From positions 9,238,001 to 9,302,000 of the forward strand of contig OY754476.1 of NCBI GenBank assembly GCA_963575645.1: DNA of 64,000 nucleotides, in the 5' to 3' direction. Of this stretch, positions 1-64,000 are shown piece after piece. Every line of letters starts with the position of its first letter. The first letter of the stretch is position 1. The translations under genes were made by a program, and so were the position numbers. The notes under the pieces were generated by a model that saw nothing but the letters and a program-made list of their open reading frames with translations, was not told where the DNA came from and searched no databases. The stretch is from Xanthostigma xanthostigma (lineage: Eukaryota > Arthropoda > Insecta > Raphidioptera > Raphidiidae).

Positions 1-139
1 TATTAGATTGATCGCCTTTTCTCGCTTCACAAAATGATATAAGAATCTCTAAATTCGATGGCTTATCTCCACAGTAAATAAATACAATTCCGCGAGCAAA
101 ATCATACACGTCTGCAATTAGAACATTAGAACGTGCCAT
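1..139 (-). CDS. First coding exon of an unrecognised gene, cut by the left window edge
   Basis: On the minus strand an ATG at 139-137 opens a frame that stays open to base 1 (46 codons). It starts MARSNVLIADVYDFARG and continues with a hydrophobic stretch and a Cys-Gly-Asp-Lys-Pro turn (IVFIYCGDKPSNLE). In DNA this AT-rich an open frame of that composition is mildly suggestive of coding, but not proof. The sequence upstream of the ATG (140-210) is GC-richer than its surroundings, as a 5' UTR or promoter might be. No signal peptide or known motif is visible and I do not recognise the family. It could also be a transposon fragment. The rest of the gene lies to the left of this window. Confidence 0.33.
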   Translation of the reverse strand, partial: MARSNVLIADVYDFARGIVFIYCGDKPSNLEILISFCEARKGDQSN

Positions 140-214
140 GGTAAACTACCAGGTGTAACACGCACAAGCCGCAGAAACCAGACGGCACGCGACACCTGGA
201 CTATAAACTGTACA

Positions 215-275
215 CAAAACAGTCAAACACATACACACACATACACACACATAGACGCACGCACGCACGCCGGTG
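215..275. repeat. CA/CACATA and ACGC microsatellite
   Basis: A run of CACATA-type repeats passes into (ACGC)n. It lies about 80-130 bases upstream of the possible exon at 1-139. Simple repeat; no further function is seen. Confidence 0.8.
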
Positions 276-319
276 GCACATGGACTGAATCTGCATAGGG
301 GAGTGTTGTAATATATTAC

Positions 320-1138
320 TAGTGCCCGATCGAAGATCGATTTCTGGCCGAAGCCGCAGCCGATTAATCGGCTATCACCACAACCTTCGGCAGAAGCCGA
401 AGTCGAAGACCTAAAAACCCTAAGAAATTCAGTTTAAATTGGCTACAACTGGTACAAACTACAATTAATAATATAAATGATTTTTAAGGTTTACATTGAC
501 TATATAATATAATAAAATATAGTTTAAAAAAAACTAAAAAACACGCTTTATATCGGACTAAAAAGTAAAAAATAATTGTTTTAAAATAAGCTTAAAAAGC
601 GTTGGGCGCTCGATGTACGAAAATGTGGAACAAAGCGCCCCACGCTTTTTAAGCTTATTTTAAAACAATTATTTTTTACTTTTTAGTCCGATATAAAGCG
701 TGTTTTTTAGTTTTTTTTAAACTATATTTTATTTTTCACTTTTTAGTTTGAGGATCTATAAAAGAATTTATTAATCCTGGGGGTCCTAATAAGGATAATG
801 GGAAACTGTTATCAAATTATTGCATTGTCATCGGTCCTTGATACGTATGCAAAGTTTCAAATTAATCAGACTTCGGGAAATTGGTGAAAATTATGCTCAA
901 AGATTCCGTTACGGACATACATACTTAGTTACAACCCAAACTAATATAAAGCGTATAAAAAGGTAATTTTAATCGTCTGACTAGAAGTCGCCACGTCCAT
1001 CGCGCTCTCGCTCATTCGTAACAGCTCGTTCAATTTCGGCGCTTGCTAGAAACTTTCGGGTTCGACAAAAACTTCGGCCTATTTTGGTCGAAGCAAGGTC
1101 TCGCCGAAGGTGGTTTTTTTGGCCGAAGGTGGACACTA
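320..1138 (-). mobile_element. Nonautonomous hAT-like element with exact 8-bp target duplication, carrying a nested insertion
   Basis: The element begins TAGTGCCCGATCGA and ends GGTGGACACTA. It is flanked on both sides by the identical 8-mer TATATTAC (312-319 and 1139-1146), as expected of hAT transposition. Its outer parts match, in inverted orientation, the shorter relative at 25777-26098 (shared GGCCGAAG-rich ends, a shared 'TTTTAATCGTC' segment and a 'GCGCTCTCGCTCATTCGTAAC' segment). Compared with that copy, about 430 extra bases (roughly 517-948) interrupt it, including the foldback at 511-733. There is no transposase reading frame, so it would depend on an enzyme supplied in trans. Confidence 0.82.
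511..733. repeat. Large near-perfect foldback (arms of ~100 bp)
   Basis: The left arm (about 511-613) and right arm (about 639-733) are reverse complements almost without mismatch, from 'AATAAAATATAGTTTAAA' inward to the 'AAAAAGCGT' core. The loop is only about 25 bases. It sits within the hAT-like element at 320-1138. A transcript would fold into a long double-stranded hairpin. Confidence 0.9.
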
Positions 1139-1146
1139 TATATTAC

Positions 1147-2380
1147 GTACTATCAGAGCACGTTAGTTTTTTTTTTTTTTCTTTTCAATTATCTTTCGTT
1201 TAATGAAAAATGTAATAATTTACTAATAAATGAGAATTTACGTTATACGTAGTGTCCAGCCGTCACTCGTTTTTACAACCGAAACTGAATTTCGGTTTCT
1301 GTTTCAGTTCCGGCCGAAACCGAAACTTACTTCCCGGACAATTCTAGTTTAAGCTTTTGTTCATTTTAGCTGTTGTATTTATAATGTGTTTGTATTCACA
1401 GAAGCAATTATTTAAAAAACGCACGACAGCTGATGGCCAGCACGGGCGCGAGGGGAAGCCAACAGTGACACTGACGCTCTCTGCCGTCGATCCACTACGC
1501 CGATCACTGCCGAACGCCGCACGGAAGCTCACGAACCTATAGTTTCGGCAGGCTATTGTGATGAATGCACTAGCAAAACATACAGAATTTATTTAGAATT
1601 TTATTTGCTTTATCTTTTACCAGCGGATTCCAAAGTCGCTAGTTTATAATTTTTTTCAAGGGGGGGAGGGCAGAGCTAACATTTTTAATAAGGGGAGCGT
1701 TAGTGCACAAAGGTTGGAAACCGCTATTTTACACCACTCGTCGAAACTCTATAGCCCAGTACTTTTTAAATGCGAGCTTAACTCAATTGTACTACTTATC
1801 TATAGCCTATGTTAATATGTTAAATTCCAAGGCAACTTGGCCCTTATAAAATAGAGATACATAATATTTGTCGTCTATAGTTCGGCCTGAAAGCAACAGT
1901 TAGCCACTATGTTTAAGTTAAAAAAATCATAACTGTAACTACTAAATTGTTCATTAGTATTACATAAACAAAAATTAACTAAACCTGAAACATATAGGTA
2001 TAGCGATCATATGGTTCGTCTATTACAAACTGGATAATATTGAAATTAGCTTTTTGTTGTGTCCAAGGTGGACACAGTTATGTCCACGGTGAACACAGTC
2101 GATACAAATCGATACAAATATCTGTGATTGCCACTCGCTCCATTTAATTAAGACAAAAAAATAATTAACATAAATCAACAGGTTCAGTACGATAACTCAA
2201 TGCGCCAAATTTTGACTGTTTTATTTTAGTCATAGAAAACGCTAAATTTTGACGTTCCTCAAAAATACGTAAAAACTTTTCGTCTTTCACTGTCATTTTT
2301 TTAATCTAACCGATCAGAAATCACATATAAACGTCATAGGGACTGGTGTAGAATTACCGTATTACTATCTCACATTGTAA
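1147..2380. other. No gene seen; repeat debris
   Basis: About 1250-1347 holds another fragment related to the GGCCGAAG hAT family (starts TAGTGTCCAG, contains CCGAAACCGAAAC), without a recognisable duplication. A short paired motif GGTGGACACAG / GGTGAACACAG lies near 2069-2098. The rest is AT-rich sequence without an open frame that looks coding. Confidence 0.5.
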
Positions 2381-2616
2381 CACGATCCCGTAATTGTTTT
2401 TTAAAGAACTCCCCCAAACGCTCTAATTTTTCACTGTGAAAAAAAACGCCATCGCATCGACACGACCCCGTAATTGTTTTTTAAAGAACTTCCCCCAAAC
2501 GCCTTCGCCTTTTCTCTGCGCAAAAAAAAACGCCAACGCATCGACACGACCCCTTACTTGTTTTTTAAAGAACTTCCCCCAAACGCATTCCCGTTTTCAC
2601 TGCGCAAAAAAAAATT
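2381..2616. repeat. Tandem repeat, about 2.9 units of 80-84 bp
   Basis: Units begin CACGA(C/T)CCC at 2381, 2461 and 2545 and contain TTGTTTTTTAAAGAACT followed by CCCCCAAACGC. The three units differ by a few substitutions and small indels. The open frame that runs through it only mirrors the repeat and is not a gene. Confidence 0.85.
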
Positions 2617-3383
2617 ATAAAATAAATTTTCCACACTTAAAACGGCTAATAACACTGTTATATGTTATTTAAAATAATAACTGTGTATTTCCAATGGATA
2701 CTTTGCACATCGAGTTATCGTACTAACCTAAGTCCTAAATCAACTTTAAAAGGGCTATCGGTGATATTTAATTAATAATTACAATTCATAAAAGTACGTT
2801 TATCCGTCAGTATTACTAACAATCGCTATATAATATGCGAATCGATAATATCGCATTATGAAATACTAATGGCGTAATAAACACAAAACTGTGATCAAAA
2901 TCACAGTTTTTTAATCATTGACATTAGAAAGTACCAATCACAAATCACGTTGCGATTGAAAAGTAGTATCACTAGTGAAGCTCTACAATTTCGATTTTGT
3001 AAAGTTTATAATAAGAGTAGAGATATCCAACTCAGTTAAAAAATTTTACCATACAGTTTTGCATCGGTTTTGAATTTGGAGCACCTGAAAGAAGCAATAA
3101 ATAAGTTCGGTAACACTTGATTACTTTAAATCTATTGGTTCTACACCAGCTCTGAGCTTATATTTCTATATTAATATATATTATAGAAACTATATACATC
3201 TATGTATATATATATATATATATATAATAATGCTTTTTCTCCATGGCGCACTGCCTTCCAATAGCACCTGGTCTATTACAGGCATGTACAACAAAATTAT
3301 ATTCTCATTGAAACTTGGAAAGGTATGATTTTCTTTTCACCCCAATTTCTCTAAAAACAATCCCAATTCTATTGTATTTTTAT
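2617..3383. other. No gene seen
   Basis: AT-rich sequence with a (TA)n tract near 3170-3230. No coding pattern, RNA gene or bounded repeat was recognised. Confidence 0.5.
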
Positions 3384-3391
3384 GTCTCAAC

Positions 3392-3963
3392 TAGTGATGT
3401 GCCCGGATATCCGTATCCGTATCCGCCGATATCCGAGGGAAAAGAAAGATCCGTAACCGTATCCGCGGATATCCGAGGGAGAAGAAAGATCCGTATCCGT
3501 ATCCGTATCCGTTTGTTTTCTTTTACCTTATTAATTTTCAATTCATAGATGAAATTTTATATATATAGGTGATTAGGTAATAATGAAAAACTGTTAAATT
3601 CCATTCAGATTATTTTTTATTTCTTAAAATCGTATTTGGCACCTTTATATTGCAAAAATTTATCGTAGTGAGTACCATCCCAATAGTACATAACTCAAAG
3701 GTACTAATAAAAAACTATCTTTATAATGAGATATTGCACATCGATCTCTGGAAAGAGACAATCTGTTATGAGAATTAACTCTTAAAGAAGTCAGTAACTT
3801 TTTCCCATAACAGTCTCTTTCCAAAGGTCGATGTGCAATATTTACCGCCGCGTACTCTAAGAGAGTTAAGATCCGTATCCGTATCCGCGGATCTTGAAAC
3901 CAAATATCCGTATTCAGATCCGTATCCGCGGATATGCATTTTTAACGATCCGGCACATCACTA
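3392..3963. mobile_element. hAT-type MITE with TATCCG hexamer arrays and an internal foldback
   Basis: Terminal inverted repeats TAGTGATGTGCC...GGCACATCACTA bound the element. The 8-bp duplication GTCTCAAC is exact on both sides (3384-3391 and 3964-3971). Just inside each end are arrays of the hexamer TATCCG or its variants (about 3407-3512 and 3870-3935). In the middle, about 3731-3840, is an inverted repeat with arms containing TATTGCACATCGA / TCGATGTGCAATA. There is no transposase frame. The element is well preserved, so it probably inserted fairly recently. Confidence 0.9.
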
Positions 3964-3971
3964 GTCTCAAC

Positions 3972-5467
3972 TAACGAGCCTTTTTTCTGAAGTACGAAAC
4001 ATTATGCACTATTAGCGCTAGTAGTACAGTATTTCTCAATACCCATTAAAAGATATAGAGAAAATGAATGCAAAAAAATGTTTTTGACAGAAGACGACGT
4101 AAAACGCTGGCTAACTAATTTAAAATTGCAAGTATTTATAGTCAAATGTATTACACTAAGTACTAAATAATTATAAGTTTCAAACTTATTCAAGAACAAA
4201 AACAGAGTCATAGTTATTATATATTTGGTAATTTAAAAAATGCAGGTATTAGTAATTAATTAATTTAAATCTATAAAAAATATTGTAAAAAAAACTTTTT
4301 AAAGACTAGCTTTTATTGCAGTGTACTAAAACGGAAATAAAATTAAAGCTTAAAAAAACTAAAAACACCCGCTTTTATAGCAATGTGGTCCAAAAAGTAT
4401 AAATTCATTTTTAAATTTATACATTTTGTTCAACAGCGACAGGAACTCCCTCAATCTCGATATAATTCAATTTTTTGAATAAGCTATTCTCATTTTAAAT
4501 TTATTGAAAAAATTAAATTATCTCGAGTTGAAGGGAATTTTTAATTAATAAGCCAAATGCGAAGCTTAATCCTCAAACTATCTATCTATCTATCAAAACT
4601 AATAAGAACAGTTGTAAAATGTCTTTTCCAAGTAGAGTTTGTAAGCCGTTTACAATCAGAGATCATGTTTAAACTAATTTTGTTTCGTAAATTTATTTAT
4701 TCAACGACGATGGCGTTTTTAAGAATGTTCTCTTTTAACAGTTTGTAATATTTGCAAACTTTAAAAAAACATTTTCTATAATTTATTATTCCATTAAAAC
4801 TTTTAATATGAATCGGGAAAAAATCGTGCAAGTTGTCCATTGTTGTACACGGTTAGTATAGTGTAGCATGTACCATCATCAACCATCAGCATGTGTCGGT
4901 TGTCGAGTATCTGTTGCGATTGTCACATCACAAGGTACTCTTATGTTCATTTTGAGATACCTGCCCGGGTTATCAGGGCACATTGTATAATTGCTTTGCC
5001 AGTGTATGCTTTCTGTGGACCAAATAACAGATGTTTTCGTAAAACACCTTGTGAACAGTGAAAACCATTCGTACCAAATGTTATTTAGTTTCTTCATAAA
5101 GACAACAGAATACAATGTATATTTGATGTTCTCAGAAGATTCCGGAACCAATTTCATATATTTTTTTAAACCTCCCCCAAGGATAGTCAAGTCTACATGT
5201 GCCAGCACAATATTTTAACATGACAAATGACAATATCGTAATATAGGTAGGACGAATTTTACTATAATCTTACTATATAGATTTATAAAGGACCATTTCA
5301 AAGAATTTAAAGTAATTCTGATTGCCCACATAAGGCAAACAAACTATGTTTGGCCATAGGACAAAGGATACCAAAGCCGAAAAACCAGCATAGTTGCATC
5401 ATATCCTGATTGTATTTACTACATTTTTTTATTATTAACGCGTGTTCACCAATTCCAAATAATATTA
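3972..5467. other. No established gene; one unexplained open frame
   Basis: Mostly AT-rich sequence. Minus-strand 5208-4879 is open for 109 codons (starts MLAHVDLTILGGG, later MCPDNPGRYLKMN). That is long for this base composition, but it has no recognised domain and another frame is open opposite it. I treat it as a possible remnant exon only. Confidence 0.4.
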
Positions 5468-5765
5468 TAGTACGTGCTACGGATCTAAAATGTTCGGAAG
5501 TTAGTCACAAACAGCGTCGCAAAGAGCCGTTGATACTCCCACTACCTCCCAGCTACCTGCACGGAACGTGCGCTCGTCGGTGATTGGCCGTGATCGTTCG
5601 TTGCCTTTGTCACTTGTCGCTTTCCTGCTTTAAAGTACAGTCGAGTACGCTATTGTCAAGTTCTATTGCCATGTTAGTTTTGTTGAATTCTGAGTTTGTA
5701 ATTTTTCAACAGACTGTACAAGCGCAAGCCTGCATTCGCTTCTTTTAGATTCGTGGTGCGTACTA
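5468..5765. mobile_element. TA-flanked MITE, family M, copy 1
   Basis: Starts TAGTACGTGCTACGGATCT and ends with the inverse (AGATTCGTGGTGCGTACTA). It is flanked by TA on both sides, as for Tc1/mariner-type insertions. It shares most of its length with the copies at 7348-7670 and 13035-13357, including AAAGTACAGTCGAGTACG and CAACAGACTGTACAAGCG. This copy has lost about 25 bases relative to the others. The subterminal GGAAGTTAG / CTAACTTCC pairing extends the inverted repeats to about 35 bp. It encodes no protein. Confidence 0.8.
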
Positions 5766-5807
5766 TATCTGCAGTTTGTATTTGATAGAATCGCCAAAAA
5801 AAGTATA

Positions 5808-5898
5808 AACATTTTCGTGGAGACCAATTTTGGAACGTAAGTCGACGCAAAAACGAAGGCAATCTACAAATTCGGACGAAGTCGGACCGGGCCACTAG
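5808..5898 (+). mobile_element. Helitron 3' end fragment
   Basis: Ends GGACCGGGCCACTAG followed by T. About 80 bases match the intact small Helitron at 27909-28110 (shared ACCAATTTTG, AACGTAAGTCGACG and AATCTACAAAT). The 5' part is missing. Confidence 0.6.
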
Positions 5899-7347
5899 TA
5901 ATTATATATGTATGTAGGTTGGCATGTTCCTGTGGGACACTCGATATATTTTACGTACCATACATAATGCGTTAACTATTAACCGTCGACCTTACTTACG
6001 TTTTTAATTATTTACATATCACTATACAAAATTAACGCGTCTAGACTTTTATATAAATACTAAAATTATCTTTAAATCGAAGATTCGTCTCGTCTTTCTG
6101 GAAGAAAGCGGTTATAGAATAGATTATAGAAGATAATTACTATTAAAGCAAGGAACGGTAATATAGTTAAGGCTCTCAGAAGGCAGAAGTTTCCTGGAAG
6201 GTCTCAGAATACGCGTCTATGGTCTGTATTCAGAAATTTAAGTCTTCTGTATCGGAAATTTAAGATTTTAAGTTTTAACGAAAGTATTCGTCGACAATTT
6301 TAGCTTCGCACGCAATGGACGCTCTCTGTCCCGCATTATGTAACGTTAAAAATGGTCACCCCTAAGTATGATGATAGGGTCTAAGAATCGTGACCGTTTT
6401 CGAGTCCAAACAAATTATGGCCTTGCGTTCCGCATACATTTAAATATCATACAAAATATTCGAAACATCCGCAAGGAAATAAAATTAATTGATAAAATAT
6501 CTCGTTGAGTATACCGAAAATAAACAAAAATTATTGCAATAAAACCTAGAATTTAGTCGATTGGATTTCATGTAAAATATAAACCGTTAATAAAGATATT
6601 TTTTGTGTACCTTGGTGGCACTGTTTAAAATATATGTGTTTTTAATATTCATAAATTTTTATTTTTATAAGTTTGTATGAAGACAACATCCGGAACGACG
6701 TTGCTCTAGCAGACAGAAAGCATTGGTTAGAACAATTCAGAATCAGTTTTGCGCCATTAAAAAACACAGTTTATGTAAAATGTGTCTTCGCATGGCAGTT
6801 AAGCGCATTGACTGAAACGGATTTGAAGGCAGTTTCAACCGTAACAATACAAAATCACGTTCTATGTACACATGTATTGTTTCCTAAAACACAGACAAAA
6901 TAATCCACAAAAGCTCGTGGTCAAAAACTGCAAGATTTTTGTAAATGCTAATGCTAATAACTAGCGTTTAGGGTGTAAATAATTATACTACAATCAGCAG
7001 TCAGCGCGAGCGGTCGGAATTTCTGTTTTCGAGGTGTTTTAAAGGTGTAAAAAACTAGTGGTTTAAAAAAAAATGGAAATATGGATAATTTATTGAATAT
7101 AATTCATGAAAAAAACAGACAAACTATAGTTGTAAAAGTTTCAAACTTCTAGCGACTGCCAATTAGACCAATTCTATCAAAATGATATTTGATAAGTTTT
7201 TGCGTTATATTCAATAAATTAGCCCTGTCAAATATCACTTAAAAAAAAGTTTTTTACAGCCTTTAATAAAGCTCTTCGACTTGCCGATTGTAACACATTT
7301 ATTTACACACTAAATATTACTAGGATAATCTTATAAAGTATACTTTA
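5899..7347. other. No established gene; one short open frame
   Basis: A plus-strand frame at 6673-6903 (starts MYEDNIRNDVALADRKHW) has a protein-like mix of residues after a weak acceptor-like TTTTTATAAG. There is no partner exon and the family is not recognised. The remainder is AT-rich sequence without features. Confidence 0.35.
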
Positions 7348-7670
7348 TAGTACGCGCCACGAATCTAAAAGGCTCGGAAGTTAGATGCGAATGCAGGCTT
7401 GCGCTTGTACAGTCTGTTGAAAAACTACAAACTCGCAACTCAACAAAACTAACATAGCAATAACAACTTGCCAATAGCGTACTCGACTGTACTTTAAAGC
7501 AGGAAAGCGACAAGTGACAAAGGCAACGAGCGATCACGGCCAATCACCGACGAGCGCACGTTTCGTGCAAGTAGCTGGAAGGTGGTGGGAGTATCAACTG
7601 CTCTAAAATGTGCCTTTGCGACGCTGTTTGTGACTAGCTTCCGAACCTTTTAGATCCGTGGCGCGTACTA
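7348..7670. mobile_element. TA-flanked MITE, family M, copy 2
   Basis: Starts TAGTACGCGCCACGAATCT, ends GATCCGTGGCGCGTACTA, and is flanked by TA at 7346-7347 and 7671-7672. It is 323 bases, the same length as the copy at 13035-13357 and mostly matching it in inverted orientation. The open frames across it recur in the other copies and are properties of the repeat. Confidence 0.85.
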
Positions 7671-7672
7671 TA

Positions 7673-10600
7673 CAAAAATCTTGCAATATTTTCCACGAGC
7701 TCGTGAGCTGTAATATTTGTGGCTACAAGGCGAAGTAGCTTATGTAACATTTTAACTTATTACTTTTAATTTGAAGACATGAATTCTTCCTGTAGTAGGT
7801 ATATGTATTTTTATTATTTTCTCAGGAACTTCTGACTGATTTGAAAACTTTTTTTAAATAAACTGCTAGTGTATGGTTCTGATGAGAATATAAATGCTGA
7901 ATTTAATATTTGTTCTTTTTTACAGTTTACTGCAATAATTTCACCTTTTTACTGGCAGAAACGCTCTGTTATTGGTTTTAGTGTAATAACTTGAAAGTTA
8001 AAATTAATAACGAAAAGACAAGTTTTGAAAACAAATCGATGTCTGCTTAACAATTTGATTGAAAAAAAAAATGAAAAAATCAAAAATATAAAAAGTGAGA
8101 TACGTCAGTTTGCTAGGTAAAAATATTCCATATCTTAAAAATCAGCTGTTAAATTAATTTACTGTATTCGGGACTAATTTGTTACAAAGCCCAACGTAGG
8201 GATGTATGTAAAGAAAATGCATATGCCGTGATAATAGTAAGAATTGAGAATAATCTAAGCTGTCAGATGCAAGTTGCAATGTCATATGCGTTTTAAGAAA
8301 AGGTTGCGGCAAATGGTGTACATATTTTTAAAAAATCACTAATCTGCTGTATAGAATATGTTTTATAAAATAACACATTGCGGTAAACAAGACCATCTGT
8401 GGCACGCGCCATCTTTCGAAACAAAAAACGCGCATGAAAAATAAGACTGCACTTGGTTTTGCCACTGTATACAGAGAGTTCGCTAAATATTGACATTTAT
8501 CGGTTGTAACGCTAACGATGCATTTTAAATAGAAGATGCAAAATATGGAATTATTCCCTATTTCAAATATGTAAAATGGTTTTAACAAATACATTTGAAA
8601 TACAAAATGCAAAATAAGTAAATATAATCTTAATAAAATTCTTTTTGTTAATTATTGATATTTTTTTATTGTTTATGTAAAACGAAACTTAAGAGTTAAA
8701 CAGGGTTTAAACAGGAGAAGCCCTGTATTTTAAATCATTTTTTAAAAAATTTTATTTTCAATACCTCAATACCTTTACTAGTAAAATAAACTGTTACATC
8801 GTAATATCCATCTTAACCCCCCCCCCCCGGATTTATTAGGAACGCAGGCACTCAGCCACAACAAACGAAAAAAGACCTTTTTGTTGCGGAATTTTGCTCT
8901 CCAAATGTGCACACGGCAATATTTTGCTAAAAAAAGGTCATTCGTATTAATAAAACTTAAAAAATTTTGATAAAAATAGGTTTCAAAACTATTACAAATG
9001 CTAAATTATATTTAGAAGGACATATTAAAAATAGAATATAAAATTAAGTATTCTGCATTTTGTGTTTTAAAAAGATCTATTCCAAATAAGTAGATAACAT
9101 CTCTGTGAAATCGTGTTATCAAAGAAAATTAATCCACGTACTTTTGTAACAATTATTGTTTTTGTTCAAAATCATTTCAAAATTGCGTTACTTAATTTCC
9201 TACTAGCCGCTGTCCGCGGTTTCGCACGTGATTGAAATGACAACAGTATAGTCTCCACCGTATAGTCTTGCCTGGTTGAACCCAGCTCGGTAGAGACAAC
9301 AGTTAGTAGTGGAGTCTTCGGTTCTATACAAAATGATTTGGAAAGCCTCAAATAGTTTACTTAATTAAGATTGTAATTATGCGAGTGGTTTATTTTTTAC
9401 ATGACCTATTGCAGTTGATAGTAAAAAAATGACCTCTTATAAATTCTGATAATACATTAAAGGAAAATCCTAGAAATTTTCTATTATTGGTAAGCAAATG
9501 TTTGCAAAATTTAACTTTGGCGAAGACTTATTTTTTGAAATTTTGTATAAAATATACAGTCTGTGCAATAGTTGAATAGAGTATCGTTTTAAGCAGATTG
9601 GCGCCAGAAACTTTCGTTCATTTGGGAAAAATCTCGCAGCTGTCGATATTTAGAAGTACGATATTCAGAACACATTCTGTGTATTTACTGCAGGCAATAT
9701 AGCAAACCTGTGCTCTTCAAAATGTTATAGTGTAAGGAAATATGCTTAGAGCGTTCGTTGAAAATAAGCCGCTTTAACCACCCTCTTTCAGATATGGTTT
9801 TCAGTTTGTTTTCTGGGCGGGTAAAATCAAAAAATTTTTTAAAGTTTTATTAATATCACACAAGCTCACGAAGGAAGGTTAAGGCCGTAGATGTGGGGGG
9901 GGGGGTAAAGGGGGTAATTGCATCCCGAGGACCATAATAATAAAAAAAACTGAAAATATTACGAATACCTAACTAAAAAAACAAATTGCAGCAGCGTATC
10001 TTGTAACATAATTAATATATATTAATGCTTGTATATTTTTATTGAGGAAATAAATAAATTAATTAATTAATAAATTAACTATATGAATCATTTGCCTATC
10101 TACTCAATGTGCGGTGGGTGAACGCAACAAAGCGTATCGAAAATATATCTGCGTCTCTTTCTTCGATGTAATTCCCTGATTTCTCCGATGATAGGATTGG
10201 TTGATGTACTTGTATTCAATCTCTGTTTGTCTTTTTCTATGACGTTAACATGGGCGTACCCAGCTTTTGGCCCAGGAGGGGGCAAATTAGAAATTTCTTA
10301 AGCCGGGTCCCCCGTGCTTGTTTTGCCCTCCTGGATACGCCAGTGCTTACGGCGTAAAAAAAGACAGAAGTATATGTTTGCACCCGAATAGTTCGATTGC
10401 GATTTTATTCCTATGCTCAGTATAGAATAAAAGTATATGGTAACAAAACATTTTTACGAATCATGGTTATAGGTACATCATAATATACACGATGCAGGTA
10501 TAAAGTAAGGCGTCCAAAGAAGGCTCCAAGGTACGTTTATAAGATGGAGAATACATTGTAAGTCAGTCAGGTAGATCATAGAGAAGAGCAGAAGGGAGGA

Positions 10601-11217
10601 TATGACAGCTGCTCCTTCTTGCTACCAGGACATCTGTTGATTATCACCACTCCTCTTGCTCTAGTCTTTCATGGCTTTGCTATCTGACACCGTTTGCAAG
10701 CTTACCTTAACCTTCGTGTTTCTTCTATTAATTGCCTCTTTCATTAATGAATATGCTTGCATGCGAAATATTTTATTTAGATTTTTAGGTGCCGCTTAGA
10801 TTGTAGATTATAGACGCTGGACAATTGAGGTTATTTAATTAGCGTCTTTAGTGCATATTGTATATATTGATCTACAAAAGGTTCTTACGGCAAAGATTCA
10901 TAACAGTTAGAAACTTATTTATTTCTGTAACCAAAACTGAAACCAAAACCACGGTTTTAGCAAAAAAAAAAAATCGTGGGAATCGATTTTCGTTGAAGTT
11001 TTCATTTTTCGTTTTTAGAAAACCATTTTTTTTTGCATTTTTCAGGAGAGTTGTCTAAAGATACCCCACTCAACGAGGTAAGTGCAAAATTAACTCGAGT
11101 ACCTACACATTTCACTCTATAGGAGGGAGTTCAAAAAAAGTATTTTTCCAAAAAGCAATTTTTGTTTTTGGGTCATTAATTTTAACGTTCGTATACCAAA
11201 TTTTATCTAAATCTATA
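7673..11217. other. No gene seen; scattered repeat ends
   Basis: At 9203-9206 a minus-strand Helitron 3' end is visible: the reverse strand reads CGAAACCGCGGACAGCGGCTAG with a CCGC/GCGG stem. Its 5' limit is not clear. About 10248-10345 is a short inverted-repeat remnant (GGGCGTACCCAG ... CTGGATACGCC). Poly-C and poly-G runs lie at about 8818-8828 and 9894-9905. Nothing else is recognised. Confidence 0.5.
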
Positions 11218-11559
11218 TCTATACTAATATATAAAGCTGAAGAGTTTGTTTGGTTGAACGCGCTAATCTCAGAAACTACTGGTAATTCGAATTGAAAAAA
11301 ATGTTTTTTGGTTGGATAGCCCATTTATCGAGGAAGGCTATAGGCTATATAATAGCACGCTACGACCAATAGGAGTGGAGCATCAATGAAAAATATTGCC
11401 AAATGTAACTCAAAATTTGTCCGTCCGACAAAAACTTTTGAACGGTAACTCCGATCATCATGAAATTTGGACACAACATTCATCTCGGTAAACTAAGATG
11501 AATGTGGTACTCCCCCATTCGTTCTTTTGCACCCGGGTGAAACCGGGCGGGACCGCTAG
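11218..11559 (+). mobile_element. Nonautonomous Helitron, family A, intact ends
   Basis: Begins TCTATACTAATATATAAAG and ends with the hairpin region CCCGGGTGAAACCGGGCGG and then GACCGCTAG. It is inserted between A and T, the Helitron rule. There are no terminal inverted repeats and no target duplication. It is 342 bases and noncoding. Close relatives lie at 29398-29734, 39503-39849 and 56931-57268. Confidence 0.88.
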
Positions 11560-12484
11560 TATGGAATATGTATTCATCAAGTCAAGATAAACAAAAAAAG
11601 TCGTATATAAATGTGTTATAAATATGACCTATAAAATGAAATTGTAAGATAAGGCTACTTGCTAATTTCCTACTTACGTACTGTAGTACGAACTTTGAAC
11701 AAGCCAATATCTCCGAAATGGCTCATTTTAAGAACGTAGGTATGTAGGCCCATGTGACTTTTTTGCATGCTCCAAATATGGCGGTTTCATCTCCGAACAT
11801 ATTCTATATTTTTAAATTTTGTCTAATCTGAAATTTATAATTGGGTTCATTTTCAAATTTAATTTAATCCGATACTGCTGTCTTGTTTGCAAATAAATTA
11901 ATTTTTTAAATTGGTTTCAGAAAGATTTTATTTTTGATTATCATAGAGAATTCAAAATTTCGAAATATTTATACCTAAATGGAAAAGTCGTTTCACCCTT
12001 TGGTTTAAATCCAAGGTTAAAAATTTAGAAAAACGGTTTATTCAACAATGGCACAAACAGCGTCATCTATAAGTGAACAATGGAACTAACAACGAATACA
12101 TATTTTAGCTTTCTGCAAAGTGAACGGTTTGAGTTCAAGTCTCTGTAAATAATTCCGGTTTAAAATAAAAGAAAATCAAAGAAAAGATGTAAATATTCTT
12201 AAAAAATGTTTTTAATAATACAATATATAAAAATAATAATTTTTTTATTACTACACGATAAGTAAAAAATAAAAAGTATATAAAATTTTCAGTCATTCAA
12301 CAAGATTCTGATTATCGCTGTATCACAATAAAATCTAAATAAAATAATATATCCTAAATGTTTGCACTGAAAAAAATATAAAAAATATCACTACTTATCA
12401 TTATGTCATATTGAAATTACGAAAAGTTTGTATAAAAAAAATGATAAATCTAGAAAATGATACAACTGAATTTCCATGAAGAGA
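11560..12484. other. Intergenic sequence and probable 3' UTR of the serpin gene
   Basis: There is no coding pattern. On the minus strand, AATAAA-type signals lie about 240 bases after the serpin stop codon (reverse of TTTATT near 12244), so the right part is probably its 3' untranslated region. Confidence 0.4.
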
Positions 12485-15400
12485 TTATGTTTTAACACCT
12501 TCCAATTTTCCTGCTTTCGTAGGTTCATTTATTCGTCCTCCAAATAAAATATGTACGTCCTCCGTGTCATAAATGTAGAATAGGAATGGATGATCAACTC
12601 TGAAGTGGGGCAAAGAATTACCAATCAGAGGAATGATCATGGCGCCTGTACTAGCTGCGGCGGTACTTCCTTGTTCATCCACATCGATCGCTACTTTATG
12701 CAATATTTTGCTCACTTGTATACTTGACTCATTTGTTATCATTCCAGATAAATTAGCAGAGTTAGTAAATAAATCTTTAATTCCAATCTGTGAAATAATA
12801 ATATAAGTGAGCCTAGCAGAGGTATATTTGTACGGGCGCAGTGTCAGATTAACGGAGACGCACAACAACCACGTCCTTGGGAACCCTTATCCTATCCAAT
12901 TTTGATATTTATAAACGTTGTATATTATTCTGTTCTTGGAGTTAAAAAAATTTCTGATTTTAATGAAGATTTGATGTACCGTCATCAGTATGAAAATGCC
13001 CACCGAAACTGGAAGTTCGTCAATTTTTGTTGTATAATACGCGCCACGGATCTAAAATGTTCGGAAGTTAGTCACAAACAGCGTCGCAAAGGCACATTTT
13101 AGAGCCGTTGATACTCCCACCACTTCCCAGCTACCTGCACGGAACGTGCGCTCGTCGGTGATTGGCCGTGATCGCTCGTTGCCCTTGTCACTTGTCGCTT
13201 TCCTGCTTTAAAGTACAGTCGAGTACGTTATTGTCAAGTTGTTATTGCTATTTTGGTTTTGTTGAGTTGCGAGTTTGTAGTTTTTCAACAGACTGTACAA
13301 GCGCAAGCCCGCATTCGCATCTAACTTCCGAGCCTTTTAGATTCGTGGCACGTATTATAAACGAGCCATCAAATTGGCTCCTAAGGAGTTTGCTAAAAGC
13401 AGGTGGTGGCCAATTTCGAGTGGCACTGAACTTAATAAATACATTGTTTATTTAGATTTTGGGGAAACCGTGGGAAATTTTTTAATCGAGATGACAGACA
13501 CTTCGCTTCAAAGGAATAGGAAAAGCTTTGGTCTTTATTTTATCTAGATTTCATAAAAAAAAATAATTTGCCATACCTGTGTAAGTGTAGGAACTAGGTT
13601 ATTAGTAAATTCGGCTTTGAACCGCGGCAAAGCCAGAAGAATTTCAGTTGTTTTAAGTTGAGATAAAATGTCGTTAATTGGAGTGGATTGCAAATTTCTT
13701 ACTAGTTGCTGTACTCCATCTCTTTTCTTCGGTAAAAGTACTAGCATAGCATATTTAGTGTCCTAAAAACATTGACATGTTTATGAATTAGAAATTCGTA
13801 GTATACAGAATGTTTTCGAAAAAAAAAAAGGGTTTTTTAAATGCTTCATTTTATACAGACGTAATTTACAGCATATCTTAAAAAATCCTGAATTTTCAGT
13901 CTCCCGTTGCGAGTGGCAGAAATTAAAAAAAAATGTTTTGAAAAAACTTGACCACCTTCAAAAAAAAATACGCGGAGAATAATCAAGTTTTTCGGTCGGC
14001 GTCAATTTAATTACTATAACAATCCGTAAACATTTTGAACAAAATGGTGTCGAAATTTTTCAAATCGGGTAACCCCTCGAAAAGTTATTTAAAAAAATAT
14101 ATGACGAATTGATAACCTCTTTTTTTGAAGTCGGTTAAAATTAATATTCTCGACTAAATTTATTGAGTGGAATTAGTTTCTGAAATATGAGTAACTGTTT
14201 TGAAAACACTCTGTATATTGTAATTTATATCTACGTGGTACAACGGACTAAGTTTTTTTTTACTTTGAAAGGTATTTTTATTGCAGACGAATCGAGTGTA
14301 GCAATATCGGCGTAACTGAAGTTATCCATAAGTTCCATTATGTAAGATTCTTGACAAATATTCAGTTTTGGATAAAAACATCTGACGAACGTGTCAGTTG
14401 CCGGAAACGTTTTTTCCCAAAGACCTTTGAAATATACTGCATTTAGAATCATCATTTTTGTATCCGTTGGGATGGAGCCTACGAATCAAAATAGTTTTCT
14501 GATTAGTCAGTAAAATTCCAAGAAGATCAGCCGAGCTCGAAAAGAGCCAACAGCATTTTGGTACCATGTTCTTCTGAAAGGACATCGACATGTAGGTAAC
14601 TCCGCGATAGTGCTGTATCATTCATAAAATCTAATGGGTAATCTAAAAAGAAATACATACCAGGTACAACGAGTCTAGTAATCAAGCCCTTAGTTTCAGC
14701 TGCAACCCAATTGTTTATTATATCTACTGAACTGGGATCTTTGAAATTCATAGGCTGGATATCCGTGAAATAATTTCGCTGTAAAGTAGTTCTATAGTTT
14801 TGGTTTGGTGTCAAACCATCCGCGTAAAATATCTTATTAGAACTTTCTATATGTACATTATTCGTCGCTCTCTAAAAAATATAGACCGAACTGTTCCATT
14901 AGTTATTGATGATATCTACTACACTGCGTTCACCATACAATCATGAACTGCTAAAGACGACAACTAATTATGTTCTGCCATGCTCTCTTCGATATTAATT
15001 AGGTATAACAGTCATGTTCTTATGGGAAACGCACGATATATATTTGAAAAATGTGTATAAACCTTTAACGATTGCAAATATTTAGAAACAAATGCCTGGC
15101 GGGATTTTGGATCTGCAGGAAGTTTTAGAGCTAATTGTAATTCCTGCGCAGTTTTTTCTCCAGCCCCTTCTAAAATCATTCCTAAAGTGGCTTTTACACT
15201 TGCTGGAGATACTAAAACATTGCCTGTCGGATGATCTTCCAAAAGTTTCTAAAAACAAAATGCGTATAGACTTTATTTAATTAGTAAGTAATGAGATTTT
15301 TTTAATTGATAGATTTATTTTTAAACGCAAGAGTTCGAAATTGTTTTTTTGTTTTCGAACTTTAGGAGTTAAAATATTTATTTTTTACGGTTATAACACC

Positions 15401-18400
15401 CACTCCCTGGATTGTGAAAAGTTTCTGGAGCGTGTATTAAGGTGACATCGGAAAATATTTGTTTTATTTTAATTTACCTGAACCAACTCTTGATCAAAAC
15501 TATTGAATCTATCATTAGCATCTGTTCTGACTGGTACGTTTACTGATCCTGGAATGTTATTTGAAACTGCTTCCCCTGGGTACTGTGGGAAATTAGGGGG
15601 ATTTGGCAATTGAGTATTTTGATTTTGAATACCAGATTGGCCAATGTTAACATTATTAACATTACTTCCGGCATTATTAGTTGGTAGTCTAATTCCCTGA
15701 GGATTTTCTATTTTTCCAAAAAACAGAACTGTGCCATTGAGTTCATCTTCAATTAAAAATAAGAATGGATGGGTGGCATTGAAAGTGTGTTCCGGCGTAC
15801 CGAACTTAGTTCCGATTTGTACATCTAGAAACATTAATTAAAAAATATAGCTACTTGGTTTCAATTGAAATAGTGTCAAAGACGATCATATATTGGCGAA
15901 TCTAGTTTGTCTGCCAACATAATGACCTCTGGTGGTAAATTCACATACGGTCCAAATGCGAAATAACAAACCTGTAGCTGCAAAAGCTTCCGTTCCTTGT
16001 TCATTTACTTCAATTCCAGATTTTTGTATCACATCTGAAACAATAAGCTGTTTTGGAAGTCCTTTACCACGATCTATTCCCGGTAAACTAACCGAGTTTT
16101 CAAATATATTATGGATTCCCAACTGAAAAAACACAATTATTTTCATAACTGAAATGATAAAACAATATATAGTATTTGTTACAAAATATTAAATACTTGT
16201 TCCAGGAGTGTTCGTAATCTAGCTGTAAATTCGAAAGTAAATTTTGGTAATGTCACTTCTACTACGAGATTATCCATCATTTTTACTTGCTCGTGGAAAT
16301 TTTCTGAAGTAATTTCATTTAGCAATTGCGTTAAGCCATTCACATTTTTTGGTAAAATCACGTACATGGCAAATCTCCCTCCCTGTAAACACAGCACCAA
16401 AATAATATTTGACGATTTGAAGAAATTCGCAATATTATTTTTCGTACCTTGTAAGGAAGTCGTACTATTTTAGAATTTAGTCGAACAGAGTCGCAATAAT
16501 AATACTGTCCAGTATTACTTATAAAGTAACTATTTACTGCTTGTGTAGGGTTTACATTAAAAAACCCTACATGGGTACGAATCAAAGGAAATTCTTGACT
16601 CCAAACACCTTTGAAGTAAACAGCGTTTAGTAAAAGCATTACAGCATCGTTCAAATCATCTGTAAAAAAATTTTTTAGAAAATTTAAAAATGACACATAG
16701 ATGAAGTACAATATTTATTTTTTGCTTCAGGGCTGTGACAATGTCTTGAGGTGACTTCCTACTATAGGAACGTAACGTAGTGATTGGAACGATGATTTAT
16801 TTAGATTTAGTATGTTGGTGAGTAAATGTCGTTCAACACGTCGTTCGCAATGCTCGTGTAGTAGGAACCGACTTTATTTGTATAGATTGTGTACGACTAT
16901 TTTTTTTATAATTTATTTTACTTTCATACCTTCACTAACCATGTGGGATATTTTTCCTTGGGTTGCGTTTCTAACCCATTGATTTATAATGTCTTTACTT
17001 CTAACATCTTTAAATTCAATCATTTCGACGTTAGTTTTGTATGCTGATGACAATACGGCTGAGTACTTTTGTAGCGCCGTAAAGGAATTATCTAAATAAA
17101 CACGACTTCCCAACTTGAGAATGTAATCGTTGTTCGGAATCTAAAATTTCTATTATTTAAGTTGGCATTTAGAAATTACAAAGTATATAATTTGATAGAT
17201 TTTTTTTGTCCCTATAAAACAGCTGCTTTTCATGTACAGTATGTATACTGGTCGTAAAGTGACCCTTTTCAGGCCAGTGACGATCCGGGCGATAAAGTAG
17301 CTTTACCGTCCGCTTACAAAGTATTTCTTTTTCAATTTATTATTTCTAACAATAAATAAAAGTGGAATTCAATAATTTCAATATATCATATTACTCCAGA
17401 CGGAGGCGAATTTGCGATCTTGTGAACAGTATATATTACAAAATACATTATACACACTATGCGTGTAACAGCATAGAAACTACTATTCATAATTGATGTT
17501 AAGTTTGCTACACAAGTGAAACGTCACAATTAAAAAATGAGTGTTAAAAAAACTGGAAACGACGACGAGAGCCGCTGTTTTATAGGGTATAGGACGAAAA
17601 ATATAATGTGTATCTAAGGTGCAATGCGATTTCGACATGTGTGATTGGTCAAAATAATCATCATTACACGATCTACTATTAATGTAGGCCAAATATATTA
17701 CTAGAACAATACAACAACCTGCAATGAATCTATAATTGAGGCAAATCTTGTTCTCATTTCTTCAATGTCTTCTGGGAACTGTAGCATTGTTCTTAATTCT
17801 TTTTCAGTGCTCCCAGCTGCTCCTTCACGAAGCATTGCAAGGACCAATTTAACACTCAGTGGTGAAATCACCATATTGGTACCCCGTGTAAATTTTGATA
17901 AAGTCTGAAAAAGCGTAAATTTAAATTTGAAATCATAATAAAAATACATGACTTGTTTTTTTGATGCTTGAAAGCTAAATCTGAATTTTGTATTTCGTAA
18001 CCATGAACTCATAATATTAGCAATAATTAAAAAAAAATTATAGCTCGAAATGTTGATATTCACCGTTGATAGTATCCATTCAAAATAATCTTGTCTTGCG
18101 CCTTGATAAGGGGTAAAAATTTCAACGTTATCAGCACGATAAGTTAATGTAGAATTTGTTCTTCTGGGGTATACCCTATTTCGTAAACCGCTATTCGCTT
18201 CATTGTTGTATAAATATTGTTGCCTGGCATATATTGTTGGCAAAATGTATAAAAGAATAGCAAAAAATGTACGTATCACTAAAAAAAAACAATAAAAACC
18301 TTAGTTTTATAATTAAGTTGTCGACAGTATTTTATGCAAAAGGGAGGTGGACGCCAGAAGCTACTAAAATATTTTTCTGAATGCATCAATCATTTGTTAT

Positions 18401-19521
18401 AATAATAAAAACTTTTTCCATGTGCACAAAAATTATTACAGAAAAAAAAATATTTCGAAATTAACCTACTCAACTTGGCAAGCTAGTGCTAGGGTAGGAT
18501 TATTGTATATGTATATGTGTCAGTATATGTGTTTTTATTCCATATACTAAAAAGATATATCTAATGAAAAAAAATTGCAATAATTCATACATAAATATAA
18601 ATTCGTACAATTTTATTGTGTCACTGATTAAAAATAATAAAAAAAATATTATTTTCTCGTTGAGATTAAGTTTAATGTAAATACAGTTAAAAAAGACAGG
18701 TTATTTAAAATAGAGAAATGCAAATTTTACAAAAATAACAACAACAAAAATCAGCGAGATTTATCTACATTTGGTTCTGAATTGGTGTATCCATTAAATT
18801 TAAACAGCGATTGTAAATTGGCCGGCATTGCAATTTGCGATCAACCGGCACAGGTCAGCGTTAAAAATAAAATAATGTTATTTGAAGACCCTGTTTTGTA
18901 GATGAAAGAACTAAAGAAGTATCAAGGTATTTCCATGCATTTATACTTTATATAAATAATTTGGAATTTCCAGCCCACTAAACTGTAAATACCATGATAT
19001 ATATATACGCTAGGTACTAGGTACTAGAAATACTACCTATACGTAAATTGCAAATTTACAGAATGTGTATCGACAGGAATCGATGTACTTACAATCATTA
19101 ATTACACAAATTATTGTTGTTTTGTTCAAAAATTTCAATGACGTCACAAAAACTAAACACATTAAATTGATAGATTTGTGAATATCTTTAGAAATTTCAT
19201 AATTTTTGTATGATTATTAAATTTGAAAAATGAAATGAAAACGCGGTTTACTAGCAGAAACATTTTTATAACGTACTAACATCTATATAAGTCGATTCGT
19301 TTTTGTTTCATATGAAAATGATCTTGAAAATCTTTTTAAAAAATCACAAATAAAAATATTTTAAAGTGATTAGGTATTACATTTTGCACCACTTTTTCGT
19401 ATTTGAAATTAAAACATAACTTTTTAATTGCAAATGAAGCAAATTAGATAATAGTATAATACGAGTATTAGAAAAAATAACTTAGTGTTATAAAAAAAAA
19501 CAAGTAATACATACCAGACAT
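12485..19521 (-). CDS. Secreted double-domain serpin (two serpin units in one polypeptide)
   Basis: Thirteen coding exons, all with GT/AG borders and matching phases: 19515-19521, 18064-18278, 17719-17904, 16930-17140, 16448-16659, 16197-16382, 15972-16122, 15478-15824, 15063-15248, 14661-14871, 14264-14478, 13577-13762 and 12485-12787. They give about 871 residues. Residues 1-20 are a signal peptide (MSVIRTFFAILLYILPTIYA). Serpin domain 1 spans about 60-431, an Asn/Gln/Pro-rich linker about 432-494, and domain 2 about 495-871. Both domains keep the family landmarks (NxVxSPxSVK helix B, LLNAVYFKG / ILNAVYFKG, HPFLF near the C-terminus) and both have small-residue hinges typical of inhibitors. 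The last linker exon encodes helix A of domain 2 (FNSFDQELVQ) and splices straight into its helix B, so the halves are one frame rather than neighbouring genes. The 7-nt first exon (ATG TCT G, then GTATGT donor) is the least certain part. Serpins trap serine proteases covalently; this one should act in hemolymph or another extracellular fluid. Confidence 0.92.
12611..12676 (-). other. Reactive-centre loop of serpin domain 2 (predicted P1 Leu)
   Basis: The hinge EQGSTAAAST has the short side chains needed for loop insertion. It is followed by GAMIIPLIGNS. By the same count Leu825 is P1 (codon 12628-12626), with Ile at P1' and Pro at P2. A Leu P1 suggests chymotrypsin- or elastase-like proteases, unlike domain 1. 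Confidence 0.68.
13035..13357. mobile_element. TA-flanked MITE, family M, copy 3, in the last serpin intron
   Basis: Starts TAATACGCGCCACGGATCT, ends AGATTCGTGGCACGTATTA, flanked by TA. It is 323 bases, the same length as the copy at 7348-7670, in the opposite orientation. It lies between the exons at 13577-13762 and 12485-12787 and does not touch either splice site. Confidence 0.85.
13850..14135. repeat. Repeat of the GAAGTCGGTTAAA type in a serpin intron
   Basis: Contains 'AAATTTTTCAAATCGG', 'GATAACCTC' and the end 'GAAGTCGGTTAAA', wording I associate with a very abundant lepidopteran repeat. It lies in the intron between exons 13577-13762 and 14264-14478. Its 5' limit is unclear. Confidence 0.45.
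15783..15999 (-). other. Reactive-centre loop of serpin domain 1 (predicted P1 Lys)
   Basis: The hinge EQGTEAFAAT fits the inhibitory pattern (Gly at P15, Thr at P14, small residues at P12-P9 apart from Phe at P11). It continues DVQIGTKFG across the exon 7/8 junction. Counting from the hinge Glu as P17 puts Lys396 at P1 (codon 15807-15805) and Phe at P1'. A basic P1 predicts trypsin-like targets, such as clip-domain proteases, but this is inferred from counting only. The loop is split by an intron in this domain and not in domain 2. Confidence 0.7.
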
Positions 19522-20339
19522 TATCAAACTAACTAAAAAAACAGTTCATCTATATATATGAAATATAATTAAAACAGCCTTTTCACGTATTTTAGAGGTT
19601 AATTTAGATTTTAGGTGTTTTAATTGATGGTTTATTTTATTTAAAATAACTTATCCATAGCGTGTGTTCGCCTCCAAACTTTCGACGGAATAACAGTTGA
19701 AACAGGCAAGCAGAAATAATAATAATAAAAAAATTATGGACGTTGGACGATTCACGATATCAACTGGTTTTCCTGATCAACTAACCATCAGCGTTCGTGA
19801 ATACGTCATTGAAACAGTAGCGTCTCGTCTCCCGAAGACTGCATTTATCCCATTCAACAATTGGAACAACAATGGAACTGTAGAATCTAAACCAAGGAAG
19901 ATTGAGGCTTTGTAGTAATCAGCGATTAAGTAGCTCTAGTTTGTACCCTTCGATGATGAGGCGAAGCATAGATGGATTCGACATTAAATAATGGCAACAC
20001 AAAGTAGACCTGGAAACTATGCAGAATTACAACGACTAATTAAAAAAAAGTGATTTAAATCGGTTAAGCGCAAGTCGGTGAAAGTTATTGGTTTAAAACG
20101 TCTTGTGTTTTAAATATATAGACCATAGCCCAATAGTATAATGTCTGGATTATAATACTTCGGGAAATTGATTATTTTTCAAGATGAAAAACCAAAAAAG
20201 AGCTGTTATACTATCTTATACTTATCCGTTTAGCACGGACACATATTTTTTAGTGTATTTCCACATGCGTGCTTGAACTGACACAATGCGAATACATTCA
20301 AGATTATTTTGTCTGATCGGTTTTGTATAAATTGATATA
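19522..20339. other. Upstream region of the serpin gene
   Basis: A TATATATA motif at 19551-19558 lies about 30 bases before the proposed start codon. If it were the TATA box the 5' UTR would be only a few bases long, so its role is doubtful. A plus-strand frame at 19697-19915 has no recognised domain. Nothing else is seen. Confidence 0.35.
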
Positions 20340-20717
20340 GAAATGACGTCACTGCTGGCTGGCCTGTTAGCTCACAAGATAGATTTTAAAATTAGAACAA
20401 GGGCTATTTTTCCTGCGAGATTTGCTACTAGGTATGAGCAAGAACCAATCAGGAAGCAATATCTTGTCACGTGGGCACTTGAACAAACACCCACAAACCA
20501 ACATGGCGTCGCATTCTGTTCAGAGTCAGACAACAGACACGTTTTGCTCTGTGTTTATATTCGAACTGTCACTGCGCGCGCACCAGATCTATCCACAAAT
20601 CAAGCTTGAAAAATAGTCTCGTGTGAAGCGAGCATTTAACAGCAATCAAGAAAACCAGCGCTAAAAAACTAGTAGGCAAATCTAGCAGCGTTTCTAGCCT
20701 CGTGTGCAGCGGCCTTT
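20340..20717. mobile_element. MITE family N, copy lacking its left end
   Basis: The core 20340-20559 (GAAATGACGTCACTGC ... GCTCTGTGTTTATA) repeats at 21212-21430. The right terminal repeat 20684-20717 (GCGTTTCTAGCCTCGTG...) is the reverse complement of the left terminal repeat of the second copy at 21141-21174. The open frames through the core are not genes. Confidence 0.65.
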
Positions 20718-21140
20718 AGATTCTACGTTCACTGTAGGCCAAACTCTCATTTTGATAACAGACCTTCTCTGAAGTAACGCCACTGTTATTATTATCGTTA
20801 ATGCTATATGGCAACAACAAAATAATAGTACCTAGGTATATGTATAAATAAAATGATTTTATATACTTATTTACATGTATACAATGTACCTATGTGTAAT
20901 TAACAATAATATATGTTCATTTCATCCTACTATAGACGTGATGTGACCGAACATCAAACAACAGGTTTTATTTCAGTAACGGAATTCATATTATCAATGC
21001 TCATCAACCAAGACCTGAAAACTAACACACTTTGTGTCCTTGTTCAATGTATACTTGAAAGAGACTGAGATACAATCCTGTATCAATGTTGAGAATCTAG
21101 GTAGGTGAAACCATCATAAAACGAAAAATAAAAAATAAAT

Positions 21141-21430
21141 AAAGGCCGCTGCACACGAGGCTAGAAACGCTGCTTGGAGTTCTGCTGGCCGGTAGGCTGG
21201 TTACGAAGCTGGAAATGACGTCACTGCGGACACGCTTGCTAGCTTACAAGATAGGTTTTAAAATTAGAACAGGGGCTATTTTACTTGCCAGGTCCGCTGC
21301 TAGGTATGAGCAAGAACCAAGCAGGAAGTCGTATCTTGTCACGTGGGCGACTTGAATAAACGCCCACAAACCAACATGGTGTCATTCTGCTCAGAGGCAG
21401 AGAACAGACACGTTTTGCTCTGTGTTTATA
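21141..21430. mobile_element. MITE family N, copy lacking its right end
   Basis: Left terminal repeat AAAGGCCGCTGCACACGAGG is followed by the core 21212-21430, shared with 20340-20559. Each of the two copies keeps the end that the other has lost. The 424 bases between them carry no recognised feature. Confidence 0.65.
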
Positions 21431-21555
21431 ACTTGCGCAGTGCGTACAACAAATTCCACATAACCATTTCCTAATCCGGAAATAATAAAATCTTCAACAA
21501 ATCAAGCAAAGAATTCCGTTAAAACGGCGTATTTATTTCCATATATGGCCCTGTG

Positions 21556-21967
21556 CAGGGCCGGATTTATTCTAAGTGCCGCCCTGGAGCAGCGTGAAAC
21601 ATGCCGCCCCATTACCTAAATCCTACATAAAATGGAGTAAATGTTCGGAATACAATTTTCAAATAAATAAAAAGATTCATTTATGTCAAAAGTCTTTTTT
21701 ACTAATGGGATAATTAGACAAAGAACATTCTTTTTCGTATTAAAAATCATAAATTGACAAACGATTGCTCATCAATTGCGAGATATTTTCAGAGGAAAAC
21801 GCGTCTGACTGAAAAAAAAAATATTTATAATTTCGACACGATCACACTTTCCGAAGAATTTTCTGTAACGCAAAAAATTGTTTTCCCACGTTTCAAATTT
21901 TGTCGCCCCTAAAAATTTGCCGCCCTGGGCACTAGCTCCTACTGCTCCTAGTATAAATCCAGCGCTG
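21556..21967. mobile_element. hAT-type MITE with 8-bp target duplication
   Basis: Ends CAGGGCCGGATTTAT ... ATAAATCCAGCGCTG. Flanks are GCCCTGTG (21548-21555) and ACCCTGTG (21968-21975), matching at 7 of 8 bases. It is 412 bases and noncoding. 'GCCGCCCTGG' motifs lie near both ends. Confidence 0.8.
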
Positions 21968-22551
21968 ACCCTGTGATCGAAAATCGTTACTATAATAAAA
22001 AAAACTTGTATTTGTTTTGGTTTTTCACATAAAAATTAATGAGTTTTGTTCACCCCTAGTATAATTCAGATCTAAGTTTTTCGCTGCAATGAAAAGAGAC
22101 GACACTGTCGCTACATTCCTGCTACACTTGCGTCATTGGATAACACATTTTCGCCAACGAATATTTAAAAATCTAAATGAACTTGCAAAAACAGCCTCCA
22201 GAGATTTAGTGTAATAAAGATGAATTTCTGACGTAGGTATATAATAATTTAATTAAGGTGGTGTTTTCCGATTATTGTATGTGTGTGTTGGATAAAAATA
22301 AATCGATAGCGGTGTCTAACTTGTCTTTTAATAAACATCAACAACCGGCAAAAAAAGTCCAAGACCTATTTTGTTTTCCGATGAATATAAAGATAATCGC
22401 GGATGACAATTTAGTGATTACAATTACATATTTTATTATTTTTACTGTAACGACAGAAAATCTATTTTATGTAAGTACCTATATATTTTTTTAAAACAGG
22501 TACCGTAAACCGGGGCTACTCTATTATAGTTTGGGAGGTTTTTACAACCAT

Positions 22552-23036
22552 AAGGCCTTGTTTATATGAGAGGCGTTCAACGCGCGTTAGCCCAACGCGC
22601 GTTTACAGTTTCTATACAATTGTATATAACTGTTTACATGATAACGGGCGTTGGTGGCGCGTTGAACGCGCGTTATCATGTAAACAGTTATATACAACGC
22701 TCTTCATGTGTGCTAGGCCTAATTCTCTTCTGTTATGAAATCATAGTGTTTAATTTTTATTGCATCCTACCAAACAATTCTTTAACTATCCCGGAGGAAG
22801 CTAAATTGCCAGTCGCATCGTTATTATTAAAAAACAATCTGTCAAAGAAATACGCCCATGGGGCTTCCTTAGACACAACTGTGTCTACCTTGGACCCAAG
22901 TAACTAGTAAGGCCTAGCACACATGAAGAGCGTTCAACGCGCGTTGGCCCAACGCGCGTTTACAATTTCTATACAATTGTATATAACTGTTTACATGATA
23001 ACGCGCGTTGAACGCCTCTTATATAAACTAGGCCTT
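22552..23036. mobile_element. Composite foldback built from two inverted MITE units
   Basis: Unit 22552-22720 starts AAGGCCTTGTTTATATGAG and ends TTCATGTGTGCTAGGCCT. Unit 22909-23036 is its mirror image. Each unit holds CGTTCAACGCGCGTT repeats and its own hairpin around ACTGTTTACATGATAACG. The spacer 22721-22908 is open on the plus strand (contains TIPEEAKLPVASLLL), possibly a transposon protein remnant. Target duplications were not resolved. Confidence 0.7.
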
Positions 23037-23186
23037 CCTCTCATTATAAAACTTTTGTTATCAATTAATGATCCTTCAAGTTATTAAAATAGGACAAGGG
23101 GGTAGATAGAGGGGGGTTAAAGCGATAATTAGTTGCATCTAATACTTAATTTAATTAATTTAATTTTCTATCTAATACTTAAGCCG

Positions 23187-23541
23187 GGTATACACTTGCG
23201 AGTCGAACCATTCGCGAACTGCTCGTGAAAGGTTCGTGGCATGTTCGTTTATGTCACGTACACACTTGAATCCGCTCGCGAACCATTCGGAAAAGCGAAC
23301 CTGCAGCGAACCAATGCCGAACTACTACGAAAAATTATATACGCGGCTAAACGAATACTCGACTAAGTTACGAACCTCCGACGACGCCGTTCCAAACCAG
23401 GTTCGCTGTGTGTTCGTTAAAAAAACCGACCCTCGATGGATCCCCGCGAGCGGTTCACGAGCCGCTCGTTCGGCGTTCAGTACGCCGTCCTAATTATGTT
23501 AGCTACCGGTTCGCGATAGGTTCGGCTCGCAAGTGTATACC
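23187..23541. mobile_element. MITE with GGTATACACTTGCGAG ends
   Basis: Terminal inverted repeats of 23 bp differ at one position. The interior is rich in GTTCGCGA / CGAACC words. It is 355 bases. The target duplication is not clear. The open frames across it reflect the GC-rich repeat, not a gene. Confidence 0.75.
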
Positions 23542-24173
23542 TGTCTTTACAAAAGTTATCTTGCGAACAAGTAGTAAATTGGCGCCCGACAAAGGGGTGG
23601 TCCCACTTTTTAAGCTATTGCATAGCTTCTATCGCGGGCTTTGAGCGCGGCGACCGAATCAAGAAATTCCGTAACGAAAAAAAACCTAACACCCCCCACT
23701 TCCGACCGGCACAGCGGTGCGGCGTTGACAGCCGTGCATCGTCTAACGTCGTTTCAGTTCGGCAGACTTCGGCACGGTGTTTGTGTGCTCATAACTGCAT
23801 AACTGCTTAAAACTGATTCTATCTTTATTTGTGTATAAATGAATTTATATATAATACTGCTATAAAAATAACCTAAATTATTTAGGTTATGTGCAGAGAA
23901 AGTATATATGATATTATATCTATATAAATGTACATCGCGCGAAATTCTATGATCAAACTCTTAATATCGTTCTTTTTGTTCAAATTTTTTGAATGAATAA
24001 TTGTTTTGGTGTGTAATTACACTATTTATACCTAGCTATTTTCGTTTTATAGAGAAGAAAAACTTAGAGACCTAAAAAGAATATGCAATAGCTTTACCGC
24101 GGCAGTCTCCGAGTGCCACACGTATTTTTATTTTTTGTTTGTAGGAATCTACATTACAAATAGGTAGACCATT
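23542..24173. other. No gene seen
   Basis: Mixed sequence with a GC-richer stretch at about 23580-23790 and no coding pattern, then AT-rich sequence. Confidence 0.45.
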
Positions 24174-24394
24174 TTTTGACGTGATAATGTCTTATAAATT
24201 GATGAAACACCGGCTGCACGCACGAAAAAGTGTCACGTTCCGCCTGAGCCTGAGCGTGCAAGCGAGAGCGCGGTATAAGCGATAGAGAAGCACGATCGGC
24301 CCAAGCGTCGGCTTGTACGCATTTCAATGTTTCTTTATGACGTTATCAGGTAAAACTATCGTCCGTAAACCGACTTTACAGACAACCAATTTTT
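24174..24394 (+). repeat. Interspersed repeat family P, copy 1
   Basis: Runs from TTTTGACGTGATAATGTC to CCGACTTTACAGACAACC. It matches 27603-27790 (middle deleted) and the reverse strand of 54872-55096. The 5' end and the 3'-subterminal TGACGTTATCA form a short inverted match. It is about 220 bases and noncoding. Confidence 0.78.
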
Positions 24395-25768
24395 GAGAAT
24401 ATTTTAGTTTTTTATATTAAAAAAATATATTTAAGTGACGCTTAAATCTTTACCCTGAAAAAAATATAACGCCTTCTCTATTAGGCAAGTTTTCTTTCAT
24501 TGTGGTACGTTTTGAGTTTTGCAAATTTTTAATAGGAAAACTTCTGAATATGGAAAAATAAATGAAACAATTTTCAAGTTTAGTTATAGTATGTTTATAT
24601 TTCGTTAAATAAGATTGATTTAACATTTCAATGGTATAAATAAATAATTCGCGACATCATGTATTATCGCTTTTATAAATAAAATTTATTCACATTTTCA
24701 GCACGTACTTAAATACTCAAGATACCTTGTCAGAAACATTTCTTCTACAGAAGGCTATAAAAATGTTTCCACCATAAGCGTGCTTAGCTCTAAATCACTT
24801 TTACAGCTTTATTTTAACAGTTGAATGAAAATAGTAAGCGCTATAGTTGAAGAGATTAAAAAAAAATGTGCGTATAACGTGCCACTGAGTTATTTGCTAA
24901 AAATGTATTAGAGATTGCTAAATTGAATTTTTAAAAAATATATGGCTGGAAAATGTTTCCAATAATTCATTTTTTTAATTTGAAATTGCGCTGCTTATTT
25001 TTTTCTAGGCTTGTGATATAGTTGACAGCCCTTTCGAAATTATATTTTAAATAGTACTTAATACATTACCAACCTTGAATTTAACGGATAAAAATATAAC
25101 GATTTCACATTTAACAATAATACTGGAATAAGCAATGTGGCAAATCATTCTGAAAGTAATTTCAACAATTATATTTTTATTAAAGTGATTCAAAAAAACA
25201 GAATCACATCAGAAATTAAACTTTCGTCTACATTGAATAATGACTTTACTTAGTGTGGCTTATGAAGCAGTAGGTATAGTCTTCAAAATATAATCAATTT
25301 TTGTTAAACCCTTTAAAAATTAAAAAAAAACAGCATCATATTGTCAAAACGGGTATATTTTTTAACGCTGACATGTAAGTAAATATGATAAAAGTCATTT
25401 TGTATCACGAATAAATAATAGTTACGATTTTAATAGTTTTTTGATGATAGGATTTCATTGAACGCATTATTAAACATGCATACATACCTACATGCGTGTA
25501 AGGCAGCTATTTTATAGGGGGTAAAACAAAAAATGTACTTGCGGATCCTTACAATTTTACGTAAGTTATTGTGAGGCCGCTAAAAAAAAAGATGTAACCC
25601 CGCCAATGCTCATTACAGGCCATAATATCCGAATACGCTAGTGATTTCATCAAATAAATATGTTTACATCAATAGCACGTCAATAATAACAGAAATTATA
25701 TTTTTTACAATAAATATTTGTGTATGAAAATTTAGGCGGCCAGTTGCTAAGAACTGCAATAAATCTGC
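24395..25768. other. No gene seen
   Basis: AT-rich sequence with frequent stops in all frames. No RNA gene or bounded repeat was recognised. Confidence 0.5.
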
Positions 25769-25776
25769 GTGTTAAT

Positions 25777-26098
25777 TAGTGTCCGACCGAAGCTTTGGTT
25801 TCGGCCACCTTCGGCCAAAATGGGCCGAAGTTTTGGCCGAAGCTGAAGGTTTCTAATAAGCGCCGAAATTGAACGAACTGTTACGAATGAGCGAGAGCGC
25901 GATAGACGTGGCGATTTTTAGAGACGATTAAAATTATCCGTTTATATTATATAGTCAATGTAAACCTTAAATTTAAAAGTTTTAAAAACATTTATGTTAT
26001 TAATTGTAGCTTGTAGTAGTTGTAGTCAATTTAAACTTAATATCTTAGGGTTTTAAGTTTTCGGCTTCGGCCAGAAATCTACCCTCGGTCGGACACTA
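25777..26098 (+). mobile_element. hAT-like element, short relative of 320-1138
   Basis: Ends TAGTGTCCGACCGA ... TCGGTCGGACACTA. Flanks GTGTTAAT and GTGTCATT agree at 6 of 8 bases, so the duplication has partly decayed. At 322 bases it shows the uninterrupted form of the family and so defines the insertion in the copy at 320-1138. Confidence 0.78.
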
Positions 26099-26106
26099 GT
26101 GTCATT

Positions 26107-26549
26107 TTAACATTTTCATGGTGAAAAGTATAATTAACATTGAAATATTTCCCATTATAATATAAATTGGGGATTCCAAAAGTTTTCTTGCGGTTTAATA
26201 GGATCTCTGCAGACCATTCTTGATTTAAAACGGTTCATAGAGCATTTATTCTCAATAAAAAAGAAGTTTTGTTTAAACCGATTTTGGACACTGGTACTCA
26301 AATAAGAAAATTTTCTGTTGAACTGCCTGCAGTCACACAAAAAGGTCAACAAAAGAAATGTTTCAATTAGTCTTACACATTATGTTGAACATGTCACGTG
26401 ACGTATGCTCTACACTTCAAATAACAAACCGTGTTTTGAGAATGGTCCCTGTTTTCAATAGCAAATAGAAATATTTGGAAACCCCTAATATAAAATATAT
26501 AATAAAAAGAAATGTTAACATTAAAATTTGATTTAATATTTGCGCTGAA
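26107..26549. other. Probable 3' flank of the ChaC gene
   Basis: AT-rich, no coding pattern. It lies directly downstream of the ChaC stop codon on the minus strand, so part is likely its 3' UTR. Confidence 0.4.
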
Positions 26550-29500
26550 TCATATATTTAAGCAGCGCAACGTTTTTTCAGGCACATGAGCAGTAAATTG
26601 GAATGTGTCGGGTCTCGGCAAAACATTCGCTGCAGCTTGATCTTGTAACTGACGTTCGTCTTGCGATGGTCTTCTTTGGGGAACTACGCTGTCACCCATT
26701 AACGTATCCAAACTGATATTTAATTCTTTTATTCGTGATCGTACTAAATATTCTAATGTAAATAAATGTTCATCAACAGCTTCTGGGATAGTGTCTCTCA
26801 TGAAACTGGCCAAACGTATTAAATATTCTACATTATGGCCACTAGGACCCTTGGAGTCGGCTATTTGCGTTGCTATTTCATGTAACGGAGCCTCGCCTAG
26901 CCATTGGTCGTTGTTTGGAGTTGCTATATACAGAAGAACTGGGAAAGGTTGAATTGTGGTACTCGTTTCAGAATCCATATTATGGTGGGGATAGAATGTC
27001 GTAAATTGCGTCAGGTAACCGCCTAGGCGACATTCCCTCGTGTTTAAATATGGTAAAGCTGCTTCACCTCTAACTTCGTAAGCTCGACCCCAAACCACGC
27101 TCTGGAAATAAGATAAAAATATCGTCAGTGAAAGTTCATTGAAAATCGAAAATATCAAAGTGACAAAATTGTTACAATAGAAAATGCTAATGTTAGGATA
27201 CAACAATGAATAAATAACGAAAACAAAATATAATATTTTAAATCAACCCAATCGATGTGGTTGTATATATACTAAATCCCACTCATTCTGTCTATGTTTT
27301 GTTTTATAAATACAATTCCTATACTAGAGATAAGAAAGATTAAATAATTTATATTGACACGTTACTATGTAGTATGTATTACCAAATCATAACATTCAAC
27401 AATAATTAATTCATACAACACTAAGTGAATAAGATAAGTTTGTAGACTGAGAGATTATAGACGCTAGACAACAAATATCATAGGCGTTATGCTGAATTAC
27501 AGACTTCCAAGTATTTTCATTAGCTTTATTTAGCCAACTGCCAACGTACGTAATTTTCCGTATGTTTTGAACATATTAACAGTTAATAATTAAGTACACA
27601 CATTTTGACGTGATAACGTCTTATAAATTGATGAAACACCAGCTGCACGCACGAAAAAGTGTAACGTTCCGCCTGACCCTGTGCGTGCAAGCGAGAGCGC
27701 AGTAATGTATTATTAAATATGATATTCGAGCGGAATATGTTATCACGTAAAACTATCGTCCGTAAACCGACTTTACAGACAACCAATTTTTTTAATTAGT
27801 CAACTGTTTGCCCTAGACCTTGAAACCGCGAGTCAGTTGAAATTTGCATATTTATACTATAAATTCGAAATTGAAGGAATGTGTTATACCTACACTTATA
27901 TTTGAAAATCTATACTAATATTATAAAGAGGTAAAGTTTGGATGTAGGAAGTAGTCTCCCAAACAACTCATCCGATTTCAAATTTTTTTTCGACAATATT
28001 TAGAATGAACCGTCAAGCGTTAGAATAAAAGCGTTTTTCGTGATGACCAATTTTGCAACGTAAGTCGACGTAAAAACGGTGGTAATCTACAAATCGAGCG
28101 AAATCGCTAGTGTTAATATGAGTGACATAGTTTGTATGCATGGCACGGGTATTTTTCATTGCTTTGCCGTTCCAATAAGCGAACTGTACTATAATAATGA
28201 ATAACTCCATGCTAGTACTTTACTATACTACATGCAGGAATATGAAATGCTTACCTCTTTTTCTTCTACTAAGGTAGCGACTCTGCCAGGCTGGAAATAA
28301 ATAAAAACACAATGTAATTAATTGAACACAATTTCAATATCGTTTAAATAATACTGAAATGAAGTTGATTTGAACTAAGATCAGTAGATTAGACTTTGAA
28401 ACATTTTTTTAAAGAAAACTTCGAGAGTTCTAAGAAGCAATTTAATTCAATATGTTATATGAGTATCTATATCAAAAATTATAAATTAATCTCGTCACTT
28501 CTGTTAATACGATAGTCTTTGAATGTCAACTTCCTGATAATTTAATACGTTAATGATTGTGTCATTACAATAATAATATAATAATAATGTCTAAGAGATA
28601 CAGTATCGGTAAAAATATTGAGATATTGTTTTTCTTGATTTATTTTGTTTATTTATTGTTACATAACCAATCTCAGTTCTTTGAAAATAGAGATATATAA
28701 TAATTTGTATAAATCAATTTATTTAGAAAAATAATGTCGCAGTTCAGTTCAAAGAAATATTGCGATGGAACACTTGACTTTTGTACTTTTCCGAGAATTT
28801 AATCAATTACTTATGCCTGACTATATTTTTATATACACAATACAAGTTTAAAATTGTATTTAAAACAAGAATTTAGAAGAAACATGTAAACGTCAAATCT
28901 CCTGCGCAAAACTTGTATGAGAAAATAGGTGACCTCGACAGCGATTCAGAGAACTTATAAATTCGAGCCAGGAATTCATCTTGACGATCCATTTTATGAC
29001 GGTTCATTGAAGTTCATTGTGCTAACAATAAGTTTAATACGCCATATCGAAAAGGCTACTTAACAAATTTATATCAGCATTTCAAGCCACTTGTAAGTAA
29101 TCTACTTAATAAAACTCTAAACTGACTGACTGACTGACAACGCAAAGCCTAAACGGGTGGGATCTAGAAAATGGAATTTTGCACAAGCGTTCCTTCTATA
29201 ACGCATGTGAGCACCAAGAAAGAAGTTTTGAAAATTCATCCCCTAACAGGGTGAAATATTTAATCTATAATTATAAATTAAATTTTAGATGATACTAAAA
29301 ATTGCAGACATCTGATAAATAGCCAACAAATAATACTGTAAATACGGTTGTATAAAACATTGTTTCATTTCAATCGCGTGCGGGTAGTGGCTAGTAATCT
29401 ATACTAATATATAAAACTGAAGAGTTTGTTTGTTTGTTTGGTTGAACGCGCTAATCTCAGAAACTACTACTTCGAATTGATTTTTTTTTGTTGAATAGTC

Positions 29501-31981
29501 CATTTGTCGAGGAAGGATACAGGCTATATAATATCACGCTACGACCAATAGGAGCGGAGCATCAATGAAAATGTAACTCATTTGTCCGTCCGACAAGAAC
29601 TTTTGAACGGTAACTCCGATCTTCATGAAATTTGGACACAACATTCATCTCGGTAAACTAAGATGAACGTACGTACTCATGTCCCTCCCCCATACGTTCT
29701 TTAGCACCCGGATGAAACCGGGCGGGACCGCTAGTTTATTATAAATTGCCCAACACTACACAGTAATAAAAATATGATGTCTGTCTATAACTGCAGTTTC
29801 TCATTTACACTTGAGGAGCTATGCAAAAGCCGACATGTCGATTATACGCAAAAAAAGTTAGCGGTTTGTGTTTCATACATATTACACAACTTCAATAACT
29901 TGAACCATGATTTGCCACAAAAAATCGAATTATCAAGACACCGAGTTATCATATTTCACAGTAAAATACGCATTTGTGCATTTAAGTAAAAAATATTTAC
30001 ATGGTGTTGTATAGTATGAATTTCATAATAATAACATAATGGTAAATCAAGAATAACTGTATAAAATGATACCGCAAGTGTCCTTAGGTATTCATAACAT
30101 TAACGCGAGTTTAAAAACGGCCATCAGGATATATATTAATTTTAATGAGTACTTGACGGAATCATATCCGCTCTCTCTTTATTACAACAATGTTCTGTCT
30201 GAAATATTATTTATCAGAACTGACCTCAATAAAAATGTTATAATTGTAAAATTACATTCAGTGCATTGGTTGACTGCTTTAGTTCACTCAACGCCTCGTT
30301 AAAGATTTATCAATTAATTTCCTTTAAACATTTCTAATAAATTTGATGAAATTAAAATCACTGTTACTGCTAAAATAGTTATAAAAGCCTCCTTCTTTTT
30401 TTGTTGTTTAGTACTTTAGATTTTTCATGTACCTACTATCACATATGCTGTGGGTATGAGTTGTTACATGGGTGGGTCTGGATGGTTGCGTAGAAGGTCA
30501 ATATACTTCCAGAGAAAGAAAGGAAAATAGAGTGGGGGGAGAGGGACTATGCGTATTTTAATAAATCTTACTGTTTTTCATCCGGGGGAATCCGGGACGG
30601 GCCGCTATTATTGCCATTATTGGCTTGTTTAGTTGAATATTATTGTAGAAGATTTGAGATACCTATAAACTGGTTGTTTCAAGGATATCTTTCATTATTA
30701 TAACTATCACAATATACAGATGATTATTTTACAAATTTAGACTTTTTTAACTCTCTTTATGACCTGTAAAGTTGAAATTGTTTTACAGGTACCTATATAT
30801 GTAAATGTAATCATTTAATAAAATATCACCTGTTTTCTATTTGCTATTGACTTTCATAACAAAGGTAAAAGGCATTCATAACGGTTATGGTTGTAACAAT
30901 TGTTTGTTTTTATTCAAACAAACGTGCTTTAATTATAAATACTTATGTTGATTACATATCGTAAGTTTCAAATCAATGTCACTACAAAAATGTCATGGTT
31001 GTCTAATGATTATGACGTATCGATCAAAAATTTCAATTTTCTTTTGTTCTGGGCATTTTTCTGTGAGCGCAAGTTATAAATTCTCAGAAAGTCAAATACA
31101 AGATGCGTATGGTCACGGGCGTGCGCAAAATTTTGTTCAGGGGGGGTGGACATCCTTTATTATAACGCAATTTGGCATTGTTAGTCCAAAAGTTCTAAAT
31201 GCATTTCGAGAAATTTTCAAGCGCCGAAGATCAAGAATGGATTTAAAGAAATCAAAAATATTTATTGGTTCCAATAGATTGTAGGTAGGGCCCAGATGGA
31301 AGAGGAACTCCAGAAAGGTCCCAGAAAGATCGAAAAAATTCGCATTATATTAAAAAAACCTGTACGCCTTTCAACAGCTTTTTGGAAACTTGTCCGAAAT
31401 AAGTATACCACCTTCCCCTCCCTGACAACATAATGGTTTTATTTAATTTATAAAATTTAGCGTGGGCCCAGTGATGAGGGCCAGGCCCAACAAACCTAGT
31501 TACGGTCCAGCATAAAATGTATATTAATTCTGCAATTGCACAAATATAAGTGTTTAAAGTTGCATCCATAGAAAAATCTATGCTGGATGTACCGATTCAT
31601 GAATTTTCATTTTATTTCATATCTCAGATGGGGGCACCTGTTCCCCTCATGCGTACGCCCATGCGTAATAATCTAGTTGGCGGGAAACAAAGAAGATTAA
31701 AAAAGACTGTATAGAATATAAATATGTACACAAGCACCCACCTTTTTCACTGTGCCGCGATGCGTTGTATTGCCTTGCCAAAATTTTCTGGCATAACCAT
31801 GAACACATCCCGTGAGTGATTTGTGATAATCGAATCCCGGTTGCCAGCATAGGGAACCATATCCAAACACCCATAGTCCAGATGTGTTGATATCCGAATT
31901 AGTTCTATTTCCATTGTTTACTGCGTTATTGTTTACATTCTCTCCCTCGTTATGATTCATTTCCAACCACTGATTATTCAT
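26550..31981 (-). CDS. Chac: ChaC-type gamma-glutamylcyclotransferase
   Basis: Three exons, 31742-31981, 28255-28290 (only 36 nt) and 26550-27101, all joined in phase 0 with GT/AG borders, give about 275 residues. ChaC enzymes cleave glutathione in the cytosol to 5-oxoproline and Cys-Gly. The substrate-binding loop GYGSL is at residues 40-44, followed by RKFWQGNTTHRG. The microexon supplies PGRVATLVEEKE. Exon 3 carries VWGRAYE and TRECRLGGY, whose Glu115 aligns with the catalytic Glu of human CHAC2 (REKGGY). The conserved GPSGHNVEYL and DEHLFTLE follow. The first ~35 residues are Asn-rich and variable, and the C-terminal ~55 residues extend past the usual domain. No signal peptide is present. 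Both introns hold mobile elements. The family assignment is secure; whether it behaves like CHAC1 or CHAC2 cannot be told. Confidence 0.94.
27603..27790 (+). repeat. Interspersed repeat family P, copy 2, in ChaC intron 2
   Basis: Matches both ends of 24174-24394 but lacks part of the middle (the segment with the GATCGGCCC stretch). It starts TTTTGACGTGATAACGTC and ends CCGACTTTACAGACAACC. Confidence 0.75.
27909..28110 (+). mobile_element. Small nonautonomous Helitron, family C, in ChaC intron 2
   Basis: Begins TCTATACTAATATTATAAAG like family A and ends GCGAAATCGCTAG with a short GCGA/TCGC stem. It is inserted between A and T. It is 202 bases. The interior differs from family A and shares its last 80 bases with the fragment at 5808-5898. 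Confidence 0.82.
29101..29394 (+). mobile_element. Nonautonomous Helitron, family B, in ChaC intron 1
   Basis: Begins TCTACTTAATAAAACTC, carries a (TGAC)n tract, and ends CGCGTGCGGGTAGTGGCTAG. It is inserted between A and T. It is 294 bases. The related 3' ends at 9203 (minus) and 58458 also read CGTGCGAAACCGC before CTAG. Confidence 0.78.
29398..29734 (+). mobile_element. Nonautonomous Helitron, family A, directly behind the family B copy
   Basis: Begins TCTATACTAATATATAAAAC and ends CCGGGCGGGACCGCTAG, between A and T. Only the three bases TAA separate it from the end of the Helitron at 29101-29394. It is 337 bases. Confidence 0.86.
31115..31662. mobile_element. Probable MITE with GGGCGT...ACGCCC ends, in ChaC intron 1
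   Basis: The left end CACGGGCGTGCGC is loosely inverted at the right (GCGTACGCCCATG), with G-rich subterminal runs on both sides. Target duplications are not convincing. The open frames inside show no known domain. Confidence 0.4.
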
Positions 31982-32070
31982 TTTTCTTTACTTAAAAAAA
32001 CTACTTAATTTACAAGTTTTACAAAATAAATCAAAATTGGAAATTGTCACTTAATTTAAAACACTACAAA

Positions 32071-32235
32071 TTCATTTAAATACATTTTTAGAATTAAATT
32101 CATGCTACGTCCATGGTGAAAATTTTATTCAAAAATCCAACAATAACACTTTCAATTTATTCAAATACATTTTTAAAATCAAATTTATGCTACGTCCATA
32201 GTGAAAATTTTATAAAAATTCAACAATAAAACACT
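32071..32235. repeat. Two-unit tandem duplication (~80-85 bp) upstream of ChaC
   Basis: Both units read AAATACATTTTTA, then ATGCTACGTCCAT and GTGAAAATTTTA. They lie 90-255 bases before the ChaC start codon, so they may sit in its promoter or 5' UTR. No effect can be read from the sequence. Confidence 0.75.
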
Positions 32236-35200
32236 TTCCTTTTGAAAGATGATGTAATTTGCACTCCCGTTTTCGTACAGTCAGACAGTAAGAATCAATT
32301 TCAAAACAATTTAATTGACAGTTCAAAATAATATTGAATAATCGATCAATAAACTGTAATCAGTTAACAACTTTTAAATGACAGCTGTAGACTAATTTAC
32401 ATGCGGTGGTTTAACTACTCTACAGTACCAATGCAGGCAATTACCACAACGGAGTCCAGATCATCACTGTACTGTTGTCACAGGCCGTATCTATCTATAT
32501 GGTACCGCAAAGCCCACTTTACACCAGCACAGATGACCGTCGTCACCGGCACACCGGTGTTGTCAACAATGTTCGAAGTACATTGTGCAATAAAACAATT
32601 CTCAATTAATGTGTATACTAAGGTGTTTTTTTAAAAAAATTTTTCGGTTCCATTGGCTAACGTTTTAGCATTGGACCTAAAAAAAATCTCCCAAAATTTC
32701 AGCTTCCTGGATCAAACCTGTGAACGGCGCAAATCGAGTTTGTTTCCCATTTAATTAACACGGAAAAAACGTTTTTACTCAAATATGGATAGCTTTTTTT
32801 TAATTTTTAAAAAGGTCCTTAGTACTAAATCCGTGAATTCATTATTTTTTGTAAAATTTCAAAAATTGCACATTTTTCTCTACATATGCATAGCATTAAA
32901 AAAGTAGACGACATTAGTGCCGCCTAGTAAATAGTACCGGAAGTTTGTGCTTGATCATCTTGTAGCAGAGAAGCACAGCCTTTTTCTGGACGACGTTTTA
33001 AACTTTTAACATGGTAATTTTTAAATTATCCTCGCACCTTCATTATAGTCTAAGTAGCTTTTGAGCTGTAGTGGCACTCAGTGACAATAGTTTAAAAAGT
33101 ACTCTGGTATAGATGAAACAAACAAAACAATGATAAAATGGGAAACTCCGGCTTGATATCTAGGTATATATACCTACTATAAAAATTGTAACTATATTTG
33201 CCGTCATTGAGTACGCAAGAAAAATATTTACCTATAGTAAAGTTGGTTTGTAAACACATAAACCTTTAGATCATACATAAAGTAGACTCTGCTCTTTATC
33301 GTCTAGCAATGATGCAATAACCGACGACTCTTGCCGAACCTACTCAACACGTTTCTGATAATCCTCACATATTGTTTATAACAATATAAGTATTTATTTC
33401 ATGTTTTTCTCCGTAACTACCAAGAAAAAGAAATTGTTGATTACATTCAAAATGAACATCGACATTTCTTAAAATTCGTAATCGTATTCGTATATTTTCA
33501 ATTTTGAAATAACCGTTGTAATGTATATTTTCAAACTCAAATTATTGCATTACTTTGAAATTTGAAATTTTATACATAGGTATACCTATTTGTTTTTCAA
33601 ATCGGAAAAATGAAAATTGTATACAAAGTCTAGGTCAACTGTCAAGACCCCTCCCCCACCCGAAATTTTCACAAAAACATATGCATTAAAGTGTTATTAA
33701 CCTTCCCTGTGTCCGTACAACTACTGTTTTTTTTTATTTTCAAAATGTATTTTGAGGTTCCTCTGTCGATTTTTTTTCGGATTGTAGCTGTATAGAGAAT
33801 ATATAATTATAGAAACCATTACAGCGCTACCACACGCCGTTAACAAACACAATTTTTATGTTGGCAGCGCGTTGGCAATGATTTAAAATAATTGGCGGAA
33901 ATAGTGTGTTAATAGTAATTATTCCCCTATGGCGGTTGGCTCTACTAGAAAGAGAACGACGGCGCTCGACGCCGGACGTCAGACGCGTGGCGTCGTTGAG
34001 GGGCTGGCGGTATACAAGCGTCGGTTGCATATGTTGAGTGTATTTTGTTATGTTCCAATACGGATAGCCGTTTAAAAATAAATTGTAACAAATGTAAAAA
34101 TATACATTATTATTGACTTGAAAAACTAATGCTTGTATTAACTCAGCTTTTATAATATTTTACACACGCCTTGTGTTGAAATATTTAAGATTGATGTTTT
34201 AAACTATATATATCAATATATATATTTCAGAGATTAGTACCGAGTGATCTAAATCAAAATTACTTCCTAAATCTGTATTGATTCATTTAATTAATCTATA
34301 TTTACAACCAAATATATATGTATGGAAAAATATATTTAGGCGCCATGGACTTAAGAAATCAAGCAGCTTTGAACATCTTTTGATTTCTGACTTAATTTTA
34401 TTTGTTTTAAAATTATCTTATATAATAATCGTGTTAAAACGATTTTTCACCTATTTTATTTTAAGTATTCTATACTACTTTTGTCCACAAGGCTCGATAG
34501 CCTGCGGACAAGGCCTCTTAAAGCCTATTCACTATCCACTATCAGTGGATATCAGTGCGTCTGACACAGTTGATTTGTGTCGCTCCTTTACTCAATAATT
34601 TGTTAGTGGATAATAAACGTTTTTATAAAATAAATAGATCAGAAGAAAATTGAAGAAAATCAATATTTTCGCGATGTAACCGGAAATGTTGTAAATTTAA
34701 ATACAATATTAGATACAATTCGACACTCAACAGGTATTTTGAGTGCACATAACCATCCACGAGGTTATATAACGTATTATAATAATTTAATATTTACACA
34801 TATATATATTTATCTATTTCTTATATATATATGTTATCAAATTGAGCATCTTGCAATATAAAGTTTTATTTACACGACTATAAACATTACATAATGACTG
34901 ACATGTAACGGGCATGACGTAATTAAATTATAATTATAAATTTGTTAATTATTTTTAAACGGTATGTGAATATGTAATGTGTATATTAATATAATTAATT
35001 GTTGTTATTTTCATAAATTCAGTTTGGTATTTTACACATCATATTATCATAGTTTATCTAGTTCTGTTTCAGTTTCTTTATTATAAAACCTACATCAAAT
35101 AAATTCATTAATTATGTTTTTCTCATTCACTGTATTAAAAACGTAGGTAGTGTGTAATATTTTTGATATCTATTCGGTTATTTTGACCGTATCTATATAA

Positions 35201-35645
35201 ATTTTAAATATTGTGTGAAATGTTTATTAATTGTGATGTGACATAACTTAATTAATATTATTATTTATTTATTTTGTGTTAATATCGTGATATGGGCATC
35301 TTGATAATATTATGTACTGTATTTACTATTTAAACTGTAGATAGAAATGATTATTTTATAGTAGAATGCTCTTTAATTATTCATCAACTAACTATGCCGC
35401 TTTGAAAGGCTCCAGTGCACGGGATAAATTAATTGTATATTTAATATCAATAACGCATCAATAATTATTTAAAAAATGCATCTGTTTTATCATTTAGCGC
35501 TATGAATATTTTTGTTTTTGATTGCGTATCAGTATTTTGGTAGATATTTGATTTTTTGGTAAACATTTTGTTTCTAAATCATTCATTCAGAATTGTCGTT
35601 AACAATTTTATATTTATATTTTATATTAAAACTCGTCATTTTAAC
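32236..35645. other. Divergent intergenic region between ChaC (-) and the aminopeptidase (+)
   Basis: Mostly AT-rich. About 33835-34035 is clearly GC-richer (contains GACGGCGCTCGACGCCGGACG) and could hold the aminopeptidase promoter or a 5' UTR exon. This is inference from composition only. No coding exon was found here. The (TA)n-rich stretch at 34750-34850 has no recognised role. Confidence 0.4.
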
Positions 35646-38600
35646 ATGCCTCAAAATAGTAAACAGCCTGTAGATATAATTCAAATGGAGAGGTTGGGCA
35701 ATTCGAAACGTACTCAAAATGGAAATCCATCTCAAGCTCAAGGTAATGTGATTTTCATTCTATCACTCACAGAATCATTTACTTATTATTTTACTCGTAT
35801 TTCATTATTTTATACAGAGTTTTCATTATTTAACATTTTTTGTTTTTGGCTCACAAAAATATTTTTTTCTTTTCAAACTTTGCCCCGAAATAGTCCTCTT
35901 ATTACAAAATTTTGATTTGTGTTGTCTTCTAGAATCACATAATTTTGTTACTGAAACAGAAAATTGTCTTCATTTTTATCAATTTAGAATATTTTGTTGT
36001 TTTAGTAAAAATACAAATAGTAGATATCGAAGTGGATATATTTGGCACATTAGAATAATTAATTAGTTCTAAATACATCTACAATGATACTGACAACAGA
36101 TATACTTTACACCAGTGCTTCTCAAACAATTATAATTTGACTTACATATTTTAGGCTGAGAAAAAAGCTATTAATAAAAAATAAAAATATCGTGAAATTT
36201 AATCAGTCAATCGGATTATCCTAAATTAACCAAAATTATACTACAATTTCGTTTTTAGCACAAAATTTATAACCGCTTACACCAACAGCTGTCTTTATCG
36301 ATGTTTAAATCATTCATTTTTAAGCTAGTAAATTAGGTACTTATTTTGAGATATTTTCACTTTCACAAAAATCCATTTTTAATCGTTTAAAATAATTTTT
36401 GAAAGTGAAAAAGCATACAAATATTTTAAAAACCAGCATTGGTGTCTGTGGTCTTACCAAATTTGAGTTCCTGGGATGTGTCGATTCACACCTGTTGAAA
36501 TTGAGAAAAATTTCGACCCAAAATTTTATTAAACTCTCAAAATTCGTATATGTAAATGTCTTTGACAGTTTGAGAACCACTGTCTATTAATAATGAACGA
36601 GAAAGCGTAGCTACGATCGCAAATAAAAGCTCGCACAAACGAAAGCACCCTGCGAGTGTTTCGTTGCAAACTTCACAGTTCACCCCCTAATAATAGAAAC
36701 AACCCCTTGTCACTATAGACGGTAGCGTCACCACTTATCACAAGAGCTTTCATTATGCTTTCAAGCTCGTATGTCACCTGTGAGAGAAAAATATAAATAA
36801 AAATCTAATATTAAACTTATTCAAGCCATATACTGGAAGATCAAATCGTAGCTTGTTCGTATGTTATCATAGTTTTTATGAACGGTTAACGATTTCACTG
36901 TTCTGTTTTGATCTTCATTGTGTCTGTTAGTTAAATGAATAGTGAGTAAGGGGTTGAATATAATATTGTGGAGGGTAGAAGTCGTGATCAACTTGTAAAG
37001 GTAGCTGTTGTTAGCGAAGGACGTGATATTGAAGCAGTTCTTTGGAGAAGACAACCCGGTATGAGCGAACAGGATGTTGACGATGTCGCATTCTTGACAG
37101 GTGATTTTTTATTTCAATAATAATCAATTGTAAATACATAAATTAAGACACAATTCGTTTTAAAATATCACCTATTTACCACCTTCCATTATACACAAAA
37201 CACGTCGTAACTGAATAGGATCTAAGGAATGAATTGCCTACATAATTAAATAGAAAACTGAGTTTTTCACGTGACAAACTGAGTCATTGTACGGAGATTG
37301 TAAAGAATTGGTTATTATTTTTTCAGCGTTCGTCCCCTTGGCCCCACATAATTCAGTATACCCGAAAATTGTTTATGGAACTAAAAGCTACACAATTCGT
37401 ACTGATTAGTGTCAGTTACAGGTATCTTAAAGAAAATGTGGAATGAAATTAATTAATTATTAGACGATTTGCTGAAAATGTAACAATTTCTTACAAGTTC
37501 GGTTCTGATTTACATAAAGTAAATTTTTTACTTTTGCTTCATTATTGCTTTCTATTGATGATAATTTAAATCAAATTATGTCATTTTTTTATTTAGTTTT
37601 CGTACATATTTTTATTATTTTCATAAAACAAGTCTAGATATGCAGATGATTCAGGTAAACAAGCAGTATACTTAAAATCGTTTTTTAGTACTAAGAATTA
37701 GATACATACATTTAGGATTTAATAAATTAATGTTTATAAAATAAATAAAATAACACAAATAATTTTAGATTGAGTTTTGTAATAGTTAATCGGAGCTGAA
37801 ATAAGTTTCTTATTTTGAAGTTTAACATCAGAATCAAATATATTAATACAGTTTTGAAGCTTTAATTGTAATTCTCAATCAAAATTGACTTTATGGTGGA
37901 AGTTACGGTATTCTATTAACTAACATTAGCTACTGTATATTTAATAATCGTAAAAAAATAATTCTAACTCCATTACATACATTTAGGATTTAATAAATTA
38001 ATGTTTATGAAATAAATAAAATAACACAAATAATTTTAGATTGAGTTTTGTAATAGTTAATCGGAGCCAAAATAAGTTTCTTATTTTGAAGTTTAACATC
38101 AGAATCAAATATATTAATACAGTTTTGAAGCTTAAATTGTAATTCTCAATCAAAATTGACTTGACTGATTTTAATGGATTATGCAGACATAATGTATTTA
38201 TGGTGGAAGTTACGGTATTCTATTAACTAACATTAGCTACTGTATATTTAATAATCGTAAAAAAATAATTCTAACTCCATTAGCATTGGGTATACCAACA
38301 ATAAACTTTAATTAACTTAGAATATAAGATCATTGTACTGTCTTTAAATAACCGAATTAAAATTTTGAAGTATTTTAACTATTTAATTGCGTTACCATTT
38401 TCTTATCTGAAAATTAGCAATTTTGGTTTCAAAATGTCGTGGAGATTTTCAATATTTTCAAATAGATGGGAGTTTTTATTTACATAGTCTGAAAAAAGCT
38501 GCTATACAGTTCAACTTACTGAAAAGATTTAATTCTATGCTCAGCTCTGTTGCTATTAAGAGAAAACTCGCTAGTGACCTCGGTTGTGGGGCGTCTATAA

Positions 38601-41600
38601 TATATAAGAGAAAATTTATTGAAGGAGATTTATTTGGTTGAGGAACAATTGAAAAATAAGCTTTACCACAGTAAAATATATTTTTCGAAACATTGACCAC
38701 AAGCGATACTCTGGTAAAGCTTATTTTTCAATTGTTCCTCAACCAAATAAATCTCCTTCAGTACATATTTTTGGAACTAAACTTCTACAAACAGAAAACT
38801 TATTGTTGATATTAGACAAATTACAATCAACAATGAGTGAATTGGTTGTTTATAGATAAGAACGTGTGTTGTGTATTAGGAACCGACAGTCCAGCCGCTA
38901 TCAAGAAAAGCCTTTACGAGAAGAATGGAGTCGCTGTTTGCTCACAGAAACGAGCTCTCTTCATTGCAGCACTTGTGTTCGCTGCCTTGTTCGCGATATC
39001 ACTCATCATCGCTTACACCGGACCTCAGAGTGGTAAATAACAATTATTTACCGAAATTCTGCTTTCATTTATTGACATTAACAGCGTCCCATAAATACGC
39101 TACTTACATTACTATTCATATTATCAAAAAAAAAAAGAAATTCAAATCTTTGATTAACGTCTGATTATTGAAAAAAAAGAAACTTTAATATTATACTAGC
39201 GGTCCGTCCCGGTTTTACCCGGGTGCGATAGATGTAATTCTGCAAAATGTATTTTAGCTTTGAGCAAATTCTATCATTTATCGCTGCTTGGTACTAAAAC
39301 AGTTTTTTTTTGTTTGCTTCTGAACTAATAGCTTTGAATAAATTCTCTCAGATGTCGTTACGTGTCACTAAAACAGCTTTTTTGAGAAAATACCGTAATT
39401 TTGTACAAAATATTTATAGCGTAAGTTGCACCAAGTAAAACACATTTCCAAAATTTAATTAAAATCTGTTCATTGTTTCCGGCCAAAATTGTGACACGGG
39501 AATCTACTAATATGTAAGGCTGATGAGTTTGTTTGATTGAACGCGCTAATCGCAGGAACTACTGGTTGGCATTGAAATTTTTTTTGTTGGATAGTCCATT
39601 TATCGAGGAAGGCTATAGGCTATATAATGTCACGCTACAACCAATAGGAGAGGAGCATCAATAAAAAATATTGCAAAATATAACTCATAATTTGTCCGTC
39701 CGACAAAAACTTTTGAACGGTAACTCCGATCATCATGAAATTTGAACACAACATTCATCTCAGTAAACTAAGATGAATGTGCGTACTCATGTACCTCCCC
39801 CTCACCATTTGTTCTTTTGCACCCGGGTGAAACCGGGCGAGACCGCTAGTATAATATAGATTTCCGATAACCAGCGTTTCGGTCATTTCTAAATAATTCG
39901 CGGAAAATCTACTCTAGTTAACTCACTCGTGTAGTTTTTTTTTTCAAAAACCGACGAACGCTTAATATTTTTCCTGAGTTTCATGTTTGTAGCTTAAGCA
40001 GTAATAATAATTATTTCAGGTTTACTTTCTTACCTATCGTTGGAGTCTCCATATAATTTTTATTATATTCCAATTTAATTTTGAAATTTTTCGGAAAACT
40101 GATTTGGTGATTACAATTTATTAAATTTTCACTTAAATTTTAATATTTATTTGTGTCTAATATTGCCACTTGCACCAACGCATCATAAAATTTAACCCTA
40201 AAATCAGCTTTTTCTTTAAAATTAGATATCTTTAAAATTAACTGACATAGTTTAATTTAATTAAAGAAATAAGTTTACGTGAATTAAAAAATGTATATGT
40301 TCTCATCGTAGTTTAAACTTTGATAAATGCGGCTATTGATGTAGAGCGATCATAAAAAGATTCAAATTATAGCGTGATGAAAATTTAGATTGCAGCTGTG
40401 CTGGTGAGAAACCGGTCAACTTTGTCGATGAAGAATCTAACACATCGAAGCCATTTGTTCCATTGGCAACAAATGGACAAGAATTTCCGTGGCACAACGT
40501 TAGACTCCCAAATTTCATTAGACCTTCACGGTATAACATAACAATTCGCCCAAATTTGACTACCCTCGACGTGAAAGGTAAAACAATTAAAAAACATAAT
40601 TAAATAATAAAATAAAATTATATTTTCATTATTAATATGTCGTTAAATCTATTTTTGTTTTATTTTTAGGCCAAGTTAATATTGAATTTCATGTCGAAAA
40701 AGATACAAATTTTATAGTTTTTCATAGTAAAAATCTGACAATAACCGATAAGGTATGACAAAGTTAATAACAATAATTACAATATCATAGTAAGGAATGT
40801 ACTGGCAAAACCAGCCTCGTATGCAAAGGCCCTAACACTTTCTGAAGCCAGTTTTGTTATTGCTTTCCTTGACTTATTGATAGTCCCATTTTGTTTTACC
40901 TTGATTTGATAATCTTGTCTTACTGGCTTCAACAAGGGATAGTATACTATAGTAATGTCGGTTTAATCGAACTAGAACATAGGTACAAAAATTAAGGGGT
41001 TAGCAGACCGTATAAGAGTGCTATGGATAATGTGAAGTATATTTTAAATCTTAATTTATTTCAGTTATTACAAGACAAAAAAGGACATTCAATGAAAATA
41101 GTAAAATTACTTGAATACCCCCCTGCACAGCAAATATACCTTGAAACCAAAGACAAATTTCGCAAACGCGAAAATTACACCCTAAGTTTAAGATATTCAA
41201 CACGACTTTCGAGGGATTTAGAAGGTTTTTACATATCGAGTTATGTTGGAGCAGACGGCGAACGTAAATACATTGCGACGACTCATTTTGAGCCAACTTA
41301 CGCTCGAACAGCGTTTCCTTGTTTTGATGAACCACAGTTAAAAGCTCGATTTAAAATATCAATATTGCGAGATCGATTTCATATTGCTCTGTGTAATATG
41401 CCTGTAATTATTACTGAAGATACAGGATTTTACATGGGAATGGGCTTAGTAAGTTGTCGATAGATATGAAATAAGTGACGATTAATCAGTAATCATTAGA
41501 ATGTAATAGGATTATTTTTCATTGAACATGAATTGGAAACGAACAGTTCGCTGATTAGTAATTAATTTAGTGTTTTTTTGAAAGAGTCAGAAGTTGTTTT

Positions 41601-44600
41601 TTGTTATCACATCTGAACATGTTTTTGCATCCAGAAATTTTTCCCATTACCGGATGAGCTGGAAAGTAGAAACTATAGATATAATGATCCTAAACTAACG
41701 TAAAAATTTCGAAGTTCGGAAATTTTTAACAGTTGTCCAGTTTTACGCTGATAATTCTAGAACAAGCATATCAAAAAGATTTAGTTCTTCGGTCACGCCA
41801 TAGGTCATGAAATTGTTCAAATAAATTAAGAACTGTAGGAGTAATTACTGTTTAATCGTTACTTCATTTACTTTTTTAGTAATTGAAAAATATGGATAAT
41901 AATGGTTATATTTCTGATTATTTCAGTTGAGGGATGTTTTTCAAGAATCAGTTGAAATGAGTACATATCTTGTAGCGTTTGTTGTGTGTGATTACACACG
42001 AGTGAATAATAAAACAAAAAACAACGTATCAGTTTCAGTTTATGCGCCTAAAACACTTTTAAATCAAACAAGATTTGCTTTAGAGACGGCTACTAAAGTT
42101 ATGGATTATTTTGAAAACTTTTTTATGGTTCCTTATCCTTTACCAAAACAAGGTTATTATGTTTTTTTTAAAATTTTTGAAAAATTAGGATACAGCAAAA
42201 CTTCAATTACAGAACAGCTTGTTTTGATGTCGAATGAGATTTTTTTGGTTAATATTGTGTAGCCTTACTTTTTTCAATTCATGTACCCAAATAAAGTGGC
42301 TAATAGGTAATGTCTAGATACTCGAAGTTCTACTTTTCTTTAAACGCGTGTGACATCATGATAATCCTAAATAAAACCTCATTCAATTGACACCTTCGGA
42401 TCAAATTACGTGCTTAAAAATTATATCCATATTCTATATGTCTACCTAATCAAAACGTCTATAATATATGAAATTTAGATATGGAAGAATGAAATCCATT
42501 TTGATATCTTGGCTAGTTTTGACTTACAAGTAATAATACTCTGTTAATTCATTGAATAGGAACTGACTTGATTCTATATTGTGATTATAAAGAACATAAT
42601 TAAATGCTTAATATATTTTAGACTTAATCGCGATCCCAGATTTTGCGGCTGGAGCTATGGAGAACTGGGGTCTTATTACATATCGTGAAACTGCTATCTT
42701 GTACGATCCCGTGGAGACATCAACAACTGCCCATCAGTGGGTTGCAGTTGTTGTAACGCATGAATTAGCTCATCAAGTATGTTGTGTACAGTTACTAGCA
42801 TTTACCCCACAGTGACGGATTAAGGCCCTTGGAAGCTCCTTGCACAGAAATCTCGTTGGCTTCCGACGCCTTGATTTGGAAGGTAGAAAGTAACTCAACG
42901 TGTATCAAAATCAATGTTCTCCGTTAATCCGCCACTGTTTCTATCCGTCCACATTTGGTCGCACCGTCATATCTTATAATTTTGTTAGGTAGAAAATTGA
43001 GATATCTACCGCGGCTGCCATCGCGATTTATGTAATTATAAGACAAAGTGACTTATGTTAAATTTTTAATGAAATACGATTAATAACAATTCCGATCGTA
43101 TATAGTTATCGTAATGAATATATGAGTGGCACTTCTGTTCTTTCTCATTGCAGTCAACAACAGAATGCTAAGTTGTCACGTATCATGGAGAGCTGTCTGT
43201 TTTGATATTTCGGTTTTTTTTTCAATAGAACTCAGATGTAGATAAAACATTTTTGTTAATCTATCTGGATATATTAAACAAAAAAATAAGCACGTTTTTT
43301 ATCATGTTGGAATTGAAGAGCCCAGATGTGGACAATTATTACAAGTCTTTTTATTTTTTATTTGGTACTGTTAATTTGATAATTAAATGATTAGAAATTG
43401 TACTTTATAGTGGTTTGGTAATCTGGTGACAATGAAATGGTGGAATGATTTATGGCTAAATGAAGGTTTTTCGAGTTTCCTTGAATATCTGGGTGTCGAT
43501 GCAATATATCCTGAATGGCATATGATGGAACAATTTATACTTGATAAAACACAATCAGCATTAGAATTAGACGCTTTAGCAAGTAGTCATCCAATATCAG
43601 TTGAAGTTCATGACCCGACTGAAATAGAAGCGATTTTTGATACAATCTCTTACAATAAAGTAAGTCATCCTGATTTATTTTTACATAATGAAAAATGTCA
43701 ATTTAGGGGGAACTGATTGCGATTAAAAAAAGAGTTGATGGAATTAATAGATAGATTATTATAGACGCTCCATTGGTTCTTGATACGAGAAACGATCTTT
43801 ACTTTATTGGTTTTGCCTATTTTAGGGTGCCTGTGTTTTGTACATGTTGGAAAAGTTTTTAACGAGAGACACATTGCGTCAAGGTTTGAACGATTATTTA
43901 AATGTATATAAATATAGCAATGCGGACACAAAAGAATTATGGAATGTGTTTAGTAAGCATTCAAATCAATCTCTTGAAGTAAAAGCCATTATGGATACTT
44001 GGACACAGCAGATGGGGTTTCCACTAATTACTTTATCGAGAGATGGGACTACAATTACCGCGACACAAGAACGATTTCTTATGACAAGTGAAGCAAATTT
44101 AACCATAAAGACCGAACCAAAATCAGCGTTCGGGTATAAATGGTATGTTCCTCTGACATATTATACCGATCAAGAACCTGACGTAATTTATAATGTTTGG
44201 ATGAATATGAGCGATGGTAAATACATTTTTGTACAGTTTTTTTGCTCTTTATTTAACGGAAATATCAAATAACAAAAATATACCGGTTGCAGTGAAATTC
44301 GAAGTTGCGCCAGAAGTGCAGTGGATTAAATTAAACGTTAATCAGTCAGGTTTTTATCGTACGATGTATGACGACACAATGTGGGCTGGAATAATTGATA
44401 CGCTTCGAGAAAATCACACTTTATTTAGTGCGGCTGATAGAGCTAATCTTATAGACGATGCGTTTACGCTTTGCAGGTACTATACGTATCATTTTAATAG
44501 AATTATGTGATTTAAACTTTTTTTTAAATCTGTTTTTTATCATAAGAAGAATACATTTCGTTATATTTTATGCAGTGGCGGATTTGCCTTAAGGCCCCGT

Positions 44601-46785
44601 AGGCCCGGGCCTAGGGCGGCCAGATATTAGAGGCGGTTAATCGTGCCAAAACACATTATGGCGTATGGCGGGCCGCACTGCACGATGCACTCTGCATCGT
44701 ATAACAATAATCTTCCTAAAAAAGTTATCGGAATATCTAATTTAGATCGATATTTGGATAGTTGAGTTTTTTTTAAATGCATTTAAAACAGACAACTTAT
44801 TAAAACCAACAATGTTGAGCTATTGTCGAGGATTTTTTTAATATAAATTTGAGTTTAGGTAACATAACGCTCTTCTAAGATGATTTTACGTCAGCTTTGT
44901 TGATAGCGCGCAACGTCTAAGTTCAAAAATGAGTTCGCGAGAGTGTATAACGTATATATTAAATGCTTTATTTAAATGTGCAATTATCCCTGAAACCTCG
45001 GAAAATATTACAAATTAGCAGCTATTATAGTTAACTAAATTTCTGAATCGATTTCTATAAAAGCTGGCAATAGAGTAAATTCATTATGTAGTATGCTGTA
45101 TGGGTGCTGAGAAAGGGGCGGCTGATACTTAATACATGGCCTGGAGCTTAGGGCCACTGATTTTATGTTGTATTGTAATGTATTTTCGCACTAATAAGAA
45201 CGCATGACTTAATTGTGTTTTATTGTTTTGTTTTTTTAAATGTATTATTTTGAATAAAATTATTTGGTTCAACATAAATTTAAGCGAACAAACTCCAACA
45301 CATACACACAATAAGCACTAACACACAGCTGTCCAACGCATACACCAAGCAAGCGTAAATGAAACGTAACGCGTCCCATGAACAGCGTCGCGCCAATTGA
45401 AACGTAACACGTTCCTCTTGCATGGTTTTACTCCAAACGCGCCATTAGATGTTTCACTTCAAAATTCTGCGAAAATCTGATTCAACTGATTTTCGTGTAA
45501 TTCGAGTAATTTTAAAGACGCCGAAAGAAGAGGTAATAAGAAGTATTTCTTTTCTAGGGCTGGTTTTGTGAATGCAAGTATACCATTGGAATTATCATTG
45601 TATTTAGTAAACGAAACAGATTATGTTCCTTGGGCAACCGTTATTGAACATTTACAAACTTGGAGTCGGATCCTCGTCGAATCAACTGCTTATAAATTAT
45701 TCTTACAATACATGCGAACGCTTCTAGACCCGATTACAAAATATGTAGGTTGGAAGGATAACGGATCACACTTACAAAAGTTAGTTTCAAGAAACAATTA
45801 GGTATTCTATTTTTGACTGTAGATATTTTTGAATATGAAATTTGATCTTTCTTTTTTTGTCATACAGATTGATGAGATCAGACATTTTAGCGACTGCTAT
45901 AATGTGCGAAATAGAAGACACGATCAAAGAAGCAAAACAGCGTTTTAATAGTTGGATGAAAGATGGTAAATCAGTGCCTCCAAATTTAAGAGAAGTTGTT
46001 TATTCAGCAGGCATTAAGTATGGTGGTGAGAAAGAATGGCAATTTTGTTGGAATTCTTATAATAGCACAGGGGTTCCAAGTGAAAGAAAATTATTGTTGA
46101 AAGCCATGGGCGTTGCTTTAGATCCGTGGTTATTGCAACGGTAATAATATTGTTTGTAATAATATTGCATTTCACGAAGAATAATTTGTTTAATTATATT
46201 TTAGTTATCTTTTAATGACGTTGGATCGTGATTTAGTGAAACCACAAGACGTTAAAGTGCTTATGGCAGTTGTGGCTGCTAATCCGAAAGGACAGTTGTT
46301 AGCATGGAGGCATCTGAAAGCTTACTGGCCGAAAATGCAAGCATTGTTTGGAAATGCGACGTACGCAATGGGGAGCTTAATATCTGCTGTAACATCGCAT
46401 TTATCAACTCCCTATGATTATCATGAGGTATTTTTAATTTTTAGACAATTCATGTTATTTTGTTTTATGGGAACTGCATATTTCATTGTTTTTAAGAGGA
46501 AGACAACTGTCCTTAAATAGCAATAAATAAATAAATAGCAATCTGAGATTAAAATTCGACAATTTTTTGTTTATAAGATTCTGGTCGACTTTTAACAGTT
46601 ACTTTAATGTTTTGTATACTCTATATTTACAGGTTTTGGAGTATTTTAAAAATATCAATATGGGATCAGCAAAAAGAGCATTAGATCAGAGCCTTGAAAG
46701 AATACAACTTAATATATACTGGGTTCAAAGTAATGAAAATGACATATACGAATGGCTACAAGGCTATGTTTATCGTCTCAGGTAA
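35646..46785 (+). CDS. Type II membrane M1 zinc aminopeptidase (glutamyl aminopeptidase / APN-like)
   Basis: Fourteen exons: 35646-35742, 38880-39032, 40389-40577, 40670-40752, 41065-41448, 41927-42152, 42622-42776, 43411-43659, 43826-44216, 44293-44476, 45558-45779, 45868-46140, 46205-46427 and 46633-46785. Phases agree throughout and give about 993 residues. The enzyme removes N-terminal residues from peptides outside the cell. A cytosolic tail is followed by one membrane segment at about 58-78 ([21 protein letters not shown]) and a Cys-containing stalk. The GAMEN exopeptidase motif is at 388-392, the zinc site HELAH at 424-428 with Glu447 in WLNEGF, and the transition-state Tyr is Tyr510. 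The C-terminal helical domain is complete ([22 protein letters not shown]). All catalytic residues are intact. A signal anchor rather than a GPI tail separates it from midgut APNs. Intron 9 is just 76 nt. The stop codon overlaps a perfect donor-like CAG/GTAAGA, so a further 3' exon is possible. Confidence 0.95.
37061..37100 (+). CDS. Likely alternative first coding exon of the aminopeptidase
   Basis: ATG at 37061 opens [14 protein letters not shown] and meets a GT donor after 'TTGACAG', leaving one base of a codon. This is the same phase as the donor of the exon at 35646-35742. Joined to the exon at 38880 it gives [20 protein letters not shown] in frame. The two forms would differ only in the short cytosolic tail (14 versus 33 residues, counting the shared Gly at the junction). 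The frame is also open upstream of the ATG to about 36950, without a good acceptor, consistent with a 5' UTR of a separate promoter. The evidence is phase match and acidic protein-like sequence, not transcripts. Confidence 0.6.
37704..38281. repeat. Recent tandem duplication in aminopeptidase intron 1
   Basis: Copy 1 is 37704-37974 and copy 2 is 37975-38281. They are nearly identical over their full length (start ACATACATTTAGGATTT, end AATTCTAACTCCATT). Copy 2 keeps about 36 bases, containing GATTTTAATGGATTATGC, that copy 1 lacks. There is no coding pattern. Confidence 0.9.
38423..38858. other. Unexplained ORF block with perfect 47-bp inverted repeats
   Basis: Bases 38621-38667 and 38713-38759 are exact reverse complements with a 45-base loop. 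Read outward from the loop, both arms encode [16 protein letters not shown], on the minus strand leftward and on the plus strand rightward, and each continues into a different open frame. The rightward one ([17 protein letters not shown]...) ends at a stop near 38858. The leftward one runs to about 38476. The opposite strand on the left side is open too (38423-38641). I recognise no family. It lies just before exon 2 (38880) of the aminopeptidase and is not part of that protein. Confidence 0.5.
39196..39502 (-). mobile_element. Helitron-type 3' end on the minus strand, in aminopeptidase intron 2
   Basis: On the reverse strand the sequence ends CACCCGGGTAAAACCGGGACG... then GACCGCTAG, the family A hairpin end. 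The interior is unlike family A. Its 5' limit is uncertain and is set here at the next element. Confidence 0.6.
39503..39849 (+). mobile_element. Nonautonomous Helitron, family A, in aminopeptidase intron 2
   Basis: Begins TCTACTAATATGTAAGG and ends CCGGGCGAGACCGCTAG, between A and T. It is 347 bases. It lies tail-out from the minus-strand Helitron end at 39196. Confidence 0.85.
42810..42937. mobile_element. Short hAT-type MITE in aminopeptidase intron 7
   Basis: Inverted ends CAGTGACGGATTAA ... TTAATCCGCCACTG, 128 bases. The flanking 8-mers do not match, so the duplication has decayed or the ends are misjudged. Confidence 0.6.
44573..45159. mobile_element. hAT-type MITE with exact target duplication, in aminopeptidase intron 10
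   Basis: Begins CAGTGGCGGATTTGCC and ends GCTTAGGGCCACTG. ATTTTATG is present on both sides (44565-44572 and 45160-45167). It is 587 bases and noncoding. It accounts for more than half of this 1.08-kb intron. Confidence 0.85.
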
Positions 46786-47760
46786 GACTTAGGTGACCAT
46801 TATAAGTAGGTACATTTATAATTAAAAAAGCAATAATTTCTTGTGGTCATATTCAGTTTTGCTTGTTTAAATGTCGTTCTGTTCTATTTCCCCAATCCAT
46901 TTTTCATTTTGACTTAACACAGCGGTTCATTTTAGTATTAAATATGTAAAAATAATTTTGTACTGATGTGTATATTAATATTGTTTCTCTTAAAACCTAA
47001 GTTTCTGCTGAATACAGCTGATAATATCTGAAAGGTGCATATATAGGGATGTCTATCGGGTTCAAAATTTAATATAAATATAGATTTTGTTACACTGAAC
47101 AACCTTTGGAAAATGAGTAATAAAATAGAAGTACGAATACTTTCTTCAGTTTGGAAGTCAACGTTGAAACTGTATATTTTTTTGACCATGACAAATTTTG
47201 ATTTTGTGGACTTTGGCGTAATTGAATGACACTACGCTCAATTTGAGCCTCTGAAGTTGGAACAAGAATCCTTAAAATGTACCTATATTTTAAAAAAAAA
47301 ACAGCCAGATTAAAAAGATATTTTCTGGTGGTTGCTAAATTTCCATTTGGTGATATAATAAATGCATTTTTTGTAAGCCAAAATTAAAATTTTGTTTGTG
47401 CTTGTAATAATATGTGTATATTTTTCATGTGTTCTTGATTTGTACTGTATTATTAGTAGATTTATTAATATTAATTAACCAATCATTTTGGAGAACTGTT
47501 GTTAATATTTTTCCAAAAAAAATACAAAAAAAAAATTAAGAAAACAAATTATTGACCAAATCTACAAAAAGGCAAGAATTAGCTGCCATTTAGGTGCATC
47601 TTAATGTGATACGTCCATTACAAATTACAAATACCAAATAATAAAACTAAAACCTAACGCCTACGCAAATATTATGTGTTTAATTTTAATTAATAGTAAT
47701 TAGAATCAATTTTCATTTCTTTAATATATTTATATTGGTATAGTAGATCACAATAATTCA
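46786..47760. other. 3' flank of the aminopeptidase gene
   Basis: AT-rich, without a coding pattern. The first few hundred bases are probably 3' UTR, or an intron if the donor-like CAG/GTAAGA at the stop codon is used. Confidence 0.4.
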
Positions 47761-47768
47761 ATTATATT

Positions 47769-47914
47769 CAGTGGCGTAACAGTAGGGTGGCAGGGCGGGC
47801 AAATTGCCCCCCCCCCCCCCGATATGGCCGTAAGCACAGGAGGGTTCTAACAATTATTGTTACCACATTAAGTTAAATTTTCCACGGGCGTCAGACGATA
47901 TGGTTACACCACTG
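47769..47914. mobile_element. Short hAT-type MITE with target duplication
   Basis: Inverted ends CAGTGGCGTAAC ... GTTACACCACTG. Flanks ATTATATT and GTTATATT agree at 7 of 8 bases. It contains a run of about 14 C. It is 146 bases. Confidence 0.82.
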
Positions 47915-47922
47915 GTTATATT

Positions 47923-49310
47923 ATACAAAAATGCATAATATTTGGGTATAGAAGAATAATTATTTTAGAAATTAAACATTTCTACATATCCAATTAAGTG
48001 TTAGACCTTATTTTTAAATAATAAAATGTGTTCTGTTTACTACGATATAATATTATAATAAATAAATGATTATAATATGTACAATATTAATATTATGTAG
48101 ACAATGTACTGTTAAATGTAATGTATTTATGTGTAAATATTCAAGGAATGTTTCAAATAGGTGTGAAATGTATATTATATTATATTATTACTTAAATTAA
48201 ATAAAATTTATTAGTTATTTGTACAGAAAAAATGCCTAGTTTTTGTAGCTAGCAATTTTGTTTAATATAGCCTGTATTTATGCAATGTTTGGTACATATG
48301 TTTGTAGTAAAATAGTTCGTATTATAACAATCCAAATCAGTTATAAAAATTACTTAAAATTGTTGAAGTATTTTCAAATAGACTGTCATTATGGTTTCTC
48401 CAAAGTATGCTGTCGTTTTCTGAAAATTAGTATTTTGGTTTTTAAAAATATTGTCTGAAGACACAAGTAATTCAAGAATTACAAGGCGCGAAATTTTGCA
48501 TAATATACCCCGACGTTATGCTCGAACATTGGTGTATATTTTTAACGACATTTTGAGCTTAATAATATAATTTGATCAACTTAATCTAAGAAAAAAATAA
48601 CAGTTGAAAATATTGAAACACAGAAAGGAAAAATCATTTTAATAATTTATTAATAATTAATTTAGGTTCATAAATATAAAAGCGTTAGCTGTAAACTCTA
48701 TGATCGTTTATTAGTCACAATCAATAATATAATTATGATCCTAAATTATTAAAAATTATATTTCCTTTTTGGTACATTTCAATAAAAACTTTCTTTTTAT
48801 TAGTATTTTATTTTTCTTATTTTTATAGTCTTTCAAAATTTTAACTTTTATGACATTCATTTATAAAAATTATTTGATTATTTTATTCAAGATGGTTGCG
48901 AAGAAAAAGGTATTCCGTTATCTTGGGGCATCGGCCATATTGGATATATACATTGTCACCAGACTTATGCATGTGTGTGAAATTTCAAAGCTTTAGTTAA
49001 TTTAATCTAGTCGAACAAATTGCAGCAATTGGACTACGGGGCCTTTCTAACTAATAAATTATAATATTGACATTTGACATATAATTAAGAACAAAGAATA
49101 TAAAATTTCCGTTAACGCGTGCAGTAACGCGGGTAACGGTTACCACTAAACATAATAAAATTTGCTATTCGTTTTCATGGTTTTCTATATTATGTTATCA
49201 CGTTATGATGTTAAAATTAAACAAAGCATGCTTGTCAAATACCTAACTAACATCTACAGAACAAACTAACATTAGATTTTTTTTATTTTAAAATATTTCT
49301 GAAACTACAA
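47923..49310. other. No gene seen
   Basis: Very AT-rich. A short stretch at 48360-48450 shares words with 38360-38430 ('GAAGTATTTT', 'TCTGAAAATTAG', 'ATTTTGGTTT'), hinting at an old repeat. Confidence 0.45.
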
Positions 49311-49319
49311 ATTTAGAAA

Positions 49320-49862
49320 AAACACATTTTTTTCATGACTATCTTGTAAAAATATATAAGTTAATAAACCGTTATGACATGTATATCATAATTATATAAA
49401 AAACAACATTAAATGGTAAGTATATCTTTCTCCGAATATATCTTTGTTGCGCATGCGCCAAATTTCCCCAAAATAAAATACAAAACTTTCTTGTAAAACA
49501 GATAGAATAATAAGCCGTTATGAAAATAATACCATTAGGTATTATATAAAAAACGATGTTATAATATATATCTCCTGCGCATGCACCGTCTTTCTCCAGA
49601 AAACTTTTTACAAAACTTTCTTGTAAAACATATAGAGTAATAAACCGTTATGAAAAGTATACTATTATTATATAAAAAACATCATAGCATATAATATCTT
49701 CTGCGCATGCGCCGATTTTCTCCAAAAAAATTTACAAAAATTTCTAGTAAAAATAGATAGAATAATAAACCGTTATAAAAACTATATTATTATTATATAA
49801 AACAACATTATTAGAGATATACTCTTTTGCGCATGCGCCGATGTTTCCCAAAAAACAATAGA
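49320..49862. repeat. Minisatellite, about four units of ~126 bp
   Basis: Each unit carries the near-palindrome GCGCATGC(G/A)CC (at about 49449, 49577, 49703 and 49829, a spacing of 126-128) followed by ACAAAACTTTCTTGTAAAA and AATAAACCGTTATGAAAA. Units are diverged by substitutions and small indels. Confidence 0.85.
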
Positions 49863-50214
49863 CCACTTCATATTTGCATATACGGTTTACACGTTTGGGC
49901 TGTCCGCTGGATACAAAAAGCGAGTAGGTACATATAGGCGCTTCCAGCTAAAACCTGGGTCGCGCCTAAAAATGGATCCATAATTATTTTCTAAGGACCT
50001 ATAGAAACCAATTTTAGTAATTTAAATAAAGATACAACTACTCGGTTTTTTAAATAATTTTCCTAAAAATATCGACAAAGTTGAAATCTATTTAAAAAAA
50101 CCTGCAATATTAACTACCCATAATAGATTTTCATTAACAACCATTCACACCTTCCTTAATTTAAAAGTTTAATCAAATTAATTATAGCATTCAATTAACC
50201 ATATTAAAGTTAAT

Positions 50215-50830
50215 TTGGTACTTTTGACGCAGTTCCAGTTTTATGATGCACAATATATAAACAAACGCGACATTGGTGTTGCGTGTATATTTTGATAGAC
50301 AAAGAACGCCGATCGCTAAATAGTAAACGCGATATATATTCAGGAATCAGTGAATGCCGACGAGAGAGAGTCGAAGATAACTATCAGAATGTATGTATGC
50401 GGTGGTTGAGCAAGTACGACAGAGAGAACAGATTCGCACTCGCATCAGACCTACAGTGAGTATCCATACTATCGAGTACCCCTTACCCAGTTTACCGTAC
50501 CGACGCGATGCGACCTAAACTGACTACCTCCCCTGCCGTCTAGTGCAGTTAGTAGTCAAGGTAGAGAGCCAATATGTATTAATACTGTCAACTTCAACGA
50601 TCATGCTCGCATCGGATCCGATTACTCAATTATTAATATTTAAAAATGAACAATCGCTGCTATAAATTGAAATACAGTAAAAACGAACGTGACTTTTAGT
50701 AAAATGTATCGGCTGATTCTGACAGTGACGTCGGTGACGGCTGGGGGGTGTTTCACTTCTACAAGGGAATAAATACGGGTTGCAGTGCAATACTTGCTCG
50801 TGTGTGCATCATTAGTTGGTTAGTTAGTAG
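50215..50830 (+). promoter_or_regulatory. Possible promoter and noncoding first exon region of Mgat2
   Basis: This stretch is GC-richer and less repetitive than its surroundings. It has an ATATATAAAC box near 50258 and strong donor-like sites (ACCTACA/GTGAGT near 50455). The first Mgat2 coding exon has an acceptor just before it (TTTAATTTCAG ending at 53629), so a noncoding exon must lie upstream. This is the best candidate, by composition only. Confidence 0.3.
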
Positions 50831-50833
50831 GTA

Positions 50834-52229
50834 TTGCTCACAGAAGATACCGGCAAAATTCTAAGGGGAAAGTGTAATTTGTTTTTGTTTGGTGATTTGT
50901 TTAGATGGACGATGGTTAAATGTTGGGTAATGACAACAGCTGACATAATACCTATGTGCTCGCGAATGATGACTGTTGCCATAAATTATTTCAATGCGCC
51001 TAAAATGTATATTATTATTTACGTATGTGCATTTCTTCTTATTCTGTGATAATATTACATAATTATAAATGGTGTCCTATTACACCATTGTAATATAATG
51101 TTTAAAAATGATTATGCTATTCTTTCTGTAAAAAGACGTTTAATTATGAGAAATACAGAAAATATACGACTGTATAATGTTTATGTCAAAATCAATATTC
51201 CAACATAGGTAAGTGATTTTCATATTATACCTATAGCTAGTATTAGCACATTTTTTATTGCTGTGAATTGTAAATAAATACATTTGCTACATGGAGTCTT
51301 TTATACTAATTAGTAATTACTAATTACATATTGTATCGTCAAATAATTTCAGGAATTTGACAAAAAATATATACCTATTCAATAATTGTTCAATAAATTG
51401 ACGACCAATTTAATACAAAATTATAGGAGATCTAAATGCTTGACGTTTTAACTAAAGGTTGTGTTTCGGCTGACATGTTGAGCGTTTACATATTATGTTA
51501 TAATTTTGATTATTTGAATTTGTCGTCAATTTATTGAATTATAAATTTTACACAGATGCTAAGCTATTCATATTAAATAATAATTGAAACATGATCTGAA
51601 GGTATTTTTATGTAATACTTTTTTTGCCGAATTTGTTTTTAAATAAAACTATACTTCAGTAGATAGTATTTTGAAAGATTGGTTGATGAAATAAAATATA
51701 TGCAAGTAGTAGGTATTTGAACTGTTATTTTTTCAAGAAATTTTTTGGAATAATGCTCATAATGTATCAAATTTATTGTGGTCGTAGGTATTATTTTTAT
51801 TTGCTTCCGAACACTGCAAAAAGGGAATAGACTCTTATTTATCGCGAAATGACACAAACCCTTTTCAATTTTGTTGAATGCCGAAGTAATTGTTACTACA
51901 ATGCGTTAAAATTACTAGCATAACAGTTACTATAATTGTTTATAAATAATGAGTAATTTTATCATTGTCATATCCTTCTAAGAGAAATCATTGACCCAAA
52001 CAAAATTATTCTTTGTCTAGCATAACAAAATGATTAAACGTGCGGTTTCCTATATGAAAATTTTAGTATCACGTGATCTGAAATGTTTTGTAATGTTTTT
52101 CCACTGGCCTCTGCTTTACAACTAAAATATTTAAATTCAGTCAACGTTTTGATACTTCGCACATACCTACCGTTACACACCGATAATAAATCCTGATTTT
52201 AATTTTTGAATACAAAACTTGCCAATTCG
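50834..52229. other. No gene seen
   Basis: AT-rich sequence. A 71-codon plus-strand frame from 50834 has no recognised domain. It presumably lies in the 5' untranslated intron of Mgat2. Confidence 0.4.
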
Positions 52230-53460
52230 AAATCTCCTATTAATAATTTAATCTATTAATCTAATCATTTCGGAGATAAAGAAGTGATTACTTCTTTACC
52301 TGTAAGCTTAACCGCAGTGACGTCATAATGTCTTTTCCTGCTTTATCTCCGAAACTATTAGGTCTAAAATTCTGAAAAAAATCGGACGTATAAAGAGGTT
52401 GATAAAGAGAAGAAAAAAATTACATCCGATTCAAAAACTCGTCAAAAAAAATATTTTTTTTTTGATGAGTTTCGATGCGGATTTTATTGTTCGCTATAGT
52501 CTTCCTCTGATCTTTATCAGTCTCTTTTTATGCCTTATTTATTTCAAAATTTTAGATCTAATAATTTCGGAGATAAAGAAGGGAGACACATGCTTTTTTC
52601 GCATATCAAACGCCAAAAAAGCTGGTCTCTCCCTTCAATACTTCCTAAAGTATCAGGCCTAAAATTTTGAAAAAAATCAAGCGTATACAGAGACTAGTAC
52701 AGATCACAGAAAGGCTATAGTACACGATACATTCGGCGTCAAAACTCATCAAAAAAATTGAAAAATATATTTTTGATGAGTTTTTTGTGTCGAAACAGCA
52801 TTTTCTGCAACCTTTGTCAGCTTCTTTATATGCCTTATTTTTTTCGAAATTTTAAATGTAATAATTTCGGAGATAAAGGAGTACCGTCACATCTGTAAGC
52901 TTAACCGCAGTGACGTCATAATGTCTTTTCCTGCTTTATCTCCGAAACTATTAGATCTAAAATTTTGAAAAAAATCAGACATAAAGAGGTTGATAAAGAG
53001 TAGAAAAAAATACGTCCGACGCAAAAACTCGTCAAAAATATATTTTTTAATTTTTTTGATGAATTTCGGCACGGATTTTATCGTTCGCTATAGTCTTCCT
53101 GTGATATTTATCTCTTTATATGCCTTATTTATTTAAACATTTTAGATCTAATAATTTCGGAGGTAAAGAAGGGTGAGACAAAAAAGCTGGTCTCTCCCTT
53201 CAATACCTTCTAAAGTATCAAGCCTAAAATTTTGAAAAAAATCAAGCGTATAAAGAGACTGGTACAGATCACAGGAAGGCTATAGTAAACGATACATTCG
53301 GGGCCGAAACTTATAAAAAAAATAAAAAATATATTTTTGATGAGTTTTGACGTCGAAACAGTTTTTTTTTGTTACCTTTACCAGCTTCTTTATATGCCTG
53401 ATTTTTCTAGAAATTTTTAGGGTAGTAGTCTCGGAGATAAAGAGGGGAAGACATTGTGAA
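52230..53460. repeat. Satellite-like array, four to five units of ~270-300 bp
   Basis: The landmark 'ATTTCGGAGATAAAG' recurs at about 52267, 52564, 52864, 53153 and 53430. 'TTTATATGCCTTATTT' precedes most of them. A higher-order period of about 593 is visible: the segment TGTAAGCTTAACCGCAGTGA occurs at 52301 and 52894. Units contain inverted pairs (AAACTCGTCAAAAA / TTTTTTGATGAGTTT). Coding frames inside are accidental. Confidence 0.85.
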
Positions 53461-53666
53461 AAAAACATATTTGCAAAATGAAATTAATTTTAAATATGAA
53501 TTTTCCTAGAAGAAATAAAATGTCACTTTAAAAGGTACACGGTACCCCACTGAATGTGGTAAATTCAGATTTTTAATAGTTTAATAGTTATTTTTTTTTT
53601 AAATTACAATAACTATCTTTTAATTTCAGTTGGTGCTTCTTAACGTGTGGCACCTGAAGAAGCCGC

Positions 53667-56600
53667 ATGGTGGAACGTAGGAAGATGGTCCCAAGACGAC
53701 GGAGTGCCTTTTGTATGCGATTGGTTCTCTGCGTGTTTGTCGCTACGTTTCTATGGCTTCAGCTACACGTTCTCTCTCTGGGAAGAAGGACATCTTCTGG
53801 CTTCTTGGGAGAAACACCGACATCAGAAAATGATTCCAATTTGGCCATACTCAGAATGGTACCAGCCGTTCTTCATAAGTTCCTCACAGCTAAACCTCGT
53901 AATTCAACTATTGTAACAGGTAATACTGTACTTTTCTATTCCCAGTTTTGTTTTCTTGTGGATTTTACAAGCGTTTTGTATAGTTCCTAGATAGGATATT
54001 GCATTTCCAGTATTTTTGTCTCTATGTAGCGACATCTTCTAAAAACGTTTGACTCTGCTTAAAGTACGATTCCTGTCAAAACCGAGATTGACTCATCCGA
54101 ATCTGCGGGTCTAATCGATGATCACGTGATATAATAAATTGAATAGACGTTGACGCTAAACAATGAAACATTATTCTAGATTTATTTTCCTAGAAGAATC
54201 TAAAGTAAATGGAACTTATATTTGTATTGTTTATCATATTACAACAATCCGTAAAATCAAGGCAATTTAATTGCAGTGATAAGATAAATAATGTGTCATC
54301 GTGTATTGTTTTCAAAATACGCCATTATGAAGCCTGCTTCTGTTTTCAGTCAATTAATTTCACGCCCATTTTATTTTGGTTTCAAATATCATTATACTGT
54401 ACGTTTAATTTCACTTTATTTAGAGTGCAAATAAAGGTTATTTTGTACAGGGTTTACTTGCGGTCATTTAATGCTGTACTAATATTTTAAAATATTATTA
54501 TGCTAACAAAATTCGAGTAAATCTAAATTCTTTGTAAGATAAAAATCTTATTACGTCATTCTTGAAGTGGCTCTACAAACGAATAAAAAAAAATATCCTC
54601 AGAATAGTTGTTGATAATAGGTAATCTATGATGGACAAAAGATAAAGCCATACAATAATTTAACATCAGCTGTAAATTCTTTTCCCAGGTGTTTTTTGTT
54701 CTTGTTGATAAAAAGTAAATACAAATGTTATTAAAGCAAGACAGATGGAACGAGAGCTATGTGCGATTTTAATCTTGTGCCGTAAAAATTGAACTGCCCG
54801 AGTCTACCCCAAAATATCCTCCCCAGAATTTTAAGCTAGTTTGTTTAATACTTCATATCCCCACTCTTCCCAAAAAAAAATTGGTTGTCTGTAAAGTCGG
54901 TTTACGGACGATAGTTTTACGTGATAACGTCATAAAGAAACATTGAAATGCGTACAAGCCGACGCTTGGGCCGATCGTGCCTCTCTATCGCTTATACCGC
55001 GCTCTCGCTTGCACTCTCAGGCTCAGGCGGAACGTGATACTTTTTCGTGCGTGCAGCCGGTGTTTCATCAATTTATAAGACGTTATCACGTCAAAAATGA
55101 ACATACTGGTACCGTTGTTAAGTTTCACAGACTATTTTTGCTGGTAATTACACTTTGGAGACAACGATGGTAACGACCTTTTTGCATTAGAAATTTCACA
55201 AGGAGTATACTTTAAGAATCATCGAAGCTACTTCTGAGAGACCCTGTATAATCTTGCAGTGTCTGGGTAGTTTATGCTGGATCATGGATGTTAAAGTCTA
55301 TGTATTGGATAGATTGGTATTGACCTCTATTTATGAATTCAATTGTGAATGCAGTGTTTGCTGACCTATAACGTGCTCAATTATTAAACTTCAATCAACC
55401 GCTGATGTTTTATATTGATTTCAAAAAAATATAGACTATATTGGTGAATGAATTATTGTGTGATTAATTATTATAGATCATTAGGGGTCATATTAACCTT
55501 ACGCTTATATTAAGTGGAAGCTTATTTTTTTTTTATTACTCATGCGGGAAAAGTGGTATCTTTACGCATGCTGTTACGGTTGAAAAGTGGCTATTTTCAT
55601 TTGCGTGCGCAAACTTTATTTGTCGCACTGAAATTATTGTTTGCCGCACGCAAATTCAGAGTTACCATACTTACCAATACTGAATGTGACAGCAAAAAAT
55701 GTGTATTTTAAAATTGAACATTTGTTCTGGGAATTTTAATTTATTCGTAATAAAAAATAGTATGTGCAACTCGTGCGGCATTGTCGCACTAGTTGCACAA
55801 TATACTGTTATTAGACTCGTATAACGTATTACACTCTTAAAGTTGACAAAAATCTTTTATAAAATAATGTCTAGAAAATATTGTATCTATGTGCCAAGTC
55901 GACCACTGCCTAGCTACCTTGGACGTATTTTTGAACCCTCGTAACTTCAGTCTGGGTAAACTTTCAGATCTGAAATTTTCAGAATAGAGTGGAATTACCA
56001 AGCCTATATAACGTACCAAATTTCAATTTTATTGCCGTGCTGCAATTTTTGTTTGCGAAAATTTAAGTCTTAATATATATTGAAGTGTTTCCACCAATAC
56101 TTAAATTACTGCAATGTCTGTTTTGAATATATAACAGTTGCCTAGGAAATTTAAAGAAAAATGTCGGGTTCAAGGAAATTTCGAGTATTTTATGAGCACA
56201 AATAAGTTAAATTGACTTAGTAATTCTGTTAAATTAAATACACATAATTTTCTATAAAATTTTTGTGCATTCATACATTTTTGGGGACCCCTAGGCCCTA
56301 ACTACCCGGGGCCTCGGGAATACAGCATGATGACATCGTGTTTGATTACTATTCTTATAGTATTCACGAACTTTTTAATAAATAATAATTTGCCATTTAA
56401 ATTCTAATCATAAACTTCCTACACATTGACATTTGTCATTTCATCCCTTGACATTTTATGTACCGAGCGTCAGTAATTGAATTTTCAATTAGTTTTCCTT
56501 TAAATGCGGTACACTTAAGAAAACAGCATGCATCTTTAAAATAGTGCATAATTAAAAATAAAATTATAGTTTCAAAGGAAAAATACTCATGTGAACTCAA

Positions 56601-59600
56601 TAAAAAGTAACAAATAAATTTCTTTCTCTTCTATAACATTAACGAAATCGTTTGTGCATTAATCTGATTCTTATATTTTTGTAATTATTAATGTTGACAT
56701 CTTCCACACTAATCGTGTTAAACGTGTTAACAACTGTTTACACTGGACTTTGATACCAAATACACCTATTATTATCGCAGCGGTGTTTCGTTGCTACTCA
56801 AAAGAGTCTATCACACCATATCTTCTGTCACACAACAGAAAATGTTGCACATCGAAGTTACGAAATTCTATTGCGACGTATTTTTATCCTAGTTATAAAA
56901 TTGAACAGGTTTGGATGATGTTTTAAGTTTGAAAATTAGTTTTTTTGTTTGTTTGGTTGAACGCGCCAATCTCAGGAATTACTGGTTCGAATTGAATTTT
57001 TTTTTTTGTTGGATAGCCCATTTATCGAGGAAGGCTATAGGCTATAATATATCACGCTACGGCCAGGAACGGAGCATAAATGAAAAATGTTGCAAAGTGT
57101 AACTCAAAATTTGTCCGTCCGACAAAAACTTTTGAACGGTAACTCCGATCATCATGAAATTTGGACACAACAGTCATCTCGGTAAACTAAGATGAAATGT
57201 GTGTACTCATGTCCCTCCCTTCCCGATTCCTTCTTTTGCACTGGGGTGAAACCGGGCGGGACCGCCAGTTATATTAAACAAAGTCCCTCTGTCTGTCTGA
57301 ACGCGATAAACTCAAAAACTATCGAACGGATTTTCATACGGTTTTCACTTGTACAAAGAGCGATAAACGAGGAAGGTTTCTGTATCTAATTTGTAAATAT
57401 TTTGCACAAAATGACTGAACTATGACGGTGTTTTTTAAAAAAAAAAAACTGTTTTCGTACGCTTCCATGACTAACGCTGGCCAAATCTTTAGAGATACAT
57501 CAAAACAATTTACTTTGTTAGTTCTGCTGTGTAGATGAGAAGGCTAATATAATATTTCCAGAACAAATTTACACCCGGGTGAAACCGGACCGGGCCGCTA
57601 GTGTTTTATAAAAGTATTGCATGATTAATAATGGAAAAAACTAAATATAGTTTGAATAAATACACCGCTTATTAAAAAAAAATACAAAATGCATTTTAAC
57701 AAAATATAATGAGGCAATATTTTTTATCATTATAATCTAGCCTTTAAACATTAAATTGCGTAAATAACAGGAAAATAGTTATTATTTGCATATATATGAT
57801 AAATGTAAAAAAAATATGCGTGAGTCCCTCGCACATTATGTGAAATTCGTTACCTTGGCTAGAGAAAATGTATACACGCACTGCTCATGCGTGTAAATGC
57901 ACATGACGCTTTGACAGAGAGGGTAGAAACGATTATTCCACTCTTTCCTGTCAACTGCCGGTTGAACTCGGAGAAGGGAAAGCGTCTCACTTTTCGTCTG
58001 ATCCAGGCCAATTCACCCCCCCCTCCTAGCGTGGCTAAAAAAGTTTCACTTCAAAAACAAGTTTATGGTTACTGAATTATACAGTGTTAAGAAAAATAAT
58101 TGATAAAATTAACAAGATGCGAGTGAAGTGTCCTTGGTATAAAGGTTATTTTTGGTATCTACTATTTACATTTAATTAGTACCTATAATTCTGATTTTTG
58201 ACCATTAATAAATTGTATTTAAAAGTTATTAAAACCTAATAACATTTTTTTTAATAACGATTTAAACACATATTTTTTCCGCATTAAAATCAAATATATT
58301 GGATTTTTTTGCTGTGACCGCATACACTAATTAATAATATACTTTTGTGGTTTTAATGATAATAGTAGGTTGTTTATAGTGCATGATGCCATATTGCCAC
58401 TCTCTTGTCGCTTTCAATTTTCATCTCAGTCGCGTGCGAAACCGCTGGTAGCGACTAGTATTATATAAAATCTACGTAATAGCAAGTGATGCATGAGTCG
58501 GTTGGAATTTTAGTAATATGTATAATTTGCGTCCATTTTAGATTAAAACTATGTTTAGTATTTGTTTTCTCTTTTACATAAATTAAATAAGAAAATGTGA
58601 TTGCACCCATATTGATTGCTTCTCCTTTTCATTTCTTTTGTTTTGTTGCATATTTGCAGGAAAAAATAAAGACTTCCACCGCGATGATTTTCTAGCCCGC
58701 GAATTTTCGATCACAAGTATCATTTTTGTGATTTTTGAGACAAATAAATGGTGTCAAATAAAAAAATCGTCAACCAATGCATCAACTTCAGAAGTTTCAC
58801 TTCTATCGCGTGAGAGCCTCACGCACAAATAACGAGTGTAGCACCCGGACGCCAGGTGTTCCGAGCGCAGGGATTAAAATTTCTGCTTTAAGAAAAAAAA
58901 TATGATTACAAATTTGATAACAAAATTGTTTGCCTCTCTTGTTTGACTTTAGATGCAATAAAATATGAATCTTTCAATGACCTTGTTTAACGAAGAGAAA
59001 AACCATTTCACAAAAATGAGTAATTGCTATGCATCAGTTATGCTTAAATAAAAAATGTTACTTAACCTTCAATTCTATTCACAACGGACTATGCAAATTG
59101 CAAAATTTATTCAACGCTGCACTTATCAAGTGTTGATTGCGATTAAAAAATACGCTTTTTTGGGATTTGATCACACAAACTGAAAAAAGTAGCTGGATGA
59201 TAGTATTAATATCTGAAAGTATATAAAAGTAAACACAAATCGCGCATGAAACACTTCCATGTGGTTTACAGATTATATTATGAAGTATAACGGGTTTATG
59301 AGTATCTATGTGGGAAAAACCATAGAGTAAGAATAAATTTCGCAGATAAATGTCAATAACTTACTAATAATAATTATTATTATATACTAGCGGCCCGTCC
59401 CGGTTTCATCTACACATCAGAACTATCAATTTGATGTATCTCTAAGAGTTGGCCAGCATTAGCCATGTAAGCGTACAAAAATAGTTTTTTTTTTGACACC
59501 ACATCGTCATAGTTCAGCCATTTTGTTCAAAATATTTACAAATTATATACAGAAACATTCCTCGTTTATCGCTCTTTGTAGTGAAAACTGTATGAAAATC

Positions 59601-62600
59601 CGTTCGGCAGTTTTTGTTTATCGCGTTCAGACAGACTCGGCGGAGGGACTTTGTTTCATTGTATAGTTTGTTTCAATGCAGAAAAAACGGACCAGTATGT
59701 TAAAATTTTGAAGCCATCAAATTAAACTGTCAATTTACAATAGAAGTAACAACGATGTAAATAAACTATGAATATTTTGAAGGTTTTCGGCAGTAGTTAT
59801 TATTATAAAAGTGCATTTCTGGTTACTTTGCAACCATTTCAATTGTCTTTTTATGTGTAATTGATTGCAAATAACCTGTTAGAAATTGTTGCAAAACTCG
59901 TTGTTTAAAATGTGACATAAACGGAAAAATAATTAATTTTACAGCTTGTTAGTTGCGTATGCTATGCGTTTAGTATGATAATTAGTTTGTACAGGCGCAG
60001 TAAAAGTAAGACACGCATAATATGAAAAAAATATCTTTTGCACGCTGCTTTACTCCCATAAACGTTTAATGCATATATATATTTACCATAGATTTTTTGT
60101 ATAATTTCCACTTTGAAGTTCGAAACAATATATTTTTTAAATTTAGCTAAAAAAGTGATGTAGATCAATCATTTGGGCAATGACATTACACTCTTCCTGC
60201 ACGAATAAAAACTAATTATATGGTCACATTTTAAAGTCATTGTCAAATCAGATTTTGTGACAATTCAGCAGTTGTTTGGTAGTCCCGCAACGCTAATCAT
60301 ACCATCTATGATGCTTCATTTTTGCTACACTGTATAATGTAATAAACATAGTAACAAATTTAAGCTAATAGAGAAAGTGGGTTACACATCGTCAAAACTA
60401 ACGTAAATGCATGTACTTTCTTAATGCCTTATAGCAATTTGTAAAATGTTTATGAGTCGAAAAACAAAGATTACAGCCTATAATTATATAATAATATTTA
60501 CATATTCATACGCGATGTTTTGGTATGAAAGTGTACCTACTGAAAAACTGATTAATGCATCGATAAGGATTTGATCAAATTGCTTTGCTCAAGTAATATT
60601 AAAACTCCACATCTTCATGTTTAGATGAATATTTTAAAGGAAATTATACCACAACGAAAAACTTATGATTGTGTATTCTTCAGCAGCTGGTGGGGAAACA
60701 TTGCTCTGTCTCTAGTTTTTTGAAATCAATAATAGAAAATGATAAACTTTTAGACTGGGAAGCGTGGAAAACGCTTCTGAAATTTTGGGAATTATTAGGT
60801 CGTTGTAGCCAAAAGTACAACAGATTTATTATTTAAACCCTTGAAAATTGCACTCTAAAAGCCAACTCACATCACATTGGGGTCCTGATAACCTCACAGT
60901 TTTAGTCTCCTGCGATTTTATTTTTCATTCTGGATTTGCTTGAAAGTATTTTTGAAAGTCTCAATATAAATTATAAAAAAATATATATTTAATTCAATTT
61001 GTACTAAGGACTCCACAGTGTGATGGTATTTTTTAAAACCTATGAAATATTAAACAAATAATAAAACACTTGAAAATTCTACAAAATATTTTTTCCCTCT
61101 CGACGATCGTTTCGGACAATCAGTCTATCTTCAGGAGTCGAGAGATGTAGCAGGTGCCGACGGCCGAGTGAAAAATCACTGCAAATTAAATAAAATATTT
61201 GACATATTTACTTGTTTTGAAAAAATTCAAGAACAAATGTTTGATCTTGCTCACTTCTTTAGTTTAACCAACCGTTGATTGAATACAAATTAATGAAGTA
61301 AAAAGTTTCGATTTAATAATTATTCATTTATTGTTCAAGGTTTTCTTTTTCAAGTTTTGTACTAGTTATTTGCTAAAACACTGTGACTGTTAAACAATAC
61401 GATGTTTATCCAAATATGCAATTGCTTTTAAATAAAAGATAATTGTATTCCGTGAAATTCGTTTTGGTTACTGATTTATTCATCAAATAATGAATTGTAA
61501 AACATTTGAACTTGTAAATTATTTATGAAAATTAAAATCTTCTGTAGAAATCGGAACGATTTATGTGGTTTCAGCGGTTGCTTTGCTATATATTCTAACT
61601 TATGTTTCATTTATAAGGATCAATCAGGAGATTATTTTATTAAAGATACGCCACTGGTAAATGTGGACGTCATACAGTATATACAAAGATATTATGTAAG
61701 TACTCTTATATCGGTGATATATAGTCATAACTCATAAGGAATACTTTACAAATATGCTGGTTTTTACATTTTCGTGTACTTGCTGACTACACGGATTTCA
61801 TTTGCACTTCAATATTCTAGTATGTACCCTACATACATTCATATATGCAGCCACATGCATACTTAGTACTCACATACATACATACATACGAACCTATCTG
61901 AATTACGAAAAAGAAATAAAAAGATTTTATCAATTCTTATCTACACTAAGCCACTAGCCAAGTCAGAAAGGCAAAATCCAATCCAAGGGACAAGGCACCC
62001 AGCAGAGCCGGATTTAGGGAAGGGTTATTATAATACGTGTCTTGGGCCGGTATTCATAAAGAGATGTTAAATCTCCCAATAGTTATTGAATCGTTAAATG
62101 TTGTTAAACCAATAAGGAAATTTGATATTCGTGAAGTAGAATTGTCTACATGGACTCGCTAAGATTGTAAAATATTCAGTGGAAGAAGTTTTACTTTAAA
62201 ACTAAGCGAGTAGTGATTCCTGAGAAATTGAAAGATATGCACTTTTATGTGATAAGAAAGAAACAGTGTCAAATTCCGAGTAATACATTTGTAAAAAATT
62301 ACTGATAATCTTATTTAGGAGATCAAACAGGCTATGTGAGGGTTTGGGACCGGTAGGGAGGGAGTCTTCAGGTCGACTCAATAAAATGACGTGTGTAACC
62401 TCCCTACCTACTATTTTACAACGATTGCGTAAACCATCGTTTAAATTCGATTGATACTTGTATACTAAAATAAATAAAATTATCGACTTGTATACTAAGT
62501 TGAATCAAACAATTTTCGAGTCATGCATACAAAAATTCTGGAACGCATCTAGGTATCATACAATATATGCTTATCGGAAAACCCCACACGAAAACAGTAT

Positions 62601-63515
62601 TTTGATTTAATGTATGTAGCTATCCAGAATTTATTTCTTTCTGTGATCTTTTTAATATTCTATTTCAGGTGTTAATGGTAGTAATTCCACAGTGGGCTCC
62701 ACCCAACGTTATGTTCCTGATTTAGCAGAAATACAGCGTAATATTGCTCACTATAATGACCTACAAACAGTGTACAATGAAGATATATTTGGACCTTTAC
62801 AAAACGATTCCCTAATTATTGTCGTACAGGTGTGTTAGATTTGTTTTAAAAATTAGAAGAGATTAGAAATTGACTTCTGCAAAAAAGCCGCCGTCCGACA
62901 ATTTTGATTTTAGAATAATAAGTACACCATTACTATGTCGCATCTACCGTCTACATTTTCCTGTCATTTTCTACGTTTTTAAACACATCGAAATCTCGAG
63001 AAATGCCACTCGAGACAACGTGACGTTTGACTTGAACATAGGATGGCGTGCTGAGTTATCAGAAAATGTTCCGTAATGTTATTTCCGTTAATAGTTCTGC
63101 TCTGAAATAACTAACGTTTTTTTTTAGGTTCACACCCGTACGACATATTTACGACATTTGATAGTAAGTTTAGCTCAAGTTCGTGGTATTGAAAAAGCAC
63201 TGATTGTATTTTCTCACGATTTCTATGACGATGAAATTAATGATTTAGTACAAAGTGTGGATTTTTGTAAAGTGATGCAGATATTTTATCCATTTTCAAT
63301 TCAAACGCATCCACATGAATTTCCTGGTGAAGATCCTGCCGATTGTCCAAGAGATATTAAACAAGAACAGGCACTAATTTTAAAATGTAATAATGCCTTA
63401 TATCCCGACCTTTATGGCCATTACAGAGAAGCTAAGTTTACTCAAACAAAACATCATTGGTGGTGGAAGGCCAATCGAGTTTTTAATCAGCTAGAAGTAA
63501 CAAGAAATCATACAG
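53667..63515 (+). CDS. Mgat2: Mgat2, N-acetylglucosaminyltransferase II (first three coding exons, continues beyond the window)
   Basis: Exons 53667-53919, 62669-62829 and 63128-63515 join in phases 1, 0 and 1 to give the first 267 residues. The 3' part lies outside. The enzyme (glycosyltransferase family 16) adds beta-1,2-GlcNAc to the alpha-1,6 mannose arm in the Golgi, the step to complex N-glycans. After a basic tail, residues about 15-37 form the signal anchor (MRLVLCVFVATFLWLQL). The catalytic domain shows QVHTRTTYLRHLIVSL, FSHDFYDDEIN, YPFSIQTHPHEFPGEDP, DCPRDI and GHYREAKFTQTKHHWWWK, closely following human MGAT2. The acidic metal-binding motif expected later is not in view. The ATG at 53667 is chosen because it precedes the anchor in frame; Met7 is an alternative. 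Intron 1 is 8.7 kb and full of repeats, whereas the mammalian coding region is intronless. Exon 3 ends at AATCATACAG/GTATGT. Confidence 0.96.
53920..54871. other. Start of Mgat2 intron 1, no feature seen
   Basis: AT-rich intron. A 93-codon plus-strand frame at 54209-54490 is hydrophobic and low in complexity, without a recognised domain. Confidence 0.5.
54872..55096 (-). repeat. Interspersed repeat family P, copy 3, in Mgat2 intron 1
   Basis: Reverse-strand copy of 24174-24394, nearly full length, from TTGGTTGTCTGTAAAGTCGG to AAGACGTTATCACGTCAAAA. Confidence 0.8.
55097..56930. other. Mgat2 intron 1, no gene seen
   Basis: No coding exon, RNA gene or bounded repeat recognised. A GGGGACCCCTAGGCCC... 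stretch near 56282-56320 resembles repeat debris. Confidence 0.45.
56931..57268 (+). mobile_element. Helitron, family A, degraded ends, in Mgat2 intron 1
   Basis: The interior matches the intact copies (GGTTGAACGCGCCAATCTCAG, GATAGCCCATTTATCGAGG). The TC 5' end is lost and the terminal CTAG has become CCAG. Confidence 0.75.
57271..57601 (+). mobile_element. Helitron, family D, directly behind the family A copy
   Basis: Runs from ATATTAAACAAAGTCCCTC to CCCGGGTGAAACCGGACCGGG and then CCGCTAG, followed by T. The interior (AACTATCGAACGGATTTTC, GAGCGATAAACGAGGAAGG) matches the reverse strand of 59397-59666. The 5' end is not canonical. Confidence 0.68.
57602..58390. other. Mgat2 intron 1, no gene seen
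   Basis: AT-rich sequence. The short plus-strand frame at 57887-58075 has no recognised domain. Confidence 0.45.
58395..58458 (+). mobile_element. Helitron family B 3' end fragment
   Basis: Ends CGTGCGAAACCGCTGGTAGCG and then ACTAG, followed by T, with a CGCT/AGCG stem. The 5' limit is unclear. Confidence 0.5.
59397..59666 (-). mobile_element. Helitron, family D, minus strand, in Mgat2 intron 1
   Basis: The plus strand reads CTAGCGGCCCGTCCCGGTTTC at the element's 3' end and GAGGGACTTTGTTTCATTG at its 5' end. It is the inverted relative of 57271-57601, slightly shorter because of internal deletions near the hairpin. Confidence 0.7.
59667..62668. other. Remainder of Mgat2 intron 1
   Basis: No exon recognised. 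About 61090-61175 carries a GC-richer segment (CTCGACGATCGTTTCGGACAA ... CTTCAGGAGTCGAG) that looks like an old repeat end. A small (CATA)n run lies near 61872-61890. A single repeat end CAGAGCCGGATTTAGG at about 62003 resembles the hAT MITE at 21556. Confidence 0.45.
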
Positions 63516-64000
63516 GTATGTGTACAGCACGAGTCAAATGTCCGTTTTTGCGTTGTTTAAATAGAATTTAATTGAAATGCTTAGAATGTTCTGAAATATG
63601 TCGCGTTTTAGTTAAAATAACCCATCAAATCCATAGAATTGTATGATATTTTGTTTTTTGTGTCAAAATTGTGCGGGGTTCAGTCGCTTGTACATCGTCA
63701 GATGTAGCTACCAACAGTATAGTCCCGAGTAGAACAACTACTCGCTGAAATACACAACTGAGGTATGCCAAGACACGGTTGTTCACTGTTCATATGAGAC
63801 TGTACTCTTCAAGCGCGAATGCCAAACAAGCGCCTTGATCGTTAGTTCGAGCGAAAGTAAAACATAATTTTGTATATTTTTTATTTTACACTACATACTA
63901 TTTCTCAAAACTACCACCCCCTAAAATCTGCCACTAGACCTTGGCCTATTGGTAAATCCGCCGCTGAATAAGAGAAAGGATGAAAAAGACTACAGAATGA
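63516..64000. other. Mgat2 intron 3 (incomplete), with a hAT-type right end
   Basis: No exon seen. GGTAAATCCGCCGCTG at about 63951-63966 looks like the right terminal repeat of a CAGYGGCGGATTT hAT MITE. Its left end was not found. Confidence 0.45.

Follow-up and report, generated by a model that had tools for sequence, protein, structure and literature searches.

The question raised by this locus is whether the minus-strand exons spread from position 19521 to position 12485 of the window (the whole stretch of Xanthostigma xanthostigma DNA analysed here, 64,000 nucleotides long) encode one secreted protein with two complete serpin domains, as a preliminary description had proposed, and what such a protein would inhibit. 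The premise that serpins are normally single-domain is true as a rule, yet a survey of insect serpin genes reports 45 genes with several serpin domains (PMC10513286).

The reconstruction of all exons yielded 13 exons with 2616 coding bases and 871 residues; each of the 12 introns starts with GT and ends with AG, the phases are compatible, and the sole stop codon of the frame is the terminal one. Exon 1 (19515-19521, this and all following exons on the minus strand) carries the ATG and the first 7 coding bases, ends at a GT donor and is in phase with exon 2 (18064-18278), which encodes the remaining signal peptide (MSVIRTFFAILLYILPTIYA, residues 1-20, with peptide and cleavage site assigned by eye), the N-terminal tail and the start of helix A of domain 1. 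Domain 1 continues through exons 3 (17719-17904), 4 (16930-17140), 5 (16448-16659) and 6 (16197-16382), placed by the rebuilt frame and orthologue alignment, and exon 7 (15972-16122), placed additionally by the loop count, which takes the hinge up to P8. Exon 8 (15478-15824) holds the remaining part of reactive loop 1, the end of domain 1, the linker (15696-15529) and the first part of helix A of domain 2. The second domain is then encoded by exons 9 (15063-15248), 10 (14661-14871) and 12 (13577-13762), again supported by frame and orthologue alignment, by exon 11 (14264-14478), which contains Cys671 and Cys679 (14380-14354), and by exon 13 (12485-12787), with the domain end, the entire reactive loop 2 and the stop codon.

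The Pfam family Serpin (PF00079) matched this protein twice, with E 1.4e-187 for the whole protein and the best stretch spanning profile positions 4-370 of 370; no Pfam family besides Serpin was found in the 871 residues at E 0.001, and NCBIfam returned no family for domain 1 or domain 2. The proposal of thirteen in-phase exons joining a signal peptide and two serpin domains was borne out by the rebuilt frame, the GT-AG introns and the two Pfam matches, and the two-serpin gene is thereby confirmed as a sequence-based gene model. The layout comprises the signal peptide (1-20), domain 1 (about 53-432), the linker (433-488) and domain 2 (about 489-862), giving a mass of 95.6 kDa without the signal peptide; between the two domains, 119 of 372 aligned residues (32%) are identical. 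Leaving out the first junction, within the signal peptide, 11 of the 12 exon junctions (2-12) align on both sides with five orthologues, which makes a chance joining of exons very unlikely.

When the window was scanned with both domains, only weak matches (E 1.7 or worse) appeared outside the gene, and a Pfam scan of the genome placed no further serpin match within the 64 kb; across the 623 Mb in 28 contigs there were at least 58 exon-level serpin matches, the best ones on other contigs. Other coding stretches in the window resemble ChaC (26550-27242), MGAT2 (63128-63571) and an M1 aminopeptidase in two pieces (40996-41463 and 43826-44272). Intron 12 contains an inverted repeat pair at 13033-13359 (39 bases, 90% complementary, 249 bases apart) that looks like a small transposable element.

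The search for two-serpin-domain orthologues in other insects, suggested in the preliminary description, was productive. From 7988 candidates scored, 261 proteins reached E 0.001 or better, and among the best 120 of these the first 29 were two-serpin insect proteins or sequences like them. Twenty-eight were counted as twin relatives: 14 from Hymenoptera, 8 from Coleoptera, one each from a lacewing, a planthopper and the moth Plodia (a doubtful model), and P0005, P0016 and P0028. The Anopheles stephensi protein P0027 was excluded from the twin counts because two genes seem to have been joined in its model, and the bird and fruit-fly multi-serpin models P0030-P0032 were excluded as not of this type. 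Query cover was 90-98% for 27 of the 28 relatives and 49% for Plodia, and identity to the Xanthostigma protein ranged from 35 to 46% in domain 1 and from 33 to 40% in domain 2.

A structure model was obtained for the Carabus orthologue from a 27-row alignment (mean pLDDT 73, pTM 0.48). Both halves presented a serpin-like order of strands and helices, the linker (408-463) and the reactive loops (358-374 and 790-803) being of low confidence, and given the pTM of 0.48 the model does not predict their mutual arrangement. With this model as query, Foldseek found 415 matches (E 0.001 or better); the best 50 were all serpins, and Drosophila Serpin 42Da and Anopheles SRPN2 ranked near the top.

In inhibitory serpins the hinge carries Glu at P17, Gly at P15, Thr or Ser at P14 and mostly small residues from P12 to P9. 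This pattern was found in both domains (GTEAFAAT and GSTAAAST), in agreement with the inhibitory-type hinges noted earlier: Gly at P15, Thr or Ser at P14 and mostly small residues after. The exception is Phe at P11 of domain 1, a position that is aromatic (Phe, Tyr or Trp) in every one of the 29 twin first domains. Counting 14 residues after the P15 Gly, the predicted P1 is Lys396 in domain 1 (15805-15807, minus strand; P1' Phe) and Leu825 in domain 2 (12626-12628, minus strand; P1' Ile). These are the residues originally predicted, and the same kind of P1 recurs in all 28 relatives: among the 29 twins, including the Xanthostigma protein, the first domain has a basic P1 throughout (Lys in 28, Arg in 1) and the second always has Leu. 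The P1' position varies more, being Phe (14), Ile (10), Val (3) or Met (2) in first domains and Met (15), Ile (8), Ser (4) or Ala (2) in second domains.

Both domains would trap proteases covalently through the usual serpin mechanism. It might instead be argued that one domain alone is an active inhibitor and the other a structural or binding module, and five bee sequences (5 of 29 rows) do carry Asp at P9 of the domain 2 hinge together with a changed loop, which might weaken inhibition there. The Xanthostigma protein is without this substitution, both of its hinges match the inhibitory pattern, each domain keeps its kind of P1 across the twins, and both domains of the Tenebrio twin serpin SPN93 are reported to form complexes in passages of PMC10629668 and PMC5691223, so this division of labour retains a small probability.

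A pair of cysteines in domain 2 (671 and 679 in the window protein; 14354-14380) is found in 26 of the 29 twins and is missing in Chrysoperla, Lycorma and P0028; none was seen at the matching place in the first domains examined. The two residues could form a disulphide, at a site that we take from serpin anatomy to be near the gate hairpin.

The region between the domains decides whether they are truly tethered. The linker comprises 56 residues (433-488), including 13 Asn and 8 Pro; it is Asn/Pro-rich, where the preliminary description had Asn/Gln/Pro-rich, and the length, given there as about 60 residues, is 56 by the present cut. Helix A of domain 2 had been assigned wholly to the linker exon; its first part is indeed on exon 8, and the helix is split over exons 8 and 9, since intron 8 cuts it just as the matching intron 2 cuts helix A of domain 1. 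The claim that domain 2 lacks a start of its own holds within these exons, given that the residues encoded by exon 8 include no Met and the earliest Met in domain 2 is residue 529, while an alternative first exon elsewhere is possible; introns 7 and 8 showed no alternative start for domain 2. If intron 8 were kept, the frame would end two residues past exon 8. An AATAAA stands at 15468, about 10 bases into this intron. In AT-rich DNA this motif is frequent by chance.

It might be supposed that two adjacent single-domain serpin genes were wrongly joined by gene modelling, and such joined models probably occur: in P0027 of Anopheles stephensi another signal-peptide-like stretch separates the two domains, of which the second matches SRPN2, and both this protein and the Bactrocera model P0031 look like adjacent genes merged by annotation. 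The Plodia fusion is doubtful because its linker resembles, by eye, a buried signal peptide. Moreover, separate halves exist elsewhere. P0121 is a D1-only protein resembling domain 1 of the click beetle Ignelater, with a linker stub at its end, and P0239 and P0240 are D2-only proteins, each with its own signal peptide, P0239 resembling Ignelater domain 2 and keeping a linker-like stretch. Against a wrong joining in Xanthostigma, a single open frame in exon 8, free of stop codons and Met, runs from the last part of domain 1 through the linker into domain 2, and the 229 bases of intron 8 hold a single ATG that opens a 3-residue frame; in addition, the twin-domain proteins P0005, P0016 and P0028 come from contigs of 2.7-3.8 kb, a size that would suit spliced transcripts. 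A modelling artefact is thus very improbable, and the separate halves suggest rather that the tether has been cut in some lineages, or that separate isoforms occur in some species.

The relation of the two halves to single-domain serpins was addressed by searches with each domain and by phylogenetic trees. Among the best 120 of 1569 matches, domain 1 alone first found beetle, locust, sandfly and fly 27A-like or 'serpin 2'-like proteins, and its best solved structure match was Anopheles SRPN2, with Lys-Phe at the aligned bond. Domain 2 alone found few close single-domain relatives among the best 120 of 591 matches, namely P0239 and P0240. A quick tree was built from 102 rows: both domains of the 29 twins, the SRPN2 half of P0027 and 43 single-domain rows hand-picked from the search matches listed. 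Two careful trees of 69 rows each, holding 20 and 18 twins, were obtained by dropping 33 of the 102 rows and by dropping 36 and adding 3, respectively, rows being dropped for long branches, odd composition, partial length or near-duplication; TmSPN93 was not among the rows of any tree.

First domains clustered with single-domain 27A-like (Spn27A/SRPN2) serpins, with support of 99 in the quick tree and 100/99 in both careful trees, and second domains formed a cluster that also took in P0239, P0240 and the louse protein P0202, all three single-domain (96 in the quick tree and 100/99 in both careful trees). The two Xanthostigma domains fell in the D1 and D2 clades of their twin relatives, respectively (100/99, 100/99). 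The D1 and D2 clades were sisters (86 in the quick tree, 97/91 and 100/96 in the careful trees), which points to a probable origin of the twin through duplication of a single serpin unit early in insects, and some lineages may later have split it apart or lost one half. Of the five domain 2 introns, four coincide exactly with domain 1 introns in the alignment and the fifth is off by one residue, the reactive-loop intron of domain 1 having no counterpart in domain 2. As proof of duplication these matching introns are weakened: on the same contig, at a distance of 4.4 Mb, a distant serpin gene that is close to neither domain is interrupted at similar profile positions.

A clade of twin first domains alone was rejected (p-AU 4.8e-06), which places the beetle single-domain 27A-like genes, as far as the trees go, inside the twin D1 clade. 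Holding flies and locust outside the twins and beetle single-domain genes was not rejected (p-AU 0.165), and the position of dipteran Spn27A inside that clade is not settled by the tree alone; for both tests, the constrained groups were named after the trees had been seen, which makes the p values softer than they look. The case for loss in flies comes from the occurrence of twins in Hemiptera (one planthopper) and Holometabola. It is possible, at somewhat less than even chances, that the twin is ancestral for at least Hemiptera and Holometabola, that Spn27A/SRPN2 is its detached first half and that the lost head was replaced. The ancestor would have been a two-headed brake, with one head against a terminal Lys/Arg-preferring protease and the other against a Leu-preferring initiator, and in flies and mosquitoes other P1-Leu serpins such as Necrotic may have taken the place of the partner head lost by Spn27A/SRPN2. 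No statement that Spn27A is half of an older twin was found in the open-licence literature searched, and one may be published. On this tentative reading, the trees would tie a textbook regulator, Spn27A, to one half of an older two-headed inhibitor.

Descent of domain 2 from the ancestral gene of Necrotic (Spn43Ac), with the twin as a Spn27A-Necrotic fusion, is suggested by the P1 Leu that both carry in a VPL or IPL motif and by their shared encounter with ModSP-type proteases, and is hardly probable, given that a Bactrocera domain (a stand-in called Necrotic-like from its motif and Leu-Ser bond only) is placed outside both the D2 clade and the whole D1+D2 clade (100/96), and forcing it together with P0259 into D2 costs 28 log units, a weak rejection (p-AU 0.042) of a group named after the tree. 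As a candidate, fly Necrotic was accordingly set aside as an orthologue of domain 2, the shared P1 Leu being suggestive and the tree, with the Bactrocera stand-in only and p-AU 0.042, against it.

The gene is very probably a twin serpin of the SPN93 type, and this identity forms, together with the putative dual covalent trapping, cascade targets and early-duplication origin, the joint best explanation of the data. Judged from its sequence, the protein is most likely a negative regulator of the Toll/melanization cascade, and its likely targets would be cascade proteases of the SPE/PAP type and of the modular type, not digestive trypsin or chymotrypsin. Domain 1, of the Spn27A/SRPN2 clade and with a Lys-Phe bond, would trap the trypsin-like CLIP protease that acts last in the cascade (SPE/PAP type). 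Domain 2, with its Leu-Ile bond, would trap a Leu-preferring initiating modular protease (ModSP/HP14/MSP) and perhaps also a second protease (SAE/HP21/cSP48). A single molecule could thereby restrain the Toll and melanization cascade at both of its ends, at a fixed 1:1 dose. According to passages of PMC10732536, ModSP prefers P1 Leu and is inhibited by the P1-Leu serpin Necrotic, which also inhibits the trypsin-like Grass, so that P1 alone is insufficient to fix serpin targets. In an excerpt of PMC10671500, Manduca serpin-12 is cited as an HP14 inhibitor, the P1 of serpin-12 genes being Leu. Pairing Lys with the terminal enzyme and Leu with the initiator would make a coherent reading, because the reports on SPN93 targets, the P1 prediction for the wasp protein PpSPI3 and the P1 Leu of serpin-12 with HP14 all fit it. 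The preservation of a basic and a Leu P1 across 29 twins turns this into a firm prediction of two fixed target types.

The preliminary description left open whether orthologues were already described; they are, as Tenebrio SPN93 and Pteromalus PpSPI3 (passages of PMC10629668 and PMC5691223). The Xanthostigma gene belongs to this known insect twin-serpin family, described in a beetle and a wasp, and adds another insect to it. Tenebrio molitor SPN93 is a characterised twin serpin of 93 kDa that restrains the Toll immune cascade (Jiang et al. 2011, cited through PMC10629668, PMC5691223 and PMC10545863). Its N-terminal domain complexes SPE and its C-terminal domain complexes MSP and SAE according to a passage of PMC10629668, whereas PMC5691223 differs in giving SPE and, for the C-terminal domain, SAE alone; an excerpt of PMC10545863 cites SPN93 for inhibiting phenoloxidase activation. 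Both SPN93 and the window protein have two tandem complete serpin domains and a similar mass (93 and 95.6 kDa), a likeness with another species drawn by description. Similarly, PpSPI3 of Pteromalus puparum is a twin-domain serpin for which one passage of PMC5691223 predicts P1 Lys in domain 1 and Leu in domain 2, another sentence giving, ambiguously, Lys; the same order of Lys then Leu was found in the window protein, this likeness with another species again being by description. Among single-domain serpins, Spn27A, Anopheles SRPN2 and the beetle 27A-like proteins share the clade of domain 1 but are without a second domain; SRPN2 and Spn27A have the Lys-Phe bond of domain 1, Drosophila Spn27A being given as K/F in a table of PMC2770083. 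Drosophila Necrotic, by contrast, resembles domain 2 in its P1 Leu and in the predicted inhibition of a ModSP-type protease, ModSP being inhibited by Necrotic according to PMC10732536, but is a single-domain serpin.
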